Part shown: in pieces, positions 1 through 64,000 of the stretch
Position numbering within the stretch: the stretch's first letter is position 1
Layout of the letters: the number at the start of each line of letters is the position of its first letter
Source: Sphingopyxis sp.
GTDB taxonomy: Bacteria; Pseudomonadota; Alphaproteobacteria; Sphingomonadales; Sphingomonadaceae
Length of the DNA: 64,000 nucleotides
Direction of reading: 5' to 3'
Assembly (NCBI RefSeq): GCF_016793825.1
Contig: NZ_JAEULM010000044.1
Location: forward strand, 434,001 to 498,000
Translations under genes and position numbers: made by a program
The notes under the pieces: generated by a model
What the model was told of the DNA's origin: nothing
Database searches by the model: none
The model's input: the letters and a program-made list of their open reading frames with translations, nothing else

Positions 1-1
1 G

Positions 2-1672
2 GTCGGCGCCGTCGAGCTGCTGGATCGCGTCCCATGCATCCTTGTCGGACTTGGGAAGCCGCGCCTTCCAACCGGCGTGGCGTTCCTCCATCGCCTTCGC
101 CGCCGCGCTTTCCCGCAGGCCCGGCGCCTGGAACGGGAAATAGACGCGGGAAACCGACAGCTCCAGGCAGGTCTCCGTCCGCACCTGATAGAAGGTGGTG
201 AGCACCATCGCGTGCAGCACGGCGGCGAAGGCCACCGAGGGGTTCTGCGCGAAGGCGTCCTGCAGCGCGACCGTGCGGGATGCGGTCAGTTCGGCCACCA
301 GCCTGTCCGGTAGCGGCTTGATGACTTCATCGTCGTCTTCGTCGCTGTCGGTGGCGACGGGCGCGACCGCGCCACCAAGCCTCTCGGAACCCGCCTGCAC
401 GGCGATGTCCGCCGGTTCATCGCCGGTCGCCTCGATCTCCTCATCGGTCTCCTCGTCGTCGGTTTCGACGGCTTCCTCCTCCGGCTCATCCTCCGGCCGC
501 ACATAGCCGCGGTCGATGTAGAGGGTGCCGTCAGCTTCGAGGCCGACGAACACGCCGGCGCGAGCCTGCTCCTGCGCGTCGTAGGTGCGGCGACCCTGCG
601 ACAAGGCGGCCAGCTCGACATCGATGGCGGTGACGCGGGCATCGACCTCGGCCGGGACGTCGCCCTTGCCCGCCCACTGTTCCTCCAGCGCATCGGCCTC
701 GGCGCGAAGCTCGGCGATGCGGGCTTCGTCTTCCTCGGTCGGCGGCTCGCGGGTGGCTTCGATCGCGCGGCAGTCCGCGTCGTAACCATAGGGCAGATCG
801 ACCAGCGCCTCGACCCACTTCCAGCCTTCGGCCCTGATCCTGTTGGCCTCGGCGTCGAGCTTCTCGGCGACCAGGCGGTCGAGCAAGGCCGGATCGGTCA
901 GCCAGCCGCCGTCATCGGGCTCGAACAGGTCGCGCGTCGGCGCCACGCCGCCCGCCGCGAGATAGGCGTCGAGACCGACGAACCGCACGCGGGCATCGGA
1001 CATCTCCACCATATCCTCGGTCAGCTTGTCGCGGATGAAGCTGGGCGACTTGTTGATGCTGTGGTCGAGCTGCTTCCAGAGCTGCTCCTGGCGGGCATGA
1101 TCGTCGCTGACGGTGAAGGCCATGAGCTGATCGAGAGTCATGTCGCCGGCGACATAGACCTCGTGCAGCGTCGGCGAGACCGCGGCGAGCTTCAGCCGCT
1201 GACGCACCACGGCCGGCGTGACGCGGAAGTGCGCGGCGATGGCCTCCTCGCGCTCACCCTTGTCGATCAGCACCTTCATGCCGTGAAACTCGTCGAGCGG
1301 GTGGAGCGGCTCGCGCTCGCTGTTTTCCGCAAGCGAGTCCTCCTCGGCCAGGACCGGATCGTTGGCCGCCTTGACGACGCAAGGCACCAGCGCATCCTTG
1401 GCCATCCGCTTGCGCTTCACGAGGATCGCCAGCGCGCTGTAGCGGCGGCCGCCGGCGGGCACCTCGAAGAAGCCGGTTTCGGCGCCGTCGTCATCGAGCT
1501 GCGGGCGGACATTGAGGCCGTGCAGCAGGCTGCGGCGCGCGATGCTGTCGGCAAGGTTCTCGATCGTCACGCCGTTCTTCACCCGGCGGACGTTCGATTG
1601 GGACAGGATCAGCTTGTCGAAGGGAATATCCCGCGACGGGCTGAGAACGATCTTGGCGGCAGCTTTTGCCAT
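2..1672 (-). CDS. ParB/Spo0J-like nuclease-domain protein (partial, C-terminus off the window)
   Basis: About 557 residues are visible, starting MAKAAAKIVL and running open to the left edge. The ParB N-terminal domain spans roughly residues 15-115, with GGRRYSA (74-80, the GERR-type box) and the following ENSEREPLHPLDE box (about 116-128). A helix-turn-helix follows at about 138-163. The rest is a long acidic region (about residues 385-440 are very rich in Glu and Asp), unlike short chromosomal ParB. GGAG sits 7 bases before the ATG. Such long ParB-like proteins occur on alphaproteobacterial plasmids and integrative elements, where they may act in partition, regulation or as nucleases. No ParA partner is visible. 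It shares an unusual leader with the next upstream gene. Confidence 0.85.
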   Translation of the reverse strand, partial: MAKAAAKIVLSPSRDIPFDKLILSQSNVRRVKNGVTIENLADSIARRSLLHGLNVRPQLDDDGAETGFFEVPAGGRRYSALAILVKRKRMAKDALVPCVVKAANDPVLAEEDSLAENSEREPLHPLDEFHGMKVLIDKGEREEAIAAHFRVTPAVVRQRLKLAAVSPTLHEVYVAGDMTLDQLMAFTVSDDHARQEQLWKQLDHSINKSPSFIRDKLTEDMVEMSDARVRFVGLDAYLAAGGVAPTRDLFEPDDGGWLTDPALLDRLVAEKLDAEANRIRAEGWKWVEALVDLPYGYDADCRAIEATREPPTEEDEARIAELRAEADALEEQWAGKGDVPAEVDARVTAIDVELAALSQGRRTYDAQEQARAGVFVGLEADGTLYIDRGYVRPEDEPEEEAVETDDEETDEEIEATGDEPADIAVQAGSERLGGAVAPVATDSDEDDDEVIKPLPDRLVAELTASRTVALQDAFAQNPSVAFAAVLHAMVLTTFYQVRTETCLELSVSRVYFPFQAPGLRESAAAKAMEERHAGWKARLPKSDKDAWDAIQQLDGAD

Positions 1673-1757
1673 GTCGGTTACTCCATGACGAGCCGCCGCG
1701 AGACACTCTCTCGGCTATCCAGCCCGTCACGAAACCGAAGGCCCCCTCTCACTCTCT
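1673..1757 (-). promoter_or_regulatory. Shared leader, copy A (upstream of the ParB-like gene)
   Basis: Read on the minus strand, the 84 bases before the ATG have the form GAGAGTGAGAG, 14 bases, CGTGACGGGCT, 48 bases, ATG. The gene at 1788-2687 has the same two 11-base blocks with exactly the same spacings. A short hairpin, GGCT-GGAT-AGCC, follows the second block here. Conserved blocks at fixed distance, with little similarity between them, suggest a cis-acting leader RNA or a shared operator. No known family was assigned. Confidence 0.6.
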
Positions 1758-1787
1758 CCTGCGCTGCCGGGGCCGCCACGCCCGACG

Positions 1788-2687
1788 CTAGACGCCGCAC
1801 ATGCCCTCGCACTCATTGCCCCAGAGATCGAGCTGACCGCGATCGGCCGGGGTGCTGAGATCGGCTTGGTCGAGCGGCACGGCCGAGCGGTGCAGATACA
1901 CCTCGCCCCGGATGCCGCGCAGACCGGTGCGGATCGCGCGGTCCACCACGACTGCTTCGCCCCAGGCTTCGGGATCGTGATCGCGGATCTCGCGCCAGCG
2001 CATGTCGGAATGGAAAGGACAGCCGACGCAGGCGCTCTTTGGCGGGATCGGGTAGTCGTGACGTTCGAGCCACCGCAGGCAGTCGTGTCGCGACATGCGC
2101 TGCTCGATCAGCGGCCAGCGGTTGACCTGCCACGCCTCGAACGAGGGCTTCATCCGTATCAGCTCGTCGAGCGAGATGCCGATCCACTGTTCGACGACAG
2201 GATGATCGGGCGAGCGGCGGCGGGTCAGGCCGATCAGCTCGCGCACCTTCCGGCGAATGGGGACGATCTTGTAATCTTTGGTGCATTGGCGCCGGATCAT
2301 ACCGATCTCGACATGGCGACGCTTTACCGTGCGGGTGAAGGCAGGGATCGAGGCCCAGCGTTCGCCGGCGCCGGCGCGCAGCAGGTCGGCACGAATATCG
2401 CCGGCTGAGACGATATGCACCGGGAATGGCAGGACGTTCGGCGACATGAGCCAGGCGAGATGCTCGCGCACGGCGCGCGGTTCCCAGCCTGTGTCGGCGA
2501 ATATAGCGCAGTCGGGCATCGGCCCGATCTCCCCATGCGCGGCCATCAGCGCCAGCGTAGTCGATTGGACGCCCGCGCCGAGGCTGAGGACGCGCAACCG
2601 AAGCCGATCGCTAGAGGGGTTCTGGCCGAGGGTGATAAGGCCCGCTTGGTCGTAATATGCGTGGGCGGCTGTTGTGGTGAGCGCCAT
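1788..2687 (-). CDS. PAPS reductase / PP-loop ATP pyrophosphatase family protein
   Basis: The 299-residue protein has the PP-loop signature LSLGAGVQS at about 34-42, as in PAPS reductases, DndC and tRNA thiolation enzymes, which activate a substrate with ATP. Six cysteines are placed suggestively: QC135TKDYK, C203, the pair C220-VG-C223 followed by PFH, and C293/C297 near the end. The C-x2-C group could hold an iron-sulfur cluster or zinc. It is not a housekeeping cysH: no sulfate genes are nearby and it sits in the element beside the ParB-like gene. GGAGA lies 7 bases before the ATG. Similar genes occur on phages and integrative elements with unknown function. A role in nucleic-acid modification is possible but is inference only. 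Confidence 0.75.
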   Translation of the reverse strand: MALTTTAAHAYYDQAGLITLGQNPSSDRLRLRVLSLGAGVQSTTLALMAAHGEIGPMPDCAIFADTGWEPRAVREHLAWLMSPNVLPFPVHIVSAGDIRADLLRAGAGERWASIPAFTRTVKRRHVEIGMIRRQCTKDYKIVPIRRKVRELIGLTRRRSPDHPVVEQWIGISLDELIRMKPSFEAWQVNRWPLIEQRMSRHDCLRWLERHDYPIPPKSACVGCPFHSDMRWREIRDHDPEAWGEAVVVDRAIRTGLRGIRGEVYLHRSAVPLDQADLSTPADRGQLDLWGNECEGMCGV

Positions 2688-2771
2688 CGCGATTCTCCGC
2701 GACGGACCGGCAAGGGCTACTCCCTCTGCCTCGTGAGCCCGTCACGGCGACCGGGCCGGGCTCTCACTCTC
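2688..2771 (-). promoter_or_regulatory. Shared leader, copy B (upstream of the PP-loop gene)
   Basis: On the minus strand the sequence reads GAGAGTGAGAG, 14 bases, CGTGACGGGCT, 48 bases, ATG, matching copy A at 1673-1757 in both blocks and every spacing. In this copy GGGCT of the second block can pair with AGCCC about 16 bases further on; copy A pairs GGCT with AGCC at a shorter distance. The bases between the blocks differ between the copies, so this is not simply a recent duplication. Confidence 0.6.
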
Positions 2772-2880
2772 AGCGGGGGCGTTGCGGGGGCGGCAGCCGC
2801 CCGCTCGAAGGGGTAGCGGGGGACCGCAAGGGCGCCCGCTCAGGGGAAGACTTTCCCCTCCCATCAAATCCGCATCAACC

Positions 2881-2914
2881 TTGCTTCCAGATTATTTTTG
2901 ATTATATTTTAATC
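2881..2914 (+). promoter_or_regulatory. Promoter and candidate operator of the ParD/ParE pair
   Basis: An AT-rich island in GC-rich surroundings. TTGCTT (2881-2886), a 16-base spacer and TATATT (2903-2908) make a fair sigma-70 promoter. An inverted repeat GATTA-N5-TAATC (2900-2914) overlaps the -10 element. Autorepression by the ribbon-helix-helix antitoxin is the usual arrangement for this family and is inferred here. Confidence 0.5.
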
Positions 2915-2936
2915 GAGTTGATAGAAGGTGATGAAC

Positions 2937-3206
2937 ATGGCGATCGAGACAAAAGTATTGACTACGCACGTCCCGCTGCATCTCGCGGAAAAGGTGGAAG
3001 CGATGGCCTCCCGGCTTGAACGCTCGCGCGGCTGGGTGATGAAGCAAGCGCTCGCCGCCTGGGTAGATCAGGAGGAAGAGCGTCACCGGATGACGCTCGA
3101 AGCGCTGGATGATGTCGATGCCGGGCGCGTGATCGACCATCAGGCCGTGCGCGCATGGGCGGACAGCCTCGGCACCGACGCCCCGCTGCCGCCGCCTTCG
3201 GCATGA
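2937..3206 (+). CDS. ParD-like ribbon-helix-helix antitoxin
   Basis: An 89-residue protein beginning MAIETKVLTTHV. The N-terminal half fits a CopG/ParD ribbon-helix-helix: a short strand (TKVLTTHVPLHL) followed by helices around EKVEAMASRLERSRGWVMKQAL. The acidic C-terminal half would bind the toxin. I chose the ATG at 2937 because AAGG at 2925-2928 lies 8 bases upstream; the ATG at 2931 is too close. The stop overlaps the toxin start in ATGA. Expected to neutralise the adjacent ParE-like toxin and repress the operon, as in known type II modules. Confidence 0.85.
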   Translation: MAIETKVLTTHVPLHLAEKVEAMASRLERSRGWVMKQALAAWVDQEEERHRMTLEALDDVDAGRVIDHQAVRAWADSLGTDAPLPPPSA

Positions 3207-3496
3207 GGATCAAGTGGACCGGCAAGGCGTCCTCGGATCTGGTCCGGCTGCACGAGCATCTGCGCCCGGTCGCTCCGGAGGCGGCGGCGCGGGTCGTACA
3301 GCAGCTCGCGCGCGCACCGGATCGGCTGCTCGACTATCCCCGGATCGGCGAGAAGCTGGACGCCTACGAACCGCGCGAAGTCCGGCGCATCATCGTAGGC
3401 AACTACGAGCTGCGTTACGAGATAGCGGACGCGACAATCTTCATCCTGCGCCTGTGGCATTGCCGCGAGGAGCGCAGCTTCGAGTCGGACGATTGA
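3203..3496 (+). CDS. RelE/ParE-family toxin
   Basis: A 97-residue basic protein beginning MRIKWTGKASSDLVRLHEHL. It matches the ParE fold: the opening strand, a helix pair with LARAPDRLLDYPRIGEKLD, then EVRRIIVGNYELRYEI and the closing strand IFILRLWHCREER. The start codon overlaps the antitoxin stop (ATGA), so the two are co-translated. ParE toxins poison gyrase, whereas RelE toxins cut mRNA; the ending HCREER and the ParD partner favour ParE, but the target is not shown by sequence. It probably stabilises the element in the host. Confidence 0.85.
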   Translation: MRIKWTGKASSDLVRLHEHLRPVAPEAAARVVQQLARAPDRLLDYPRIGEKLDAYEPREVRRIIVGNYELRYEIADATIFILRLWHCREERSFESDD

Positions 3497-3611
3497 CGAT
3501 GAGACTGGCCGCCCGAAGCACTAGGACGCAGTGCACCGCCCTTCGCCCCTATCTGCGCTTCGCCGCGAGAGAGGCTTTGCATGAAGCGCGGGCACGACGC
3601 AGCTTGGCGGG

Positions 3612-3857
3612 ATGGCCCTTCCTCGCAAATTACGTCGCCGCCAGCCTCGCCGCTGGGCCGAAGACCTTGACGACCTTTTCGACTACACCAACCGCGTTGC
3701 GCCACGGCGGGTGTCGCGCCGGGTGCGCTGCGATGACGGCCCGATCGTCGTCACGGACGACTGGCCGGACCAAGTCCCGATCGGCGATACCGAGCTGCGG
3801 GCGATCGAAGGCCATATGCGGCTGGAGCTGGACAAGCTGTTCGGTCCGCTGCCGTGA
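3612..3857 (+). CDS. Small basic protein of unknown function upstream of the recombinase
   Basis: An 81-residue protein beginning MALPRKLRRRQPRRWAEDLD. The N-terminus is strongly basic (residues 5-14), and the middle holds RVSRRVRCDDGPIVVTDDWP. The C-terminus is LRAIEGHMRLELDKLFGPLP. It ends 18 bases before the recombinase start and so probably shares its transcript. I recognise no family. Position and charge would suit a recombination directionality factor or DNA-binding accessory protein, but no motif supports this. The ribosome-binding site is weak (GGCGGG). Confidence 0.5.
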   Translation: MALPRKLRRRQPRRWAEDLDDLFDYTNRVAPRRVSRRVRCDDGPIVVTDDWPDQVPIGDTELRAIEGHMRLELDKLFGPLP

Positions 3858-3875
3858 AGTGAGGAGTGAAGTATC

Positions 3876-5576
3876 ATGACCAGCGCCGCCCTGCGACGAG
3901 GTAAAGATGAGGCGCCGGTCGTGGCGACCGCGCGCGCCGCTCTCTACCTGCGCGTCTCGACCGGCCGTCAGGCCGATAGCGACTTGTCGATTCCCGATCA
4001 GCGCCGCCAGATCGAAGGCTATTGTCTGTCGCGCGGCTGGGAAGTCGCGGCCGAGTTCGTCGAGCCGGGCAACACCGCGACCGACGACCGCCGGCCTGCC
4101 TTTCAAGCCATGATCGACGCGGCGATGCAAAAGCCATCGCTTTTCAACGTGATCCTCGTCCACAGTTTTTCGCGGTTCTTCCGCGACCAGTTCCAGTTCG
4201 AGTTTTACGTCCGCAAGCTGGCGAAGAATGGAGTGAAGCTCGTCTCGATCACGCAGGATTTGGGCGATGATCCGATGAGCGTGATGATGCGCCAGATCAT
4301 GACGCTGTTCGACGAGTATCAGTCGAAGGAGAACGGCAAGCACACGTTGCGCGCGATGAAGGAGAATGCCCGCCAAGGCTTTTGGAATGGGGCGAGAGCA
4401 CCCATCGGCTATCGCGTGGTTGCAGCCGGGGAGCGTGGCGCGAAGATCAAGAAAAAGCTGGAGATTGACCCGATTCAAGCGGAAACGGTGCGGCGCATCT
4501 ACCGAATGGCGCTCAACGGCGTCGAAAATCGGGGACCGATGGGCCTCAAGTCGATCGCCACCTGGCTCAATGAGAACAATATCCGCACCCGCGATGGCGG
4601 GCGCTGGGGCTTGGGCGCGGTGCATCAAGTGCTCACTCGCACAACCTACATCGGGCAACACCGCTTCAACACTCGTGACCATAAAACGAAGACGCCGAAG
4701 CCGGAGAGCGAGCACGCCGTCATGGAAGTGCCGCCGATCGTCTCGGAAGCGGAGTTCGAGGCGGTCCAGCGCTCGCTCAAGGCGCGTAGCCCAAAAATGA
4801 TGCCGCCGATGGCGGTGGGCGGGCCGACGCTGCTTACAGGCATCTGCTTCTGCGCGTGCTGCGGCGGCGCGATGACGCTACGAACGGGCACAAGCAGCAT
4901 GGGCCGGGAGTATCGTTACTATACCTGCTCGACGAAGGCACGGCAGGGTTCCACCGGCTGTCCCGGCATCACCGTGCCTATGGAACGGCTCAATGAGGCG
5001 GTGGTCGATCATCTCGAAGCGCGGCTGCTCGACCCTGCACGGCTCGAAGCTCTGATGGATCAGATCCTTGAACGCCGCGACGAATGGGTAAATCACCGTC
5101 GCCAGCATGTCGCCGACCTTGAGCGGCGCGCGACCGAGGCGGAAGCCAAGCTCAAGCGGCTCTATGACGCGATCGAGAACGGCGTCATCGACGTGAATGA
5201 TTCGTCGCTCAAGGACCGCATCGCCGAACTGACCGCAACCCGCGATCAGGCCAAAGGCGATTCCGAGCGGGCGTTGGCCCATATTGTGAAGATCGGCCCG
5301 GCCATCACGCCCGAGAGCCTGCGGGCCTTTGCCGCCGCCCTGAAAAAGAAGCTGAGGAACGGCGACGGCACATTTGCGCGCGACCAGGTTCGTGCGGTCG
5401 CACAGCGGGTTGAAGTGGTCAGCCGAAAGGAGATTCGGATTCGCGGCCTGCGGAGCGAACTCCTGCGAACGCTAACCGCCGCCTCTGGCGTAGAGGCGGC
5501 GGTTCTAGGCGTTCGCAGCTTTGAACCGAAATGGCGCACCCGGAGCGATTCGAACGCCCGACCCCCAGATTCGTAG
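3876..5576 (+). CDS. Large serine recombinase (integrase) of the element
   Basis: A 566-residue recombinase. The catalytic domain has AALYLRVSTGRQ, giving the nucleophile Ser28. The Recombinase domain runs about 165-300. A zinc-ribbon follows (C324, C326, C328/C329, then C351 and C362). A coiled coil covers about 395-465. GAGGAG lies 9 bases before the ATG. It should catalyse integration and excision at an att site by double-strand breaks through a Ser-DNA link. The last 14 residues (WRTRSDSNARPPDS) are encoded antisense to the tRNA-Arg gene, so the reading frame crosses the attachment site. The C-terminal tail may therefore differ between integrated and circular forms. Confidence 0.9.
   Translation: MTSAALRRGKDEAPVVATARAALYLRVSTGRQADSDLSIPDQRRQIEGYCLSRGWEVAAEFVEPGNTATDDRRPAFQAMIDAAMQKPSLFNVILVHSFSRFFRDQFQFEFYVRKLAKNGVKLVSITQDLGDDPMSVMMRQIMTLFDEYQSKENGKHTLRAMKENARQGFWNGARAPIGYRVVAAGERGAKIKKKLEIDPIQAETVRRIYRMALNGVENRGPMGLKSIATWLNENNIRTRDGGRWGLGAVHQVLTRTTYIGQHRFNTRDHKTKTPKPESEHAVMEVPPIVSEAEFEAVQRSLKARSPKMMPPMAVGGPTLLTGICFCACCGGAMTLRTGTSSMGREYRYYTCSTKARQGSTGCPGITVPMERLNEAVVDHLEARLLDPARLEALMDQILERRDEWVNHRRQHVADLERRATEAEAKLKRLYDAIENGVIDVNDSSLKDRIAELTATRDQAKGDSERALAHIVKIGPAITPESLRAFAAALKKKLRNGDGTFARDQVRAVAQRVEVVSRKEIRIRGLRSELLRTLTAASGVEAAVLGVRSFEPKWRTRSDSNARPPDS
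5465..5516. repeat. Long hairpin between recombinase body and tRNA-Arg
   Basis: A nested inverted repeat: gcgaacgc (5465-5472) pairs with gcgttcgc (5509-5516), and aaccgccgcctc (5474-5485) pairs with gaggcggcggtt (5493-5504) around a 7-base loop. It lies in the last coding part of the recombinase gene, 16 bases from the tRNA. No T-run follows on either strand. It could be a transcription barrier between the converging genes, or a structural part of the attachment site. Confidence 0.6.
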
Positions 5577-5608
5577 TCTGGTGCTCTATCCAGCTGAGCT
5601 ACGGGTGC
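5532..5608 (-). tRNA. tRNA-Arg (anticodon ACG), probable attachment site
   Basis: On the minus strand a full cloverleaf can be drawn: acceptor GCACCCG pairs with CGGGTGC; D arm with GCTCAGCTGGATAGAGC; anticodon stem CCAGA/TCTGG around loop CTACGAA (anticodon ACG); T arm with GTTCGAATC; discriminator G, then encoded CCA (5534-5532). It reads CGN codons after wobble-A deamination to inosine. The recombinase gene ends inside it on the other strand (5574-5576), which marks its 3' half as the likely att core. Confidence 0.95.
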
Positions 5609-5652
5609 GTGGAGAGGCGCCTTTAAGGGGCCGTGCGCGGGGGCGCAACCCC

Positions 5653-6180
5653 CTATTTCAGCTTTGTGACCGTCGCGCAGGACGATTGTCGGCGTATGGC
5701 GTCAAGCTCGCCGATTTCCGAGGGATCTTTCAGCAAAAGCCGGATCAGCGCAATGCCACGGTCATGGTCCGTGCGAACGACGTCGGTGCCCGAAGGTACC
5801 GGCTGATCGGTTCGGGCCACGATGATTCGGAACGGCTTTCCACCAGCCTCGATATCGTTGCGGACGAAGATCACGTCGGTCGCAGCATCGAAGATGCTGA
5901 GCGACGTATAGCGACCCGGCACTGGCGTGACATCGATCGCCACCGGCCCTGCCGCGAGATCATAGGGGCAACTGGAATAAGCAAGGTCGGGACTGGGGCG
6001 CACGACCGGCTGACGCTCCGGCGTCGCGAGGCGGCCATAGGACATGGTATTGATCCCGCCCTGCCCCAGCCGGTCGATCGCGACGGTCATGAGGCCATAG
6101 GGAATGGCCCAGATCGCGATCCATGCAGTCGCACCGGCGACAAGGAGGCCGAGGGCGAGCGGGCCGAGCCAGCTACGCAT
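5653..6180 (-). CDS. DUF1254-type membrane-anchored protein
   Basis: A 175-residue protein with one N-terminal membrane segment (about residues 5-28), followed by an outer domain with TMSYGRLATPERQPVVRPSPD, YSSCPYDL and VPGRYTSLSIFD. The last two patterns are typical of DUF1254 proteins. The function is not established. It overlaps the end of the DUF1214-type gene by 8 bases, so the two are co-translated. In many bacteria the two domains sit in one longer polypeptide; here they are separate, each with its own anchor. It ends 44 bases before tRNA-Arg on the same strand. Confidence 0.75.
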   Translation of the reverse strand: MRSWLGPLALGLLVAGATAWIAIWAIPYGLMTVAIDRLGQGGINTMSYGRLATPERQPVVRPSPDLAYSSCPYDLAAGPVAIDVTPVPGRYTSLSIFDAATDVIFVRNDIEAGGKPFRIIVARTDQPVPSGTDVVRTDHDRGIALIRLLLKDPSEIGELDAIRRQSSCATVTKLK

Positions 6181-6757
6181 TGGGACAGCCCTCCTTCACG
6201 ATGCGCGGCAGCGCAGCCTTTTCGGGATTGGCGCGAAAGGCGTCGCCGGGATTGTACATGCGGAGGGTCAACTGGAAAGACTGCCCCTTTATGCCGGGCA
6301 GCCACGCCGCACCGTCAGGCTTGTCCGGCGAAATCGTGACGCGCCATTCGCCCTTCGCGTCGAGAGCCACATTGGCGCCATTGACCGACCAGACGCGCGC
6401 GGGATTATCGACCAGATATCCTTTGTCGTCATAGACGGTGACGCTCCACCACCGGGCATCGAGCGGAGTGCCGGACAGGGCATAGCGGCAATTGCCGTCG
6501 AGCTTTGCCCCCGCCCCGTCGGTCCTTGCCAGCCAGTAGATCGTTTCCCTTGCGGGCAACGCGAGAAGGCCGGAACGCGCCACCATGGCACGGGTCAACG
6601 GATCGGTCGTCTTGGTTCCATAACCGAGCGATGTCGACCAAGGGCCGTTTCGGACGCCGCCCTGCCCCAGTCCACCATTGGTCAGCGCCCATGCGGCGCC
6701 GAGCCCCACCGCCATACCGCCCACCAGAGTGATCGTATAGCGGTGCCAGCCCTTCAT
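6173..6757 (-). CDS. DUF1214-type membrane-anchored protein
   Basis: A 194-residue protein with a single membrane segment (about 8-27) and an outer domain containing RETIYWLARTD, ARWWSVTVYDDKGYLVDN and FQLTLRMYNPGDAFRANPEKAALPRIVKEGC. The end NP..A.LP.I.K..C is the usual close of DUF1214. Function is unknown; related proteins are often described only as cell-envelope or murein-associated. It lies 3 bases after the ppdK stop and precedes the DUF1254-type gene, so all three may be read from one transcript. Confidence 0.75.
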   Translation of the reverse strand: MKGWHRYTITLVGGMAVGLGAAWALTNGGLGQGGVRNGPWSTSLGYGTKTTDPLTRAMVARSGLLALPARETIYWLARTDGAGAKLDGNCRYALSGTPLDARWWSVTVYDDKGYLVDNPARVWSVNGANVALDAKGEWRVTISPDKPDGAAWLPGIKGQSFQLTLRMYNPGDAFRANPEKAALPRIVKEGCPNA

Positions 6758-6760
6758 TCC

Positions 6761-9421
<2,661 letters not shown>

Positions 9422-9474
9422 GTCATGCTCCTGCTGCCCCGGGGAGGAGGTTGCGGCTGGGTAGGTATGCAATC

Positions 9475-9497
9475 GTAATTGGTCGATTCAGAATTAC
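9475..9497. promoter_or_regulatory. AT-rich inverted repeat upstream of ppdK
   Basis: GTAATT (9475-9480) and AATTAC (9492-9497) form a 6-base inverted repeat with an 11-base spacer, inside the AT-rich part of the 112-base gap between glyS and ppdK. This is the natural place for a ppdK promoter or operator. No clear -35/-10 pair was assigned. Confidence 0.3.
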
Positions 9498-9533
9498 TTC
9501 GTTCGTTATAAGCTGCGGCACATAACGGCCACG

Positions 9534-11738
9534 TCAGCCCTCGATCTTTGAAAAATCCGCAACGCCATGCACCGCGCCGGTAAAGCGCGACAGCAGGCCG
9601 AGGCGATAGGCACGGACCGCTTCGTCGGGGTCGTTGACCATCACGCCATCGAAAAAGGCATCGATCGGAGCGCGGAGGCTGGCGAGCGCGGCCATCGCAT
9701 CGGTGAAGCGTTCGTCGGCTACCGCGGCGGAGGCGGCGGGTTCGGCGGCGTCGAGCGCCGCGAGCAGCGCGGCTTCTGCGGGGTCCAATTCTCCCCTCCC
9801 GCTTGCGGGAGGGGTCGGGGGAGGGCCTGTTTCGTCGGAAGAGCCATCAGACATGCCCTCCCCTAGCCCCTCCCGCAAGCGGGAGGGGGATAGCTCGCCC
9901 GCCTGCTTCAGGATATTCGCGGCGCGCTTGAAGCCCGCGAGCAAGTTGGTGCCGTCCTCGGTCGCCATGAACGTTTGGAGCGCTTTCACGCGGGCGAGCA
10001 GGCGGACGAGATCATCCTCGCCGCCGAGCGCGAACACCGCGTCGATGAGGTCGTGACGGACGCCGGCTTCGCGCTGCTGGACTTTGAGGCGGTCGGCGAA
10101 GAAGTCTACGATTTGTTTGGCCGTTTCGGACTTTCGGCCATCGATTATTCCCTGTGCTTTGCCCCTCGGCATCGCGTGGAAGCTTCCGTCTCTCATTTCG
10201 AGAAGCGTTCCGCGCTTGAAAGCATCGAACGACGAATTGGAAAGCGCACGGCCGAGCTGCAATCGAAGCTCATTCGCTTGCAGAAGGGCTAGAATACCCA
10301 AAGCCGCTCGCCGAAGTGCAAAGGGGTCTTTCGAGCCCGTCGGAAACTCCTCAATCGCGAAGAACGCCGAGATTGTATCGAGCTTGTCCGCCAGCGCCAC
10401 AGCCACCGTCACCGGCGCCATCGGCACATCGTCGCCCTGCCCGACCGGCTTGTAATGATCGCGGATCGCGTCGGCGACGGCGTCGGGCAGGCCTTCGGCG
10501 CGGGCGTAATAGCCACCCATCAGACCCTGCAATTCGGGGAATTCGCCGACCATTTCGGTGACGAGGTCGGCCTTGGCCAGTTCTGCCGCCTGCCGCGCGA
10601 GCGCGGGGTCGCAGTTCGGGACGATGCCTTCGCTCGCCAGCCATTCGGCGAGCTTCGCGACGCGCGCGACCTTGTCGGCGACGGTGCCCAGCTTTTCGTG
10701 GAAGGTGATGTTTGCCAGCTTCTCGGCGTGCTGTTCCAGCGTCTTCTTCTGATCCTGTTCCCAGAAAAAGCGCGCATCCGAGAGCCGCGCGGCGAGCACC
10801 TTGCGGTTGCCTGCGACGATCTCCGCGCCGCCGTCGCTCGCGTCGATGTTCGCGGTGCAGATAAAGCCGTTGGCGAGTTTGCCGTCAGCGCCGTTCACGA
10901 CGAAATATTTCTGGTTCACGCGCGCGGTGAGCTGGATGACCTCGGGCGGCACTTCGAGGAACGCTTCGTCGAAGCGGCCGAGGAGCGGCACCGGCCATTC
11001 GGTGAGCCCGGCATTTTCGATCACCAGCCCCTCGTCCTCGACGAGCGCCAGCCCCGCGTCGACGGCGACCCTGGCGGCGCCGTCGCGGATGATCGCCTGC
11101 CGCTCCTCATGATCGACGATGACGTGGCCCGCACGCAGTTTGTCGGCATAGTCCGCCGCCGAGTCGATCGTGATCTCGCCGGGGCAGTGGAAGCGGTGGC
11201 CGCGCGTCGCGAAGCCCGACGCGATGCCGCCGATTTCGCACGGCACGAGTTCTTCGCCGAAAATCGCGACGATGCCCGACAGCGGGCGGACCCAGCGCAG
11301 GCTTTCGCTGCTCGCGCTTTCCTTGCCCCAGCGCATCGACTTGGGCCACGCAAAGCTGCGGACGATCGCGGGGATCGCTTCGGCCAGCACCTCGGCCGTC
11401 GCGCGGCCGGGCTTGTCGATCACGGCGAACCAGACGCCGTCGCGGTCTTCGAGCTGGTCCTGCGTCAGGCCGGTCTTGCGCAGGAAGCCTTCAAGTGCTT
11501 GCGGCGGCGCGCTGCTGCGCGGGCCCTTGAGCTCCTCGCTGACCGCAGCGGTTGCCTCAGGCAGGCCTTTCGCAATCAGCGCCAAGCGGCGCGGCGTCGA
11601 CCAGATGGTGAGGTCGCCCACTTCGAGCCCCGCAGCGCCGAGTTGCGCGCGGAACAATTTTTCCAGCTCGGCGCGCGCGCCGGCCTGCATCCGCGCCGGG
11701 ATTTCCTCGCTGCGCAGTTCGAGAAGAAGGTCGGTCAT
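9534..11738 (-). CDS. glyS: Glycyl-tRNA synthetase beta subunit (with in-frame repeat insert)
   Basis: A 734-residue subunit beginning [18 protein letters not shown], the standard GlyS opening. It forms the alpha2-beta2 enzyme with GlyQ and carries the tRNA-recognition and anticodon-binding regions. The start codon overlaps the DUF559 stop (ATGA), so translation is coupled. Residues about 615-649, between AANILKQAGE and LDPAEAALLAAL, are encoded by a pair of inverted palindromic repeats (9791-9895) and read SPSRLREGLGEG...PPPTPPASGRGE. This low-complexity insert is in frame and lies in the C-terminal anticodon-binding part, presumably in a tolerant surface loop. Confidence 0.95.
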   Translation of the reverse strand: MTDLLLELRSEEIPARMQAGARAELEKLFRAQLGAAGLEVGDLTIWSTPRRLALIAKGLPEATAAVSEELKGPRSSAPPQALEGFLRKTGLTQDQLEDRDGVWFAVIDKPGRATAEVLAEAIPAIVRSFAWPKSMRWGKESASSESLRWVRPLSGIVAIFGEELVPCEIGGIASGFATRGHRFHCPGEITIDSAADYADKLRAGHVIVDHEERQAIIRDGAARVAVDAGLALVEDEGLVIENAGLTEWPVPLLGRFDEAFLEVPPEVIQLTARVNQKYFVVNGADGKLANGFICTANIDASDGGAEIVAGNRKVLAARLSDARFFWEQDQKKTLEQHAEKLANITFHEKLGTVADKVARVAKLAEWLASEGIVPNCDPALARQAAELAKADLVTEMVGEFPELQGLMGGYYARAEGLPDAVADAIRDHYKPVGQGDDVPMAPVTVAVALADKLDTISAFFAIEEFPTGSKDPFALRRAALGILALLQANELRLQLGRALSNSSFDAFKRGTLLEMRDGSFHAMPRGKAQGIIDGRKSETAKQIVDFFADRLKVQQREAGVRHDLIDAVFALGGEDDLVRLLARVKALQTFMATEDGTNLLAGFKRAANILKQAGELSPSRLREGLGEGMSDGSSDETGPPPTPPASGRGELDPAEAALLAALDAAEPAASAAVADERFTDAMAALASLRAPIDAFFDGVMVNDPDEAVRAYRLGLLSRFTGAVHGVADFSKIEG
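9791..9895. repeat. Inverted pair of palindromic repeats inside glyS
   Basis: Copy 1 (about 9791-9827) and copy 2 (about 9854-9895) are inverted relatives of each other. Each has a core palindrome, CCCTCCCGCTTGCGGGAGGG or its complement, and a flanking G-run. This is the layout of a two-copy REP/BIME unit. The pair adds about 35 codons to glyS without breaking the frame. Confidence 0.85.
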
Positions 11739-12208
11739 CGCACATCCTCCCCGCTTGCGGGGAGGGGGACCATGCCCGAGGCATGGTGGAGGGGGCTATC
11801 GATCTTGAGCCGAAGCAGCGCGACTACGCCGTCCATATTGTCCAGCACATCCTTTGCCGCCACACGAACAACCTCAAAACCTTGCGCCGAAAGAAATGCA
11901 TCGCGCGCGGCATCGCGAGCAGGCGCCTTCCCGCGATCATGCGCCTGACCGTCGATCTCCACGATCAGCTTTGCCGCCATCGAACAAAAGTCGGCCACAT
12001 AAGGTCCGACGGGATGTTGGCGGCGGAATTTCATGCCGAGCTTCTGCGCACGTAGTTGCTCCCACAGGAGAACTTCGGGCAGAGTCATTTCGCGGCGGAG
12101 CTTGCGTGCGGTGTAGACCTGCGGACGCTGGAGCGCACGCGACCCCCCTCCACCACGCTTCGCGCGGTCCCCCTCCCCGTTTCGGGGAGGATTTTGGGCG
12201 GCCATCAT
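11735..12208 (-). CDS. DUF559 endonuclease-like protein inserted between glyQ and glyS
   Basis: A protein of about 157 residues. The DUF559 core (Vsr-like restriction-endonuclease fold) runs from [20 protein letters not shown] through [31 protein letters not shown] to [22 protein letters not shown]. The Asp of VADFC and the Glu of IVEIDG are the expected metal ligands. The first residues ([16 protein letters not shown]) and the last ([20 protein letters not shown]) are encoded by palindromic repeats. It overlaps glyQ and glyS by 4 bases each (ATGA), so it is translated within the synthetase operon. Function is unknown; DUF559 proteins are often carried as mobile or orphan genes. Confidence 0.85.
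11744..11794 (+). repeat. Palindromic repeat at the 3' end of the DUF559 gene
   Basis: TCCTCCCCG-CTTG-CGGGGAGGGGGACC, then a variable stem containing CATGCC/GGCATG, then GGTGGAGGGGG. The same pattern occurs in inverted orientation at 12143-12197, at the other end of the gene. It encodes the last residues of the DUF559 protein and includes the ribosome-binding region of glyS. Confidence 0.8.
12143..12197 (-). repeat. Palindromic repeat at the 5' end of the DUF559 gene
   Basis: Read on the minus strand this is TCCTCCCCG-AAA-CGGGGAGGGGGACC, a variable stem (GCGCGAAGCG), then GGTGGAGGGGG. It is an inverted relative of the copy at 11744-11794. It encodes the N-terminal [16 protein letters not shown] of the DUF559 protein. 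Confidence 0.8.
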
Positions 12209-13128
12209 AGCGTCCACCCCGGATATTTTTCGGTCCAGCGTTCGGATTGGCTGTCGATCCACGCCTTGCAGCTTCCCTTTGCGAGATCACGGACGCGCGC
12301 CATATAATTGGCGCGTTCCTGCACGCTGATCACGCCGCGCGCCTGCAGCAGGTTGAAAAGGTGGCTCGCCTCGATCGCCTGATCGTAAGCGGCGAGAGGC
12401 ACGCCCGCGTCGATCGCGCGCTTGCACTCTTCTTCGGCCGCCTTGAAACCCGTGAACAGGGTATCCGTGTCCGCAACCTCGAAATTCCATTTCGAGAATT
12501 GCCGCTCGTTTTCCAGGAAGACGTCGCCATAGCTGACCGCTGCGACCTCTCCGACCGCGTCCGAGAATTTGAGGTCGTACACATTGTCGACATTCTGGAT
12601 GTACATCGCGAGGCGTTCGAGCCCGTAGGTGAGCTCGCCCGCGACCGGCTTGCAATCATAACCGCCCATCTGCTGGAAATAGGTGAATTGCGACACTTCC
12701 ATTCCGTCGCACCACACTTCCCAGCCCAGCCCCCACGCGCCGAGCGTCGGCGATTCCCAGTCGTCCTCGACGAACCGGATATCGTGGAGCAGCGGATCGA
12801 CCCCGATGGCGGCGAGGCTGCCCAGATATTGCTCCTGCAGGTCGGCGGGCGACGGCTTCAGGATCACCTGATACTGGTAATAATGCTGAAGCCGGTTCGG
12901 GTTTTCGCCGTAGCGTCCATCGGTCGGCCGACGGCTTGGCTGGACATAGGCGACGTTCCACGGCTCGGGCCCGAGACTGCGCAGGGTCGTCGCGGGGTGA
13001 AACGTGCCCGCCCCGACACGCATGTCATAGGGTTGCAGGATCGCGCAGCCGCGCGCGCTCCAATAGGCGTGCAGCGTCAGGATCATGTCCTGAAAGCTGA
13101 GGACTTTCTTTTCCGCCGCGTCGGCCAC
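12205..13128 (-). CDS. glyQ: Glycyl-tRNA synthetase alpha subunit
   Basis: A 307-residue catalytic subunit that makes glycyl-AMP and charges tRNA-Gly together with GlyS. Clear family sequence: [69 protein letters not shown], and [17 protein letters not shown] chose the GTG at 13128 ([13 protein letters not shown]) with AAGGA about 8 bases upstream. An upstream TTG would add a Cys-rich 22-residue tail not expected in GlyQ. The stop overlaps the start of the DUF559 gene. In most bacteria glyQ and glyS are adjacent; here a nuclease-like gene lies between them. Confidence 0.95.
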
Positions 13129-13255
13129 CTTTTCCCGTCCTTCGCAGGTGCAACAACTGCCGCCGCCCTTGGCGCAGCACGGGCGCAGGGTCAAGGGACA
13201 GCCGAGTCCCTGTTCCGATCAATGTCATCCTCGCCTGCCAAAATGTAAGGGGTTG

Positions 13256-13308
13256 TTGACATGGTCAGCGAATCGTGTCATTTAGTCAATAACACCTGAC
13301 ATAATGTC
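13256..13308 (+). promoter_or_regulatory. Promoter and operator region of the XRE regulator
   Basis: TTGACA at 13256-13261 and TGACA-N14-TGTCA (13257-13280) are followed by a perfect palindrome GACAT-A-ATGTC (13298-13308) that contains a possible -10 element, CATAAT. The regulator starts 26 bases downstream. Binding of the downstream XRE protein to the TGTCA-type sites is inferred from their position. Confidence 0.45.
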
Positions 13309-13333
13309 GGGTTTAAATGACCAGAGGTGATGC

Positions 13334-13546
13334 ATGGAGAACCAGCTCAAGGTGCTTCGGGCGATGCGGAACTGGAGCCAGGCCGAATTGGCCGACCGGC
13401 TCGACGTTTCGCGGCAAGCGGTGAACGCGATCGAAACGGGAAAATACGACCCGTCGCTGCCGCTCGCCTTCAAGCTCGGACGACTGTTCGACATGCGGAT
13501 CGAGGAGATTTTCGATGACGGTTTCAACGGAGGCAATGATGAGTGA
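13334..13546 (+). CDS. Small XRE-family transcriptional regulator
   Basis: A 70-residue protein that is almost entirely a Cro/CI helix-turn-helix: LKVLRAMRNWSQAELADRLDVSRQAVNAIETGKYDPSLPLAFKLGRLFDMRIEEIF. SQAELADRLDVSRQAVNAIE holds helices 2 and 3. Such compact regulators commonly pair with a membrane protein in the same operon, as here, where the next gene overlaps the stop. It probably represses its own promoter through the palindromes just upstream. Confidence 0.9.
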   Translation: MENQLKVLRAMRNWSQAELADRLDVSRQAVNAIETGKYDPSLPLAFKLGRLFDMRIEEIFDDGFNGGNDE

Positions 13547-13976
13547 CGCAGGCAAAGTGGCGAAGCGCCCCATGTCCCCGCGCCGCAAGCGCTATTTCAT
13601 CGCACTCGGCCTCGCCGGTCTGTTCGGCGGTGTTCTGGGCGCGTGGATGCAGATATCGCAGAACGCAGAGCATTCGACCGGGTTCGCGATGCTCAGCAAT
13701 TCGCCGTTGCCCGCCAATTTCGCGATCGGCGCGTCGATCATCTGGGTTGTCGGGATGATCGTATCGCTGGTCATCTATCACCGGGCCGTCGACGACCATG
13801 AGGAGCGCGCCTATCTGTGGGCGGGCACGGCCGGCTGGTACACCATCACACTCGCCTCGCCGGCATGGTGGGTTCTTGCCCGCGCCGGCCTTGCGCCGCC
13901 CGCCGATGCGATGCTGATCTTCGCCGGCGCCCTTGTGGTCAATTGCGCGGTGTGGCTCTGGCTCAAATATCGCTGA
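13539..13976 (+). CDS. Four-helix membrane protein co-transcribed with the XRE regulator
   Basis: A 145-residue protein with a basic N-terminus (KRPMSPRRKRYF) and four hydrophobic segments, about residues 22-40, 59-80, 94-114 and 121-140. No catalytic motif was recognised. The ATG at 13539 has GGAGG five bases upstream; the ATG at 13536 is too close. It overlaps the regulator by 8 bases. XRE-membrane protein pairs of this size are common in bacteria, but the substrate or signal is not known. Confidence 0.75.
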   Translation: MSDAGKVAKRPMSPRRKRYFIALGLAGLFGGVLGAWMQISQNAEHSTGFAMLSNSPLPANFAIGASIIWVVGMIVSLVIYHRAVDDHEERAYLWAGTAGWYTITLASPAWWVLARAGLAPPADAMLIFAGALVVNCAVWLWLKYR

Positions 13977-14038
13977 CTTTTCCTCTCCCCTTCCCCTCCG
14001 ACCCCGGCCATAAGGCCAAGAATGAAAGGTATTTTTCG

Positions 14039-14971
14039 ATGAAGACCTGGTTCAAGACGCTCGCCTCCAGCTGCGCGATCATCCCCTTTGCCGCCTGCGC
14101 GCTCACCCCCGGACACAGCGCGGTCGCGAAAGAGCCCGAAGCCGTCAAGGCGGCCGCGGTCACGACCGCCAAACCCGCCATCTGGTCGGTTTCCGACGAC
14201 GACACCACCGTCTATCTCTTCGGATCGGTCCATGTGCTGAAGCCCGGCCTCAGCTGGTTCGACGGCGCGGTGAAACAGGCGTTCGACAAATCCGACGAAA
14301 TGGTCCTCGAACTCGTCCTGCCCGAAGACCAGTCGGAAGTGGCGAAGACCACCTTCTCGATGGCCGCCGACACCAGCGGCAAAACGCTGCCGCAAAAACT
14401 CGACCCCGAGGCACTGAAGGCCTATCAGACCGTCGTGACGGGACTGGGGCTCCCGGCAAATGCATTCGACTCGTTCAAGCCCTGGTTTGCCGCGATTACG
14501 CTGTCGGTGCTGCCACTCACGAAACTCGGCTACGACCCTGAGCAGGGCGTCGAGAAACAACTGACCGCGGCCGCGAAGCGGGCAGGCAAACCGATATCGG
14601 GCTTCGAAACGCTCGAGGAACAGCTCGGCTTCTTCGATACGCTGCCCGAAACGCAACAGGTCGCCTTCCTGAACTCGACGGTGAAGGACATCGACAAGCT
14701 CGGCCCGACGCTCGACCGGATGGTAGTGCTGTGGAGCAAGGGCGACCCCAAGGCGCTGGCCGCCGAAATGAACGACAGCATGAAGGCGACTCCCGAGCTG
14801 ACCAAGACCCTGCTGTGGGACCGCAACGCGCGCTGGGCCGACCAGATCAAGGCGCGGATGGACAAGCCCGGCACCGTGTTCGTCGCTGTCGGCGCAGGCC
14901 ATCTGGCCGGCGAGCACAGCGTGCAGGACTATCTGAAGGCCCGCGGCCTGAAGGCGAAGCGCGTTCAGTGA
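14039..14971 (+). CDS. TraB/GumN family protein, first of a tandem pair
   Basis: A 310-residue protein with a signal peptide (MKTWFKTLASSCAIIPFAACAL). The TraB/GumN fold follows: IWSVSDDDTTVYLFGSVHVL (GS-H motif), EMVLELVLPED, GKPISGFETLEEQL, RNARWADQI, and the closing GTVFVAVGAGHLAGEHS. Family members are metal-dependent membrane proteases or erythromycin-esterase-like hydrolases, with the Gx2H and GxxH motifs at the active site. A possible lipobox (FAAC) could anchor it. The next gene is a paralogue that overlaps the stop codon. The substrate is unknown. Confidence 0.85.
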   Translation: MKTWFKTLASSCAIIPFAACALTPGHSAVAKEPEAVKAAAVTTAKPAIWSVSDDDTTVYLFGSVHVLKPGLSWFDGAVKQAFDKSDEMVLELVLPEDQSEVAKTTFSMAADTSGKTLPQKLDPEALKAYQTVVTGLGLPANAFDSFKPWFAAITLSVLPLTKLGYDPEQGVEKQLTAAAKRAGKPISGFETLEEQLGFFDTLPETQQVAFLNSTVKDIDKLGPTLDRMVVLWSKGDPKALAAEMNDSMKATPELTKTLLWDRNARWADQIKARMDKPGTVFVAVGAGHLAGEHSVQDYLKARGLKAKRVQ

Positions 14972-15864
14972 AACATGTCCGGACCATCCCCGGCCGGCAT
15001 GGGGGTCGTCGCTTTGCGGCGGCCCTTTTGCCGTTGCTGCTGGCGGCATGCGGCGCAAGACCCGCGACCGAGGCGCGGCCCGCCATGTGGCTGGTCGAGG
15101 ATGCGGACACCTGCATCTATATGCTCGGAACCATGCACGCGCTGCCAGCGGGTACCGACTGGAACCGCGGCAAGGTCGCCGAGGCGGCGAATGCAGCGGA
15201 CGAACTGATGCTTGAACTGTCGCCAGAGCAGCTTGCCGAGGCCGGAGCAGTGTTTCAGAAGCTCGCTCCGCGCGACAAGCCGCTCGCGATGGAGGCGCGG
15301 CTGCCCGCCAAGGCACTCGCCGCCTATCGCAGGCTCGAAGGCGGAAGCGATTTCGGCAGCGACAAGCTCGACGATTGGGCCATATTGGTATTGATGGGGC
15401 AGAAGGTCGCGGCCGAAGCCGAGCTGTCGCCGGCAGCGGGGGTGGAAGCGGGACTGACCGCGACTTTCCGTGCTGCGGGCAAGCCGATCTCGGGGCTCGA
15501 AAGCGCCAAGGCGCAGTTGATGCTGTTCGAAACGCTGGACGCAGCGACGCAGCGAACATTGCTTGTCCGCGCAGCCGATAACATCGACCATGCGCAGAGC
15601 GACGTCGATGCGATGGCCAAAGCCTGGTCGCGCGGCGACGCCGATGCGCTCGCGAAGGTCGTCAACGAAGACGTCGACCGCGTCCCAGCCGCGCGCAAGG
15701 CGATCATCACCGACCGCAACCGGCGCTGGAGCGAGTGGGTGAAGCGGCGCATGGACAACCCCGGCACGGTATTGATGGCGGTTGGCGCCGGCCATCTGGT
15801 TGGACAGGACAGCCTGCCGGCGATGCTCGAAGCCGAAGGGCTGACGGTGAGACGAGTGCAATAG
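14968..15864 (+). CDS. TraB/GumN family lipoprotein, second of a tandem pair
   Basis: A 298-residue paralogue of the preceding gene, starting at a GTG that overlaps the previous stop (GTGA). A lipobox LLAACG around residue 28 marks it as a lipoprotein. The core motifs match: CIYMLGTMHALPAG, ELMLELSPEQ, GKPISGLESAKAQL, RNRRWSEWV, GTVLMAVGAGHLVGQDS. Both copies keep the GS/T-x-H and GAGHL active-site segments, so both are probably active. Co-translation suggests they work together or on related substrates in the periplasm. Confidence 0.85.
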   Translation: MKHVRTIPGRHGGRRFAAALLPLLLAACGARPATEARPAMWLVEDADTCIYMLGTMHALPAGTDWNRGKVAEAANAADELMLELSPEQLAEAGAVFQKLAPRDKPLAMEARLPAKALAAYRRLEGGSDFGSDKLDDWAILVLMGQKVAAEAELSPAAGVEAGLTATFRAAGKPISGLESAKAQLMLFETLDAATQRTLLVRAADNIDHAQSDVDAMAKAWSRGDADALAKVVNEDVDRVPAARKAIITDRNRRWSEWVKRRMDNPGTVLMAVGAGHLVGQDSLPAMLEAEGLTVRRVQ

Positions 15865-16008
15865 TCGCACGCGCCGCGTCGCCAGCCTGCGCCGGACGAC
15901 CGGCGAGTGCTTGCATTTCGGCCCCGCTGCCGCTATGCGCCCGCGCTTCCGTCATGGTCATCCCTGGAGGCGTGGCGGAACTGTGTAACCGAATCTCGGA
16001 GAAATGAT

Positions 16009-16635
16009 ATGAGCGATCAGCTGACGCTGACGGCCGAGACGCGCGAACGCGGAGGCAAGGGAGCCTCGCGTGAACTGCGTCGTAATGGCCGCGTCCCCGC
16101 CGTCGTCTATGGCGGCAAGGAAGAACCCCTGATGATCCACGTCGAAGAAAAGCTGCTGATGAAGCAGCTGATGACGGGTCACTTCATGAACTCGGTCGTG
16201 ATGATCGACGTCGACGGCAAGCAGATCCGCACGCTGCCGAAGGACGTCGCTTTCCACCCCGTGAAAGATCGTCCGATCCACGCGGACTTCCTGCGCATCT
16301 CGAAGGACGCCAAGGTCCACGTCGACGTGCCGGTCGTGTTCGCGAACGAAGATGCCTCGCCGGGCCTGAAGCGTGGCGGCGTGCTCAACGTGGTCCGTCA
16401 CGAACTGGAACTGATCTGCGATGCGGACAAGATTCCTGACGGAATCACGATCGACGTCACCGGATTCGATGTCGGCGATTCGATTCACATCAGCCACGTC
16501 GCCCTGCCGAAGGGTGCCGAAAGCGCCATCACCGACCGCGATTTCACCATCGCGACCATCGTTGCTCCGTCGGCGCTCAAGTCTAGCGATGGCGATACGA
16601 CGAAGGATGACGGCGAAGCCGCCGGAGACGCCTGA
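16009..16635 (+). CDS. rplY: 50S ribosomal protein L25/Ctc
   Basis: A 208-residue protein of the long (CTC/TL5) L25 type. The N-terminal 5S-rRNA-binding domain has [27 protein letters not shown], and the C-terminal beta domain has [28 protein letters not shown]. The acidic tail ([15 protein letters not shown]) is typical of alphaproteobacteria. GGAGAA lies 5 bases before the ATG at 16009. It binds 5S rRNA in the central protuberance of the large subunit. It is followed by pth, a common pairing. Confidence 0.95.
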
Positions 16636-16645
16636 AACTGATTGC

Positions 16646-16675
16646 GGCCGCCTTCTTGCGGAAGGCGGCCCTTTC
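16646..16675 (+). terminator. Hairpin between rplY and pth (attenuator or weak terminator)
   Basis: GGCCGCCTTC (16646-16655), loop TTGCG, GAAGGCGGCC (16661-16670), then CTTTC. A 10-bp perfect GC-rich stem with only a short pyrimidine tail. pth starts 23 bases later, so it probably only lowers read-through. Confidence 0.55.
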
Positions 16676-16698
16676 AATGCCTTGGGAAAGGCCCCGCC

Positions 16699-17268
16699 AT
16701 GCAGCTTTGGGTTGGCCTGGGCAATCCCGGACCCCAATATGCGATGCACCGGCACAATGTCGGCTTCATGGCCGTCGATGTCATCGCCGACATGCATGGC
16801 TTTCCCGCTCCGACCAAGAAATTCCAGGGGTGGATTCAGGATGGGCGCATCGATGGCGACCGCATCCTGCTCCTCAAACCCGGCACCTTCATGAACGAAA
16901 GCGGCCGCAGTGTGCGCGCCGCACTCGATTTCTACAAATTGACGCCGCAGGATGTCACCGCCTTCTACGATGAGCTCGATCTCGCACCGATGAAGGTCAA
17001 GGTGAAGCGCGGCGGCGGCGCGGCCGGCCACAACGGCATCCGCAGCATGATCCAGCATATTGGCGACGATTTCCGCCGCGTGCGCATCGGCATCGGTCAT
17101 CCGGGACACAAGGACCGTGTCACCGGCCATGTCCTTGGCAATTATCACAAGAGCGAAGTCGAACCGCTGACCGACCTGCTGGGTGCAATCGCGGCCGAGG
17201 CGACGTGGCTTGCCGATGGCGACGACGTACGTTTCCAGAACGACCTTGCACTCCGCCTGAACGGCTGA
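16699..17268 (+). CDS. pth: Peptidyl-tRNA hydrolase
   Basis: A 189-residue enzyme that frees tRNA from stalled peptidyl-tRNA. It shows the family signature MQLWVGLGNPGPQYAMHRHNVGFMAVD, whose HN-VG holds the catalytic His20 equivalent, then KPGTFMNESGRSV, the DELDL segment, and KRGGGAAGHNGIRSM. I chose the ATG at 16699, directly before the conserved VGLGNPG, over an earlier in-frame ATG. It lies downstream of rplY, a usual neighbour. Confidence 0.95.
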   Translation: MQLWVGLGNPGPQYAMHRHNVGFMAVDVIADMHGFPAPTKKFQGWIQDGRIDGDRILLLKPGTFMNESGRSVRAALDFYKLTPQDVTAFYDELDLAPMKVKVKRGGGAAGHNGIRSMIQHIGDDFRRVRIGIGHPGHKDRVTGHVLGNYHKSEVEPLTDLLGAIAAEATWLADGDDVRFQNDLALRLNG

Positions 17269-17274
17269 ACGGGC

Positions 17275-17781
17275 ATGGATCGCGTGCTCGTCATCGGCCC
17301 CTGCGGAGCAGGCAAGTCGACGCTGGCGGTCGAACTTGGACAGCGGTTGAGCCTGCCGGTGCATCATCTGGATCAACTCCATTGGCAACCGGGCTGGATC
17401 GAAGGCAGTCGCGAGGATCTGGCAGAAAAGCTCGACGTCATCCTTGCCGGCGAGCGCTGGCTGATCGACGGCAATTACGGTGGGACGCTGGCCCGCCGCC
17501 TCGACCGCGCCGACACCGTCGTCTATCTCGACTATCCGATCCTCCTCTGCCTGCGCCGCCTGATTGGCCGAGTCTGGCGTTTTCGCGGGCAGACGCGGCC
17601 CGACATGACCGAAGGCTGCCCCGAGCGCTTTGACCCGGGTTTCTTCTTCTATGTCCTGATGTGGAACCGCGGCCCGCGTCTTCGCACCGAGCGGAGTCTG
17701 GAGGGGTTCGGCGGAAGGCTGGTGCGCCTGAAAAGCCCTGCCGCGCTGCGAGACTGGCTGGCGCAAATCGTTCCGGTGTGA
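17275..17781 (+). CDS. P-loop kinase-like ATPase (FlaR/adenylate kinase-like)
   Basis: A 168-residue protein with Walker A GPCGAGKST near residue 8. VHHLDQLHWQPGW, ERWLIDGNYGGTLARRLDRADTVVYLDYP and CLRRLIGRVWRFRG follow. This pattern (HLD..W..W....W..DGNY..T...R) is that of small adenylate-kinase-like proteins sometimes called topology-modulation protein FlaR. The true substrate is unknown. It starts 6 bases after the pth stop, so it is probably the last gene of the rplY-pth operon. Confidence 0.8.
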   Translation: MDRVLVIGPCGAGKSTLAVELGQRLSLPVHHLDQLHWQPGWIEGSREDLAEKLDVILAGERWLIDGNYGGTLARRLDRADTVVYLDYPILLCLRRLIGRVWRFRGQTRPDMTEGCPERFDPGFFFYVLMWNRGPRLRTERSLEGFGGRLVRLKSPAALRDWLAQIVPV

Positions 17782-17880
17782 CGCCGCGCCACCGGGCCAG
17801 CGTCTCCTCCTTTACGCCTGATCAATGCTTCTCCCCTATGTTCCTGATCCAGCGGAGTGAAGGACGGGACGAGGAATATC

Positions 17881-18252
17881 ATGCGCACGATCATCTTCGG
17901 GGCGGCGGCCCTGGTTACGACCTTGTTCTGGTCCAGCGGCGTACCGCGCGGCGACGATTCCGAAGAACGTACCAAGGTCCTCGCCGCCGCCATGAATGCT
18001 ATCGCGCCCAAAGATGTCGGCGACGGAATGACGATGACGTCGGTTCGCGCGGATGGCGCGACCCTTGTGCTGGCGTTCGAGGGGGTTCCCTCGAGCGACC
18101 TTCAACTCCCCGATTTCGACCGGCAGATCGTAGCAGCTATTTGCAGCGACCCCAGATTTCGGCGTGTCGTCGCCGAAGACGTCGATGTCCGGTTGGACCT
18201 GCTGGCCGGCGATGGCGGGCACGCCAATGTGGACGTGACCGAATGCCTTTGA
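17881..18252 (+). CDS. Small secreted protein of unknown function, first of a pair
   Basis: A 123-residue protein with a hydrophobic N-terminal segment (MRTIIFGAAALVTTLFW) that is either a signal peptide or an anchor. The mature part ends IVAAICSDPRFRRVVAEDVDVRLDL...VDVTECL, with two cysteines. The following gene has the same two-cysteine plan (LCEIDVVADLV...DIDRCNA). GAGGAA lies 4 bases before the ATG at 17881. No family was recognised. Confidence 0.65.
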   Translation: MRTIIFGAAALVTTLFWSSGVPRGDDSEERTKVLAAAMNAIAPKDVGDGMTMTSVRADGATLVLAFEGVPSSDLQLPDFDRQIVAAICSDPRFRRVVAEDVDVRLDLLAGDGGHANVDVTECL

Positions 18253-18590
18253 AATCTGCCCTTCCCCACATATTGACCACGATCGCAATCGCGACGCTGG
18301 CCGGGTGCAGTAGCCCCGAAGACCGGGTGGCCCGGGCCGCCGAACGCATGAACAAGGCAAAGAACCCCTCCATCGAGTCGGTTCGCGCCGAAGGCAGCCG
18401 GCTGATCGTCCGCTACAAGGACGCGAAGACATCCGGACTCAGCGATGACGAGCTGACCCGCATGATGTCGGCAGGCCTGTGCGAGATCGACGTGGTTGCG
18501 GATCTTGTCCACGATGGCGGCGCCATTCGCATCGAACTGCCCCGGAATTTCGATTATCTGGCAATCGACATCGATCGCTGCAACGCCTGA
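18243..18590 (+). CDS. Small lipoprotein of unknown function, second of a pair
   Basis: A 115-residue protein with a lipobox LAGCSS (Cys about residue 21), so it should be lipid-anchored. The mature domain carries SVRAEGSRLIVRYKDAKTSGLSDDELTRMMSAGLCEIDVV and ends DYLAIDIDRCNA. Two conserved-looking cysteines match the layout of the preceding gene, and the shared SVRA-(D/E)-G segment suggests distant paralogy. It overlaps the preceding gene by 10 bases. Function is unknown. Confidence 0.7.
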   Translation: MPLKSALPHILTTIAIATLAGCSSPEDRVARAAERMNKAKNPSIESVRAEGSRLIVRYKDAKTSGLSDDELTRMMSAGLCEIDVVADLVHDGGAIRIELPRNFDYLAIDIDRCNA

Positions 18591-18608
18591 GAGCCTGCCA
18601 CCTGCCGT

Positions 18609-19259
18609 CTATGGCCGTTTCGGCGGTGGAGGGGCGTATCCGTCGGCGGTGGGTGACATGACGATAACGCACATCGTCCGATGCACCGGATGGCTGCCGC
18701 AAGCCACTCCGGCATAGCGGCGGTCGGCGGCAAGCAGGCTGAACCTGTGTCCTCGCCCCGGCACCCCATCGTCGATCAACAGCTGGTCGATGACCCCTGC
18801 CGGACTGTGGTGGCCGTAGGTGATGACTTCACTGACATAGGGTCCGCCGCCGTGCAGGATCATCCGTTCGCCGGGACCGCGCCCGCGCGTGTAATGACCG
18901 ACCGCACCCGAACGCGACTGGACCGCGACATGGTCGGCCGCCGCGCGCGCGAGCGCCGCGCTGTAGACCAGCGTCGGCAACGGCTTCTCGCCGCGCAGGG
19001 CGCGGATAGCCTCGTCGACCGCGACAACCCCTTCATGGGTCATGATATCGATCTCACCGTTCGCTTCGGCGATCAGCCGCGCCCCCTCGAAACGCGAACG
19101 ATAGCTGCGGAGCCCCTGGCCATAGGCGTCGGGGTCAGCGCGAAACCGGTTGAGTTCCGCGAACACGGCGGCTTCGAACCGGCCGGGGGCGGCCTCAACG
19201 GAGCTTACCGACATCATGCAAGCAAGAGCGGTCGCGACCCGCCCGAAGGTTCTGATCAT
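18609..19259 (-). CDS. CAP/SCP-PR1 domain secreted protein
   Basis: A 216-residue protein with a signal peptide (ends SSVEAAPG) and a CAP domain: FAELNRFRADPDAYG, LPTLVYSAALARAAADHVAVQSRSGAVGHYTRGRGPGERM, then SEVITYGHHSPAGVIDQLLIDDGVPGRGHRFSLLAADRRYAGVACGSH. The two His (GHYT, GHRF) and the Glu of SEVI fit the CAP cleft. CAP proteins are extracellular and of varied function; the bacterial role is mostly unknown. It is transcribed towards the two small secreted-protein genes. Confidence 0.85.
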   Translation of the reverse strand: MIRTFGRVATALACMMSVSSVEAAPGRFEAAVFAELNRFRADPDAYGQGLRSYRSRFEGARLIAEANGEIDIMTHEGVVAVDEAIRALRGEKPLPTLVYSAALARAAADHVAVQSRSGAVGHYTRGRGPGERMILHGGGPYVSEVITYGHHSPAGVIDQLLIDDGVPGRGHRFSLLAADRRYAGVACGSHPVHRTMCVIVMSPTADGYAPPPPKRP

Positions 19260-19395
19260 GCCTCCTGATACGATCCCCGCGCGCGTCCCGCCAGAGCGGC
19301 GTACGCCATATGGCTGGCGTCCGGGGCGACTTGGCGCTAGGGGCGCTGCGACACCGGCCCTCCTTCACCGAGCAGGCCGGACTGATGGAGTTTCT

Positions 19396-20493
19396 ATGGG
19401 TTTCAAATGCGGGATCGTCGGCCTGCCCAATGTTGGCAAGTCCACCCTGTTCAACGCGCTGACCGAAACGGCGGCGGCGCAAGCGGCGAACTATCCTTTC
19501 TGCACGATCGAGCCGAATATCGGCAACGTCGCGGTGCCCGACGCACGGCTTGAGAAGCTGGCGGCGATTGCGAGCAGCAAGAAGATCATCGCGACCCAGC
19601 TTGCCTTCGTCGATATCGCCGGCCTGGTGCGCGGCGCGTCGAAGGGCGAAGGGCTGGGAAACCAGTTCCTCGGCAACATCCGCGAGGTCGACGCGATCGT
19701 CCATGTCCTGCGCTGTTTCGAGGATGACGACATCCAGCATGTCGAAAACAAGGTCGATCCGGTTGCGGACGCCGAGACGGTCGAAACCGAACTGCTGCTC
19801 GCCGACCTCGAAAGCCTCGAAAAGCGCGTCCCCGCCTTCGCCAAAAAGGCTGCCCAGGGCGACAAGGAAGCCAAGATCGCCGCGTCGGTGCTGGGACAGG
19901 CGCTGGAGCTGCTACGCGAAGGCAAACCCGCACGGCTGGTCGAGCCCAGAGACGAAGAGGAAGCCCGTGTGTTGCGCACAGCGCAGCTCCTGACTTCGAA
20001 GCCCGTCCTCTATGTCTGCAACGTCGACGAAGGCAGCGCCGCCGGCGGCAACGCTTTCTCCGAAAAAGTATTCGCGAAAGCCGCGTCCGAGGGCGCGCAG
20101 GCCGTCGTCGTCTCGGCCGCGATCGAAAGCGAGCTGGTGACGATGGAGATGGCCGACCGGATGGAATTCCTGTCGGAAATGGGTCTCACCGAAACCGGTC
20201 TCGCGCGCGTTATTCGGGCTGGCTACGAGTTGCTCCACCTGATCACCTTTTTCACCGTCGGCCCGCAGGAAGCCCGTGCGTGGACCGTCCACACGGGTGC
20301 CACGGCCCCCGAAGCGGCGGGCGAGATCCACAGCGATTTCCAGAAGGGTTTCATCCGCGCCGAGACAATCGCCTATGACGATTATGTCACGCTGGGCGGT
20401 GAAGCGCGGGCCCGCGAGGCAGGCAAGCTACGCGCCGAGGGCAAAGCCTATGTCGTGCACGACGGCGACGTCATGCACTTCCTGCACAGCTAG
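19396..20493 (+). CDS. ychF: Ribosome-binding ATPase YchF
   Basis: A 365-residue Obg-family P-loop protein. It begins MGFKCGIVGLPNVGKSTLFNALTE (Walker A NVGKST). ANYPFCTIEPNIG, VDIAGLVRGASKGEGLGNQFL and the C-terminal TGS domain ending DGDVMHF follow. YchF proteins prefer ATP over GTP and bind ribosomes; they influence translation and oxidative-stress tolerance. GGAG lies 5 bases before the ATG at 19396. Length and motifs are normal for the family. Confidence 0.95.
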   Translation: MGFKCGIVGLPNVGKSTLFNALTETAAAQAANYPFCTIEPNIGNVAVPDARLEKLAAIASSKKIIATQLAFVDIAGLVRGASKGEGLGNQFLGNIREVDAIVHVLRCFEDDDIQHVENKVDPVADAETVETELLLADLESLEKRVPAFAKKAAQGDKEAKIAASVLGQALELLREGKPARLVEPRDEEEARVLRTAQLLTSKPVLYVCNVDEGSAAGGNAFSEKVFAKAASEGAQAVVVSAAIESELVTMEMADRMEFLSEMGLTETGLARVIRAGYELLHLITFFTVGPQEARAWTVHTGATAPEAAGEIHSDFQKGFIRAETIAYDDYVTLGGEARAREAGKLRAEGKAYVVHDGDVMHFLHS

Positions 20494-20500
20494 GCCGTCG

Positions 20501-20516
20501 CTCTCCGCCGGGAGAG
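20501..20516. terminator. Bidirectional hairpin between ychF and merR-type gene
   Basis: CTCTCC (20501-20506), loop GCCG, GGAGAG (20511-20516) fills the 23-base gap between the two convergent stop codons. No T-run on either side, so termination strength is uncertain. Confidence 0.45.
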
Positions 20517-20918
20517 TCACGATTCAAACGCGGCCAATATCGGGCACGGCCCCTTGTCGCTCGCCGCACATTGGTCGGCGAGGCGCGCCAGCGCGGCGCG
20601 GGTTTCGGTCATCTGCGCGATCTTCTTGTCCAATGTTTCGATCCGCTGGCGCGCCAGCGCGCGGACACGGACGCGGTCGTCGCCTTCCTCGAGCGCAAGA
20701 AGCTCGGAAATCTCTTCCAGCGTAAAACCCGACGCCTGTGCCGAGCGGATGAATTTGAGGCGCCGGAGATCCTGATCTCCATAGCGGCGAACTCCCCCGC
20801 CCCATCCGTCACCGCCGCTGCGCACTGGCGTGCCCATCAAACCGCGCCGCTGATAATAGCGCACCGTCTCGACCCCGACGCCGCCCGCGTCCGCCAATTT
20901 CCCGATCGTCAGTCGCAT
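20517..20918 (-). CDS. MerR-family transcriptional regulator
   Basis: A 133-residue protein beginning MRLTIGKLADAGGVGVETVRYYQRRGLM, the MerR helix-turn-helix. The wing (GGGVRRYGDQDLRRLKFIRSAQASGFTLEEISELL) and a dimer helix follow. The C-terminus C-AASDKG-PC-P resembles the Hg-binding loop of MerR. The cysteine expected before the dimer helix (C82 in Tn501 MerR) is absent: the segment reads LALEEGDDRVRVRAL. It is therefore probably not a mercury sensor and may detect another thiophilic ligand. It diverges from the glutaredoxin-MauE gene and should control the 19-bp-spacer promoter between them. Confidence 0.9.
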   Translation of the reverse strand: MRLTIGKLADAGGVGVETVRYYQRRGLMGTPVRSGGDGWGGGVRRYGDQDLRRLKFIRSAQASGFTLEEISELLALEEGDDRVRVRALARQRIETLDKKIAQMTETRAALARLADQCAASDKGPCPILAAFES

Positions 20919-20921
20919 CGC

Positions 20922-20952
20922 TTGACTCCGTACCATGGTACAGACGCTATAT
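20922..20952 (+). promoter_or_regulatory. MerR-type promoter with 19-bp spacer and palindromic operator
   Basis: TTGACT (20922-20927), a 19-base spacer and CTATAT (20947-20952). The spacer contains the perfect 12-base palindrome GTACCATGGTAC. An over-long spacer with a palindrome inside is the hallmark of promoters untwisted by activated MerR-family proteins. The predicted transcription start, about 7 bases after the -10, falls at or next to the ATG at 20960, so the transcript may be leaderless. Confidence 0.8.
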
Positions 20953-20959
20953 GAGCGGC

Positions 20960-21706
20960 ATGTCGAAGAAAGCCAAGAGCGCCACTCTTTATCGCATGGT
21001 CATGCCCGGCCATGTCTGCCCCTATGGCCTGAAGGCCAAGCATCTGCTCGAAAGCCGAGGTTTCGCAGTCGATGATCATTGGCTGACGACGCGCGCAGAG
21101 ACCGACGCCTTCAAGGCCGAGCAGGACGTCAAGACCACGCCCCAGACCTTCATCGATGGCGTGCGCATCGGCGGACACGACGATCTTCGCCGTCATTTCG
21201 GCCTGAAGGTCGCCGACCCGGATGCGGCGAGCTATACGCCGGTGATCGCCCTCTTCGCGATGACGGCGCTGATGGCGCTCGCCGCAAGCTTCGCGGTGGA
21301 CGGGAATGCCTTCACGACCCGCGCAGCCGAGTGGTTCATTTCGTTCAGCATGATCGTCCTCGCGCTGCTCAAGCTTCAGGATCTCGACAGGTTCGCAACG
21401 ATGTTCCTGAACTATGACCTGCTCGCGCGCCGCTGGGTTCCCTATGCCAGCCTCTACCCTTTCGCCGAGGGGCTGGCGGGCGTGCTGATGACCGCGCGAG
21501 TCCTTCCATGGTTGTCGATCCCCGTCGCGCTGTTCATCGGCGGCATCGGCGCCGTATCGGTGTTCAAGGCGGTCTATATCGACAAGCGCGATATCAAATG
21601 CGCCTGCGTCGGCGGCAGCAGCAAGGTGCCGCTTGGCTTTGTCTCGCTGACCGAAAACCTGATGATGATCGCGATGGCGCTGTGGATGCTGCGGATGGGC
21701 CTGTGA
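20960..21706 (+). CDS. Glutaredoxin-MauE/DoxX-like membrane fusion protein
   Basis: A 248-residue protein. The N-terminal glutaredoxin domain (about 1-85) has MPGHVCPYGLKAKHLLESRG with a CPYG redox motif, and TTPQTFIDGVRIGG with the cis-Pro. Four membrane segments follow (about 97-115, 126-143, 172-190, 195-212), plus one near the C-terminus, as in MauE-type proteins. Between them is DIKCACVGG, a CxC that could take part in electron or metal transfer. MauE-like proteins support disulfide formation in partner proteins. The ATG at 20951 lies inside the -10 element, so I use 20960. Confidence 0.8.
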   Translation: MSKKAKSATLYRMVMPGHVCPYGLKAKHLLESRGFAVDDHWLTTRAETDAFKAEQDVKTTPQTFIDGVRIGGHDDLRRHFGLKVADPDAASYTPVIALFAMTALMALAASFAVDGNAFTTRAAEWFISFSMIVLALLKLQDLDRFATMFLNYDLLARRWVPYASLYPFAEGLAGVLMTARVLPWLSIPVALFIGGIGAVSVFKAVYIDKRDIKCACVGGSSKVPLGFVSLTENLMMIAMALWMLRMGL

Positions 21707-21753
21707 CGTCCGCACCTTTTCCCCTGGCTATACGCCGTGCTAAGGCCGTGGCG

Positions 21754-22068
21754 ATGTTGCGCCACTTGTCCCTGCTGTTGTTCCTGCTTGCGCTGGCGTT
21801 GCCGGCCCTGACCCCGTCGGCGCAGGCAGAGGCATCGACGCCTGCCGCGAATTGTCATGATGCGATGCCGGCAGGCGCACCGCATCAAAGGCCCGATGGC
21901 GACGGCGGCAAGGCGTCGGGCCATGTCTGCATCGGCTGCGTGGCCCATCCGGCCGCCGGAGCGCTCGTTGCGCCGCCTCGCTTCGGTTCGATTTCCCCGC
22001 ATATCACCACCATCGCGGCGCTCGCCGGAGCCGACATCATGCCAGGCACACCTCCCCCACGAACCTGA
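21754..22068 (+). CDS. Small secreted His/Cys protein (DUF2946-like)
   Basis: A 104-residue protein with a long hydrophobic signal segment (LRHLSLLLFLLALALPALTPSAQA). The mature part has NCHDAMPAGAPH and HVCIGCVAHP, giving a C-H and a C-x2-C-x3-H pattern that could bind a soft metal. The arrangement resembles DUF2946 proteins, which occur beside copper-handling genes; the assignment is tentative. AAGG lies 8 bases before the ATG. It sits between the Grx-MauE fusion and a His/Met-rich outer-membrane protein. Confidence 0.6.
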   Translation: MLRHLSLLLFLLALALPALTPSAQAEASTPAANCHDAMPAGAPHQRPDGDGGKASGHVCIGCVAHPAAGALVAPPRFGSISPHITTIAALAGADIMPGTPPPRT

Positions 22069-22110
22069 CAAGCCGGAATTTCCCATTCTCGCTTTTGTCA
22101 GGATATCAAG

Positions 22111-23499
22111 ATGTTGAAATTGCCTCTGTTGGCGGGCGCGGCCGCGTTCGCCGCCCTTCCCCTGTCCGTGTCCGCGCAGGACCATGGCGGCCACGATCCC
22201 CACGTCGATCATCAGGAAACGGAACCGCCCTCGCCGCCGCCTGCCGAACCTGAGGGCAGCGACGATATATTCATCATGCACCATCCGCCGCGGCCGCCGA
22301 TGACGATGCAGCCGGTGACGGTCGTCGGCGACGCGCACGGGAGTCATGGTGCGCGCGCCGATGTCCCCGGCGAAGGTTCGGGCACCGCGCGCCTGCCCGC
22401 CAATGAAGGCGGCCACAGCGGTTTCCATATCGATGGCGGCGACGACTGGATGCTGATGGCGCACGGCTTTGCCTGGGGCGTCTATAGCGACCAGTCGGGT
22501 CCGCGCGGCGATGACAAGGCCTATATCCAGTCCATGCTGATGCTCTCGGGCGAGAAGACCACCGATTGGGGGCGCATTCAGTTCAAGTCGATGATGAGCC
22601 TCGAGCCGCTGATGTCGAATCGCGGTTATCCCAATCTTTTTGCAACCGGCGAGACAGCGGGTGGCGAGCCGCTCGTCGACCGCCAGCATCCGCACGACCT
22701 GTTCATGGAATTGACCGCACGCATCGACGTCGATGTCGGCGCCAATGGCGAACGGCTGTTCCTGTATGGCGGTCCGGTCGGCGAGCCCGCGATCGGACCG
22801 AGTGCGTTCATGCATCGGGGCAGCGCGCGCTATAATCCCGAAGCGCCGATCACCCATCATTGGTTCGATTCGACGCACATCACCTATGGTGTTGCGACGG
22901 CGGGCTTCCAGAACCGCCAGTTTCAGCTGGAGGGATCGGTGTTTACCGGGCGCGAGCCCGACGAGCGGCGCTGGAACATCGAAAAGCCCCGCTTCGATAG
23001 CTGGAGCGTCCGCGGCACCTGGACGCCCTCCCCCGCATGGGCGCTTCAGGTCAGTCACGCCCGGCTGAAGGAACCCGAGGCCCAGCATGCGGGCGAAAAC
23101 GAACATCGCACGACGGCGAGCGTCCAGTTCGCAAACGGTCACGGCCTGTCGGCGACCGCGGCGTTCAGCGCCAAGAACCGCGACCCCGGCGACACGCTCA
23201 CCGCGTGGCTTGCCGAAGTGAACTGGGATCTGGACGATCATCACACGCTGTTCGGTCGGATCGAGAATGTGAAGAACGACGAACTGTTCATCGACCATCA
23301 CGATCCACTGCACGACGTGCCGTTCCGCGTGACGAAATTTCAGGCTGGCTACGCTTATCGCGTTCCGCTCGCTGGCCCGCTGAATCTTGCGTTCGGCGGC
23401 ACGCTGGCGGGGTTCGACAAGCCACGATTGCTCGACACCGCCTATGGCAAGAGCCCGATCGGTGCGACGGTCTTTGCACGGCTGAGCATCGGTCATTGA
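22111..23499 (+). CDS. His/Met-rich outer-membrane protein of a probable metal cluster
   Basis: A 462-residue protein with a signal peptide (ends SVSAQ). The N-terminal linker is rich in His and Met (QDHGGHDPHVDHQ, then IMHHPPRPPMTMQPV). The rest shows alternating short strands ending in a terminal aromatic-poor strand, ATVFARLSIGH, as in outer-membrane barrels. Repeated His pairs occur (RQHPHDL, ITHHW, DDHHTLF, IDHHDPLHD). Proteins of this type are found in copper-resistance regions of sphingomonads. A role in copper or silver binding or export is likely but inferred. Confidence 0.6.
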   Translation: MLKLPLLAGAAAFAALPLSVSAQDHGGHDPHVDHQETEPPSPPPAEPEGSDDIFIMHHPPRPPMTMQPVTVVGDAHGSHGARADVPGEGSGTARLPANEGGHSGFHIDGGDDWMLMAHGFAWGVYSDQSGPRGDDKAYIQSMLMLSGEKTTDWGRIQFKSMMSLEPLMSNRGYPNLFATGETAGGEPLVDRQHPHDLFMELTARIDVDVGANGERLFLYGGPVGEPAIGPSAFMHRGSARYNPEAPITHHWFDSTHITYGVATAGFQNRQFQLEGSVFTGREPDERRWNIEKPRFDSWSVRGTWTPSPAWALQVSHARLKEPEAQHAGENEHRTTASVQFANGHGLSATAAFSAKNRDPGDTLTAWLAEVNWDLDDHHTLFGRIENVKNDELFIDHHDPLHDVPFRVTKFQAGYAYRVPLAGPLNLAFGGTLAGFDKPRLLDTAYGKSPIGATVFARLSIGH

Positions 23500-23556
23500 T
23501 GTAACGCATGGCTGGGCTATCTGGGGGTAGCCGATTCGCCCCAACGGAGCCCAGCC

Positions 23557-25125
23557 ATGCTGAACCGCCGCCATTTCCTTGCCACCGCCACGCTGGCGGG
23601 CCTGTCAGCCCCCGCGATCCTGCGCGCCGAGGCGGGCTTTTTTCGTGACTTTCCCTTCAGCCTTGGCGTCGCGGCGGGCGATCCGGCGAGCGATGGCTTC
23701 GTCATCTGGACGCGCCTCGCGCCCGACCCCATGGCACCGCACGGCGGGATGCCGCTGGTCAACATCCCGGTCGAATGGGAAGTGTCCCCCGACAGCGGCT
23801 TTCGCGAAATCGTGGCGAAGGGCACCGAACTCGCGCGGCCCGAGCTGGGGCACAGCGTCCATGTCGAGGTTGCCGGCCTGCTGCCGGCCCGGCCCTATTA
23901 TTATCGCTTCACCGCCGGCGGCGAACGCAGCCTGCGCGGACGGGCCCGCACGCTTCCCGTCGTCGGCGCCGAGGTCGACGCCCTGAAGTTCGGCGTCTGC
24001 GGATGCCAGCATTATGAATCGGGATTCTACGGCGCCTATCGCCATCTGGCGCGCGAGGACCTGGCCTTCGTCTACCATTATGGCGATTTCATTTATGAGT
24101 ATCAGCAGGATTACCTGTTCCCCGACGGCCTTCCCGTCCGCCCGGTCCGCAAATATGCGCTTCGCGGTTTGCAGGACCTTGGCGATTTCCGCACCGCTTA
24201 CACGCAAACTTTGCTCGACATCGACATGCAGGCGGCGCGGTCGGTTCATGCCTTCGTTTCCAGCTTCGACGACCATGAAATCCGCAACGACTGGGTGTCG
24301 GTCTATGACGACTGGAAGCTCGACCTCGACGGCAACGACCCCGACGCCCCGCCCCCCGAAGTGTTCATGCTGCGAAAGCAGGCGGCCATGCAGGCGTGGT
24401 ACGAACATATGCCGGTGCGCAAGGCGTTGCTGCCGCGAGGCGGGATGATCAACGCCCACCGCGAGCTGCGATACGGCAACCTCGTTTCGATGCAGGTGCT
24501 CGATACGCGGCAGTATCGCGACAACCAGCCATGCGGCGACGGCTTCAAGCCCGCCTGCCCCGAAGTCTATTCCAAGGACGCGCAGGTGCTCGGCAAGGCG
24601 CAGGAAGACTGGCTCGCGAAAAACCTGGGCAAAGGCGGCGCGACGTGGAACGCGATCGCGCAGCAGGTGACGATGATGGCGCTCGACCGCCGTCGCCGCG
24701 AGGACGAACCGAAAAAGATACTGAACCTCGATAGCTGGCCGGGTTATGAGGCGCCGCGCGAACGCATCCTGTCCCGTTTCGCGGGATTGAAGAACTGCGT
24801 CGTGCTGACCGGGGATGAGCACCAGAATTTCTGCGGCGACCTGGTCCTGAAGGACAAGGTGGTCGGCGCCGAATTCGTCGGCACCTCGATCTCCAGCGGT
24901 GGCGACGGCAGCGATCTGCGCAAGGGAACCGACGTGTTCCTGAAGCTCAACCCCGAGCTGAAGTTCGCGAACGACCAGCGCGGCTATGTCGTATGCGACG
25001 TCAATCGCGAGGCGTGGCAGACGCACTTCATGGTCGTCGACAAGGTGACGACGCCGACCAACACATTGTCGAAACGCGCCACGGGCGTGGTCGAAAATGG
25101 CGTCGCGGGGATCAGGATGGCCTGA
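23557..25125 (+). CDS. phoD: PhoD-family alkaline phosphatase
   Basis: A 522-residue enzyme with a Tat signal (LNRRHFLATATLAG). A PhoD-N domain is at about 33-120 (FSLGVAAGDPASDGFVIWTRL). The metallophosphatase part has FGVCGCQHY, FVYHYGDFIYEY, SSFDDHEIRNDW, QVTMMALD and VVLTGDEHQNF, which supply the Ca/Fe ligands. It should release phosphate from phosphodiesters or monoesters in the periplasm and is exported folded. No Pho box was seen in the 57-base upstream gap. Confidence 0.92.
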   Translation: MLNRRHFLATATLAGLSAPAILRAEAGFFRDFPFSLGVAAGDPASDGFVIWTRLAPDPMAPHGGMPLVNIPVEWEVSPDSGFREIVAKGTELARPELGHSVHVEVAGLLPARPYYYRFTAGGERSLRGRARTLPVVGAEVDALKFGVCGCQHYESGFYGAYRHLAREDLAFVYHYGDFIYEYQQDYLFPDGLPVRPVRKYALRGLQDLGDFRTAYTQTLLDIDMQAARSVHAFVSSFDDHEIRNDWVSVYDDWKLDLDGNDPDAPPPEVFMLRKQAAMQAWYEHMPVRKALLPRGGMINAHRELRYGNLVSMQVLDTRQYRDNQPCGDGFKPACPEVYSKDAQVLGKAQEDWLAKNLGKGGATWNAIAQQVTMMALDRRRREDEPKKILNLDSWPGYEAPRERILSRFAGLKNCVVLTGDEHQNFCGDLVLKDKVVGAEFVGTSISSGGDGSDLRKGTDVFLKLNPELKFANDQRGYVVCDVNREAWQTHFMVVDKVTTPTNTLSKRATGVVENGVAGIRMA

Positions 25126-25143
25126 CGTCCGCGCGACGCGCCG

Positions 25144-25683
25144 TCAGCGGAGCAGCGCCATCGCGCGTATCTTGTCCGACGGCGCGTTGGCGATCTGCAG
25201 CAGGTAGCGGCCCGGCGTCACATCGAATTCCACCATCTTGCGGATGCCCGAGCAGGCAGGTCCGTGCCCATGCGTCACCGATTTCACGATCGCGCCCTCG
25301 TGCACCAGATCGATCCAGGCCCCGCCGTCGAGCGCGACGACAAGGCGTCCGGCCTTCTTCACGTCGATCGGAACCATGCCGCCGAACTTGGACACCTCGG
25401 GCTCCCGTTCGGGCGCGACCCAATAGCGCAGGCTCTCGGTCCGGTGCAGCGACAGTTCGGTGCGCGCGGCACCGAGTGCCGGCCAGCCGATGTCGCGCGG
25501 TTCGCCATAGCCATAGATGGTCTTGCCCGACACGTTCCGCGACCAGTCGGCGAGATCGGGCGGCAGGACGGGCTTCGCCGGACAGGCGGGCCCGGCGTTT
25601 GCCGGCGCCTTTTTGGCCGGCGCCGCGAACGTCGGAAGCGCAACCGAAACGGCCAGCATCAGGGCAGCAACGCGAAGCTTCAT
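25144..25683 (-). CDS. Secreted protein of unknown function, downstream of mutL
   Basis: A 179-residue protein with a signal peptide (KLRVAALMLAVSVALPTFAAP). The mature part contains PPDLADWSRNVSGKTIYGYGEPRDIGWPALG, SLHRTESLRYWVAPEREPEVSKFGG and VTPGRYLLQIANAPSDKIRAMALLR. The beta-rich ending suggests a homopolysaccharide- or ligand-binding sandwich, but I recognise no family. The start is 1 base after the mutL stop, so it is probably co-transcribed. AGGAAATAGG precedes the ATG. Confidence 0.7.
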   Translation of the reverse strand: MKLRVAALMLAVSVALPTFAAPAKKAPANAGPACPAKPVLPPDLADWSRNVSGKTIYGYGEPRDIGWPALGAARTELSLHRTESLRYWVAPEREPEVSKFGGMVPIDVKKAGRLVVALDGGAWIDLVHEGAIVKSVTHGHGPACSGIRKMVEFDVTPGRYLLQIANAPSDKIRAMALLR

Positions 25684-25684
25684 C

Positions 25685-27496
25685 CTATTTCCTCCCGAAC
25701 AGTTTCTCGACATCGTCCATCGCCAGCTTCACCCATGTCGGCCGGCCGTGGTTGCACTGCCCCGAATGCGGCGTCACTTCCATCTGGCGCAGCAGCGCGT
25801 TCATTTCCGGCACGCTCAATGTCCGTCCTGCGCGTACCGAACCATGGCAAGCCATCGTCGCGGCGACAAGCTCCAGCCGTTCGGTCAGGCCGAGCGCGGC
25901 GTCATAACCCGCAAGGTCGTCGGCGATGTCCGTGACGAGCTTGCGACAGTCGATCGCGCCGAGCATCGCCGGCGTTGCCCGGACCATCACCGCCGCCGGT
26001 CCGAAGCGTTCGAGTTCGACGCCCAGCGCCGCGAGTTGCGGGGCGGCAGCCTCGAGGCGGTCGCACGCCGGTTCGTCGAGTTCGACGACCTCGGGAAGCA
26101 GCAGCCCCTGCGAAGGAACCGCCTGCCCGCCCATCCCGCGGCGCAATTGTTCCAGTACCAGCCGTTCGTGCGCCGCGTGCTGGTCGACGATGACAAGACC
26201 ATCCTCCGCCTCGGCGACGATATAGGTCCTGGCGATCTGCCCGCGCGCGATACCCAGCGGATGCTGTTCGACTTCGGGAGGCGGCGCGACCGCGACTTCG
26301 GCGCGGCCTGCCAGCGGCGCCGCCGACGCGAAGGGGACGAGACGGTCGTAGACGCGCGCCACATCGTCCGCGGGGGGAGCAATGTCGGTACCGAATAGAT
26401 GCACCGCAGGCTCGGTGCGGCGGCCAAACAGGAAACCCGTCGCGGGATCCGGGGCGACCGGTTCCTGCTGCCAGGCCGCAAGGGCCGCCTCGGCAGGGCG
26501 CTGGACACTGCGGAAACCCTGTTCGTCGAGCGCGCGGCGGAGACCGCCGACGATCATGCCGCGAATAAGCTGGGGATCGCGGAACCGGACTTCGGTCTTG
26601 GCAGGGTGGACGTTCACGTCGACCTCGGTCGTCGGCACGTCGAGAAACAGGGCGACGACGGGATGCCGATCGCGGGCCAAGAGGTCGGCATAGGCCCCGC
26701 GCAGCGCACCGACGAGCAGCCGGTCCTTCACCGGGCGTCCGTTGACGAACAGATATTGATGATCTGCGATGCCGCGATTGTAGGTCGGCAGGCTGATCAC
26801 GCCGCCAAGATGCACCTCGCCGCGGTCGAGATCGACGCCGATGCTGTTCGTGGCCAGTTCGCGCTGGGTCAATGCCGCGACGCGCGCCAGCCGATCCTGC
26901 CCGCCCTGCACGTCGAGCACGCGGCGCCCGTCATGTTCGACCACGAAGGCGATATCGGGCCGCGCCATCGCGAGCCGCCTCACGACGTCGAGGCAGGCGG
27001 CATATTCGCTGCGCCCACTGCGCAGGAACTTGCGCCGCGCGGGCACGCGCGCGAACAGATCCTCGACGACGACGCGCGTTCCCTTCGCCAGCGCAGCCGG
27101 GCCTTCGGCGGCAACCGCGCCATTGTCGACGACCCTCCTCCAGCCATCGCCGCCCGCCACCCGGCTTTCCAGCGTCAGCCGCGCGACGCTGGCGATCGAA
27201 GGCAGCGCCTCGCCGCGAAAGCCCAGCGTGGTCACGTCTTCGATCGCATCGTCAGGAAGCTTCGACGTCGCGTGCCGTTCGAGCGCCAGCGCCATGTCGG
27301 CGGCGGTCATCCCGCACCCGTCATCCTCGACTTCCAGCCGCGAAATTCCGCCTTCGGCGATTCGCACCGAAATGCGAGTCGCACCGGCGTCTATGGCGTT
27401 TTCAACCAGCTCCTTGAGCGCTGCGGCGGGTCTTTCAACCACTTCACCGGCTGCGATCCGATTTACGAGCTTTTCCGGCAGGCGGCGTATTGACAT
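25685..27496 (-). CDS. mutL: DNA mismatch repair protein MutL
   Basis: A 603-residue GHKL ATPase. The N-terminal motifs are IAAGEVVERPAAALKELVENAIDAGAT, VEDDGCGM, HATSKL and TLGFRGEAL. A transducer domain, a Pro/Ala-rich linker (about 320-410) and a C-terminal dimerisation domain with HAAHERL follow. The C-terminal ends with ACHGSVRAGRTLSVPEMNALLRQMEVTPHSGQCNHGRPTWV, which carries the CxH and GRP elements of the endonuclease-active type. It couples MutS recognition to strand incision and repair. It diverges from mreB. Confidence 0.95.
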   Translation of the reverse strand: MSIRRLPEKLVNRIAAGEVVERPAAALKELVENAIDAGATRISVRIAEGGISRLEVEDDGCGMTAADMALALERHATSKLPDDAIEDVTTLGFRGEALPSIASVARLTLESRVAGGDGWRRVVDNGAVAAEGPAALAKGTRVVVEDLFARVPARRKFLRSGRSEYAACLDVVRRLAMARPDIAFVVEHDGRRVLDVQGGQDRLARVAALTQRELATNSIGVDLDRGEVHLGGVISLPTYNRGIADHQYLFVNGRPVKDRLLVGALRGAYADLLARDRHPVVALFLDVPTTEVDVNVHPAKTEVRFRDPQLIRGMIVGGLRRALDEQGFRSVQRPAEAALAAWQQEPVAPDPATGFLFGRRTEPAVHLFGTDIAPPADDVARVYDRLVPFASAAPLAGRAEVAVAPPPEVEQHPLGIARGQIARTYIVAEAEDGLVIVDQHAAHERLVLEQLRRGMGGQAVPSQGLLLPEVVELDEPACDRLEAAAPQLAALGVELERFGPAAVMVRATPAMLGAIDCRKLVTDIADDLAGYDAALGLTERLELVAATMACHGSVRAGRTLSVPEMNALLRQMEVTPHSGQCNHGRPTWVKLAMDDVEKLFGRK

Positions 27497-27691
27497 AAAC
27501 GCTCTCCTAGCGCAGTCGGACGCAAATCGCGACCCACCCGCACAGCCTGATCATTTTGTCCAGCCAGCCCCTAGCGGACGAGCCGGAATCTCCCTCCCCG
27601 ATTGATGCTGTCGCCGGCCGGACACGCGGATGAAATCACGACTGGGGCGTGTCCGTCAGGGACGCAGCTTCGATGACAGGAAGCAGTATAG

Positions 27692-28738
<1,047 letters not shown>

Positions 28739-28755
28739 TACGCTAGGCCTGCATC

Positions 28756-29661
28756 ATGGTCCGCCCGGCACATCGGCGTCCGGGGCAATCCCGAAAGGCC
28801 CAGTACAGCCTGTTCGTCGCCTATGTCATCGCGGTGACAGGGGCGGTAGCGGGTTTGTTGCTGGCTGTCCTTTCGGTGGTCGATCCCGTGGGTTTCGCCC
28901 AGTTGCGCGTCGCCAGCCACGAGGTGACCGCGCCGATCGCGCGCGTCAGCCGTTCAGCGATCGGATCGATCTCGGGAATCGACGATGCCGTGTCGGCCTA
29001 TGTCGGTGCGGGGTCGCAGAACAGGCGCCTGCGCAAGGAACTGGCCGCAACGCGGCGGCAACTGGTGGCCACCAGTTCGCTGCAGGAAGAGAACCGCCAG
29101 CTCAAGGCGCTTTTGAAGCTGCAGGAAACCGACAAGACGGCGATCGCCAACGGCTATCTGCTGACCTCCACCTCGACGAGCAGCAAGCGGATCGCGCTGC
29201 TCAGCATCGGACGCAACCTCGGCGTCGCATCGGGGCAGCCCGTGCGCGGCGCCGACGGGCTGATCGGCCGCATCCTCGGATCGGGTCCGTCGGTGTCGCA
29301 GGTGCTGCTGATCACCGACATCGACAATATCGTCCCCGTTCGCCGCGCACGCGACGGCTTGCCTGCGCTGGCCTATGGCCGCGGCAACGGTGATCTCGAC
29401 ATCCGGACGCTCAATATCGCCAACAACCCGTTCAAGCCCGGCGACATTCTTGTCACCTCGGGTACCGGTGGCCTGTATCCGCCGAATATCCCGGTCGCGA
29501 TCGTCGTGCGCCGACAGGACGACGGCGCGCTTGCCCGCCCGCTCGCCGATCCGGCAAAGGTCGATGCAGTATCGGTGCTGCGCCCCTACACACCCGAAAA
29601 TGCCGAAGCCCAACTGGCGCCGGCCCCCGACGCCGTCCCGGAAGTCCCGAAGGCACCATGA
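28756..29661 (+). CDS. mreC: Rod shape-determining protein MreC
   Basis: A 301-residue periplasmic scaffold. A basic N-terminus, one membrane segment (about 15-38), a coiled coil (about 85-120: LRKELAATRRQLVATSSLQEENRQLKALLKL) and a C-terminal pair of beta barrels with the G-rich segments NLGVASGQPVRGADGLIGRI and ILVTSGTGGLYPPNIPVAIVV. It links PBP2, MreD and RodA. The tail is Pro/Ala-rich. The stop overlaps the mreD start. Confidence 0.93.
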   Translation: MVRPAHRRPGQSRKAQYSLFVAYVIAVTGAVAGLLLAVLSVVDPVGFAQLRVASHEVTAPIARVSRSAIGSISGIDDAVSAYVGAGSQNRRLRKELAATRRQLVATSSLQEENRQLKALLKLQETDKTAIANGYLLTSTSTSSKRIALLSIGRNLGVASGQPVRGADGLIGRILGSGPSVSQVLLITDIDNIVPVRRARDGLPALAYGRGNGDLDIRTLNIANNPFKPGDILVTSGTGGLYPPNIPVAIVVRRQDDGALARPLADPAKVDAVSVLRPYTPENAEAQLAPAPDAVPEVPKAP

Positions 29662-30179
29662 ACCAGAAGGGGCCGCGCCTTGGCGAACCGGCATCGCTGT
29701 GGCGGATGCGTCTGGTGCCGATCATCACCGTGATGCTTGCATCAGCGCTTCCGCTCATGCTCCCGCTTGTCGCGAGTTCCCCGGTATTGCCGCCGCTTGG
29801 CCTGTTGTTTTTTCTAAGCTGGCAGTTGCTGCGGACCGAAATGTGGCCGGTATGGGTCGGGCTGCCGCTCGGCCTGTGGGACGATCTGTTCAGCGGTGCG
29901 CCGATCGGTACCGCAGTCTGCCTGTGGACCGCAGCGAGCATCGCGATCGCATACGCCGCGCAGCGCATCTATTGGCGTGGCTTTTTCCACGATTGGGCGA
30001 TCGGGGCGTTGCTTGTCGCGATCATTCAGGCGCTCGCCGCGCTGCTCACGCACCCACATGCCTTGACTGGCCGCGTTGTGGCGCTCGTCGCGCCGCAGAT
30101 CATCGTTTCCATTCTCCTCGTCCCGCTCTTCCTTCGCCTCACCGGGAAGTTTGACAATTTCCGCCTGAAACGTCGATAA
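29658..30179 (+). CDS. mreD: Rod shape-determining protein MreD
   Basis: A 173-residue inner-membrane protein with about five hydrophobic segments. The segment LPLGLWDDLFSGAPIGTAVCLWTA is the conserved G-x-x-x-D-x-x-S-G-x-P-x-G region of the family. It overlaps mreC by 4 bases (ATGA) and is followed 11 bases later by mrdA. Loosely conserved but secure from context. Confidence 0.9.
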   Translation: MNQKGPRLGEPASLWRMRLVPIITVMLASALPLMLPLVASSPVLPPLGLLFFLSWQLLRTEMWPVWVGLPLGLWDDLFSGAPIGTAVCLWTAASIAIAYAAQRIYWRGFFHDWAIGALLVAIIQALAALLTHPHALTGRVVALVAPQIIVSILLVPLFLRLTGKFDNFRLKRR

Positions 30180-30190
30180 AACGCCCCCAC

Positions 30191-32098
30191 ATGTTCGGTA
30201 AGAAAAGCCCCCCCATTACCGAAGCCTGGCGAGGCTTCACCTTCACCCGCCGCGCACTCGTCGTCGGCGGGGCGCAGGCGGCGGTCGGCGTCGCCCTCGC
30301 GGCGCGGATGACCTATATCTCGGTCATCGACAACGAACGCTATGTCCTTGAATCGGAGAGCAACCGGGTCAATCTGACCCTTGTTCCCCCACGCCGCGGC
30401 TGGATCGTCGACCGACACGGCAAGGCGCTTGCCAACAATCGCGTATCGCTGCGCGTCGACATCATTCCCGATCGCCTGCACAATAAGGATCTGGTGCTCG
30501 GGCAGTTGAGGACGCTGCTGCGGCTCGACAATGACGCGATGGACCGCATCGAACGCGACCTCAAGGCCGCATCGGGCTTTCAACCGGTCGCGGTCGCCGA
30601 GGACATGACCGAGCAGGAATATAGCTCGATCCTCGTCCACCTGCCCGAACTTCCCGGCATCGCGCCACAACGCGGCTTCGCGCGCAATTACCCGACCGGC
30701 GCTGCGGTCGGCCACCTCATCGGCTATGTCGGCGCTCCGACCGCAGAGGAATATGAGAAGGTAAAGGACCCGCTCTACATCACCCCCGGCTACAAGACCG
30801 GCAAGGACGGGCTGGAGAAATATTTTCAGGAGATGCTGCGCGGCAAGCCTGGCGCCAAGCGCGTCGAGGTCACCGCGCGCGGCAAGGTGGTGCGTGAACT
30901 TTCGACCCAGCCCGATACGCAAGGCAAGACGGTCCATCTGACGATCGATGCCGACCTCCAGGAGTTCGTCGCCCGCCGCATGGGTCCAGAATCCGGCGCA
31001 GCGGTCGTCATCGATACGCTGACCGGCGACATCCTTGCCTTTGTTTCGATGCCGAGTTTCGATCCGAACAGCTTTTCCGACGGCATCAGCAATTCGGAAT
31101 ATAGCTGGCTGCGCGCGGACGATCACCAGCCGCTGATCAACAAGGCCACGCGCGGCCTTTACCCCCCGGGATCGACGCTGAAGCCGATGGCGGCCATCGC
31201 GGCGATCGATCATGGCATCGACCCCAGCGAACGCCACACGTGCATCGGCGGCTATCGGCTCGGGAGCCGCTTCTTCCGCTGCCTCGGTACCCATGGCAGC
31301 GTCGACATGCCCACCGCAATCATGAAAAGCTGCAACAGCTATTTCTATTGGGTCGCGCACCGGCTGGGGTATGATGCCATCGCGCCGACCGCACGACTGA
31401 CCGGCCTGGGCGAGGAGTTCCAGCTTGCCGGCAGCAACCAGCGCTTTGGCACCGTTCCCGACAGCGCGTGGAAGATGCGCAAATACGACCAGCCATGGTC
31501 AGCCTCGGATTCGCTGAATGCGGTGATCGGTCAGGGGTATGTCAGCGTGAATCCGCTGCAGCTCGCGGTCATGGCATCGCGCATCGCATCGGGTCGCAAG
31601 CTCTATCCGCGCCTCGTCAACCGGCATTTCAAGAGCGATCCCCTTCCCTTTTCCGCCGACGCGCTCGCAACCGCACGGCATGGCATGGATCTGGTCGTCA
31701 ACGGACCGGGGGGCACCGCCGGGCGCAGCCGCCTGCCGCTCGACGGCATCGCAATGGCGGGCAAGACCGGTACCGCGCAGGTCAGGGGTCTCAATACCGG
31801 CAACGGCAAAGGCGGGACATGGCGGTTCCGCGACCACGGTCTGTTCGTGTGCTTCTGCCCGGTGGACAACCCGCGCTACGCCGCTTCGGTCATCATTGAG
31901 CACGGCATGGGCGGCAGCCGCGCCGCCGCTCCGGTCGCCAAGGACATCTTTACGTTCATCTACGACCGCGAAAAGGGCATGGAAGCGCTCGAAACCTTCG
32001 AGGCCGGCTGGGGCGGCACCATCAAGGAGCGCATGGACCGCAGCTATGCCGCATGGAAGGCCGGCATCGCGGCGCCCGATCCGGGGCTGGCGCAATGA
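30191..32098 (+). CDS. mrdA: Penicillin-binding protein 2 (elongasome transpeptidase)
   Basis: A 635-residue class B PBP with one N-terminal membrane segment (about 17-37), the pedestal domain with PPRRGWIVDRHGKALANN and the transpeptidase domain. Active-site motifs: S-T-L-K in LYPPGSTLKPMA, S-C-N in MKSCNSYFY, and KTG in AGKTGTAQV. It cross-links new side-wall peptidoglycan with RodA. The stop overlaps the rodA start (ATGA). Confidence 0.96.
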   Translation: MFGKKSPPITEAWRGFTFTRRALVVGGAQAAVGVALAARMTYISVIDNERYVLESESNRVNLTLVPPRRGWIVDRHGKALANNRVSLRVDIIPDRLHNKDLVLGQLRTLLRLDNDAMDRIERDLKAASGFQPVAVAEDMTEQEYSSILVHLPELPGIAPQRGFARNYPTGAAVGHLIGYVGAPTAEEYEKVKDPLYITPGYKTGKDGLEKYFQEMLRGKPGAKRVEVTARGKVVRELSTQPDTQGKTVHLTIDADLQEFVARRMGPESGAAVVIDTLTGDILAFVSMPSFDPNSFSDGISNSEYSWLRADDHQPLINKATRGLYPPGSTLKPMAAIAAIDHGIDPSERHTCIGGYRLGSRFFRCLGTHGSVDMPTAIMKSCNSYFYWVAHRLGYDAIAPTARLTGLGEEFQLAGSNQRFGTVPDSAWKMRKYDQPWSASDSLNAVIGQGYVSVNPLQLAVMASRIASGRKLYPRLVNRHFKSDPLPFSADALATARHGMDLVVNGPGGTAGRSRLPLDGIAMAGKTGTAQVRGLNTGNGKGGTWRFRDHGLFVCFCPVDNPRYAASVIIEHGMGGSRAAAPVAKDIFTFIYDREKGMEALETFEAGWGGTIKERMDRSYAAWKAGIAAPDPGLAQ

Positions 32099-33201
32099 TC
32101 CCCGTTCCACCCGCCATTCAGCGCTTCCCCTGGAAGCTCATCGCGGTGCTGAGCGCCATCACCGGGTTCGGCCTGCTCGTGCTCTATTCGGCCGCGGGCG
32201 GCAACTGGTCGCCCTGGGCATGGCAACAGGGCGTGCGCTTTCTCGTGTTCCTCAGCGTCGCGCTGGTGATCGGGCGCTTTCCGATCCGGATCTTCGAGGA
32301 TTTTGCCTATCTCGGCTATCTGGGTGTCCTGTTTTTGCTGATCGCGGTCGAATTGCTCGGTTTCGTCGGTGGCGGCAGCCAGCGGTGGCTCAACCTCGGC
32401 TTCATGAACCTTCAGCCGTCGGAGTTGATGAAGGTCGCCATCGTCATCGCTCTGGCGCGCTTCTACACCCAGCTTCCACCGGGAAATACCCGCACATTCA
32501 CGGCATTGTGGCCAGCGCTGGCGGCGATCGGAACCCCGGCGGCGCTCGTGATGCTGCAACCCGACCTTGGCACCGCGCTCGCGATCTGCATTGGCGGCGT
32601 CGTCGTGATGTTCGTTGCCGGCCTGCCCTTCTGGTGGTTCGGTAGTGCCGCCGCCGCCGGGCTCGCCGCGCTGCCGATCCTCTTCTCGATGCTGCACGAC
32701 TATCAGCAGAAGCGCGTCCTGATCTTCCTCGACCCCGAAAGCGACCCCTTGGGCGCCGGCTACCACATCAGTCAGTCGAAGATCGCGATCGGTTCAGGCG
32801 GAATCGGCGGCAAGGGGTTCCTGAACGGCTCGCAAAGCCATCTCGACTATCTGCCCGAGGGGCATACGGACTTCATCTTCGCTACCATGGCAGAAGAATG
32901 GGGATTGATCGGCGGGTTGGGGCTGCTCTTTGCCTTCTTCCTGCTGCTTCGCTGGTCGACGCGCGTCGCGATCAAGGCGCGCACGCGCTTCGGCCAGCTC
33001 ACCGCCGCCGGGCTGACGATGACGATCTTTTTCTACATCGCGATCAATCTGTCGATGGTGATGGGAATGGCGCCCGTGGTCGGCATTCCGCTGCCGCTGT
33101 TTTCCTATGGTGGTTCGTCGATGCTGACGATCATGACCTGCGTCGGCATCATCCTGGCGATCGAGAACGACAGCAAAACCGGCACCCGCCGCTTTCACTG
33201 A
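32095..33201 (+). CDS. rodA: Peptidoglycan glycosyltransferase RodA
   Basis: A 368-residue SEDS polymerase with ten membrane segments. Conserved parts are GGGSQRWLNLGFMNLQPSELMKVAIV, ALVMLQPDLGTAL (the essential Asp), FLNGSQSHLDYLPEGHTDFIF (catalytic loop) and GIPLPLFSYGGSSML. It polymerises lipid II and works with PBP2 from the preceding gene, with which translation is coupled. It ends the elongasome operon. Confidence 0.96.
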   Translation: MIPVPPAIQRFPWKLIAVLSAITGFGLLVLYSAAGGNWSPWAWQQGVRFLVFLSVALVIGRFPIRIFEDFAYLGYLGVLFLLIAVELLGFVGGGSQRWLNLGFMNLQPSELMKVAIVIALARFYTQLPPGNTRTFTALWPALAAIGTPAALVMLQPDLGTALAICIGGVVVMFVAGLPFWWFGSAAAAGLAALPILFSMLHDYQQKRVLIFLDPESDPLGAGYHISQSKIAIGSGGIGGKGFLNGSQSHLDYLPEGHTDFIFATMAEEWGLIGGLGLLFAFFLLLRWSTRVAIKARTRFGQLTAAGLTMTIFFYIAINLSMVMGMAPVVGIPLPLFSYGGSSMLTIMTCVGIILAIENDSKTGTRRFH

Positions 33202-33314
33202 CAAAAAACTTGCGCCTGCCCATTGCCATCCCTGCAACACCATGATAGCGGGCCGCTCTCTTCACGAGACAGGGCACCACCCTCCCCTCGCAAAGAGTGC
33301 CGCAAACCGGCAGT

Positions 33315-33390
<76 letters not shown>

Positions 33391-33762
33391 TTTCATACCC
33401 GCTACAACAGATATTTGTTCGGGCACGAGCGATCCTGCATGCTGCCCATGAGCGCCTGATCTTGTCTTGCGGCGCGCTCCCCTCGCAAGTCATGGCGAGT
33501 GGTGACGGGATATAGGCGTGAGTGTCGAATATCCGTTCGCTTCGACTGCGATGCCAGATCACGCCCGATGGAAACCAGCCTTAGGCACTGCGGACAATGT
33601 CACCCGAAGAGAGCAAACAAAAGCGTCATTAAAGGGTCGCAGTCCCGTCGATCGGAGCGCGCCCCGCAAACTGCCGGATACATGCCGGTTTATTGAAGCT
33701 CTACTCATCATTTTCCGGATTTCCTCTTGTTTATCCTCTCCGAAACATGATTAGTGGGTTCG
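33391..33762. other. Gene-free stretch between tRNA-Lys and the LuxR-type regulator
   Basis: 372 bases with lower GC than the surroundings, particularly 33690-33760. Several short frames exist but none has a good ribosome-binding site or recognisable protein. The AT-rich end presumably holds the promoter of the regulator at 33763. No clear RNA gene, repeat or terminator was found. Confidence 0.5.
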
Positions 33763-34305
33763 ATGACGACGATGGAGCCAGGTGCTGGATTTTCTTCCCT
33801 GACCGACAAGCAGGCGGCGGTGCTCGATCTGCTGGCCGATGGCCGCACCTCAAAGGAGATTGCGACCGTTCTCGACCTCTCCGAATCCGCTGTCAATCGC
33901 CGTATCGAACTGTTGCGCACCCGCTTCGGCGGCATCACCCGGCTTGAGCTTGCCCGTCGTTATCGCGACTGGACCGTGACCGAAACCTCGCCGGAAACGG
34001 GCCTTGCGGGGGGTGTAGAAAGTGACAGGCAAAGTCTCCCTCTCGCCGCAATGGCCGTCAACGATCAGAAGCTGATCGAGGACGGCCAGAGTTCCGGGCT
34101 GGTATTCAGGGACTCGCTTGCGATTTCGGTCGATCAGTCTTGGAATCCCGCGACCGAACCGAAGGTTGTCCCCAGGGTGCTCGACGGCGAAGATGCCGTG
34201 CTGACCCGTGCTGCTGTCATCGCGATCATCCTTGTCGGGATCCTCGCGAGTCTTGTCCTCGGCCTCGCCGCCGCCGGATCGCTCACGGAAACGCTCGGAC
34301 GCTAA
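33763..34305 (+). CDS. LuxR-type HTH regulator with C-terminal membrane anchor
   Basis: A 180-residue protein. The N-terminal LuxR-type helix-turn-helix (about 10-65) reads SLTDKQAAVLDLLADGRTSKEIATVLDLSESAVNRRIELLRTRFG. A polar linker follows, and a single membrane segment near the end (AVIAIILVGILASLVLGLAAAG, about 149-170). There is no receiver or ligand domain. A DNA-binding head tethered to the membrane is found in several sphingomonad regulators. Signal and targets are unknown. The ribosome-binding site is weak; an in-frame GTG 9 bases earlier is possible. Confidence 0.75.
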   Translation: MTTMEPGAGFSSLTDKQAAVLDLLADGRTSKEIATVLDLSESAVNRRIELLRTRFGGITRLELARRYRDWTVTETSPETGLAGGVESDRQSLPLAAMAVNDQKLIEDGQSSGLVFRDSLAISVDQSWNPATEPKVVPRVLDGEDAVLTRAAVIAIILVGILASLVLGLAAAGSLTETLGR

Positions 34306-34327
34306 CCGCCCCTGCTCGACTGCAATG

Positions 34328-34348
34328 AGCCGGCGACGAGCGCCGGCT
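34328..34348. terminator. Hairpin downstream of the LuxR-type gene
   Basis: AGCCGGCG (34328-34335), loop ACGAG, CGCCGGCT (34341-34348), 22 bases after the stop. No T-run follows on the plus strand, so it is a weak terminator candidate. Confidence 0.4.
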
Positions 34349-34532
34349 GCGGGGAAAAACGATGATAGCCGCTGTTTCAGCTTCGAATATCCGCGACCTG
34401 ATTGATCCCGCCGACCCGGACAATGTCGGACACCCCCTGACGGCGACACGCCATCTTTCGTCAGGCATGGCGGCGCGGAATTTGCCGTCGCGCCGTACCT
34501 GACGCCGCCGCGACGCGAAGCGACCTTTCGAC

Positions 34533-35030
34533 ATGGGTTGGATGTGGATTTTCAGTACCGTCACGACGCTGCTGCTGGTCGCAGCGGCGCTTCGTTGGGG
34601 CGCCGGTCCGGAGCGCATCTGCGTCGCTGTCATCATCGCCACGAACGTCGGCGACCATATCTATCACTTCGTGGTCGCGCGCGACGCGATCTACACCTCG
34701 GTCGATATCGGTCACCTTGTTCCCGACCTGTTTGCCGCCGCCATCTTCACCGGCGTCGCGCTGCGGGCGAACCGGGTTTACCCTCTATGGATTTCCGCAT
34801 TCCAATTCGTCTCCGTCATTTCTCATTTCGTCCGCGAAGTCGACGGACATATGGGGATTCTGGCGTATGCGATGATGAACTACATGCCCGCCAACTTCAT
34901 CCTGCTGATCATGGCGGGGGGAATATGGGCACACGCGAGGCGCGAAAGGCGTTACGGGCCGTACCGGCAGTGGCGGACCTCATCGAACCCTTTGCCGGGG
35001 ACGTCGCCGAAATCGCCGCCGACCGGTTGA
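34533..35030 (+). CDS. Four-helix membrane protein of unknown function
   Basis: A 165-residue protein with hydrophobic segments at about 5-22, 29-50, 64-82 and 108-128. Polar residues TNVGDHIYHFVVARD and VSVISHFVREVDGHMG lie between them; the repeated His residues are notable. The C-terminal tail (HARRERRYGPYRQW) is basic. No family was recognised. The 3' end overlaps the RadC-like gene by about 106 bases in another frame, which leaves some doubt about the last residues. Confidence 0.6.
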   Translation: MGWMWIFSTVTTLLLVAAALRWGAGPERICVAVIIATNVGDHIYHFVVARDAIYTSVDIGHLVPDLFAAAIFTGVALRANRVYPLWISAFQFVSVISHFVREVDGHMGILAYAMMNYMPANFILLIMAGGIWAHARRERRYGPYRQWRTSSNPLPGTSPKSPPTG

Positions 35031-35554
35031 TCCGTCATTTCGGTACGCTCGCCCACGCACTCGCCGCCACGCCCGAACAACTGGCCAGCGCCCTCGAAGG
35101 CAATCGCCGTCTTGCGGTATCGATTGTCGCGGCGCGAACATTGTTCGAAGCCGGGCTGCGCGAGCGCGTATCGCGAGAGCCCGTGTCGGTCAGCAATCCC
35201 GCCTTCCGGAAATATCTGCGCTTCCTCATCGCCGGGTCGGCCACCGAGCGCCTGCACGCGACCTTTCTCGCGCGCGACTGCGGCTATATCGCCGACGAAC
35301 AAATCGCCGACGGCACCACGGGCGAGGTCCAGGCCAATTTGCGCCGACTGCTTGGCCGCGCCTTCGATCTTGGCGCGCACGGAATCATCCTTGCGCACAA
35401 CCACCCGTCGCAATCGGCCGAACCAAGCGTCGACGACATCGCACTGACGCGGACGATCGCACAGCTCACCAAATCCGTCGGCATCCAACTTCTCGATCAC
35501 CTGATCGTCGGCGGCAAGGACATCGTCAGCATGAGGCAAAGGGGACTGATATAA
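34925..35554 (+). CDS. RadC-family JAB/MPN-domain protein
   Basis: A 209-residue protein. The N-terminal part resembles the RadC helix-hairpin region (AADRLIRHFGTLAHALAATPEQLASALEGNRRLA). The JAB domain has FLARDCGYIADEQIADGTTGEVQANLRRLLGRAFDLGAHGIILAHNHPSQSAEPSVDD, giving the JAMM zinc motif H-x-H-P-x8-D. RadC proteins are widespread but have no firm function; the former repair role is disputed. A GGGGGG run before the ATG at 34925 serves as ribosome-binding site. The stop codon overlaps the next start. Confidence 0.85.
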   Translation: MGTREARKALRAVPAVADLIEPFAGDVAEIAADRLIRHFGTLAHALAATPEQLASALEGNRRLAVSIVAARTLFEAGLRERVSREPVSVSNPAFRKYLRFLIAGSATERLHATFLARDCGYIADEQIADGTTGEVQANLRRLLGRAFDLGAHGIILAHNHPSQSAEPSVDDIALTRTIAQLTKSVGIQLLDHLIVGGKDIVSMRQRGLI

Positions 35555-36012
35555 TGGGTCAACAGACATCCCAGCAGATGGACACGACACTGGACGCGCC
35601 ACCGCGCACCGCCAATGCGCCTCCACTGCAGTCCGGAGGTGAAATCGATGAAAGCCGGCTCGCGGCGGTAGCGCAGGCGGAATATGCCGGGCGGCGGCGG
35701 CGCGACGGATTATTCCCTTCGGGTATCTTCGCCGAACCGGCGTGGGATATGTTGCTGGATCTTTACATCCAGGAGCATCTGAAGCGCCCGGTGAGCATCC
35801 ACAGCCTGTGCATCGCGGCGGCCGTTCCCCCAACCACGGCGCTGCGCTGGATCGGCAGGCTGGTCGATTGCGGCCTGATGACGCGCGAGCCATCGCAGCG
35901 TGACAATCGGGTCGTCCATGTCGCGCTGACGGCCACCGGGCGCAGCGAAATGGTGCAATATCTGCGTAGCCGGCTTGCGTCGAATGACGCCGGGCAAACG
36001 CGGGGAGGCTGA
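35554..36012 (+). CDS. MarR-like winged-helix protein
   Basis: A 152-residue protein. Residues about 60-145 look like a winged helix: WDMLLDLYIQEHLKRPVSIHSLCIAAAVPPTTALRWIGRLVDCGLMTREPSQRDNRVVHVALTATGRSEM. This has the recognition helix PTTALRWIGRL and the MarR-like wing RDNRVVHVALT. The N-terminus (about 1-45) is polar and probably disordered. It shares one base with the RadC-like stop. Possible repressor of its own operon or of the acyl-CoA dehydrogenase downstream; the target is not shown. Confidence 0.75.
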   Translation: MGQQTSQQMDTTLDAPPRTANAPPLQSGGEIDESRLAAVAQAEYAGRRRRDGLFPSGIFAEPAWDMLLDLYIQEHLKRPVSIHSLCIAAAVPPTTALRWIGRLVDCGLMTREPSQRDNRVVHVALTATGRSEMVQYLRSRLASNDAGQTRGG

Positions 36013-36121
36013 CGCCGCCCTCACAGGCTCCATCGGTCGGTGCTGGATTGCCGCTTGCCGCGTCGCACAGCACCGCTAAGGGCAATGGCATATTGCCGTT
36101 GCACGACAGGACAGGAGCCAT

Positions 36122-37276
36122 ATGCCCGAGCCATCGCACCCGGAAATCCGCGAGTCCGTCCGCCGCCTTTGCGCCGAATTTCCCGGACCCTATTGGCAGG
36201 ATCTCGATCGCAGCCGTACTTATCCGACCGCGTTCGTGCGCACCCTCACCGAAGCGGGCTTTCTTTCGGTCCTGGTCCCCGAAGAATATGGCGGCGCAGG
36301 TCTCGGCCTTTCGGCGGCAACCGCAATCCTAGAGGAAATTCACCGATCGGGCTGCAACGGCGGTGCCTGCCACGCGCAGATGTACACGATGGGCACGATC
36401 CTGAAGCATGGATCGGCCGACCAGAAGCAGCGCTACCTTCCCAGCATCGCCAGCGGCGCGCTTCGCCTCCAGGCTTTTGGAGTTACCGAACCCACCAGCG
36501 GCACCGACACGACCCGGCTCAAGACCTTCGCGCGCCGCGACGGCGACGATTATGTCGTGAACGGCCAGAAAATCTGGATCAGCCGTGCGGAACACAGCGA
36601 CTTGATGGTCCTGCTCGTCCGCACCACGCCGCGCGAGGATGTCGCCAAATCGTCGGATGGCATGAGTGTATTGCTGGTCGATATGCGCAACGCGGTCGGC
36701 AACGGGCTGACCATCCGTCCCATTCGCACGATGCTCAATCATGCGACGACCGAACTGTTCTTCGATGATCTTCGCGTTCCGGCAGCCAACCTGATCGGCG
36801 AAGAGGGCAAGGGATTCAAATATATCCTCGACGGCATGAACGCCGAACGCATCCTGATCGCGAGCGAATGCATCGGCGACGGGCGCTTTTTCATCGACCG
36901 TGCCGCCGCTTATGCCTCCAGCCGCGAGGTGTTCGGGCGCCCGATCGGTGAGAATCAGGGCATTCAGTTCCCTATCGCGCGTGCGCACGTCCAAATCTCC
37001 GCGGCGGCGGCGATGGTCGATCAGGCGGCCGCGATGTTCGAAGCGGGGGAGCCCTGCGGGACCGAAGCGAACATGTCGAAGATGCTCGCGTCCGAAGCGA
37101 GCTGGTATGCCGCCGACATGTGTGTCCAGACGCACGGCGGCTTCGGCTTTGCCGAAGAATATGACATCGAGCGCAAGTTTCGCGAGACGCGGCTCTATCA
37201 GGTCGCGCCGATCAGCACGAACCTGATATTGAGCCACGTCGCGACGCACGTTCTGAAGCTCCCGAAGAGCTTCTGA
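36122..37276 (+). CDS. Acyl-CoA dehydrogenase
   Basis: A 384-residue flavoenzyme of the ACAD family. FAD and substrate segments: VPEEYGGAGLGLSAA, AFGVTEPTSGTDTTRLKTFA, GQKIWISRAEHSD and SREVFGRPIGENQGIQFPIA. The usual C-terminal Glu (YEGT) is replaced by QVAPISTN. A Glu in GMNAERILIASE, at the position used by isovaleryl-CoA dehydrogenase, may be the base. AGGAG lies upstream of the ATG. It should oxidise acyl-CoA to enoyl-CoA; the chain specificity is not evident. Convergent with the next ACAD. Confidence 0.9.
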   Translation: MPEPSHPEIRESVRRLCAEFPGPYWQDLDRSRTYPTAFVRTLTEAGFLSVLVPEEYGGAGLGLSAATAILEEIHRSGCNGGACHAQMYTMGTILKHGSADQKQRYLPSIASGALRLQAFGVTEPTSGTDTTRLKTFARRDGDDYVVNGQKIWISRAEHSDLMVLLVRTTPREDVAKSSDGMSVLLVDMRNAVGNGLTIRPIRTMLNHATTELFFDDLRVPAANLIGEEGKGFKYILDGMNAERILIASECIGDGRFFIDRAAAYASSREVFGRPIGENQGIQFPIARAHVQISAAAAMVDQAAAMFEAGEPCGTEANMSKMLASEASWYAADMCVQTHGGFGFAEEYDIERKFRETRLYQVAPISTNLILSHVATHVLKLPKSF

Positions 37277-37297
37277 CGCGCGCTTCGGCGGCGCCGA

Positions 37298-38542
37298 TCA
37301 GTGCCGCGACAACTCGTCGCGGCCGACGACCATGTAGTGGACTTCGTCAGGACCGTCGGCGAAGCGCAGGTGACGCACGTCGGCATAGAGTTCGGCGAGC
37401 GGGGTCCAGTGCGAGATGCCAGTCGCGCCGTGGATCTGGATCGCCTGATCGATGATCTGGCAGACCTTTTCGGGGATCATCGCCTTTGCCATGCTGACCC
37501 ACACGCGCGCCTCACGGTTGCCGAGCAGGTCCATCGCCTTTGCGGCCTTCAGCACGATCAGGCGCATCGCCTCGATATCGCAGCGCGCGCGTGCGATGAC
37601 TTCCAGATTCTTGCCGAGTTGCGACAGCGGCTTGCCGAAGGCGACACGTGAGTTGCCGCGCTTGACCATCAGGTCCAGCGCGACCTCGGCCTTGCCGATC
37701 GTGCGCATGCAGTGATGGATGCGGCCCGGCCCGAGGCGCAGCTGCGAAATTTCGAAGCCCCTGCCCTCGCCGAGCAGGATATTCTCGCGCGGAACGCGGA
37801 CATTATCGAAGCGCATGTGCATATGACCTTGCGGCGCGTGATCGGCGCCGAAGACGCGCATCGGCCCGAGCACCTTCACGCCGGGCGTGTCCATCGGCAC
37901 GAGTATCTGGGAATGCTGGCCCTTGCGCGACGCTTCGGGGTTGGTCTTGAGCATACAGATCAGGATTTTGCAGCGCGGATCGCCGGCCCCGCTGATGAAA
38001 TATTTCTCGCCATTGATGACCCACTCATCGCCTTCAAGACGCGCGCTCGTCTCCAGATTGCTTGCGTCCGACGACGCGACGCCAGGTTCGGTCATGACAT
38101 AGGCCGAACGGATTTCGCCATTGAGCAACGGCTTTAGCCAGCGCTCCTTCTGTTCGGGCGTGCCGACCATTTCGAGCACTTCCATATTGCCGGTGTCGGG
38201 CGCCGAGCAGTTCAGCGATTCGGACGCCAGCGGCGATTTGCCGAGTTCGGCGGCGATATAGGCATAGTCGAGATTGCTGAGCGGGGTGCCGGTGTCGCCG
38301 TGCGGCAGGAAGAAATTCCAGAGACCCGCAGCCTTCGCCTTGTTCTTGGCGCCTTCGAGAAGTTCGAGCTGGCCCGGCGCCCAGCTCCAGCGGTCCGCGC
38401 GGTTCTCGCCCAGCCGGAAGAACTCCTCGGTGATCGGTTCGACATTCTCGGCAATGTGGCGCTTCACGGCATCGAAGAGCGGCTGCGCTTCCTTCGACAT
38501 GCGCAGGTCGTTGAGCTCGGCCTGAAGTTCGATTTCGGTCAT
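37298..38542 (-). CDS. Acyl-CoA dehydrogenase (ACAD10/11-like)
   Basis: A 414-residue flavoenzyme of a longer type. Motifs: AYVMTEPGVASSDASNLETSARLEGDEWVINGEKYFISGAGDPRC, then GPGRIHHCMRTIGKAEVAL and the C-terminal RHLRFADGPDEVHYMVVG. The ADGPDEVH ending, with Asp where others have Glu, marks the ACAD10/11-like class. Extra polar N-terminal helix (residues 1-60). It follows a LysR regulator on the same strand and a palindrome-rich gap, so regulation by that LysR protein is plausible. Confidence 0.9.
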   Translation of the reverse strand: MTEIELQAELNDLRMSKEAQPLFDAVKRHIAENVEPITEEFFRLGENRADRWSWAPGQLELLEGAKNKAKAAGLWNFFLPHGDTGTPLSNLDYAYIAAELGKSPLASESLNCSAPDTGNMEVLEMVGTPEQKERWLKPLLNGEIRSAYVMTEPGVASSDASNLETSARLEGDEWVINGEKYFISGAGDPRCKILICMLKTNPEASRKGQHSQILVPMDTPGVKVLGPMRVFGADHAPQGHMHMRFDNVRVPRENILLGEGRGFEISQLRLGPGRIHHCMRTIGKAEVALDLMVKRGNSRVAFGKPLSQLGKNLEVIARARCDIEAMRLIVLKAAKAMDLLGNREARVWVSMAKAMIPEKVCQIIDQAIQIHGATGISHWTPLAELYADVRHLRFADGPDEVHYMVVGRDELSRH

Positions 38543-38585
38543 GGACTATATCTCCGCTGAAAGTTGCGGCGATGCTAGCGTCGCT

Positions 38586-38635
38586 CTATCATCGAAGAAA
38601 ATGATAGGGTCGAATATCTGATATTCAGAATTCGA
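38586..38635. promoter_or_regulatory. Nested palindromes upstream of the acyl-CoA dehydrogenase
   Basis: Two inverted repeats occupy an AT-rich gap between the lysR stop and the dehydrogenase start: CTATCAT-N8-ATGATAG (38586-38607) and GAATATC-T-GATATTC (38612-38626), the latter inside TCGAAT...ATTCGA (38610-38635). They lie 44-93 bases before the dehydrogenase ATG. The positions suit operator sites; which protein binds is inferred. Confidence 0.5.
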
Positions 38636-38639
38636 ATGA

Positions 38640-39551
38640 CTATGTCGCCGTCAGTTCATCGACGATGATCGTCCTCAGCCAGGCGAGACCGGGGTCGGCT
38701 GTCGCGGCCTGGTGCCAGTAAAGATAGCTTCCCCCCTGCTCTACCGGCAGCGGCAAGTCGAGAAGCTGCATCGGCCACATCGCATGGAGTACCCCGGCAT
38801 GCGAACGCGGTAACGAAAAGAGCATGTCCGATGCAGCGATGATCTGCCACGCGGTAATCGCGTGCTGGCAGCGTACCGCGACGCGGCGGCCGAGGCCCAT
38901 ACGCTCCAGAGCCATATCCTCGATCCCCGGGCCGTGCGGACGTGCAGTCGCGACGACGTGATCGAGCGCCAGATAGGTATCGAGATCGATGGCGCCGTCC
39001 ACGCGCGGATGCCCCCGGCGCGCGACCACGACGAGAGGTTCGGTGCCGAGATAATGGCGGCTGAGGCGGTCGTCCGCAGGCAAACCCACGTCGAGCGCCA
39101 GATCGAGATCGCCGTTCGCGAGCGCCATCACGAGATCGCGGCGCCGGAAGGTCACGCTGGCGAGCGCGACATGCGGCGCTTCGCTCCGGACGCGCCCGAC
39201 AAGCGACGAAAAGCGCGGCATCTCGCCGGAGAGCCGGACGCCGATGCGGAACTCGCGCGTCGATTGCGCCGGATCGAAGGATGCCGCCGCATCGAGCGCA
39301 GCGTCGAGCCCGCGCAGAGCCTCGCGCACCGGCCCGGCGATCGCACGCGCCGCCGGCGTCGGCACCAGCTTGTTGCCCTGCCGCACGAAAAGCGGGTCGT
39401 CGAACGCATCGCGCAGCTTTGCCAGCGCATGGCTGATCGCCGGCTGCGACAGGTTCAGATGTCGCGCGGCCGCCGACACACCGCCCTTCGCGTGAATGGC
39501 GTCGAACACCTGCAACAGGTTGAGATCGAAGCGCGCCAGTCGCCGCATCAT
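38640..39551 (-). CDS. LysR-family transcriptional regulator
   Basis: A 303-residue regulator starting MMRRLARFDLNLLQVFDAIHAKGGVSAAARHLNLSQPAISHALAKLRDAFDDPLFVRQGN, a clear LysR helix-turn-helix. A periplasmic-binding-type effector domain follows (about 90-300), with FRIGVRLSGEM and a DLALDVGLPADDRLSRHYL segment. It overlaps the regA stop by ATGA, placing it at the end of the cyo-surf1-regBA string. The adjacent dehydrogenase may be its target. Confidence 0.92.
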   Translation of the reverse strand: MMRRLARFDLNLLQVFDAIHAKGGVSAAARHLNLSQPAISHALAKLRDAFDDPLFVRQGNKLVPTPAARAIAGPVREALRGLDAALDAAASFDPAQSTREFRIGVRLSGEMPRFSSLVGRVRSEAPHVALASVTFRRRDLVMALANGDLDLALDVGLPADDRLSRHYLGTEPLVVVARRGHPRVDGAIDLDTYLALDHVVATARPHGPGIEDMALERMGLGRRVAVRCQHAITAWQIIAASDMLFSLPRSHAGVLHAMWPMQLLDLPLPVEQGGSYLYWHQAATADPGLAWLRTIIVDELTAT

Positions 39552-40081
39552 TTCACCTGCCGTTTCTCGAGCTTCCGCGCCAGCGTGCGGCGGTGCATGC
39601 CCAGCCGCCGCGCGGCCTCCGAAATATTGAAATTCGCTTCGACCAGCGTCTGGTGGATATGCTCCCACTCCACGGTCTTGATCGACGAGGGCCGCGCGTC
39701 GAGCGGGGTGTCGACGTTGCCCTCGGCGCGGTCGAACGCGGCTTCGATATCGTCGGTATTCGACGGCTTTGCGAGATAATAGGATGCGCCCAGCTTGATC
39801 GCCTCGACAGCGGTCGCGATGCTCGCAAAACCGGTCAGCACGACAATTCGCATCGCGGAATCGGCCGCGCGCAACATGCGCACACACGTCAATCCCGATG
39901 CGTTGCCCAACTTCAAGTCGACGACCGCATAGGCGGGCCGCCAATCCGCCAGCAGCGCCTCTGCTTCATCGGGGCTTGCCGCGACCCGTACCGCATATCC
40001 CCGCCGTTCGAATGAGCGCCGCAAGGTTCGCGCAAAGATGTCGTCATCCTCGACGATCAGCAACTGGCGCTGTTCGCTCAT
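39548..40081 (-). CDS. regA: RegA/PrrA/ActR-type redox response regulator
   Basis: A 177-residue response regulator. The receiver has Asp11-13 in IVEDDD, phospho-acceptor Asp55 in YAVVDLKLG, Thr83 and Lys105. The C-terminal Fis-type HTH (about 138-175) reads EWEHIHQTLVEANFNISEAARRLGMHRRTLARKLEKR, the distinctive RegA/ActR pattern. It starts 2 bases inside the regB 3' end. In Rhodobacter, RegA controls oxidases, haem and carbon genes with redox state; here it sits directly downstream of a quinol oxidase operon. Confidence 0.93.
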   Translation of the reverse strand: MSEQRQLLIVEDDDIFARTLRRSFERRGYAVRVAASPDEAEALLADWRPAYAVVDLKLGNASGLTCVRMLRAADSAMRIVVLTGFASIATAVEAIKLGASYYLAKPSNTDDIEAAFDRAEGNVDTPLDARPSSIKTVEWEHIHQTLVEANFNISEAARRLGMHRRTLARKLEKRQVK

Positions 40082-41379
40082 ACCCGCCCTCCGTCCGCGG
40101 ACACCGCGGCCAGCGGCAACATGATACGAACCACGGCTCCCCCGGTATCGCGGTTCTCGGCGCTCGCCCAACCGCCCAGTTTGCGCAGCACATTGACGAG
40201 CAGGAACAGTCCCAGTCCGCCCCCCGGTCGACCTTTCGTCGAACGATAGGGCTGGCCGAACCCCTCTAGCATGGTCGGGCCGAACCCGGGACCGCGATCG
40301 GCAACCTCGATCACGGCCGTGTCGCCATCCCGCGATGCGGCGAGCCCTATCCATTCGGGAGACACTTCAGCGGCATTGTCGATCACGTTGCCGATCACCT
40401 GACGCAGCGCCGGGTCGGAAACGATCGCGACGTCCGCGCCGAACCGGTCGTTGAATTCGAAGGTTCCTGCGAAGCGGCCTGCATAATCTCGGATGATCGA
40501 ATTGAGAAACCCCCGCATCGTCGTCATTTCGGGGGCGATACCGCGCGCTTCACCCGCCGACATCAATATTCCGCTGACGATCGTCTTGCAGCGCCGGACC
40601 GCTGCGTCCATTTCGGCGAGATCGTCCTGAAGCTCCGGCGCCCCGGCGGGGCCCTGCGCGCCCTTCCAGTCGCCGATCAGCACCGACAATGTCGACAAGG
40701 GTGTGCCCAATTCATGCGCAGCGCCAGACGCGAGAAGTCCCATACGCACAATATGGTCCTCCTCGGCCGCGCGCTGGCGACTGGCGGCGAGCGCGGCGTC
40801 GCGATCGCGCAAATTGCGGCTGATCCGCGTCACGAACGCGACGAGCAACACGGCGATCAGCAGGAAACAGACAAGGCTGCCCTTGAGATAGAGCGCCATG
40901 GGATCGGCGGCGTAGGGCGGCGGCAGGACGAGCGGCGTCGGATCGATCGCGAGGACGCCGATCGCGACAATCGCCGCAGCGACGATCGCCCATGACGAAG
41001 CCGGCGCCAGCAGGATCGCGCCGATCACCACCTGCAGCAGGAAGAGCGACGCGAACGGGTTCGCCAGCCCACCGCTGTGATAGAGTTGCCAGCCCAGCGC
41101 AGCGACGTCGAACAGCAACGCCGCCGTCAATTCGGCATTGGTCACGGCGCGGCCTCGTCGCAGCAATTCGAGGCTTGCGAAGTTGATCGCGATCAGCACC
41201 GCGACGGCGGCGATCAACGGCGCCAGCGGCAGGCGAATGCCCATCAGGTCCAATACCACGGCGATCGTCAGGAGCTGCCCACCAACGGCGAGCCAGCGCA
41301 ACTGGATCAGCAACGCCATGTTGCGCCGACCGGCATGCGCCTCGGCAGGGACGGTCGGCAGGGTCGTCGGACGGATCAT
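40078..41379 (-). CDS. regB: RegB/PrrB-type redox sensor histidine kinase
   Basis: A 433-residue kinase with six membrane segments (about 30-190). The quinone-sensing loop GGLANPF is at 103-109. The H-box LLASGAAHELGTPLSTLSV has His222. Cys264 in AAVRRCKTIVSGIL matches the redox-active Cys265 of Rhodobacter RegB. N, G1 and G2 boxes are present (GNVIDNAAE, DRGPGFG, GGGLGLFL). I chose MIRPTTLPTV at 41379, which overlaps the SURF1 stop by 1 base. It should phosphorylate RegA when the quinone pool and the thiol are reduced. Confidence 0.93.
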   Translation of the reverse strand: MIRPTTLPTVPAEAHAGRRNMALLIQLRWLAVGGQLLTIAVVLDLMGIRLPLAPLIAAVAVLIAINFASLELLRRGRAVTNAELTAALLFDVAALGWQLYHSGGLANPFASLFLLQVVIGAILLAPASSWAIVAAAIVAIGVLAIDPTPLVLPPPYAADPMALYLKGSLVCFLLIAVLLVAFVTRISRNLRDRDAALAASRQRAAEEDHIVRMGLLASGAAHELGTPLSTLSVLIGDWKGAQGPAGAPELQDDLAEMDAAVRRCKTIVSGILMSAGEARGIAPEMTTMRGFLNSIIRDYAGRFAGTFEFNDRFGADVAIVSDPALRQVIGNVIDNAAEVSPEWIGLAASRDGDTAVIEVADRGPGFGPTMLEGFGQPYRSTKGRPGGGLGLFLLVNVLRKLGGWASAENRDTGGAVVRIMLPLAAVSADGGRV

Positions 41380-42080
41380 CAATCCCGCATATGCCAGAGC
41401 CGTCCCACGAAAAACAGGCAGAGCGCACAAAGCGTAAACCAGGTGAGCGCATAGATCATGTGATTGTCGGGAAAGCGCACCACGGTCAGCCCGCCGACCG
41501 GATACCCGCCAGGATTGGGTGCGGCGTCGGCATCGATGAAGTAAGGCGCGGTACGGCGCAGTCCGCGCGCCTTGGCTATGGCGGCAACATCGCGCGAGTA
41601 CCACCGCCCCGCCGCCGGGTCGTTCACGCGCAGAAACGCTCCCCCCGGTTCGGACACGCGCAGCAGTCCGGTCACCTTCGTCAGGCCGGCGGCATTGCCC
41701 GGACGGCGCGTTGCCGGGCTGCGCTTGTCCCCCGGAACGAATCCGCGATTGACGATCACGGTAAAATCCGGCGTCTCAAATGGCGTCAGGACCCAATAGC
41801 CCGCGCCGCGATCGGTTACTGCCTGCACGAAGGTTTCGCGATCGTGCCGGAAACGTCCGGTCGCGCCGACCCGGCGGTAGGCATCGTTCGCAGCCGTGAT
41901 CCGCGGCCATAACGCGGGGCCCGGCGCCGCGACCGGCACGGCATGGATGCGCGCATCGACCGCCGCGATCAGGTCATGCTTCCACGCCCGCCGTTCGAGC
42001 TGCCAGACGCCGAGCGCCGCCAGGCAGGCCGCTGCGACAAGCGCCGCGGCGGCAAAAGCCGCGCGGCGGGCGCGCTTCAC
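41379..42080 (-). CDS. SURF1-family oxidase assembly protein
   Basis: A 233-residue protein with two membrane segments, near the N-terminus (about 8-27) and the C-terminus (about 205-224). Signatures: LGVWQLERRAWKHDLI, the GYWVLTPFETPDFTVIVNRGFVP segment and DNHMIYALTWFTLCALCLFF. It starts at a GTG that overlaps the cyoD stop. SURF1 helps insert haem into haem-copper oxidases; here it accompanies a bo3-type enzyme. Confidence 0.92.
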   Translation of the reverse strand: MKRARRAAFAAAALVAAACLAALGVWQLERRAWKHDLIAAVDARIHAVPVAAPGPALWPRITAANDAYRRVGATGRFRHDRETFVQAVTDRGAGYWVLTPFETPDFTVIVNRGFVPGDKRSPATRRPGNAAGLTKVTGLLRVSEPGGAFLRVNDPAAGRWYSRDVAAIAKARGLRRTAPYFIDADAAPNPGGYPVGGLTVVRFPDNHMIYALTWFTLCALCLFFVGRLWHMRD

Positions 42081-42454
42081 GGCAACTGGCTCGTGTCGTG
42101 CATCGGCGGCATCATGTTGGTGTTGAGGTGATGCATCACCCAGAGCGACCCCGCGAGCATGATGACGACGACGATCACGGTGAAGAGCAGCGAAGTCAGC
42201 GACCAGCCGCCTTCTGCCTTTGGCGTCATGTGGAGAAAGAAGACCATGTGGACGACGATCTGGACCATCGCGAGGATCATGATGATCGTAGCGGTCGCAG
42301 CCGCGCCGAGCGGACGCTCCATCACCAGCCAAAAGGGTATCGCGGTCAGGATCACCGAAAGGACGAAGCCGATGGCGTAGTCGCGCATCGATGCGTGCGG
42401 CATCTCGATCTCGTGATGCCCGTGGGCCGCGTGATCGCTGGGATCGGCGCTCAT
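42077..42454 (-). CDS. cyoD: Cytochrome bo3 quinol oxidase subunit IV
   Basis: A 125-residue subunit with a His-rich N-terminus ([15 protein letters not shown]) and three membrane segments. The segment [14 protein letters not shown] is typical of CyoD. It overlaps cyoC by 4 bases (ATGA) and SURF1 by 4 (GTGA). It supports assembly of subunit I and copper B. Confidence 0.93.
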
Positions 42455-43077
42455 CTTAGCACTCCCATCAGATAGACAATCGTGAACACGCCGATCCAGA
42501 CGACGTCGAGGAAGTGCCAGAACATCGAAAGACACATGACGCGGCGTCGGTTCGCGGCCCCCAGCCCATGCTTGCCTAGCTGAACCATCAACGTCACCAG
42601 CCAGATGATGCCAAAGGTGACGTGCAGTCCGTGCGTACCCACAAGCGTGAAGAAGGCCGACAGGAAAGCACTGCGCTGGGGCGTCGCGCCGATCTCGATC
42701 AGATGGTGGAATTCATACAGTTCGATCCCGAGGAACGCGAGGCCGAACAGCCCGGTGACGGCGAGCCATATCTGCGTGCCTTTCACCCTTCCCCGCTGCA
42801 TCTGAAGAACCGCGAAGCCATAGGTGATCGAAGAGAAGAGCAGCATCGCGGTGTTGAGCGCGATCAGCTTCAGGTCGAACAGATCCTTGGGCGCCGGTCC
42901 GGCAGCATAATTGCCGCCCAGAACCGCATAGCAGGCAAAGAGGATCGCAAAGATGAGGCAGTCGCTCATCAGGTATATCCAGAAGCCCAGCATCGTGCTG
43001 TGCCCTTCGGGATGCGGGTGTTCGTCGAGGTTATAGAACTCGACGGATTGGTCGGCGGCGATCGTCCTGGCAGTCAT
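42451..43077 (-). CDS. cyoC: Cytochrome bo3 quinol oxidase subunit III
   Basis: A 208-residue subunit with five membrane segments. Typical sequences are [42 protein letters not shown] and [22 protein letters not shown]. Five bases lie between the cyoB stop and the ATG at 43077. It belongs to the proton-pumping terminal oxidase complex in the inner membrane. Confidence 0.95.
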
Positions 43078-43081
43078 CGGA

Positions 43082-45088
43082 TCAGGCTCCCGCGGCAAGT
43101 TGACGGGTCCGCGCATCCTCGACCGCGGCCACGGTCGCCGCCGGGATGTCGAAATCGCGCTTGTAGTTGAAGCTGTGATAGATAGCGCCGACGATCGTCG
43201 CGGCAAAGCTGACCGCCGCGAGCCACCATATGTGCCAGACGAGTGCGAACCCCAACACCAGGCTGAATCCGGCAAGGATGATCCCCGCGCCGGTGTTGCT
43301 GGGCATGTGGATGTCGCGGAAGCCCCCGACCGGACGCCGGTGCCCGCGCCGCTTCATGTCGTGCCACGCATCGAGGTCGTGGATCACCGGCGTGAAAGCG
43401 AAGTTATAATCGGGTGGCGGCGAACTGGTCGCCCATTCCAATGTGCGGCCGCCCCACGGATCGCCGCTTTCGTCTGCCAGTTCCTTGCGCCGCCAGATGC
43501 TGACGCCGAACTGGATCAGCATCGCCGCGATGCCCACCGCTATCACGGCTGCGCCGATCGCGGCGATCACGAACCATATCTGGAGGCTCGGGTCGTCAAA
43601 CACCCGCATCCGTCGCGTCACGCCCATCAGGCCGAGGATATAGAGCGGCATGAAGGCGAGCCAGAAGCCGACCACCCAGCACCAGAAGCTGATCTTGCCC
43701 CAGAAGACATCGAGCTTGAAGCCGAACGCTTTCGGCCACCAATAGTTGATCGCCGCGAACAGGCCGAACAGCACGCCGCCGATGATCACATTGTGGAAAT
43801 GCGCGATCAGGAACAACGAATTGTGCAGCACGAAATCAGCGGGCGGCACTGCGAGCAGGACGCCGGTCATGCCGCCTACGACGAAGGTCAGCATGAAGGC
43901 GATCGTCCACATCATCGGCAGTTCGAAGCGGATGCGGCCGCGGTACATGGTGAACAGCCAGTTGAAGAGCTTTGCCCCGGTCGGGATCGAGATGACCATC
44001 GTAGTGATGCCGAAGAAGCTGTTGACGCTCGCCCCCGATCCCATGGTGAAGAAATGGTGCAGCCACACGATGTACGACAATATCGTGATGCAAACGGTCG
44101 CATAGACCATCGACGTATAGCCGAAGAGCTTCTTTCCCGAGAAAGTGGATGTGACTTCGGAATAGACTCCGAACAGCGGCAGCACGAGGATGTAGACCTC
44201 CGGATGCCCCCAGATCCAGATCAGGTTCACATACATCATCGGCGATCCGCCGAGGTCGTTGGTGAAGAAGTTGGTGCCGACATAGCGGTCGAGCGTGAGC
44301 AGCGCGAGGGTCGCGGTCAGGATGGGAAAGCTCGCCACGATCAGGATGTTCGAGCAGAGGCTGGTCCAGGTGAAGACAGGCATCTTCATCAGCCCCATGC
44401 CCGGCGCGCGCAGCTTCAGGATCGTCACGATCAGGTTGATCCCCGACAACGTCGTCCCGACACCGGCTATCTGGAGGCCCCAGATATAATAATCGACGCC
44501 GACGTTGGGGCTGTAGGCGATCCCCGACAAGGGCGGATAGGCGAGCCAGCCGGTCTGTGCATATTCGCCAACGAACAGCGAGATCATCGTCAGCACCGCG
44601 CCCGACGTCGTCATCCAGAAGCTGAAATTATTGAGGAAAGGAAAGCTGACGTCGCGCGCGCCGATCTGGAGCGGAACGATGTAATTCATCAAACCGGTGA
44701 TGAACGGCATCGCGACGAAGAAGATCATGATCACGCCGTGTGCGGTGAAGACCTGGTCATAATGGTGCGCAGGCAGATATCCCTCCGATCCGCCGAACGC
44801 CATCGCCTGTTGCAGGCGCATCATGATCGCGTCGGCAAAGCCGCGCAGGAACATGACGAGGCCGAGGATCATGTACATGATCCCGATACGCTTATGATCG
44901 ACGGTCGTGAACCATTCGGTCCACAGATAGCCCCAAAGGCGATAGCGCGTGATCAGGGCCAGCACGACCAGACCGCCAACCGCGACGCCAAGGAAGGTAA
45001 AGATCAGGATCGGTTCGTGGAGCGGCAGGGCATTCAACGACAGCTTGCCGAGGAAAGGACCAGCTTCGGGTGCAGGATGCGGGGTCAT
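43082..45088 (-). CDS. cyoB: Cytochrome bo3 quinol oxidase subunit I
   Basis: A 668-residue catalytic subunit with about 15 membrane segments. The haem b ligand is in [28 protein letters not shown] holds the copper B His and the cross-linked Tyr. [11 protein letters not shown] gives the copper B His pair. [11 protein letters not shown] carries the haem ligands of helix X. The N-terminus has the extra segments found in bo3-type enzymes. It reduces oxygen with ubiquinol and pumps protons. Confidence 0.97.
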
Positions 45089-45107
45089 GGCGGTCTCTGG
45101 CTCGCGT

Positions 45108-46289
45108 TCAGGACATCGGACGGGGCGAAGGGCTGGACAGTGCCGTACGCTCTGCCGCCTTGTTCGGATGCGGCAGCCCCTCGCCCTTCAGCGGCGCCGG
45201 GTTGACGGGCGTTGCATCGGGGCGGTCGGCCGACACCATCGCGGCGCTGCACAGGGCAGCGACATACCGAATGCTCCATCCGACAGAGCCGGGATGTCCG
45301 CGACCCGCATATTTGTCATAGGTGACGTTGCGGACATTGCCGATGCCCGCGACGCCGGCGCCGCCCTTGGCGTCGATCGCCATCATGTCGTGCATGCACA
45401 TCTTGCCGGGTTCGACGCACATGTTGACGACGGCGTCAAAGAGTTGCGGATCGACGGCGGCGAAGCGACGCACCGGCTCCTTCTCGCTCGGCTTTTCCAG
45501 CTTGAGATAAGTCCTACGATCGAGCTCGCCCTGCGGCGAGGCCTTGGCGGCCGCGATCCATTGGTCGAACTCGCTCATGGGAAGGCTCTTCACCTTGAAG
45601 CGCATGTTCGAGAAACCCGCGCCCGAGTAATTGGCCGAAAAGCCGTCGAAATTCCCGGTCCGATCGAACACGCCATGAAGCTTTGTTTCCATGCCCGGCA
45701 TTGCGTAGATCTGGCCCGCAAGCGCCGGAATATAAAAGCTGTTCATCACCGACGAGGAAGAAATGCGGAAGCGAATGGGGCGATTCACCGGCAACGCGAG
45801 TTCGTTCACCGTCGCAACCCCCTGTTCGGGATAGATGAACAGCCATTTCCAGTCGAGCGCGACGACCTGAACGTCGAGCGGCTTGACGTCCGCGGCGATC
45901 GCCTGCCCCGGCCCCGTGCGCGCCAGCGGCCGATAGGGGTCGAGCAGATGCGTGGCGACCCAGGTGACCGCGCCCAGGCAGATGATGATGAGCAGCGGCG
46001 CCGACCAGATCACGAGTTCGAGCTGGGTCGAATGATCCCAGTCGGGTTTGTAGGTCGCGTCCTTGTTCGCCGCGCGATAGCGCCAGGCAAAGAAAATCGT
46101 CAGCGCCATCACCGGAAGGATGACGAGCAGCATCAGCACGGTCGAAATGACGATCAGGTCGCCCTGCTGGCGCGCGACGTCACCCGCCGGATCGAGCACG
46201 ACCAGATCGCAGCCGGCAAGTAGCGGCAGCGTGCCGAGCACCGGCAACCACCGGAGTCGGGTCCATGAAGGGGAGAGCTTCGTTGGCAT
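45108..46289 (-). CDS. cyoA: Cytochrome bo3 quinol oxidase subunit II
   Basis: A 393-residue subunit with a lipobox (LPLLAGCDL) and two membrane segments (about 43-66 and 86-110). The periplasmic cupredoxin domain ([29 protein letters not shown]-type segments) lacks the copper A ligands, as in quinol oxidases. It is longer than E. coli CyoA: the last 70-80 residues include [18 protein letters not shown] and a low-complexity tail ([18 protein letters not shown]). A 19-base gap separates it from cyoB. It opens the operon. Confidence 0.95.
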
Positions 46290-46460
46290 GGTGCGCGCCT
46301 AGGCCTCCTTGATTTCAGTTCACATAGGACATTTTGTCCAATCCACTCGCCGCCGCCAATCGCGCAGGGGCGATTTCATAAAGGGCGCGTTTGCCCTATG
46401 ATCGACTCGTGCCGCGCCCTTCTCCGCTTCCGGGGGCGCGTCCGCTGCAGGACCTGTACC

Positions 46461-47783
46461 ATGTCTGCCGAAACCGCCACGACCGAAGCCGAACGCGATG
46501 CCCGCGCATTGCACGACGACGGCCACCCCATTGCGCCGGCCGAAATCGCGATCGGGGTCATCATAGGGCGGACGTCGGAGTTTTTCGACTTTTTCGTTTA
46601 TGCGATCGCATCGGTGCTGGTTTTCCCGAAGCTGGTGTTCCCCTATCTCGACCCGCTGACCGGAACGCTCTGGTCTTTTGCGATATTCGCGCTCGCCTTT
46701 GCCGCGCGCCCGGTCGGCACGATGATCTTCTCGTCGCTCGACCGAGTCTATGGTCGCGGTGCGAAGCTGACCGTCGCGCTCTTCCTGCTCGGCGGATCGA
46801 CCGCCGCAATCGCATTTGTGCCCAGCTATGAGTCGGCCGGAATCGGTGCCGCCTTGCTGCTGGCGCTGTTCCGCATGGGTCAGGGCGTGGCGCTTGGCGG
46901 GTCGTGGGACGGGCTGGCGTCCCTGCTCGCCATCAATGCACCGGAAGGAAAGCGCGGCTGGTACGCGATGATTCCCCAACTTGGCGCTCCGCTCGGCCTG
47001 ATCGTCGCCAGTCTGCTGTTCATGTTTCTGATCGCGGCGCTGCCGGCCGAAGATTTCCTCGACTGGGGCTGGCGCTATCCCTTCTTCGTCGCGTTCGCGA
47101 TCAACGTCGTCGCGCTCTTTGCGCGCCTGCGCATCGTCGTCACGCCCGAATATGCCCGCTTGTTCGAGGATCGCGATCTCGAACCCGCCCGGCTGACCGA
47201 GACGCTGCGGTCCGAATGGCGCGTCATCATCATGGGCGCCTTCGCCCCGCTCGCCAGCTTTGCGATGTTCCACATGGTGACGGTGTTTCCGCTATCGTGG
47301 GTGTTCCTCTTTACCGAGGAAACCCCGGTGCGTTTCCTGATGATCGAGGCGGTCGCGGCGATGGTCGGCGTCCTTGCCATCATTGCGTCGGGCTATCTTG
47401 CCGACCGGGTCGGACGCCGCACGCTGCTTGCGGCAACGGCCGCCGCGATCGCCGCCTTCAGCGGTTTCGCGCCGCAGTTGCTCGCCGCCGGCGAAACCGG
47501 CGAAGCGGTGTTCATGATCCTCGGCTTCCTGATCCTCGGCCTGTCCTTCGGCCAGTCATCGGGCGCGCTGTCATCGAACTTTTCGCCGCGCCATCGCTAC
47601 ACCGGGTCGGCGCTCACCACCGATCTTGCCTGGCTGTTCGGGGCAGGCTTCGCGCCGATGGTCGCGCTCTGGCTATCGAGCGAATTCGGACTCCTCGCAG
47701 CGGGGGCCTATCTGTTGTCGGGAGCCGTTTGCACGCTCGTCGCACTGTGGCTGAACCGCGAACTGGCGCGAACGATTGACTGA
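46461..47783 (+). CDS. MFS transporter (metabolite-proton symporter type)
   Basis: A 440-residue carrier with twelve membrane segments. VIIGRTSEFFDFFVYAIASVLVFPKLVFP and FAARPVGTMIFSSLDRVYGRGAKLTVALFLLGGST match the MHS group, which imports organic acids or osmolytes. The first loop motif (ARPVG....DRxGR) is intact. ATG at 46461 with AGGA about 8 bases upstream. The next gene starts within its last codons. The substrate is not evident. Confidence 0.9.
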   Translation: MSAETATTEAERDARALHDDGHPIAPAEIAIGVIIGRTSEFFDFFVYAIASVLVFPKLVFPYLDPLTGTLWSFAIFALAFAARPVGTMIFSSLDRVYGRGAKLTVALFLLGGSTAAIAFVPSYESAGIGAALLLALFRMGQGVALGGSWDGLASLLAINAPEGKRGWYAMIPQLGAPLGLIVASLLFMFLIAALPAEDFLDWGWRYPFFVAFAINVVALFARLRIVVTPEYARLFEDRDLEPARLTETLRSEWRVIIMGAFAPLASFAMFHMVTVFPLSWVFLFTEETPVRFLMIEAVAAMVGVLAIIASGYLADRVGRRTLLAATAAAIAAFSGFAPQLLAAGETGEAVFMILGFLILGLSFGQSSGALSSNFSPRHRYTGSALTTDLAWLFGAGFAPMVALWLSSEFGLLAAGAYLLSGAVCTLVALWLNRELARTID

Positions 47784-48309
47784 TACCGCGAAGAGGATCG
47801 CTGGCGTTGTGCTGGCCGGCGGCCGCTCGTCGCGCTTCGGCAGCGACAAGGCCGAGGCCGTGTTTCGCGGGCGCAAGCTGATCGACTGGTCGATCGCCGC
47901 TCTGAACCCGCATTGCGACATGATCCTCGTGTCCGGACGCGACCATTCCGCCTGTCGGCGCGTCTCCGACCGACCCGAAAATGGGCTCGGCCCGCTCGGC
48001 GGACTGGCGGGTGCGATGCAGGCAGCAGGGGCCGCCGGCTTTACCCACGTCCTGTCGCTCCCCTGCGACACCCCCGACGTACCGGAGGCGCTGCTCGAAG
48101 ACCTCTGCCGATCGAACGGCGCCTATGCCGCCGCCTCGCCGGTGATCGGGCTGTGGCCAACGGTCGATGGCGAACGGCTGGAGGCGTGGCTGGCCGAGGG
48201 GCGGCCCAAGGCCGTGCGTGCCTGGGCCGAAGCAAACGGTTATGTGGCGGTTGCCTCCGGCCCGATCCTGAACATCAACCGCATCGCCGACATGCCGGAC
48301 CGTCAATAG
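47776..48309 (+). CDS. mobA: Molybdenum cofactor guanylyltransferase
   Basis: A 177-residue nucleotidyltransferase. AGVVLAGGRSSRFGSDKAEAVFRGRKLIDW is the MobA nucleotide-binding signature. NGLGPLGGLAGAMQAA and VLSLPCDTPDVPEALLEDL are further conserved parts. It adds GMP to molybdopterin. It starts at a TTG overlapping the MFS stop by 8 bases, so translation is probably coupled. No other moco genes are in the window. Confidence 0.88.
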   Translation: MTDTAKRIAGVVLAGGRSSRFGSDKAEAVFRGRKLIDWSIAALNPHCDMILVSGRDHSACRRVSDRPENGLGPLGGLAGAMQAAGAAGFTHVLSLPCDTPDVPEALLEDLCRSNGAYAAASPVIGLWPTVDGERLEAWLAEGRPKAVRAWAEANGYVAVASGPILNINRIADMPDRQ

Positions 48310-48385
48310 GCGGTCGGGGGAATTTATCGGCCACCCGGGCATAGCCGGTTGCCCCGAATCATGCGCACCGATAGGTGCGGAAGCC

Positions 48386-49840
48386 GTGAACAGCAGCATC
48401 GAAATTGGAACCGACGACCGGGGCGCAGCCGTTCACGTCAATGTGCAGGAACTCCTCGCGACGCGCCTGCTCGTCCAGGGTAATTCGGGATCGGGAAAAT
48501 CCCACCTGCTTCGCCGACTCCTCGAAGAAAGCGCCGGCCTCGTCCAGCAGATCGTGATCGACCCCGAGGGCGATTTCGTCACGCTCGCCGACCGATACAG
48601 CCACATCGTGGTCAACGCCGGCGACTATAGCGAGCGCGAGATCGCGGCGGTCGCCGCGCGCATTCGCGAACATCGGGCGTCGGTGATCGTCGCGCTCGAT
48701 ACGCTCGACATCGAGGCGCAGATGGGGTGTGCCGCGATCTTTCTGAACGCGCTGTTCGATGCCCCGCGCGAGCACTGGTTTCCCGCCCTCGTCGTGGTTG
48801 ACGAAGCGCAGATGTTCGCCCCGAGTGCGTCGGGAGAGGTGTCCGATACCGTTCGCCGTGCGTCGTTGGCGGCGATGACGAACCTGATGTGCCGCGGGCG
48901 CAAGCGCGGCCTCGCGGGCGCGATCGCGACGCAGCGGCTGGCCAAGCTCGCGAAGAATGTCGCCGCGGAAGCAAGCAATTTCCTGATGGGCCGCACCTTT
49001 CTCGACATCGACATGGCACGCGCGGCCGACCTGCTCGGCATGGAACGACGGCAGGCCGAAGCGATCCGCGACCTTGAGCGCGGGCATTTTCTGGGGCTCG
49101 GTCCCGCGATCTCGCGGCGTCCGGTCGCGGTGAAGATCGGATCGACCGAAACCGCGACGCGCGCGGGAACGCACAGCCTGCTCCCCCTTCCCAGCGCCGA
49201 ACCGCAGGACATGCGCACGATGCTCTTCGCCGAGTTGGAGACGCAGGCGCCGCCCGCGCCGTCCCCGCCCTCGAAGCCCGTGGCGGCCGACGATCTCATC
49301 CGCCAGTTCGCCGAACGCGAGCTGGACGAGGATATTGCCGCAGGCGAGCCGCCGCAGGCGGTTGACGCGCACGATACCGAGCCGGTGATCATAACCGCGC
49401 TGGCAGAGATGCTCGCCGACCCCGATTGCGCCTTTCACCCCGAATCCTTTCTCTATCAGGACTTCTCGGTGCGCTGCCGGATGCAGCGGCTGGCCAAGGT
49501 TCCGCTCGATCTGGCGCAATTTCGCAGGCGCTTCGCACTTGCCAAAGGCGGCGTCTTCGACCCCGCCGACGAAAAATGGCGCGAGCTTCTCGATGCCGCA
49601 AGCCGACTGCCCGACGACATGCTGGCGCCCTTCGTCGCGATCGCCCGCGCGGCCATCGAGGGCGCAGCCTGCCCCGACGACGACGCGCTCGGCCGCGCCT
49701 ATGGCACCCGGTCGCCGGGCCGTATCCGCCGCCTTGTCGAATATATGGAAAAGCAGGGCGCCATCGTCGTGCGGTCGGACTTCGGCGGCAGGCGATCGAT
49801 CGGCATCCCCGAACTCGGGCTCAGCACCGAAGCCGAGTGA
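48386..49840 (+). CDS. HerA-like (DUF87) ATPase
   Basis: A 484-residue protein with Walker A GNSGSGKSHLLRRLLEE (about 33-40) and Walker B ALVVVDEAQMFAP. The middle has RRASLAAMTNLMCRGRKRGLAGAIATQRLAKLAKN and the FLDIDMARAADLLG arginine-finger region, all typical of FtsK-HerA hexameric ATPases. A variable Pro-rich linker (about 285-300) leads to a C-terminal helical domain ending with a possible winged helix (SPGRIRRLVEYMEKQGAIVVRSDFGGRRSIGIPELG). No NurA nuclease is adjacent. Possibly a DNA translocase or helicase; function unknown. It starts at GTG 48386. Confidence 0.85.
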   Translation: MNSSIEIGTDDRGAAVHVNVQELLATRLLVQGNSGSGKSHLLRRLLEESAGLVQQIVIDPEGDFVTLADRYSHIVVNAGDYSEREIAAVAARIREHRASVIVALDTLDIEAQMGCAAIFLNALFDAPREHWFPALVVVDEAQMFAPSASGEVSDTVRRASLAAMTNLMCRGRKRGLAGAIATQRLAKLAKNVAAEASNFLMGRTFLDIDMARAADLLGMERRQAEAIRDLERGHFLGLGPAISRRPVAVKIGSTETATRAGTHSLLPLPSAEPQDMRTMLFAELETQAPPAPSPPSKPVAADDLIRQFAERELDEDIAAGEPPQAVDAHDTEPVIITALAEMLADPDCAFHPESFLYQDFSVRCRMQRLAKVPLDLAQFRRRFALAKGGVFDPADEKWRELLDAASRLPDDMLAPFVAIARAAIEGAACPDDDALGRAYGTRSPGRIRRLVEYMEKQGAIVVRSDFGGRRSIGIPELGLSTEAE

Positions 49841-49843
49841 GAC

Positions 49844-50416
49844 CTATCCGAGGAGCCCGGCCACCTGCGCCAGCACCCAGAGGCCGATCACCAGAAACAG
49901 CGCCGCCGCAACCATCCGCACTTTCTTGAGGTCGACGCGCTTCAACAGCTCGTTCCCAAGGAAAATCGCCGGAACGTTGGCGATCATCATGCCCAGCGTC
50001 GTCCCAGTCGTGACCGCCAGCACATTGTGATATTGCGCGCCGAGCGCAATCGTGGCGACCTGGGTCTTGTCGCCCATCTCGACCAGAAAGAAGGCGACCA
50101 GCGTGGTCAGGAATGCGCCGAAGCGCGGCTTCGGCGCTTCGTCATCCTCGAACTTGTCGGGAATCAGCGTCCACGCCGCCATCGCCACGAACGACAGTCC
50201 GATCGCATAGCGGAACACGGGGCTGTCGAGGAACGCCGCAGCAGACGCACCGAGCAGCGCGGCCAGCGCATGATTGGCAAGCGTCGCGAACAATATGCCG
50301 AGGATGATCGGTACGGGTCGGTTGAAGCGCGTGGCGAGCAGGATAGCAAGCAACTGAGTCTTGTCGCCGATCTCGGCAAGCGCCACGACGGCGGTCGAAG
50401 TCAGGATGGCTTCCAT
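49844..50416 (-). CDS. TMEM165/GDT1 (UPF0016) family manganese exporter
   Basis: A 190-residue membrane protein with six segments in two homologous halves. Each half carries the family motif: EIGDKTQLLAILLA (about 16-29) and EMGDKTQVATIALG (about 112-125). Members move Mn2+ or Ca2+ in exchange for protons. A yybP-ykoY riboswitch lies directly upstream, which strongly supports Mn2+ export. The gene ends 4 bases from the convergent HerA-like gene. Confidence 0.93.
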   Translation of the reverse strand: MEAILTSTAVVALAEIGDKTQLLAILLATRFNRPVPIILGILFATLANHALAALLGASAAAFLDSPVFRYAIGLSFVAMAAWTLIPDKFEDDEAPKPRFGAFLTTLVAFFLVEMGDKTQVATIALGAQYHNVLAVTTGTTLGMMIANVPAIFLGNELLKRVDLKKVRMVAAALFLVIGLWVLAQVAGLLG

Positions 50417-50432
50417 GGGATCTGGTACTCCG

Positions 50433-50483
50433 GGGCCGGGCGGCAGGCAATTCCAACGGACATCGTACCCTGCCGCCCGGCCC
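50433..50483 (-). promoter_or_regulatory. Expression-platform hairpin of the Mn2+ riboswitch
   Basis: A perfect 15-base inverted repeat, gggccgggcggcagg (50433-50447) with its complement at 50469-50483, separated by 21 bases. It lies between the aptamer and the ribosome-binding region (CCCCGGAG, about 16 bases before the ATG). It could block the ribosome or act as a terminator, to be released on Mn2+ binding. No T-run follows, which favours control of translation. Confidence 0.65.
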
Positions 50484-50499
50484 GGACAGAAGGTTCGAT

Positions 50500-50610
50500 G
50501 CCATTGGTCTCGCCCAAACGGTCTCCCGTTTCCACCGCACCACGGCCTCTCGACCGAGTATGTTGACGCGATGGCCCGTCCCTGACGGACGGCTGGCTAC
50601 TCCCCAGATG
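50500..50610 (-). promoter_or_regulatory. yybP-ykoY manganese riboswitch
   Basis: On the minus strand the conserved aptamer parts occur in order: GGGGAGTAGCC (50605-50595), a hairpin (GCCGTCC/GGACGGG), GTCAACATAC (50567-50558), a variable stem and GGGCGAGACC (50515-50506). GGGGAGUAG and GUCAACAUAC are the two loops that form the Mn2+ site in this riboswitch class. It precedes a TMEM165/GDT1 gene, a known member of the regulon. The first conserved block contains the TAG stop of the upstream lipoprotein gene. Confidence 0.92.
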
Positions 50611-50809
50611 ACGCAGGCGGGTTAGACGCCTTCGCGGGTGCTGGCAAGCTCGAAGCGGCGGCTGCCTTTTCGGATTCGGCGATGTCCGCATCCATCGCCT
50701 TCGCCCGAAGCTCGATATCCTTTGCCGCCTTGTCGTAGCGTTCGTCGAACGACGGTGCCTCGTGACAAGCGGCGAGCAGGAACGGCAACAGAACGACGAG
50801 CCGACGCAT
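50597..50809 (-). CDS. Small lipoprotein downstream of tamB
   Basis: A 70-residue protein beginning MRRLVVLLPFLLAACHEAP; the lipobox LAAC gives a mature N-terminal Cys15. The mature part is a short charged helix (FDERYDKAAKDIELRAKAMDADIAESEKAAAAS) with a Pro/Ser tail. The ATG shares a base with the tamB stop. Its own TAG stop is part of the GGGGAGTAGCC block of the Mn2+ riboswitch. Function is unknown; being in the tam operon suggests an envelope role. Confidence 0.75.
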   Translation of the reverse strand: MRRLVVLLPFLLAACHEAPSFDERYDKAAKDIELRAKAMDADIAESEKAAAASSLPAPAKASNPPASSGE

Positions 50810-53800
50810 CAATAATCCTTGCGATATCGGACGCTGAGGTTCGACTGCCCGCCCGCCGCGCCGGTCTGGCTGAGGATCGACAGCGCCGGCGTCAGGCTGA
50901 TCTCGAGCTGGGTCGCGGTGTAGCCGCGGGCATCGGTGATCACCTCGAGGTAGATGTCCTTCGAGATATATTGCCCGGCAGCCAACGCCGTTCCGCGCCC
51001 GATCGTGTCGTCGGGGCCCAGAATACGCAGCCGATCGATCCCCGTCGCCGAACGCAGGGCGCCCAGCGGGCTGAGACCGCCGCTGCCCCCGCGCAACGAG
51101 TTGAGCGATGCGGCAAGCTGAACCGCCTGAAGCGGCGAGAGCGTCGTCACCGAATCCCCGAACAGAATGCGGGAGACGATTTCGTCCTGCGGCAACCCGG
51201 GCACGCTGGAGAAGGTGATCTGGGGGTTTTGTGCACGACCGGAAACGTTGATCGTCACCGTCACTTCCTCGATCGATTCGCTCGCCACCAGCCGGAGCGT
51301 CGGATCGAAGGCGTCGCCTGTGGGGAAGCTGACGCGCCCCTCTTCCAGTTCGAACGACCGGCCCGCAAAGCCCAGGGTGCCGCGCACCAGTTCGATCTCG
51401 CCGCTGACGCGCGGCGCCAGGGTCGTGCCCGTCAGCGTGACATCGGCCTGCCATTCGGATTCAAGACCCATGCCGCTGACATAGATCTCGTCGCCGGCGC
51501 GAAGATGAATGTTGAGCCGGATCAGGTCGAACAGGCTGCCACCGACCGCCTCCAGCCCGTCGCCGCTGATGCGCCGTCGTCCCGTCGGCGGCTTGCGGCG
51601 AACACCGGTCAGCACAGGCACGCTCGCCGCCCCTTCGCGCACGATGCGATAGCGGGTTTCGGGCAAGCGAAGGTCGCCCGACAGCAGCGCTGCCTGTCCG
51701 GCGACCTTTTCGAGCGTCAGGTTGCCGGTGGCGCGCGCAGCGAGATTTTCGCTCCGCGCCAGCCGGGCATTGTCGAGCGTCACCGCGATGTTCATTGGAT
51801 AACCGTCGGCTTCGGCCAGGCTGACATATCCCTTCGCCTTTACCGTGCCGTCGCCGGCCGTCGCGGTCAGGTCATCGATCTCCAGTCGATTGCCGGTGAA
51901 GCGGCCGTTGACGACCATGTTGGTGAGCCGGGTGCCGTAGGTCTGATTTTCGTAAATCATGCCGTTGCCGCGCACGACACCTTCAAGGCACGGGTCGCTG
52001 ACCCGGCAGCTGAAATCGGCCGCCACCGCGATCGGCCCCGACAAGCCCTGATCGGCGGGGCCGAAGAAGGAATAGAGCGTGTCGGCGGGGCCGTTGTAGC
52101 GTACTCCGCCGCCGAGCGGAGCCGCACGAAGCCGCGTCGTCCAATCGCCCGCTCCCGGTCCAAGCGGGCGCAGCGACGCCTGCATACGGCCAATCACCGA
52201 ACCGCGCTTGCGGATCACCGCGCGCGCCTCGCCGCCGTCGCTGAGCAGCTTGCCCGCAAAGGTGATATCGACGGGCTGGCTGACCGACGCCGCCGTGGTG
52301 CGCGTAAAGCCGTCTATCGTCAGCCGTGCATCGGCCCGTGGAAAGGCGTCGGAGTTCGCCTGCTCGAAATCGATGCTGCCCGTCGCGCGGCCACCGAGAC
52401 CAAGACCCGGGTAAACCGAATTGACCAGCGCCATGTTCGCGCGGTCGAGGCGGCTCTGGATCATGATACCCTCGCCAAAGCGGCCCGCGACGCGCGCGCT
52501 GCTGCCCCGGCCCAGATCGACGGTCGTCGGCAACAGTTCATATCCGTCGCGACCGGGAATGATCCGGGCGGGCGTCGTGGTGCGGAAATTCACCCCCGTC
52601 GCCCGGCCCTGCACCGATGCGCGCCAAAGTTCGGGAGTCAAGTCGGCATTCGCGGCGATCCGGAACGGCACGCCGCTTGTCCCTTCAACGAGGGCCTGCG
52701 CCTGTCCCCTGCCATCACGATAGTCGATCTTCACGCGCCCCACCGCAATGTCATAGGTGCGGATTTGGGTGTCGGCGATCTGGATATCGGCAACGACATG
52801 CGGCCGGTCATAAAGCGTCACGTCGGCATCGACGATCGCCGACCCGATTGCGAGTTTGGCGGCACCGGGTAGCACGACATTGTTGGCCCGCACGTTGATC
52901 GCCGCGGCCTGATATTGCCCTGCCGCGCTGAGGCGGACGATCCCGCCAAGTCCCTGTCCAGCCGCGTCGAGCTGTCCAACGAACGGGCCGGCGCCGCTTT
53001 TCACGAGCCGGCCATAAAAACCGATCCCCGACAGATCGCCGCGCTGGATGTCGATGGTAAGCGGTCCCGCCGCGGTCAGCAGCACGACGTCGGCGGACAG
53101 CGGGCCATAGTCGGTCTCGCCCGTCGCCGCGAGGCGATACCCGTTCGGTGCGCCGTTGATTTTTGCCACCAGATTGGCGAGCCCGATGCCCAGGCCGGGA
53201 CGGTCGGCCGTTACCACTGCCTGCGGGTCGCTGATCGTCCCGGCCAGCTGGACGCCAATGGGACCATAGTCGGTCGAATTGGCACGCGCCGTCAGGTTGA
53301 TCTGGCCGCTGGGTGCATAACTGCCCTGCCCGCCGCTGACGCGAAGCCGCGGCGCCGTAATCCGCAGATTCTGAAAACGAATGATGCCGTCGGTTCCGTA
53401 TCGCACGTCGCTCGACGCCGTGGCATTACCACCCAGGAAGTCGCGCACCCCGGAATTGAACAACCTCGTCGAACGGGCCCGGACACGGCCCGCGATCTCG
53501 AACCCGCCGCGCGGCGCGGTCTTGAGGTCGGCGTCGGTATCGATGTCGAAAACGCCAACGCTCTCGACCCGGTAGTCGTTGATCCGTCCGTCGATCGCGC
53601 CGGTGTAGAAGCCCTTGTTCAGGTCGGCGATCACGATCGCCTTGGCGTCGATGCGCGGCGAGCGGAGGCGGAGATTGTCGCTGAGGACGCGGCCGTTCGC
53701 ATAGGCCAGATCACCGTCCAGTCGCACCTGAACCAGCGTTCCGCCCGCGACGGTGTCAAGCCCGCGAATGCGCGCCGCCCGGCCCGCAACCGGGATGACG

Positions 53801-55047
53801 ATCTGATCGGTATCGACGCGCGCCTTGCCTGCAAGGCTCAGCGTCTCGACGACGATGTCGTTGACCGTGAGACTGTTGGCATTGGCCTGATAATCGACCC
53901 TCGGCAGGTCGAAGGCGCCGTCGAGCGTCGCGGTCGCGCGCAGACCGTTCGCGCGAACGGTGGGCGCAATCGCATTCGGGCGCAGTATGTTGAGCGCGAG
54001 CTTCAGCCCTTCATAGCGACTGTTGCCGAGATCGATCCGGCCGCTGACACCGAGCTGGGCCGCGTCGGATGCAAAGCGGCCGTCGAGATCGGCCTTGCGC
54101 TCGTTCAACCGGGCGGAGAGGTCGATCGCGGTTTCGGGGCCGAGGACACCGGCGACCGGCCCATCGGCGATCAGGCGCGATGCCTGTGTGCTACCCTTGA
54201 TCGCGAAGGTCCCGTCCCGCGCGGTCAGCGCAAGCCGCGCCAGCGGGTCGGCGCCGAGATTCGCGACCAGCTTGCCATTCCACGCTTTCCAGTCGCCCCG
54301 TCCGTCGAGCGTCGCGGTCAGCGGTTCCTTGAACCCGCCCAGCGCGGCCAGCACGCCACCCTTCGGCGCCGTCATGTCGAGCTTCATCGCAAGCCGGTTT
54401 TGGTCGGGCACGGCGTCAAGCAGAAGGTTCAGCGTATCGCCCTCGCCGCCGCCGCCCGCAATCGTCCGGGCATCGGCGGTAACCTGTGCGCGGCGATCGG
54501 CGATGGCGACCTTGCCGCTGAGCGTCGCGACCTGCCGTCGGCCGGCGACTGCTGGTGCGAAGACAAGACGATCGACCTGAACACGCGCAATGTCGATATC
54601 GAGATCGGGAAGCAGCGGCTCACCCGTGTCAGGCACAGGCTTGAACGCCGGAATCTTCTCCATCACCAGCGTTTTTGCGGTTGCCGAACGCACGTCCACG
54701 TGGTTCGACAGATACGCGAACGGCCGCCAGTCGATACGCAGTTCGGGCGAGCGCAAAAAGACGCCCTGCGGATCGGACAGCGTGAAATCGCGAATGACCA
54801 TCTCGCCATATAGCGATCCGTCGAGCCGGCCGATGCCGATCCTCATCCCGTTTTCGAACCGATATTTCTCGATCTGGTTGGCCACGAACCGCCGCCCGGC
54901 GTCGCTGTTCAGGCCGACCATGAACAGCGCAACCAATGCGACGAGGCCGAGGATCGCGATGCCGACCCACCTTGCCACACGCCGCGGCCACGACGGCTTC
55001 GTCGTCGTCGGCTCGCTTTCGGCCGCCGGGGCGCTGCCTTCCGCCAT
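50809..55047 (-). CDS. tamB: Translocation and assembly module subunit TamB
   Basis: A 1412-residue protein with one N-terminal membrane anchor (about 27-48). The long central part has repeating beta strands, as in the beta-taco lipid-transport fold (AsmA/TamB). The C-terminal DUF490 domain has SRILFGDSVTTLSPLQAVQLAASLNSL and ISKDIYLEVITDARGY, ending SNLSVRYRKDY. It spans the periplasm between the inner membrane and TamA and is linked to phospholipid transport and autotransporter assembly. It shares one base with the tamA stop. Confidence 0.93.
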   Translation of the reverse strand: MAEGSAPAAESEPTTTKPSWPRRVARWVGIAILGLVALVALFMVGLNSDAGRRFVANQIEKYRFENGMRIGIGRLDGSLYGEMVIRDFTLSDPQGVFLRSPELRIDWRPFAYLSNHVDVRSATAKTLVMEKIPAFKPVPDTGEPLLPDLDIDIARVQVDRLVFAPAVAGRRQVATLSGKVAIADRRAQVTADARTIAGGGGEGDTLNLLLDAVPDQNRLAMKLDMTAPKGGVLAALGGFKEPLTATLDGRGDWKAWNGKLVANLGADPLARLALTARDGTFAIKGSTQASRLIADGPVAGVLGPETAIDLSARLNERKADLDGRFASDAAQLGVSGRIDLGNSRYEGLKLALNILRPNAIAPTVRANGLRATATLDGAFDLPRVDYQANANSLTVNDIVVETLSLAGKARVDTDQIVIPVAGRAARIRGLDTVAGGTLVQVRLDGDLAYANGRVLSDNLRLRSPRIDAKAIVIADLNKGFYTGAIDGRINDYRVESVGVFDIDTDADLKTAPRGGFEIAGRVRARSTRLFNSGVRDFLGGNATASSDVRYGTDGIIRFQNLRITAPRLRVSGGQGSYAPSGQINLTARANSTDYGPIGVQLAGTISDPQAVVTADRPGLGIGLANLVAKINGAPNGYRLAATGETDYGPLSADVVLLTAAGPLTIDIQRGDLSGIGFYGRLVKSGAGPFVGQLDAAGQGLGGIVRLSAAGQYQAAAINVRANNVVLPGAAKLAIGSAIVDADVTLYDRPHVVADIQIADTQIRTYDIAVGRVKIDYRDGRGQAQALVEGTSGVPFRIAANADLTPELWRASVQGRATGVNFRTTTPARIIPGRDGYELLPTTVDLGRGSSARVAGRFGEGIMIQSRLDRANMALVNSVYPGLGLGGRATGSIDFEQANSDAFPRADARLTIDGFTRTTAASVSQPVDITFAGKLLSDGGEARAVIRKRGSVIGRMQASLRPLGPGAGDWTTRLRAAPLGGGVRYNGPADTLYSFFGPADQGLSGPIAVAADFSCRVSDPCLEGVVRGNGMIYENQTYGTRLTNMVVNGRFTGNRLEIDDLTATAGDGTVKAKGYVSLAEADGYPMNIAVTLDNARLARSENLAARATGNLTLEKVAGQAALLSGDLRLPETRYRIVREGAASVPVLTGVRRKPPTGRRRISGDGLEAVGGSLFDLIRLNIHLRAGDEIYVSGMGLESEWQADVTLTGTTLAPRVSGEIELVRGTLGFAGRSFELEEGRVSFPTGDAFDPTLRLVASESIEEVTVTINVSGRAQNPQITFSSVPGLPQDEIVSRILFGDSVTTLSPLQAVQLAASLNSLRGGSGGLSPLGALRSATGIDRLRILGPDDTIGRGTALAAGQYISKDIYLEVITDARGYTATQLEISLTPALSILSQTGAAGGQSNLSVRYRKDY

Positions 55048-57410
55048 CAGAACGCTTGTCCGATCGAAACATAGACGCTGATCCGGCCTTCGCCGGGTTG
55101 CCGGTCGATCGGTGTGGCGACATCAAGCCGCATCGGACCGAAATTGGTGTAGAAACGTCCGCCGATCCCGGCACCGAAACGCAGGTTGTCGAAGGTCGGG
55201 GTCGATCCGCGATAGACCTGCCCGGCATCGACGAAGCCGACGATCCCGAAATTCCCGAAGCGATAGCGCGCCTCGAACGCCGCCTCGTTCAGGCTGCGGC
55301 CGCCGATCGGATCGTTGTTCGGGTCCTTGGGGCCGAGCTGCTGGTAACCGAAGCCGCGCACCGATCCGCCGCCGCCAGCATAGAAGCGCCGCGAGGGGGC
55401 CAGCCGCTCGCGCGCGGCACCGAGGATCGATCCGACCCGCACCCGTCCGGCAAGCACAATATTGTCGGCGACGGGATAATAGCCGCTGACATCGACCTGC
55501 GAGCGCGCATAGGGTGAAAAACGCCCAGCCAGCGAACCCTCGGGCTGAACCCGGGCCGTGACCCGGAACCCTCTGGTCGGGTCGAGCAGACTGTCGGTGC
55601 GATCGATGCCGACCTGACCGAGCAGGCCGAAGATCGTGTAGAAATCCCGGTTGCGCGCTCCAAGCGCAAAATCATAATCATCCTCGCTCGTCGCGAGCAG
55701 CTCGGCGCCAAAGGCATAGGTCAGCTTCTTTTGCCAGATCGGCGTCGAATCGTAACTGATCTTCGCCGCGACGCGGCCGGTGATCGCCTCGAATGCGTTG
55801 TAGTTGCTGCGCGTCGCTTCGGACACTAGCTCGAAGGTGCGATCGCGCCGACCCGCGTTCGACCGGCGCAGCGTGACGCCGACACCCTGTTCCTGCGTCC
55901 CCACCACCGCCCGCGCGATCAAGGCACCTTCGGGCGGGAAGAAATTGCGATGGGTCCAGCTCCCCTCAAGCCGCAAACCCTCGCCGGTCCCATAGCCGGC
56001 CGTCGCTGCGATCGTGCGCGGGGGCCCCGCTTCCTGCGTGACCATCATCGTCACATATTCGGTACCGTCACCCGCGCTTTCGCCCGTCTTCTGCGGTTCG
56101 ACGGCCACAGCCGAAAAGAGTCCGGTGGCGACGAGGGCCTGGCGCAGATCGTCGGCCATGCGGCTGTCATAAAGGTCGCCGCGCTTGAACCGGGCCAGTA
56201 CGCCGACATGCTTCGCATCGAATGCAAGCTTTCCGGTGGTTTCGATCCCGCCAAAGCGGCCGCGCGGTCCGATTTCGATTGGCAGGGTGTAGACACCGTC
56301 GCCCGTTGCGCCGTCGAGCAGGATATCCCGCTGTCCGACAATCGCGAAGGGATAGCCTTCCTCGGGCAGTTTCAACGCGATCGCAGCCTCGGCACCCTGC
56401 ACGCGCTGCGCCACGATCGGTTCACCGACCGCAAGCGGGAAATTGTCCTGAACCAGCGTCGGCGGGACCGTCGGCGCGGCGTTGAGAATGATATCCGAGA
56501 ATTTGTAACGAACACCCGGCTTTACGTCGATGACGGCGGTGACCGGCTGCCGTCTTGCGTTGGCGCCTTGCGCCTGATCACTGCCCGCCGCATCGCGGTC
56601 ACTGCGATCGATCCGCGTTTCCACAACGCCGTCATAATAGCCCTCCGACGCCAGGATGCGCTGCATCAGGTCGGCGTCGGCGGAAAGACGCGCGCGCACC
56701 ATCGCGATATTGTCCGCCTTGCCATCACCGTCATAAAGTGCCGAGAGGCCGCCAAACAGGTCGGCCAGATCGACGTCGGTGCTGTCGTCGGCACTTGCGA
56801 GCCCGGTAACCTGAACGCTGTAGGGTACGGCGCGATTATCGCCGGCATCTTCGGGCTCGGCGAATTCCACCGGGACGATGTTGAAGCTGTCCAGCGGCGG
56901 CAGCGGCGCCGCCAGCTCGGCGTCAGTGATCGGTGCATCGCCGATCGCCTCGACCGCGTCTCCATCGGCAAGTGCCGGAACCGGCGCGCCGTCGATCGTG
57001 GGCACGTCTCCACCCGTTGTCGAATCGGCGGTAGACACGCCATCCGATTTCGCCACACGCGCCTTGGCCGCTTCGGCCTGCCGCTTTTCGAATTCCGCGA
57101 TTGTTTCGAGCGGCTTGTCGAGTTCGGGGTCATTGTCGGCGCTGATTGCCGGTATCGCATCCCTGAATTCATCGTCCGGGATGATCGGCGCCACTTCGGG
57201 AAGCTGCGCTCCCGGCGGAGGCGGCGTTGGCGCGGCGATATCCTCCACCGGCGAGGCCGCGACGGTCGGCACCACCTTCGGAGGCTCGACCTGCTGTGCA
57301 GACACAGCGGCGGTATGAACAAGACAGAGAAAGGAAGCCGAAAGCGTCAAAAGCCGGCGAATCGGCCGGCCACGCCGATACACGGCACAGGATGGTTCAG
57401 GACAGTACAT
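55047..57410 (-). CDS. tamA: Translocation and assembly module outer-membrane protein TamA
   Basis: A 787-residue BamA-superfamily protein. A signal peptide (ends AVSAQQ) is followed by an unusually long Pro- and acid-rich stretch (about 40-190), then POTRA domains (about 195-425) and a 16-strand barrel. RRFYAGGGGSVRGFGYQQLGP is the conserved loop-6 VRGF motif, and ISVYVSIGQAF ends the last strand with a terminal Phe. It works with TamB, encoded directly downstream. The extended acidic linker is larger than in E. coli TamA. Confidence 0.93.
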   Translation of the reverse strand: MYCPEPSCAVYRRGRPIRRLLTLSASFLCLVHTAAVSAQQVEPPKVVPTVAASPVEDIAAPTPPPPGAQLPEVAPIIPDDEFRDAIPAISADNDPELDKPLETIAEFEKRQAEAAKARVAKSDGVSTADSTTGGDVPTIDGAPVPALADGDAVEAIGDAPITDAELAAPLPPLDSFNIVPVEFAEPEDAGDNRAVPYSVQVTGLASADDSTDVDLADLFGGLSALYDGDGKADNIAMVRARLSADADLMQRILASEGYYDGVVETRIDRSDRDAAGSDQAQGANARRQPVTAVIDVKPGVRYKFSDIILNAAPTVPPTLVQDNFPLAVGEPIVAQRVQGAEAAIALKLPEEGYPFAIVGQRDILLDGATGDGVYTLPIEIGPRGRFGGIETTGKLAFDAKHVGVLARFKRGDLYDSRMADDLRQALVATGLFSAVAVEPQKTGESAGDGTEYVTMMVTQEAGPPRTIAATAGYGTGEGLRLEGSWTHRNFFPPEGALIARAVVGTQEQGVGVTLRRSNAGRRDRTFELVSEATRSNYNAFEAITGRVAAKISYDSTPIWQKKLTYAFGAELLATSEDDYDFALGARNRDFYTIFGLLGQVGIDRTDSLLDPTRGFRVTARVQPEGSLAGRFSPYARSQVDVSGYYPVADNIVLAGRVRVGSILGAARERLAPSRRFYAGGGGSVRGFGYQQLGPKDPNNDPIGGRSLNEAAFEARYRFGNFGIVGFVDAGQVYRGSTPTFDNLRFGAGIGGRFYTNFGPMRLDVATPIDRQPGEGRISVYVSIGQAF

Positions 57411-57628
57411 CAGTCGGCAGCCGCTTGCGCATCTGTGGCTTGCCCGGCTGGAGCGCGCAACCCGTTTTTGTAGCGGTAAAGTCCCGAAACGACGCCATAT
57501 AGCCGGCTACCCCATCCCGTTGCTGGTCAACCAACCAACGAGCATGGGCCCGTGCAGTTCCGTAGGGCAACGGCATGGCGGGCGAATTGCGGGGCGACGC
57601 GCGGGAGCTCGACCCTGGGGTCAGGACC

Positions 57629-58807
57629 CTAGCTGTCGGCTCCGAACAGGTCGCGGCTATAGACCTTGTCGGCCACGTCATCGAGTTCTTCGGACATGCG
57701 ATTGACGATGATGACATCGGCTTCGGCCTTGAAGGCCGCAAGATCGCGAACGACGCGCGAATTGAACAGATGATCCTCGTCGAGCAGAGGCTCGTATACG
57801 ATCACCTCGATGCCCTTGGCCTTGACGCGCTTCATGATGCCCAGAATGCTGCTCGCGCGAAAATTGTCCGACCCCGACTTCATCGCGAGACGGTGGATAC
57901 CCACGACCCGCGGACGACGTTTCAGGATTTCCGACGCGATGAAATCCTTGCGTGTCGTGTTCGACGACACGATCGCCGCGATCAGATTCTGCGGCACTTC
58001 CTTGTAATTGGCCAGCATCTGCTTCGTATCCTTGGGCAGGCAATAGCCGCCGTAGCCGAAGGACGGGTTGTTGTAGAAGCTGCCGATGCGAGGATCGAGG
58101 CACACGCCCTCGATCACCTGGCGCGAATCCACGGCATGCGCGGCGGCATAGGTATCGAGTTCGTTGAAGAAGGCGACGCGCATCGCAAGATAGGTGTTGG
58201 CGAACAGCTTGATCGCTTCCGCCTCGGTATTGCCGGTCTGCAGCACCGCCGCATCGGGTTTGAGCGACCCCTCCAGCAAAAGCTGCGCAAACTCGCTCGC
58301 GCGCGGATGCGTGTTGCCGACGATGATACGCGAGGGATAAAGATTGTCGTGCAGCGCACGCCCCTCACGCAGGAACTCGGGTGAAAAGACGATCGAGTCC
58401 GACCCGGTCTCGGCGCGCATCCGCTCCGTAAAACCAACAGGAATCGTCGATTTTATGACGATCAGCGCCTGCGGCGCGAGCTTCAATGCGTCGGCGATAA
58501 CCGCCTCGACCGTGGTCGTGTTGAAATAATTATTGTCCGGATCATAGTCGGTCGGCGTCGCGACGATGACGAAATCGGCGCCAGTGTAAGCCGCCTCGCG
58601 GTCGGTCGTCGCGATCAGGTTCAGGGGTCGGTTCGCTAGATAATCCTCGATCTCAGGATCGGCGATCGGCGATGTCTTCGCGTTGAGCTGTTCGACCTTG
58701 CGCGTATCGATGTCGAGCGCGACGACCGCGTTACGCTGTGCCAGCAGCACGGCGTTGGACACTCCGACATAACCCGTTCCGACGACGGTGATCTTGACTG
58801 GGGGCAA
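57629..58807 (-). CDS. ugd: UDP-glucose 6-dehydrogenase
   Basis: A 392-residue enzyme of the short Ugd class. Motifs: [20 protein letters not shown] (NAD binding), [63 protein letters not shown] and [16 protein letters not shown] (catalytic Cys). It oxidises UDP-glucose to UDP-glucuronate for polysaccharide or lipid decoration. Very close to E. coli Ugd over its whole length. Alone, with no polysaccharide genes next to it; a short GGGT-CCTG-ACCC hairpin follows the stop. Confidence 0.94.
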
Positions 58808-58872
58808 TGATGTTTCCTCTGAAGGCTGGTGCGGCGCCGTCCCTAGCAGGGGGGCGCGTTCGGCTCAACCGA

Positions 58873-60333
58873 TCAGGTTCCGCAAAAGGTCTTGTAGGGC
58901 CCGAATTCCGACGGTGCAGCACCTGCGAACAAGGCCCAGACGGGGCGCGGAACATAGGGATGACGCACGACCTCAAGCAATTCGAGCCATGGCGCGAGGT
59001 CGCCGGCTTCGGCCGCGCCCAGCGCCGCTTCGACCAGATGGTTGCGCGGAATATAGACCGGATTCACCGCATCCATCGCGTCGGCGATTTCAAGCGGGCC
59101 GATCTCCTCACGTTCGATATGCTGCCACCATTCCGCGATCCACGGCGCCATCGCGTCGGGCGCCGACGACAGGCGTTCGAGCAGGCTGCCATCGCCGCGC
59201 AGCAGCATCGCAAGCGCGCGAAAGAAGGACGTAAAATCAATACCCTGAACCTCCAGGGCGTCGAACAGATTGTCGATCAGGGCGGCGGTATCGGTCCCCT
59301 CACCCAGCCCCAGCTTGCGGCGGAGGCGCGCGTGCCAGACCGCACGGAACCGGTCCGGAATCTCGTTGACCAGATCCTTCGCGGTTTCGACATCCGCCGG
59401 ATCGACCGCATGGATTGCCGGCAGCAGAGCCTCCGCAAAGCGCGCCATGTTCCAATGGAGGATCTGGGGCTGTCTGCCATAAGCATAGCGACCATTGGCA
59501 TCGATCGAGCTGAAAACGGTATTGACGGAAAAGCGATCCATGAAGGCGCATGGCCCGTAGTCGATGGTTTCCCCGCTGACCGCGACATTGTCGGTGTTCA
59601 TCACGCCGTGGATGAAACCGATGCCGAGCCAGCGCGCGACGAGATCGCATTGCAGGCCGATGACGCGATTGAGCAAGGCAAGATGCGGGTTTGCGGCCTC
59701 CGACAGGTCGGGGAAATGGCGGCGGACAACATAGTCCGACAATTGCACCACGTGATCGACACCGAAATGGGCGGCAAAAAACTGGAAGGTTCCAACGCGG
59801 ATATGGCTGCTCGCGATACGCGTCAGCACGGCGCCCGGATGCGCCTGTTCGCGCTGGACCCGGTCGCCGGTCGCGACCGCCGCGAGCGAGCGCGTCGTCG
59901 GAACATCCAGCGCCGCCATCGCTTCGGACATCAGATATTCGCGCAGCACCGGTCCGATCGCCGCCTTGCCATCGCCGTTGCGTGAAAAGGGCGTGGGCCC
60001 CGACCCCTTGAGCTGCACATCGAACCGGGCGCCATCAGGGGCGACCAGTTCGCCAAGAAGCAGCGCGCGGCCATCGCCAAGCTGCGGCGAAAAATGCCCG
60101 AACTGATGCCCCGCATATGCGAGCGCGAGGGGATTTGCGCCTTCAGGCGCCTCCTCACCCGAAAATATCCGCGCGAGCTGTTCATCGGCGGCGGCGCCAA
60201 CCTCGATGCCCAGCCGCTCCGCAAGCGCATGGTTGAAAATCAGGAGCTTCGGCGCCGAAGGCTTGGCCGCTTCGGCGGGCGCATAGAAGCCCTCCATGCT
60301 GTCGTGAAAGCTGTTGTCGAACGCGAAATCCAT
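58873..60333 (-). CDS. selO: Protein adenylyltransferase SelO
   Basis: A 486-residue pseudokinase-like enzyme that transfers AMP to Ser, Thr or Tyr of proteins. Conserved parts: LAYAGHQFGHFSPQLGDGRALLLGE, DVQLKGSGPTPFSRNGDGKAAIGPVLREYLMSEAM, ALDVPTTRSLAAVATGD, GFIHGVMNTDNVAVSGETIDYGPCAFMD. The C-terminus ends YKTFCGT, with the conserved Cys that is selenocysteine in animals. In E. coli SelO acts in redox homeostasis. It lies between ugd and hemN on the same strand. Confidence 0.94.
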   Translation of the reverse strand: MDFAFDNSFHDSMEGFYAPAEAAKPSAPKLLIFNHALAERLGIEVGAAADEQLARIFSGEEAPEGANPLALAYAGHQFGHFSPQLGDGRALLLGELVAPDGARFDVQLKGSGPTPFSRNGDGKAAIGPVLREYLMSEAMAALDVPTTRSLAAVATGDRVQREQAHPGAVLTRIASSHIRVGTFQFFAAHFGVDHVVQLSDYVVRRHFPDLSEAANPHLALLNRVIGLQCDLVARWLGIGFIHGVMNTDNVAVSGETIDYGPCAFMDRFSVNTVFSSIDANGRYAYGRQPQILHWNMARFAEALLPAIHAVDPADVETAKDLVNEIPDRFRAVWHARLRRKLGLGEGTDTAALIDNLFDALEVQGIDFTSFFRALAMLLRGDGSLLERLSSAPDAMAPWIAEWWQHIEREEIGPLEIADAMDAVNPVYIPRNHLVEAALGAAEAGDLAPWLELLEVVRHPYVPRPVWALFAGAAPSEFGPYKTFCGT

Positions 60334-60427
60334 GACGCCCTATTTCGAGCGTCGGCGCCGTTTATGCAAGAGGCTGGACGGCTTGTCCGGACGGACTCAA
60401 ATAGCGGCGTCCTGCCTCGTTCTGCCC

Positions 60428-61732
60428 TCAGCGGGGCGCAAGACCGCCCCTGACGCTGTCGAATTCCGCCGCGACGTGCCGGGCGTAGGGCAATCCGTCG
60501 CGGCAGATCGAGAGTGAATGTTCGTCCCATGCGACGAGGCCACGGCGTTCGAATTCGGCGACCGCGTCGCGCACATTCGCAAATTCGGTCTGCTCCACGA
60601 TGGTGCGGCCCGCGCACAGCAGGTCGCGAATGTGCCGAGCCCGCCGTTGCTGGCCGCCATCGACCCGAACCCCGCGCGCGGCGGCGAAGCGGCCTTCGTT
60701 GACAAGGTCGCGATAATGGCCCGAACGCTTTTCGTTCTGGACCAGAAGGTCGGGAAATTTGCTGATCGCACTCGCCCCAAATCCCAGCAGAACGGGGGCG
60801 TCATCATCGGTAAAGCCCTGAAAATTGCGGTTGACCCGCCCCTGTTCCGCCGCGGCCGCAAGCGGATCGTCGGCCCGCGCGAAATGATCGAAGCCGACAG
60901 AAACATAGCCCGCGTCGGTCAGGCGCCGATATCCCAGTTCCGCCTGTTCGAAGCGTAACCGGGCGTCGGGAAGGTTGCGGTCGTCGATGCGGCGCTGGCG
61001 TGGGATCATCTGCGGAAGATGGGCATAACCGAACAACGCGATCCGGCTGGGCGCCAGTCGGATGGCATCGTCGAGTGTCGAATCGAGGTCATCCAGCGAT
61101 TGTTCGGGCAACCCGTACATAAGGTCGAAGTTGATCGCTTCGATATCGCGTAACCGCAGCGAGGCCACGACACGTTCGATATGCGACAGTGGCTGGATCC
61201 GACCGATGGCCTGCTGGACGTGCGGCGCAAAGGTCTGAACGCCCAGGCTGACCCGCGTCACATTTGCCGCTGCAAGGACGAGCGCCCATTCGGACGAAAA
61301 GCCTCTGGGGTCGAGTTCGATCGAAATTTCAGGCCGATGCGCGTCGAACACCGTCAGGGTACGATCGAGCAGACGGACGAATTCGACCGGCGCGAGCGCG
61401 TTGGGGCTGCCGCCGCCAAAAGCGATGCGCCCGACCCGGCCCCGCCCGCCCAGACGTTTCGCGACCATGGCGATTTCCGCGCGTAGCACCGTCAGATAGT
61501 CGGTGAGCCGCTGGCTGCGGCCGGCGGCGCCGGTGTTGCATCCACAGTACCAGCAGATCTGTTCGCAGAAGGGGATATGGATGTAGAGCGAGACGGGCGT
61601 CGCTGCCCCGACGGTATCGAGCGCGCGGGCATAGTCATCGGCGGCGACCGCCTCCTCGAATTCCATCGCGGTGGGATAGCTGGTGTAGCGCGGCACCGGC
61701 TTGGCGAGCAGATCGGGATGATAGGACCACAT
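60428..61732 (-). CDS. hemN: Oxygen-independent coproporphyrinogen III oxidase
   Basis: A 434-residue radical-SAM enzyme. Cluster motif C56-x3-C60-x2-C63-x-C65 in HIPFCEQICWYCGC. GGGSPNAL (SAM), SIELDPRGF, RVSLGVQTF and NFDLMYGLPEQS follow. It makes protoporphyrinogen IX when oxygen is scarce. It is preceded by a perfect FNR box and by cbb3-oxidase maturation genes on the same strand, which fits low-oxygen expression. The final domain ends in the usual HemN winged region. Confidence 0.95.
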   Translation of the reverse strand: MWSYHPDLLAKPVPRYTSYPTAMEFEEAVAADDYARALDTVGAATPVSLYIHIPFCEQICWYCGCNTGAAGRSQRLTDYLTVLRAEIAMVAKRLGGRGRVGRIAFGGGSPNALAPVEFVRLLDRTLTVFDAHRPEISIELDPRGFSSEWALVLAAANVTRVSLGVQTFAPHVQQAIGRIQPLSHIERVVASLRLRDIEAINFDLMYGLPEQSLDDLDSTLDDAIRLAPSRIALFGYAHLPQMIPRQRRIDDRNLPDARLRFEQAELGYRRLTDAGYVSVGFDHFARADDPLAAAAEQGRVNRNFQGFTDDDAPVLLGFGASAISKFPDLLVQNEKRSGHYRDLVNEGRFAAARGVRVDGGQQRRARHIRDLLCAGRTIVEQTEFANVRDAVAEFERRGLVAWDEHSLSICRDGLPYARHVAAEFDSVRGGLAPR

Positions 61733-61740
61733 GCGATGTT

Positions 61741-61780
61741 CTTATGCCGGGCGGCACGGGGCAACATTGATCGGGATCAA
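61741..61780 (-). promoter_or_regulatory. FNR-box promoter of hemN
   Basis: TTGAT-CGGG-ATCAA (61767-61780) is a perfect FNR/Anr consensus site. CATAAG (61746-61741) lies 20 bases downstream on the minus strand as a -10 element. If the start is 7-8 bases after it, the FNR site centres near -41, the class II activating position, and transcription begins within a base or two of the hemN ATG. A leaderless or nearly leaderless message is thus predicted. Confidence 0.82.
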
Positions 61781-61792
61781 CGCGATGCACAT

Positions 61793-62023
61793 TCAGCAAC
61801 AGTTACGGCGAGGATCGCCGTTCTTTCCGCGTCGTTCCGCGACGACGTGACACGCCTTCGCGCATTCGCGCCGCGGCTGGGGAGTCAGGGGCGACCCCGG
61901 CACGATCATCAGGTGCATGGCACCCCCGCACGCCCGGATCGTCAGCGCGCGCGCCTCGCCGATTGTCGGCGACTGCATCAGCGCAGCCGCTGCCAGCATG
62001 GCGGCGCTCCGGCGAACCGTCAT
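61793..62023 (-). CDS. Small secreted Cys-rich protein after ccoS
   Basis: A 76-residue protein with an N-terminal hydrophobic segment (RRSAAMLAAAALMQSPTIGEARA), a probable signal peptide. The mature part has cysteines in RACGGAMHLMIV, ECAKACHVV and a closing NCC. The start overlaps the ccoS stop (ATGA), so it is translated with the cbb3 maturation genes. The CxxxC-H group could bind copper or haem. I recognise no family, and its regular place after ccoS deserves checking. Confidence 0.6.
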   Translation of the reverse strand: MTVRRSAAMLAAAALMQSPTIGEARALTIRACGGAMHLMIVPGSPLTPQPRRECAKACHVVAERRGKNGDPRRNCC

Positions 62024-62175
62024 GCCTCCCCCTCCTCTTCGTCCTCGACAAAAATGCGCAGCGCTGCACCGTCGAGGTCCTCAAGTTGTCCCGATCGCAG
62101 CGACCAGAAGAAGGCGACGAGGCCCAACAGGCCGAGGCCGAGCGCAATCGGGATCAGGAAGACGAGGCCATTCAC
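62020..62175 (-). CDS. ccoS: cbb3-type oxidase assembly protein CcoS
   Basis: A 51-residue protein starting at a GTG: one membrane segment (about 4-24: LVFLIPIALGLGLLGLVAFFW), then SLRSGQLEDLDGAALRIFVEDEEE. The S-G-Q-(F/L)-x-D-x-x-x-x-x-x-R-I-x-x-D ending is the CcoS signature. It overlaps the fixI stop (GTGA). CcoS is needed to put haem and copper into the cbb3 oxidase. It was too short for a simple ORF cut-off and was found by reading the gap. Confidence 0.9.
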   Translation of the reverse strand: MNGLVFLIPIALGLGLLGLVAFFWSLRSGQLEDLDGAALRIFVEDEEEGEA

Positions 62176-64000
62176 CGGATTGCTCGTTTCAGTCGCAGGG
62201 CGTTACCGACCACGATCAGCGACGAACCCGACATGGCGATTGCCGCCACAAGCGGCGTGACAAGACCCATGAAAGCCAGCGGAACCGCGACGACGTTATA
62301 GCCGATGGCCGCCATGAAATTCTGCCGGACGATCGCCTGCGTCCGCCGCGCCATGCGTATCGTATCGACCACGGGCATCAGCCGGTCGCCAAGGAAGATG
62401 CAGTCGGCGGCATTCTTTCCCACATCGCTTGCCGATCCCGGCGCCATCGAAGCATGGCCTGCGGCCAGAGCCGGTCCGTCGTTGAGACCGTCGCCGAGCA
62501 TCAGGACCTTGTGCCCCAGGCCGGCCTGACGTTCGATTGCGGCCAGCTTGTCCTGCGGGCTCATCGCCGTCTGCGCCGTAAGGCCCAGCGCGCGCGCGAC
62601 GGGCGCAACCGCTTCGGCCCGATCGCCCGACAGGATCATCGCATCGAGCCCCTCGCCGCGCAGAGCGTCAATCGCCGCGTGGGCGTCAGGACGCAGGCGA
62701 TCGGCGAAGCGAACGACTGCGACCGACTTGCCATCGACGGCAAGTTCGGTCGCAAGCGCATCGCCGACATCGCCGCCTTGCGGGCGCCCCAGCGTCACGA
62801 TGCTGCCGGCCCACCGCGCCTCGACCCCGAACCCGGGAGTTTCGCGAAGCGATGTGACCTCGACCGGCCGCGTATCGCCCGCCGATATCCCCCGCGTCAG
62901 GGCTTCGCTGAGCGGGTGACGGCTCGCCTGCGCCAGAGCGAGGATCAGCGACTTGATCCCGATGTCGAACCGGTCAAGGTCCACCGCCTCCGGCCGGCCC
63001 AGCGTCAATGTGCCGGTCTTGTCAACCAGCGCAAGATCGACCTCGGCCAGCCGTTCGAGCGCCGAACCGTCCTTGATCAGTACCCCGCGTCGCATCAGGG
63101 CGCCCGCTGCGACGATTTGTGCCGCAGGTACGGCAAGGCCGAGCGCGCAGGGACACGTGATGATAAGGACTGCCGCGGCGATCAGCAGGCTGTGATGCCA
63201 GCCGGCGCCGGCGATCATCCACCCCGCGAACGCCATGATGGCGAGGCAGTGCACCGCTGGCGCGTAGAGCCGCGCCGCGCGGTCGGCGATGCGGACATAG
63301 CGCGATTTTCCCTGTGCGGCTTCGCCCATCAGGCGCGCGATGTCGGCGAGCGCGGTGTCGCCCCCCGCCGCGGTGACGCGAACATGGACGGGCGCATCGA
63401 GGTTGAGCGTACCCGCATGAACGCGGTCGTCGGGATGAACCGCCTGCGGCGCACTTTCGCCGGTCAGCAGCGAAAGGTCGAGCCGACTGGATCCACCGAC
63501 AACAACCCCGTCCGCGGCCAGTCTTTCCCCCGCGGCGACGAGCATCACCATGTCGGGTTCGATGACGGTCGCATCGACCCACCGGCTGCGGCCGCCGCCG
63601 TCGATCACCATCGCCCCGGTTCCCATGTTGCGAAGCAGCGCCGTGACGCCGCCCCGCGCGCGGTCGCGCATCACGCTGTCGAGCCATCGCCCGCAAAGAA
63701 GGAAGAAGAGCAGCATCGCGGCACCGTCGAAATAGGCGTGCGGGCCGCCTGTCGCGGTTTCATACAGACTGATCGCGCAGACAAGCAGGACGCCGATGCT
63801 GATCGGCACATCCATGTTGGTCCGTCCGTGCCGGACCGCGCGCCAGGCCGAACGAAAGAAGGTCCGTCCCGCGTACGCCACCGTCGGCAGGGCGATCAGC
63901 GCCGACAACCAGTGAAAAAGATCGCGCGTCGCACCCATCGCGCCCGACCAGACCGACACCGACAGCAACATGATATTCATCATCGCAAAGCCCGACACGG
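62172..64000 (-). CDS. fixI: FixI/CcoI copper-transporting P-type ATPase (partial, N-terminus off the window)
   Basis: At least 609 residues of the C-terminal part are visible. P1B-ATPase motifs: LTGESAP (actuator), IITCPCALGLAVP (CPC metal site in the membrane), DKTGTLTLGRP (phosphorylated Asp), ASRHPLSEAL (HP motif), LGDGLNDGPAL (hinge). It moves copper into the periplasm for cbb3-oxidase assembly. The overlap with ccoS supports the FixI/CcoI identity over other copper pumps. The N-terminal metal-binding domain, and probably ccoG/H upstream, lie beyond 64000. Confidence 0.92.
   Translation of the reverse strand, partial: VSGFAMMNIMLLSVSVWSGAMGATRDLFHWLSALIALPTVAYAGRTFFRSAWRAVRHGRTNMDVPISIGVLLVCAISLYETATGGPHAYFDGAAMLLFFLLCGRWLDSVMRDRARGGVTALLRNMGTGAMVIDGGGRSRWVDATVIEPDMVMLVAAGERLAADGVVVGGSSRLDLSLLTGESAPQAVHPDDRVHAGTLNLDAPVHVRVTAAGGDTALADIARLMGEAAQGKSRYVRIADRAARLYAPAVHCLAIMAFAGWMIAGAGWHHSLLIAAAVLIITCPCALGLAVPAAQIVAAGALMRRGVLIKDGSALERLAEVDLALVDKTGTLTLGRPEAVDLDRFDIGIKSLILALAQASRHPLSEALTRGISAGDTRPVEVTSLRETPGFGVEARWAGSIVTLGRPQGGDVGDALATELAVDGKSVAVVRFADRLRPDAHAAIDALRGEGLDAMILSGDRAEAVAPVARALGLTAQTAMSPQDKLAAIERQAGLGHKVLMLGDGLNDGPALAAGHASMAPGSASDVGKNAADCIFLGDRLMPVVDTIRMARRTQAIVRQNFMAAIGYNVVAVPLAFMGLVTPLVAAIAMSGSSLIVVGNALRLKRAIR

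Follow-up and report, generated by a model that had tools for sequence, protein, structure and literature searches.

How anti-restriction genes are switched on when a conjugative element enters a cell is known for some systems, which use a repressor or single-stranded-DNA promoters, and is open for others such as EGeRS1, according to the cited part of PMC8708921. In that account, F and ColIb-P9 use single-stranded-DNA promoters for their anti-restriction genes, and the Frpo/ssi promoters of F-type plasmids are described as acting as DNA on the entering strand (cited parts of PMC8708921 and PMC11541004). EGeRS1, from the Bacillus pLS20 family, consists of conserved, structure-forming sequences directly 5' of the ribosome-binding sites of establishment operons, including that of ardC; the same part of PMC8708921 gives its size as ~400-750 bp, its hosts as Bacillus plasmids (pLS20 family, pBS72) and its mechanism as unknown. 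Two further elements are described in the cited part of PMC2864571: the radC RNA motif (RF01754), a Proteobacteria candidate tabulated as RNA ('Y') and cis-regulatory ('y'), and STAXI, a repeated pseudoknot with frequent UUCG tetraloops near antirestriction, SSB and integrase genes, for which single-stranded DNA was considered. Among the descriptions found here, and as far as the cited part of PMC8708921 goes, EGeRS1 is the nearest published parallel to the leader that we report. In both, a structured sequence that is conserved lies immediately before the ribosome-binding sites of several establishment genes within one conjugative element; compared by description and not by sequence, our leader differs in its length of 90 nt, its two-helix core, its AGAG motifs, its measured covariation and its occurrence in Alphaproteobacteria.

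The window, i.e. the whole stretch of 64,000 nucleotides that was analysed, contains two strong copies of this leader with the following features:

Positions 1-1672, minus strand: ParB-like gene, 717 aa, start codon at 1670-1672; it leaves the window at the left end and is whole in locus L119.
Positions 1666-1758, minus strand: leader copy 1, 5' of the ParB-like gene (73.5 bits with covariance model R1; exact blocks).
Positions 1746-1756, minus strand: AGAG-N2-AGAG block of copy 1, GAGAGTGAGAG (sequence; exact blocks).
Positions 1721-1731, minus strand: 5' strand of stem P1 of copy 1, CGTGACGGGCT (exact blocks; predicted fold).
Positions 1695-1715, minus strand: inner hairpin P2 of copy 1 (predicted fold).
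Positions 1684-1694, minus strand: predicted 3' strand of P1 of copy 1, GGCTCGTCATG, ending on the first G of the Shine-Dalgarno GGAG (1681-1684).
Positions 1788-2687, minus strand: PP-loop (PAPS-reductase-like) gene, 299 aa (phrog_424).
Positions 2681-2773, minus strand: leader copy 2, 5' of the PP-loop gene (71.2 bits with R1; exact blocks).
Positions 2761-2771, minus strand: AGAG-N2-AGAG block of copy 2 (sequence; exact blocks).
Positions 2736-2746, minus strand: 5' strand of P1 of copy 2, again CGTGACGGGCT (exact blocks; predicted fold).
Positions 2698-2708, minus strand: predicted 3' strand of P1 of copy 2, GGTCCGTCGCG, ending on the first G of the Shine-Dalgarno GGAG (2695-2698).

A preliminary description of this DNA had reported that both genes are preceded by the same two blocks at identical distances, with differing bases in between, and this holds in every detail. 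The arrangement GAGAGTGAGAG-N14-CGTGACGGGCT is matched exactly at 1721-1756 and 2736-2771 (both minus strand) and at no other site in the window with spacers of 10-20, and it is absent from all of 100 dinucleotide shuffles of the window. In both copies 48 bases separate the second block from the ATG, the first base of which lies at 1672 and 2687 (minus strand), respectively. Across the 52 contigs of the genome (spacers of 5-30) the exact blocks are confined to the same two sites; the covariance model adds a third copy, which has diverged and stands 5' of another ArdC gene on contig C36 (L108:7966-8056, plus strand).

The predicted folds of the two copies agree: stem P1 has 11 bp, a bulge of 5 nt lies on the 5' side, and P2 forms the inner hairpin. 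P1 is formed by CGUGACGGGCU with GGCUCGUCAUG or GGUCCGUCGCG: its 5' strand is identical in the two copies and its 3' strands differ, both being fully paired, partly via G-U. The small stem that had been proposed earlier, between GGCT of the second block and a later AGCC, differs from the conserved stem; in the two folds GGCT forms the inner end of the 11-bp stem and the later AGCC sits in the inner hairpin. Taken singly, the two copies have only a moderate folding advantage over shuffles (z of -2.15 and -1.91, with 6 and 7 of 200 shuffles folding equally well), so that the claim of a conserved structure rests on a comparison of relatives.

Such relatives are numerous. The pattern CGTGACGGG-N25-45-CGTCRYGGAG occurs in 17 of 385 Alphaproteobacteria genomes, with one control match in all; 29 of its 31 matches are leader-like and two (L020, L023) are not. 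Scanning genome contigs for an exact pattern yielded 14 loci, including ones from Sphingomonas, Mesorhizobium, Bradyrhizobium, Reyranella and Yoonia. The covariance model R1, built from 46 sequences, has 59 matching places in the Alphaproteobacteria set (27 of 385 genomes); within the window's own family it is found in 67 of 298 genomes, with up to 10 matches per genome. From two other R1 match lists, opposite-strand echoes of real sites (two and two) were removed. In a phylum-wide sample 35 of 398 genomes have a match, 34 of them in the same class, and the 35th (27 bits, before an ABC-transporter-like gene) is probably a chance match. BLAST against 72,556 plasmid records returned 131 that match the ArdC leader together with the upstream block described below, and 128 that match the ParB leader; more than half of these records (76/131 and 77/128) are typed as non-mobilizable, and the genera named among the matches listed are ones that we take to be Alphaproteobacteria. 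An initial plasmid search, for which the entire region served as query, mostly returned the PP-loop gene and was set aside. The leader is absent from viral contigs (exact pattern) and from phage records (BLAST), and no description of it was found in the titles and abstracts of the open-licence papers listed, including listed ones that contain the string CGTGACGGG. In total, 280 distinct leader matches were collected (290 before identical copies were merged), 17 of which score below 35 bits, one of these being probably a chance match. The earlier suggestion that the two window copies belong to a family of cis-regulatory leaders used by genes of the element, which would have been contradicted by a lack of further copies or by copies seen only in longer duplicated DNA without conserved spacing, is thus supported: copies that keep the architecture are abundant in related elements.

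This raises the question as to whether the conserved unit is an RNA or a DNA site, which the preliminary description had left as alternatives. A MAFFT alignment, not fitted to the model, has two-sided changes in 8 of the 19 pairs, every one of them in P2; P1 was held fixed by the pattern behind most of the first seeds. Among 147 distinct leaders (from the best 150 of 198 matches), 96.9% of cells are paired and 13 of 19 pairs are two-sided, including 5 of 11 in P1, in an alignment that is fitted to the model and leans to its structure. The two-sided cells in this set number 140, compared with a mean of 37.4 after shuffling (reached in 0 of 500 shuffles) and at most 33 when the partner strand is slid. 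Compensatory changes therefore accompany a conserved secondary structure, as is expected of a cis-regulatory structured RNA. In 59 leaders of less than 80% identity, the hairpin pairs comprise 895 Watson-Crick, 183 G-U, 19 A-C and 21 other combinations (1118 cells). Since a coding-strand G-U pair corresponds to an A-C mismatch on the opposite strand, this asymmetry indicates that it is the coding strand whose fold is kept, as would be the case in RNA. Hence, judged from sequence comparison, the hairpin most likely acts as RNA and not as a DNA operator, and of the two options named earlier the first is strengthened by covariation that includes many coding-strand G-U pairs.

The same numbers bear on two readings of the leader as DNA. 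It could be an operator, i.e. an inverted repeat bound in double-stranded form by a regulator such as a ParB-like protein: its arms form inverted repeats, such sites are found at several genes within a single element, that element also codes for a ParB-like protein, and the neighbouring upstream block does look DNA-like. However, G-U has no meaning in double-stranded recognition and yet makes up 183 of the 1118 cells in P1 and P2 against 19 for A-C, and 275 of 280 leaders lie in sense orientation at the same place before a start codon, so that we consider an operator very unlikely. An Frpo-like single-stranded promoter, used on the entering strand, would fit the kind of gene served, as the anti-restriction genes of F and ColIb-P9 use such promoters (cited part of PMC8708921) and our leader also precedes anti-restriction genes, along with other early genes of conjugative elements. 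Frpo-like elements combine a fold of the template strand with promoter hexamers, whereas the leader is RNA-like on the coding strand; an entering template strand would be antisense, and the G-U/A-C asymmetry has the coding strand folding. In addition, there are no promoter-like hexamers at 1600-3100 and the fold ends in a Shine-Dalgarno sequence, which together leave this reading with hardly any probability.

The place of the leader relative to the gene is as constant as its fold. The start codon is at the model's ATG in 275 of 280 leaders (273 ATG, 2 GTG), a number that is helped by the model's own ATG. Geometry was measured in sets of 193, 229 and 266 of the 280 leaders: GGAG lies 7-9 nt from the start codon in 261 of 266, and the linker between the AGAG block and P1 is 13-16 nt long in 193 of 193, with 15 nt in 127. 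The parts that are conserved are, from 5' to 3', AGAG-N2-AGAG, the linker of 13-16 nt, the hairpin with an AGAGG-type loop, and a 3' strand that runs into the Shine-Dalgarno GGAG. For the 189 of 280 leaders with an exact block and GGAG, the mean unpaired probabilities predicted for the four Shine-Dalgarno bases are 0.04, 0.04, 0.38 and 0.24, versus 0.22, 0.30, 0.64 and 0.62 when the 5' part is shuffled. The first two bases are thus predicted to be nearly fully closed, more so than in the controls, and the Shine-Dalgarno sequence is paired within the conserved fold in these predictions. For the start codon itself, pairing does not exceed that of the controls (unpaired 0.51 vs. 0.43).

A stable hairpin directly 5' of a Shine-Dalgarno sequence can also merely insulate the ribosome site. 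The leader would then be a constitutive hairpin for mRNA stability with a portable ribosome-binding site, and would not regulate; the near-fixed geometry to the start codon and the recurrence on unrelated genes agree with this, as does the fact that a trans factor was not found. What such an insulator leaves unexplained is the predicted pairing of the Shine-Dalgarno bases and the conservation of the AGAG-N2-AGAG block, whose AGAG positions hold 1.7-2.0 bits each and which equals P1 in conservation (59 leaders of less than 80% identity), and we therefore regard it as unlikely. In the same 59 leaders the AGAGG loop of P2 has 1.0-2.0 bits. The exact block is present in 217 of 280 leaders, and model R1, containing the block and the ATG, favours matches that carry them. 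In the predicted folds the block is partly paired, with a mean unpaired probability of 0.52 (189 of 280 leaders).

Two additional pairings were considered and rejected. An outer helix P0, formed by the linker with bases before the ATG and closing over the start codon, appeared strong in a first test (46 leaders, 0 of 10,000 permutations) and was dropped after a strict one, in which near-duplicates were removed, permutation was within gene classes and 111 of 229 leaders were kept. The overall z was -2.7 (17/5000), and by class 0.03 for ParB, -2.5 for DUF932, -2.0 for ArdC and -1.2 for the others. The idea that the AGAG block pairs with the CUCU side of P2 was discarded on alignments judged by eye, in which the block is constant and the CUCU strand varies.

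The comparison with Rfam that had been suggested as a check was carried out, and no family reaches its gathering threshold at the window leaders or in the relatives' loci searched. With release 15 (4227 models, presumably including STAXI) there is no match at the leaders in a search of the whole window, nor up to an E-value of 5 in a search of window positions 1-6000; 20 relatives' loci gave 11 matches up to an E-value of 10, none at its family's gathering threshold, and six further loci gave none at gathering score. The radC RNA model (149 positions) has no match at window positions 1-6000 up to an E-value of 5, and genome-wide up to an E-value of 10 it gives 16 weak matches among the 150 of 363 candidates that were scored, all of them short of the cut-off and away from the leaders; in this respect, the window leaders differ from the radC RNA. 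With STAXI, as presented in the cited part of PMC2864571, they share a structured element near antirestriction-type genes, but STAXI has tandem pseudoknots and UUCG loops, whereas the leaders are single, non-tandem hairpins with AGAGG-type loops (alignments judged by eye). A metabolite riboswitch or RNA thermometer would account for a conserved bulge and loop near a sequestered Shine-Dalgarno sequence. Against this, the identified target genes have no evident common pathway or transporter set, there are two short helices only and no junction, and Rfam gives no match in the window or relatives' loci searched, making this class of explanation highly improbable. Elsewhere in the window, the manganese (yybP-ykoY) riboswitch model matches positions 50438-50620 (minus strand) with 46.7 bits, compared with a gathering score of 45.

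Similarity clustering of the genes behind the 280 leaders gives 120 ParB-like, 59 DUF932-like, 52 ArdC and 12 of a 185-aa family, followed by helicases (5), PP-loop genes (4), a 174-aa family (4) and smaller groups; nine leaders without a product of at least 40 aa were left out of the clusters. These names rest on one representative each. ArdC is identified by ArdcN and MPTase-PolyVal matches, the ParB-like protein matches NCBIfam TIGR03734 (7.3e-15) and TIGR00180 (9.2e-10), both below cut-offs, and DUF932 is matched below the Pfam cut-off. The PP-loop protein matches phrog_424, phosphoadenosine phosphosulfate reductase, at 1.5e-47, and has no Pfam match. The joint control of leader-bearing genes that was proposed for the window pair is a reasonable inference.

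In our reading, the window leaders are part of an integrative conjugative element. Leftward of the window there are genes for VirB8, CagX, TrbL, TrbE/VirB4-type and T2SSE-type ATPases and a coupling protein, as well as a DUF3363/MobA-type relaxase, a signal peptidase and SSB. A large serine recombinase is encoded at 3876-5576 of the window; its reading frame runs into a tRNA-Arg on the other strand (to 5608), and this overlap is possibly the attachment site of the element. For the far end, no match of more than 15 bases to window positions 5481-5660 was found within 60 kb leftward. Between the PP-loop gene and the recombinase there is a pair of genes resembling an RHH antitoxin and a ParE toxin (2928-3496). 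Besides its two strong R1 leaders, the element carries two diverged ones (29.2 and 19.3 bits; E-values of 1.3e-5 and 0.012), which precede a 174-aa gene and a strawberry-notch-type helicase. The plasmids pCHQ1, pMLb and pYP1, all of them typed as conjugative, have a module in common in which R1 leaders precede ArdC-type and ParB genes and a helicase and a toprim protein follow further along.

Two further sequence elements accompany the leaders, the first of them also in the window:

Positions 2780-2858, minus strand: second conserved block with three inverted repeats, upstream of leader copy 2 (alignment; covariation).
Locus L119, positions 15475-15580 and 17051-17154, minus strand: type-2 leaders; locus L239, positions 21031-21130, plus strand: type-2 leader (before helicase and 174-aa genes).

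The upstream block precedes the first gene of many modules, including the PP-loop gene of the window. It is found, whole or as a fragment, before 56 of 280 leaders (ArdC 31, DUF932 19, PP-loop 4, ParB 1, other 1). Its exact pattern has one match in the window's genome and occurs in 8 of 12 chosen leader-bearing genomes and 0 of 8 genomes without leaders, with no control match; in G853 the block is ~270 bases from the nearest leader and does not adjoin it. For alignment, 39 of 55 blocks were used (40 were obtained by regular expression and one, far from its leader, was left out). The middle repeat covaries in these 39 copies, with 7 of 8 pairs two-sided and cells divided into 288 Watson-Crick, 1 G-U, 6 A-C and 17 other; by comparison, G-U makes up 128 of 648 P1 cells. 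Because its covariation is nearly pure Watson-Crick, the upstream block looks like a DNA site, and on this sequence evidence it is probably an operator, a partition site or a single-strand origin.

The type-2 leader lies upstream of helicases and has AGAG-N2-AGAG and a hairpin region containing GAGAG, with other stems and with CTCTC before the start. Its 18 sites came from a pattern demanding AGAG, GAGAG and CTCTC, so that the presence of these motifs proves nothing alone, and among six single folds one has a z of -4.8 relative to shuffles and the others range from -1.5 to +0.2. We treat it as a lead, and not as proof, for a second structural type of the family; if that is right, the AGAG elements would be the common denominator of the leaders.

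Taken together, we think it probable, with some reserve, that the leader is a translational control element common to the establishment (anti-defence) genes of alphaproteobacterial conjugative elements. It would be a structured 5'-untranslated RNA of ~90 nt that ends at the start codon and in which AGAG-N2-AGAG, the 13-16 nt linker, P1, the short bulge and P2 would be followed by a GGAG with its first two G's paired at the base of P1. The folded leader would keep the ribosome-binding site closed, and a putative trans-acting factor would read the AGAG elements of the block and the P2 loop and set the balance between the closed and open states. Transcription, translational repression, the trans factor and the timing are parts of this scheme that we infer; for transcription this is because no sigma-70-like consensus promoter was found at 1600-3100, where no terminators were found either. 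As ArdC, ParB-like, DUF932-like, PP-loop and other genes all carry this leader, several of them on one conjugative element, they may constitute one establishment regulon at the RNA level that would act at entry into a new cell. A more specific version, which we put forward tentatively and hold to be rather doubtful, is a zygotic switch. In cells that already hold the element, the factor would bind AGAG-N2-AGAG and the AGAGG loop and keep the leaders closed; in a fresh recipient it would be absent, resulting in one burst of translation. If true, the establishment regulon as a whole would be defined by one RNA code that comes in two or more structural types. The leader would offer a compact and recognisable RNA handle on the establishment regulon across Alphaproteobacteria, and may serve as a marker for establishment genes of unknown function such as those of the DUF932-like, 185-aa and 174-aa families.
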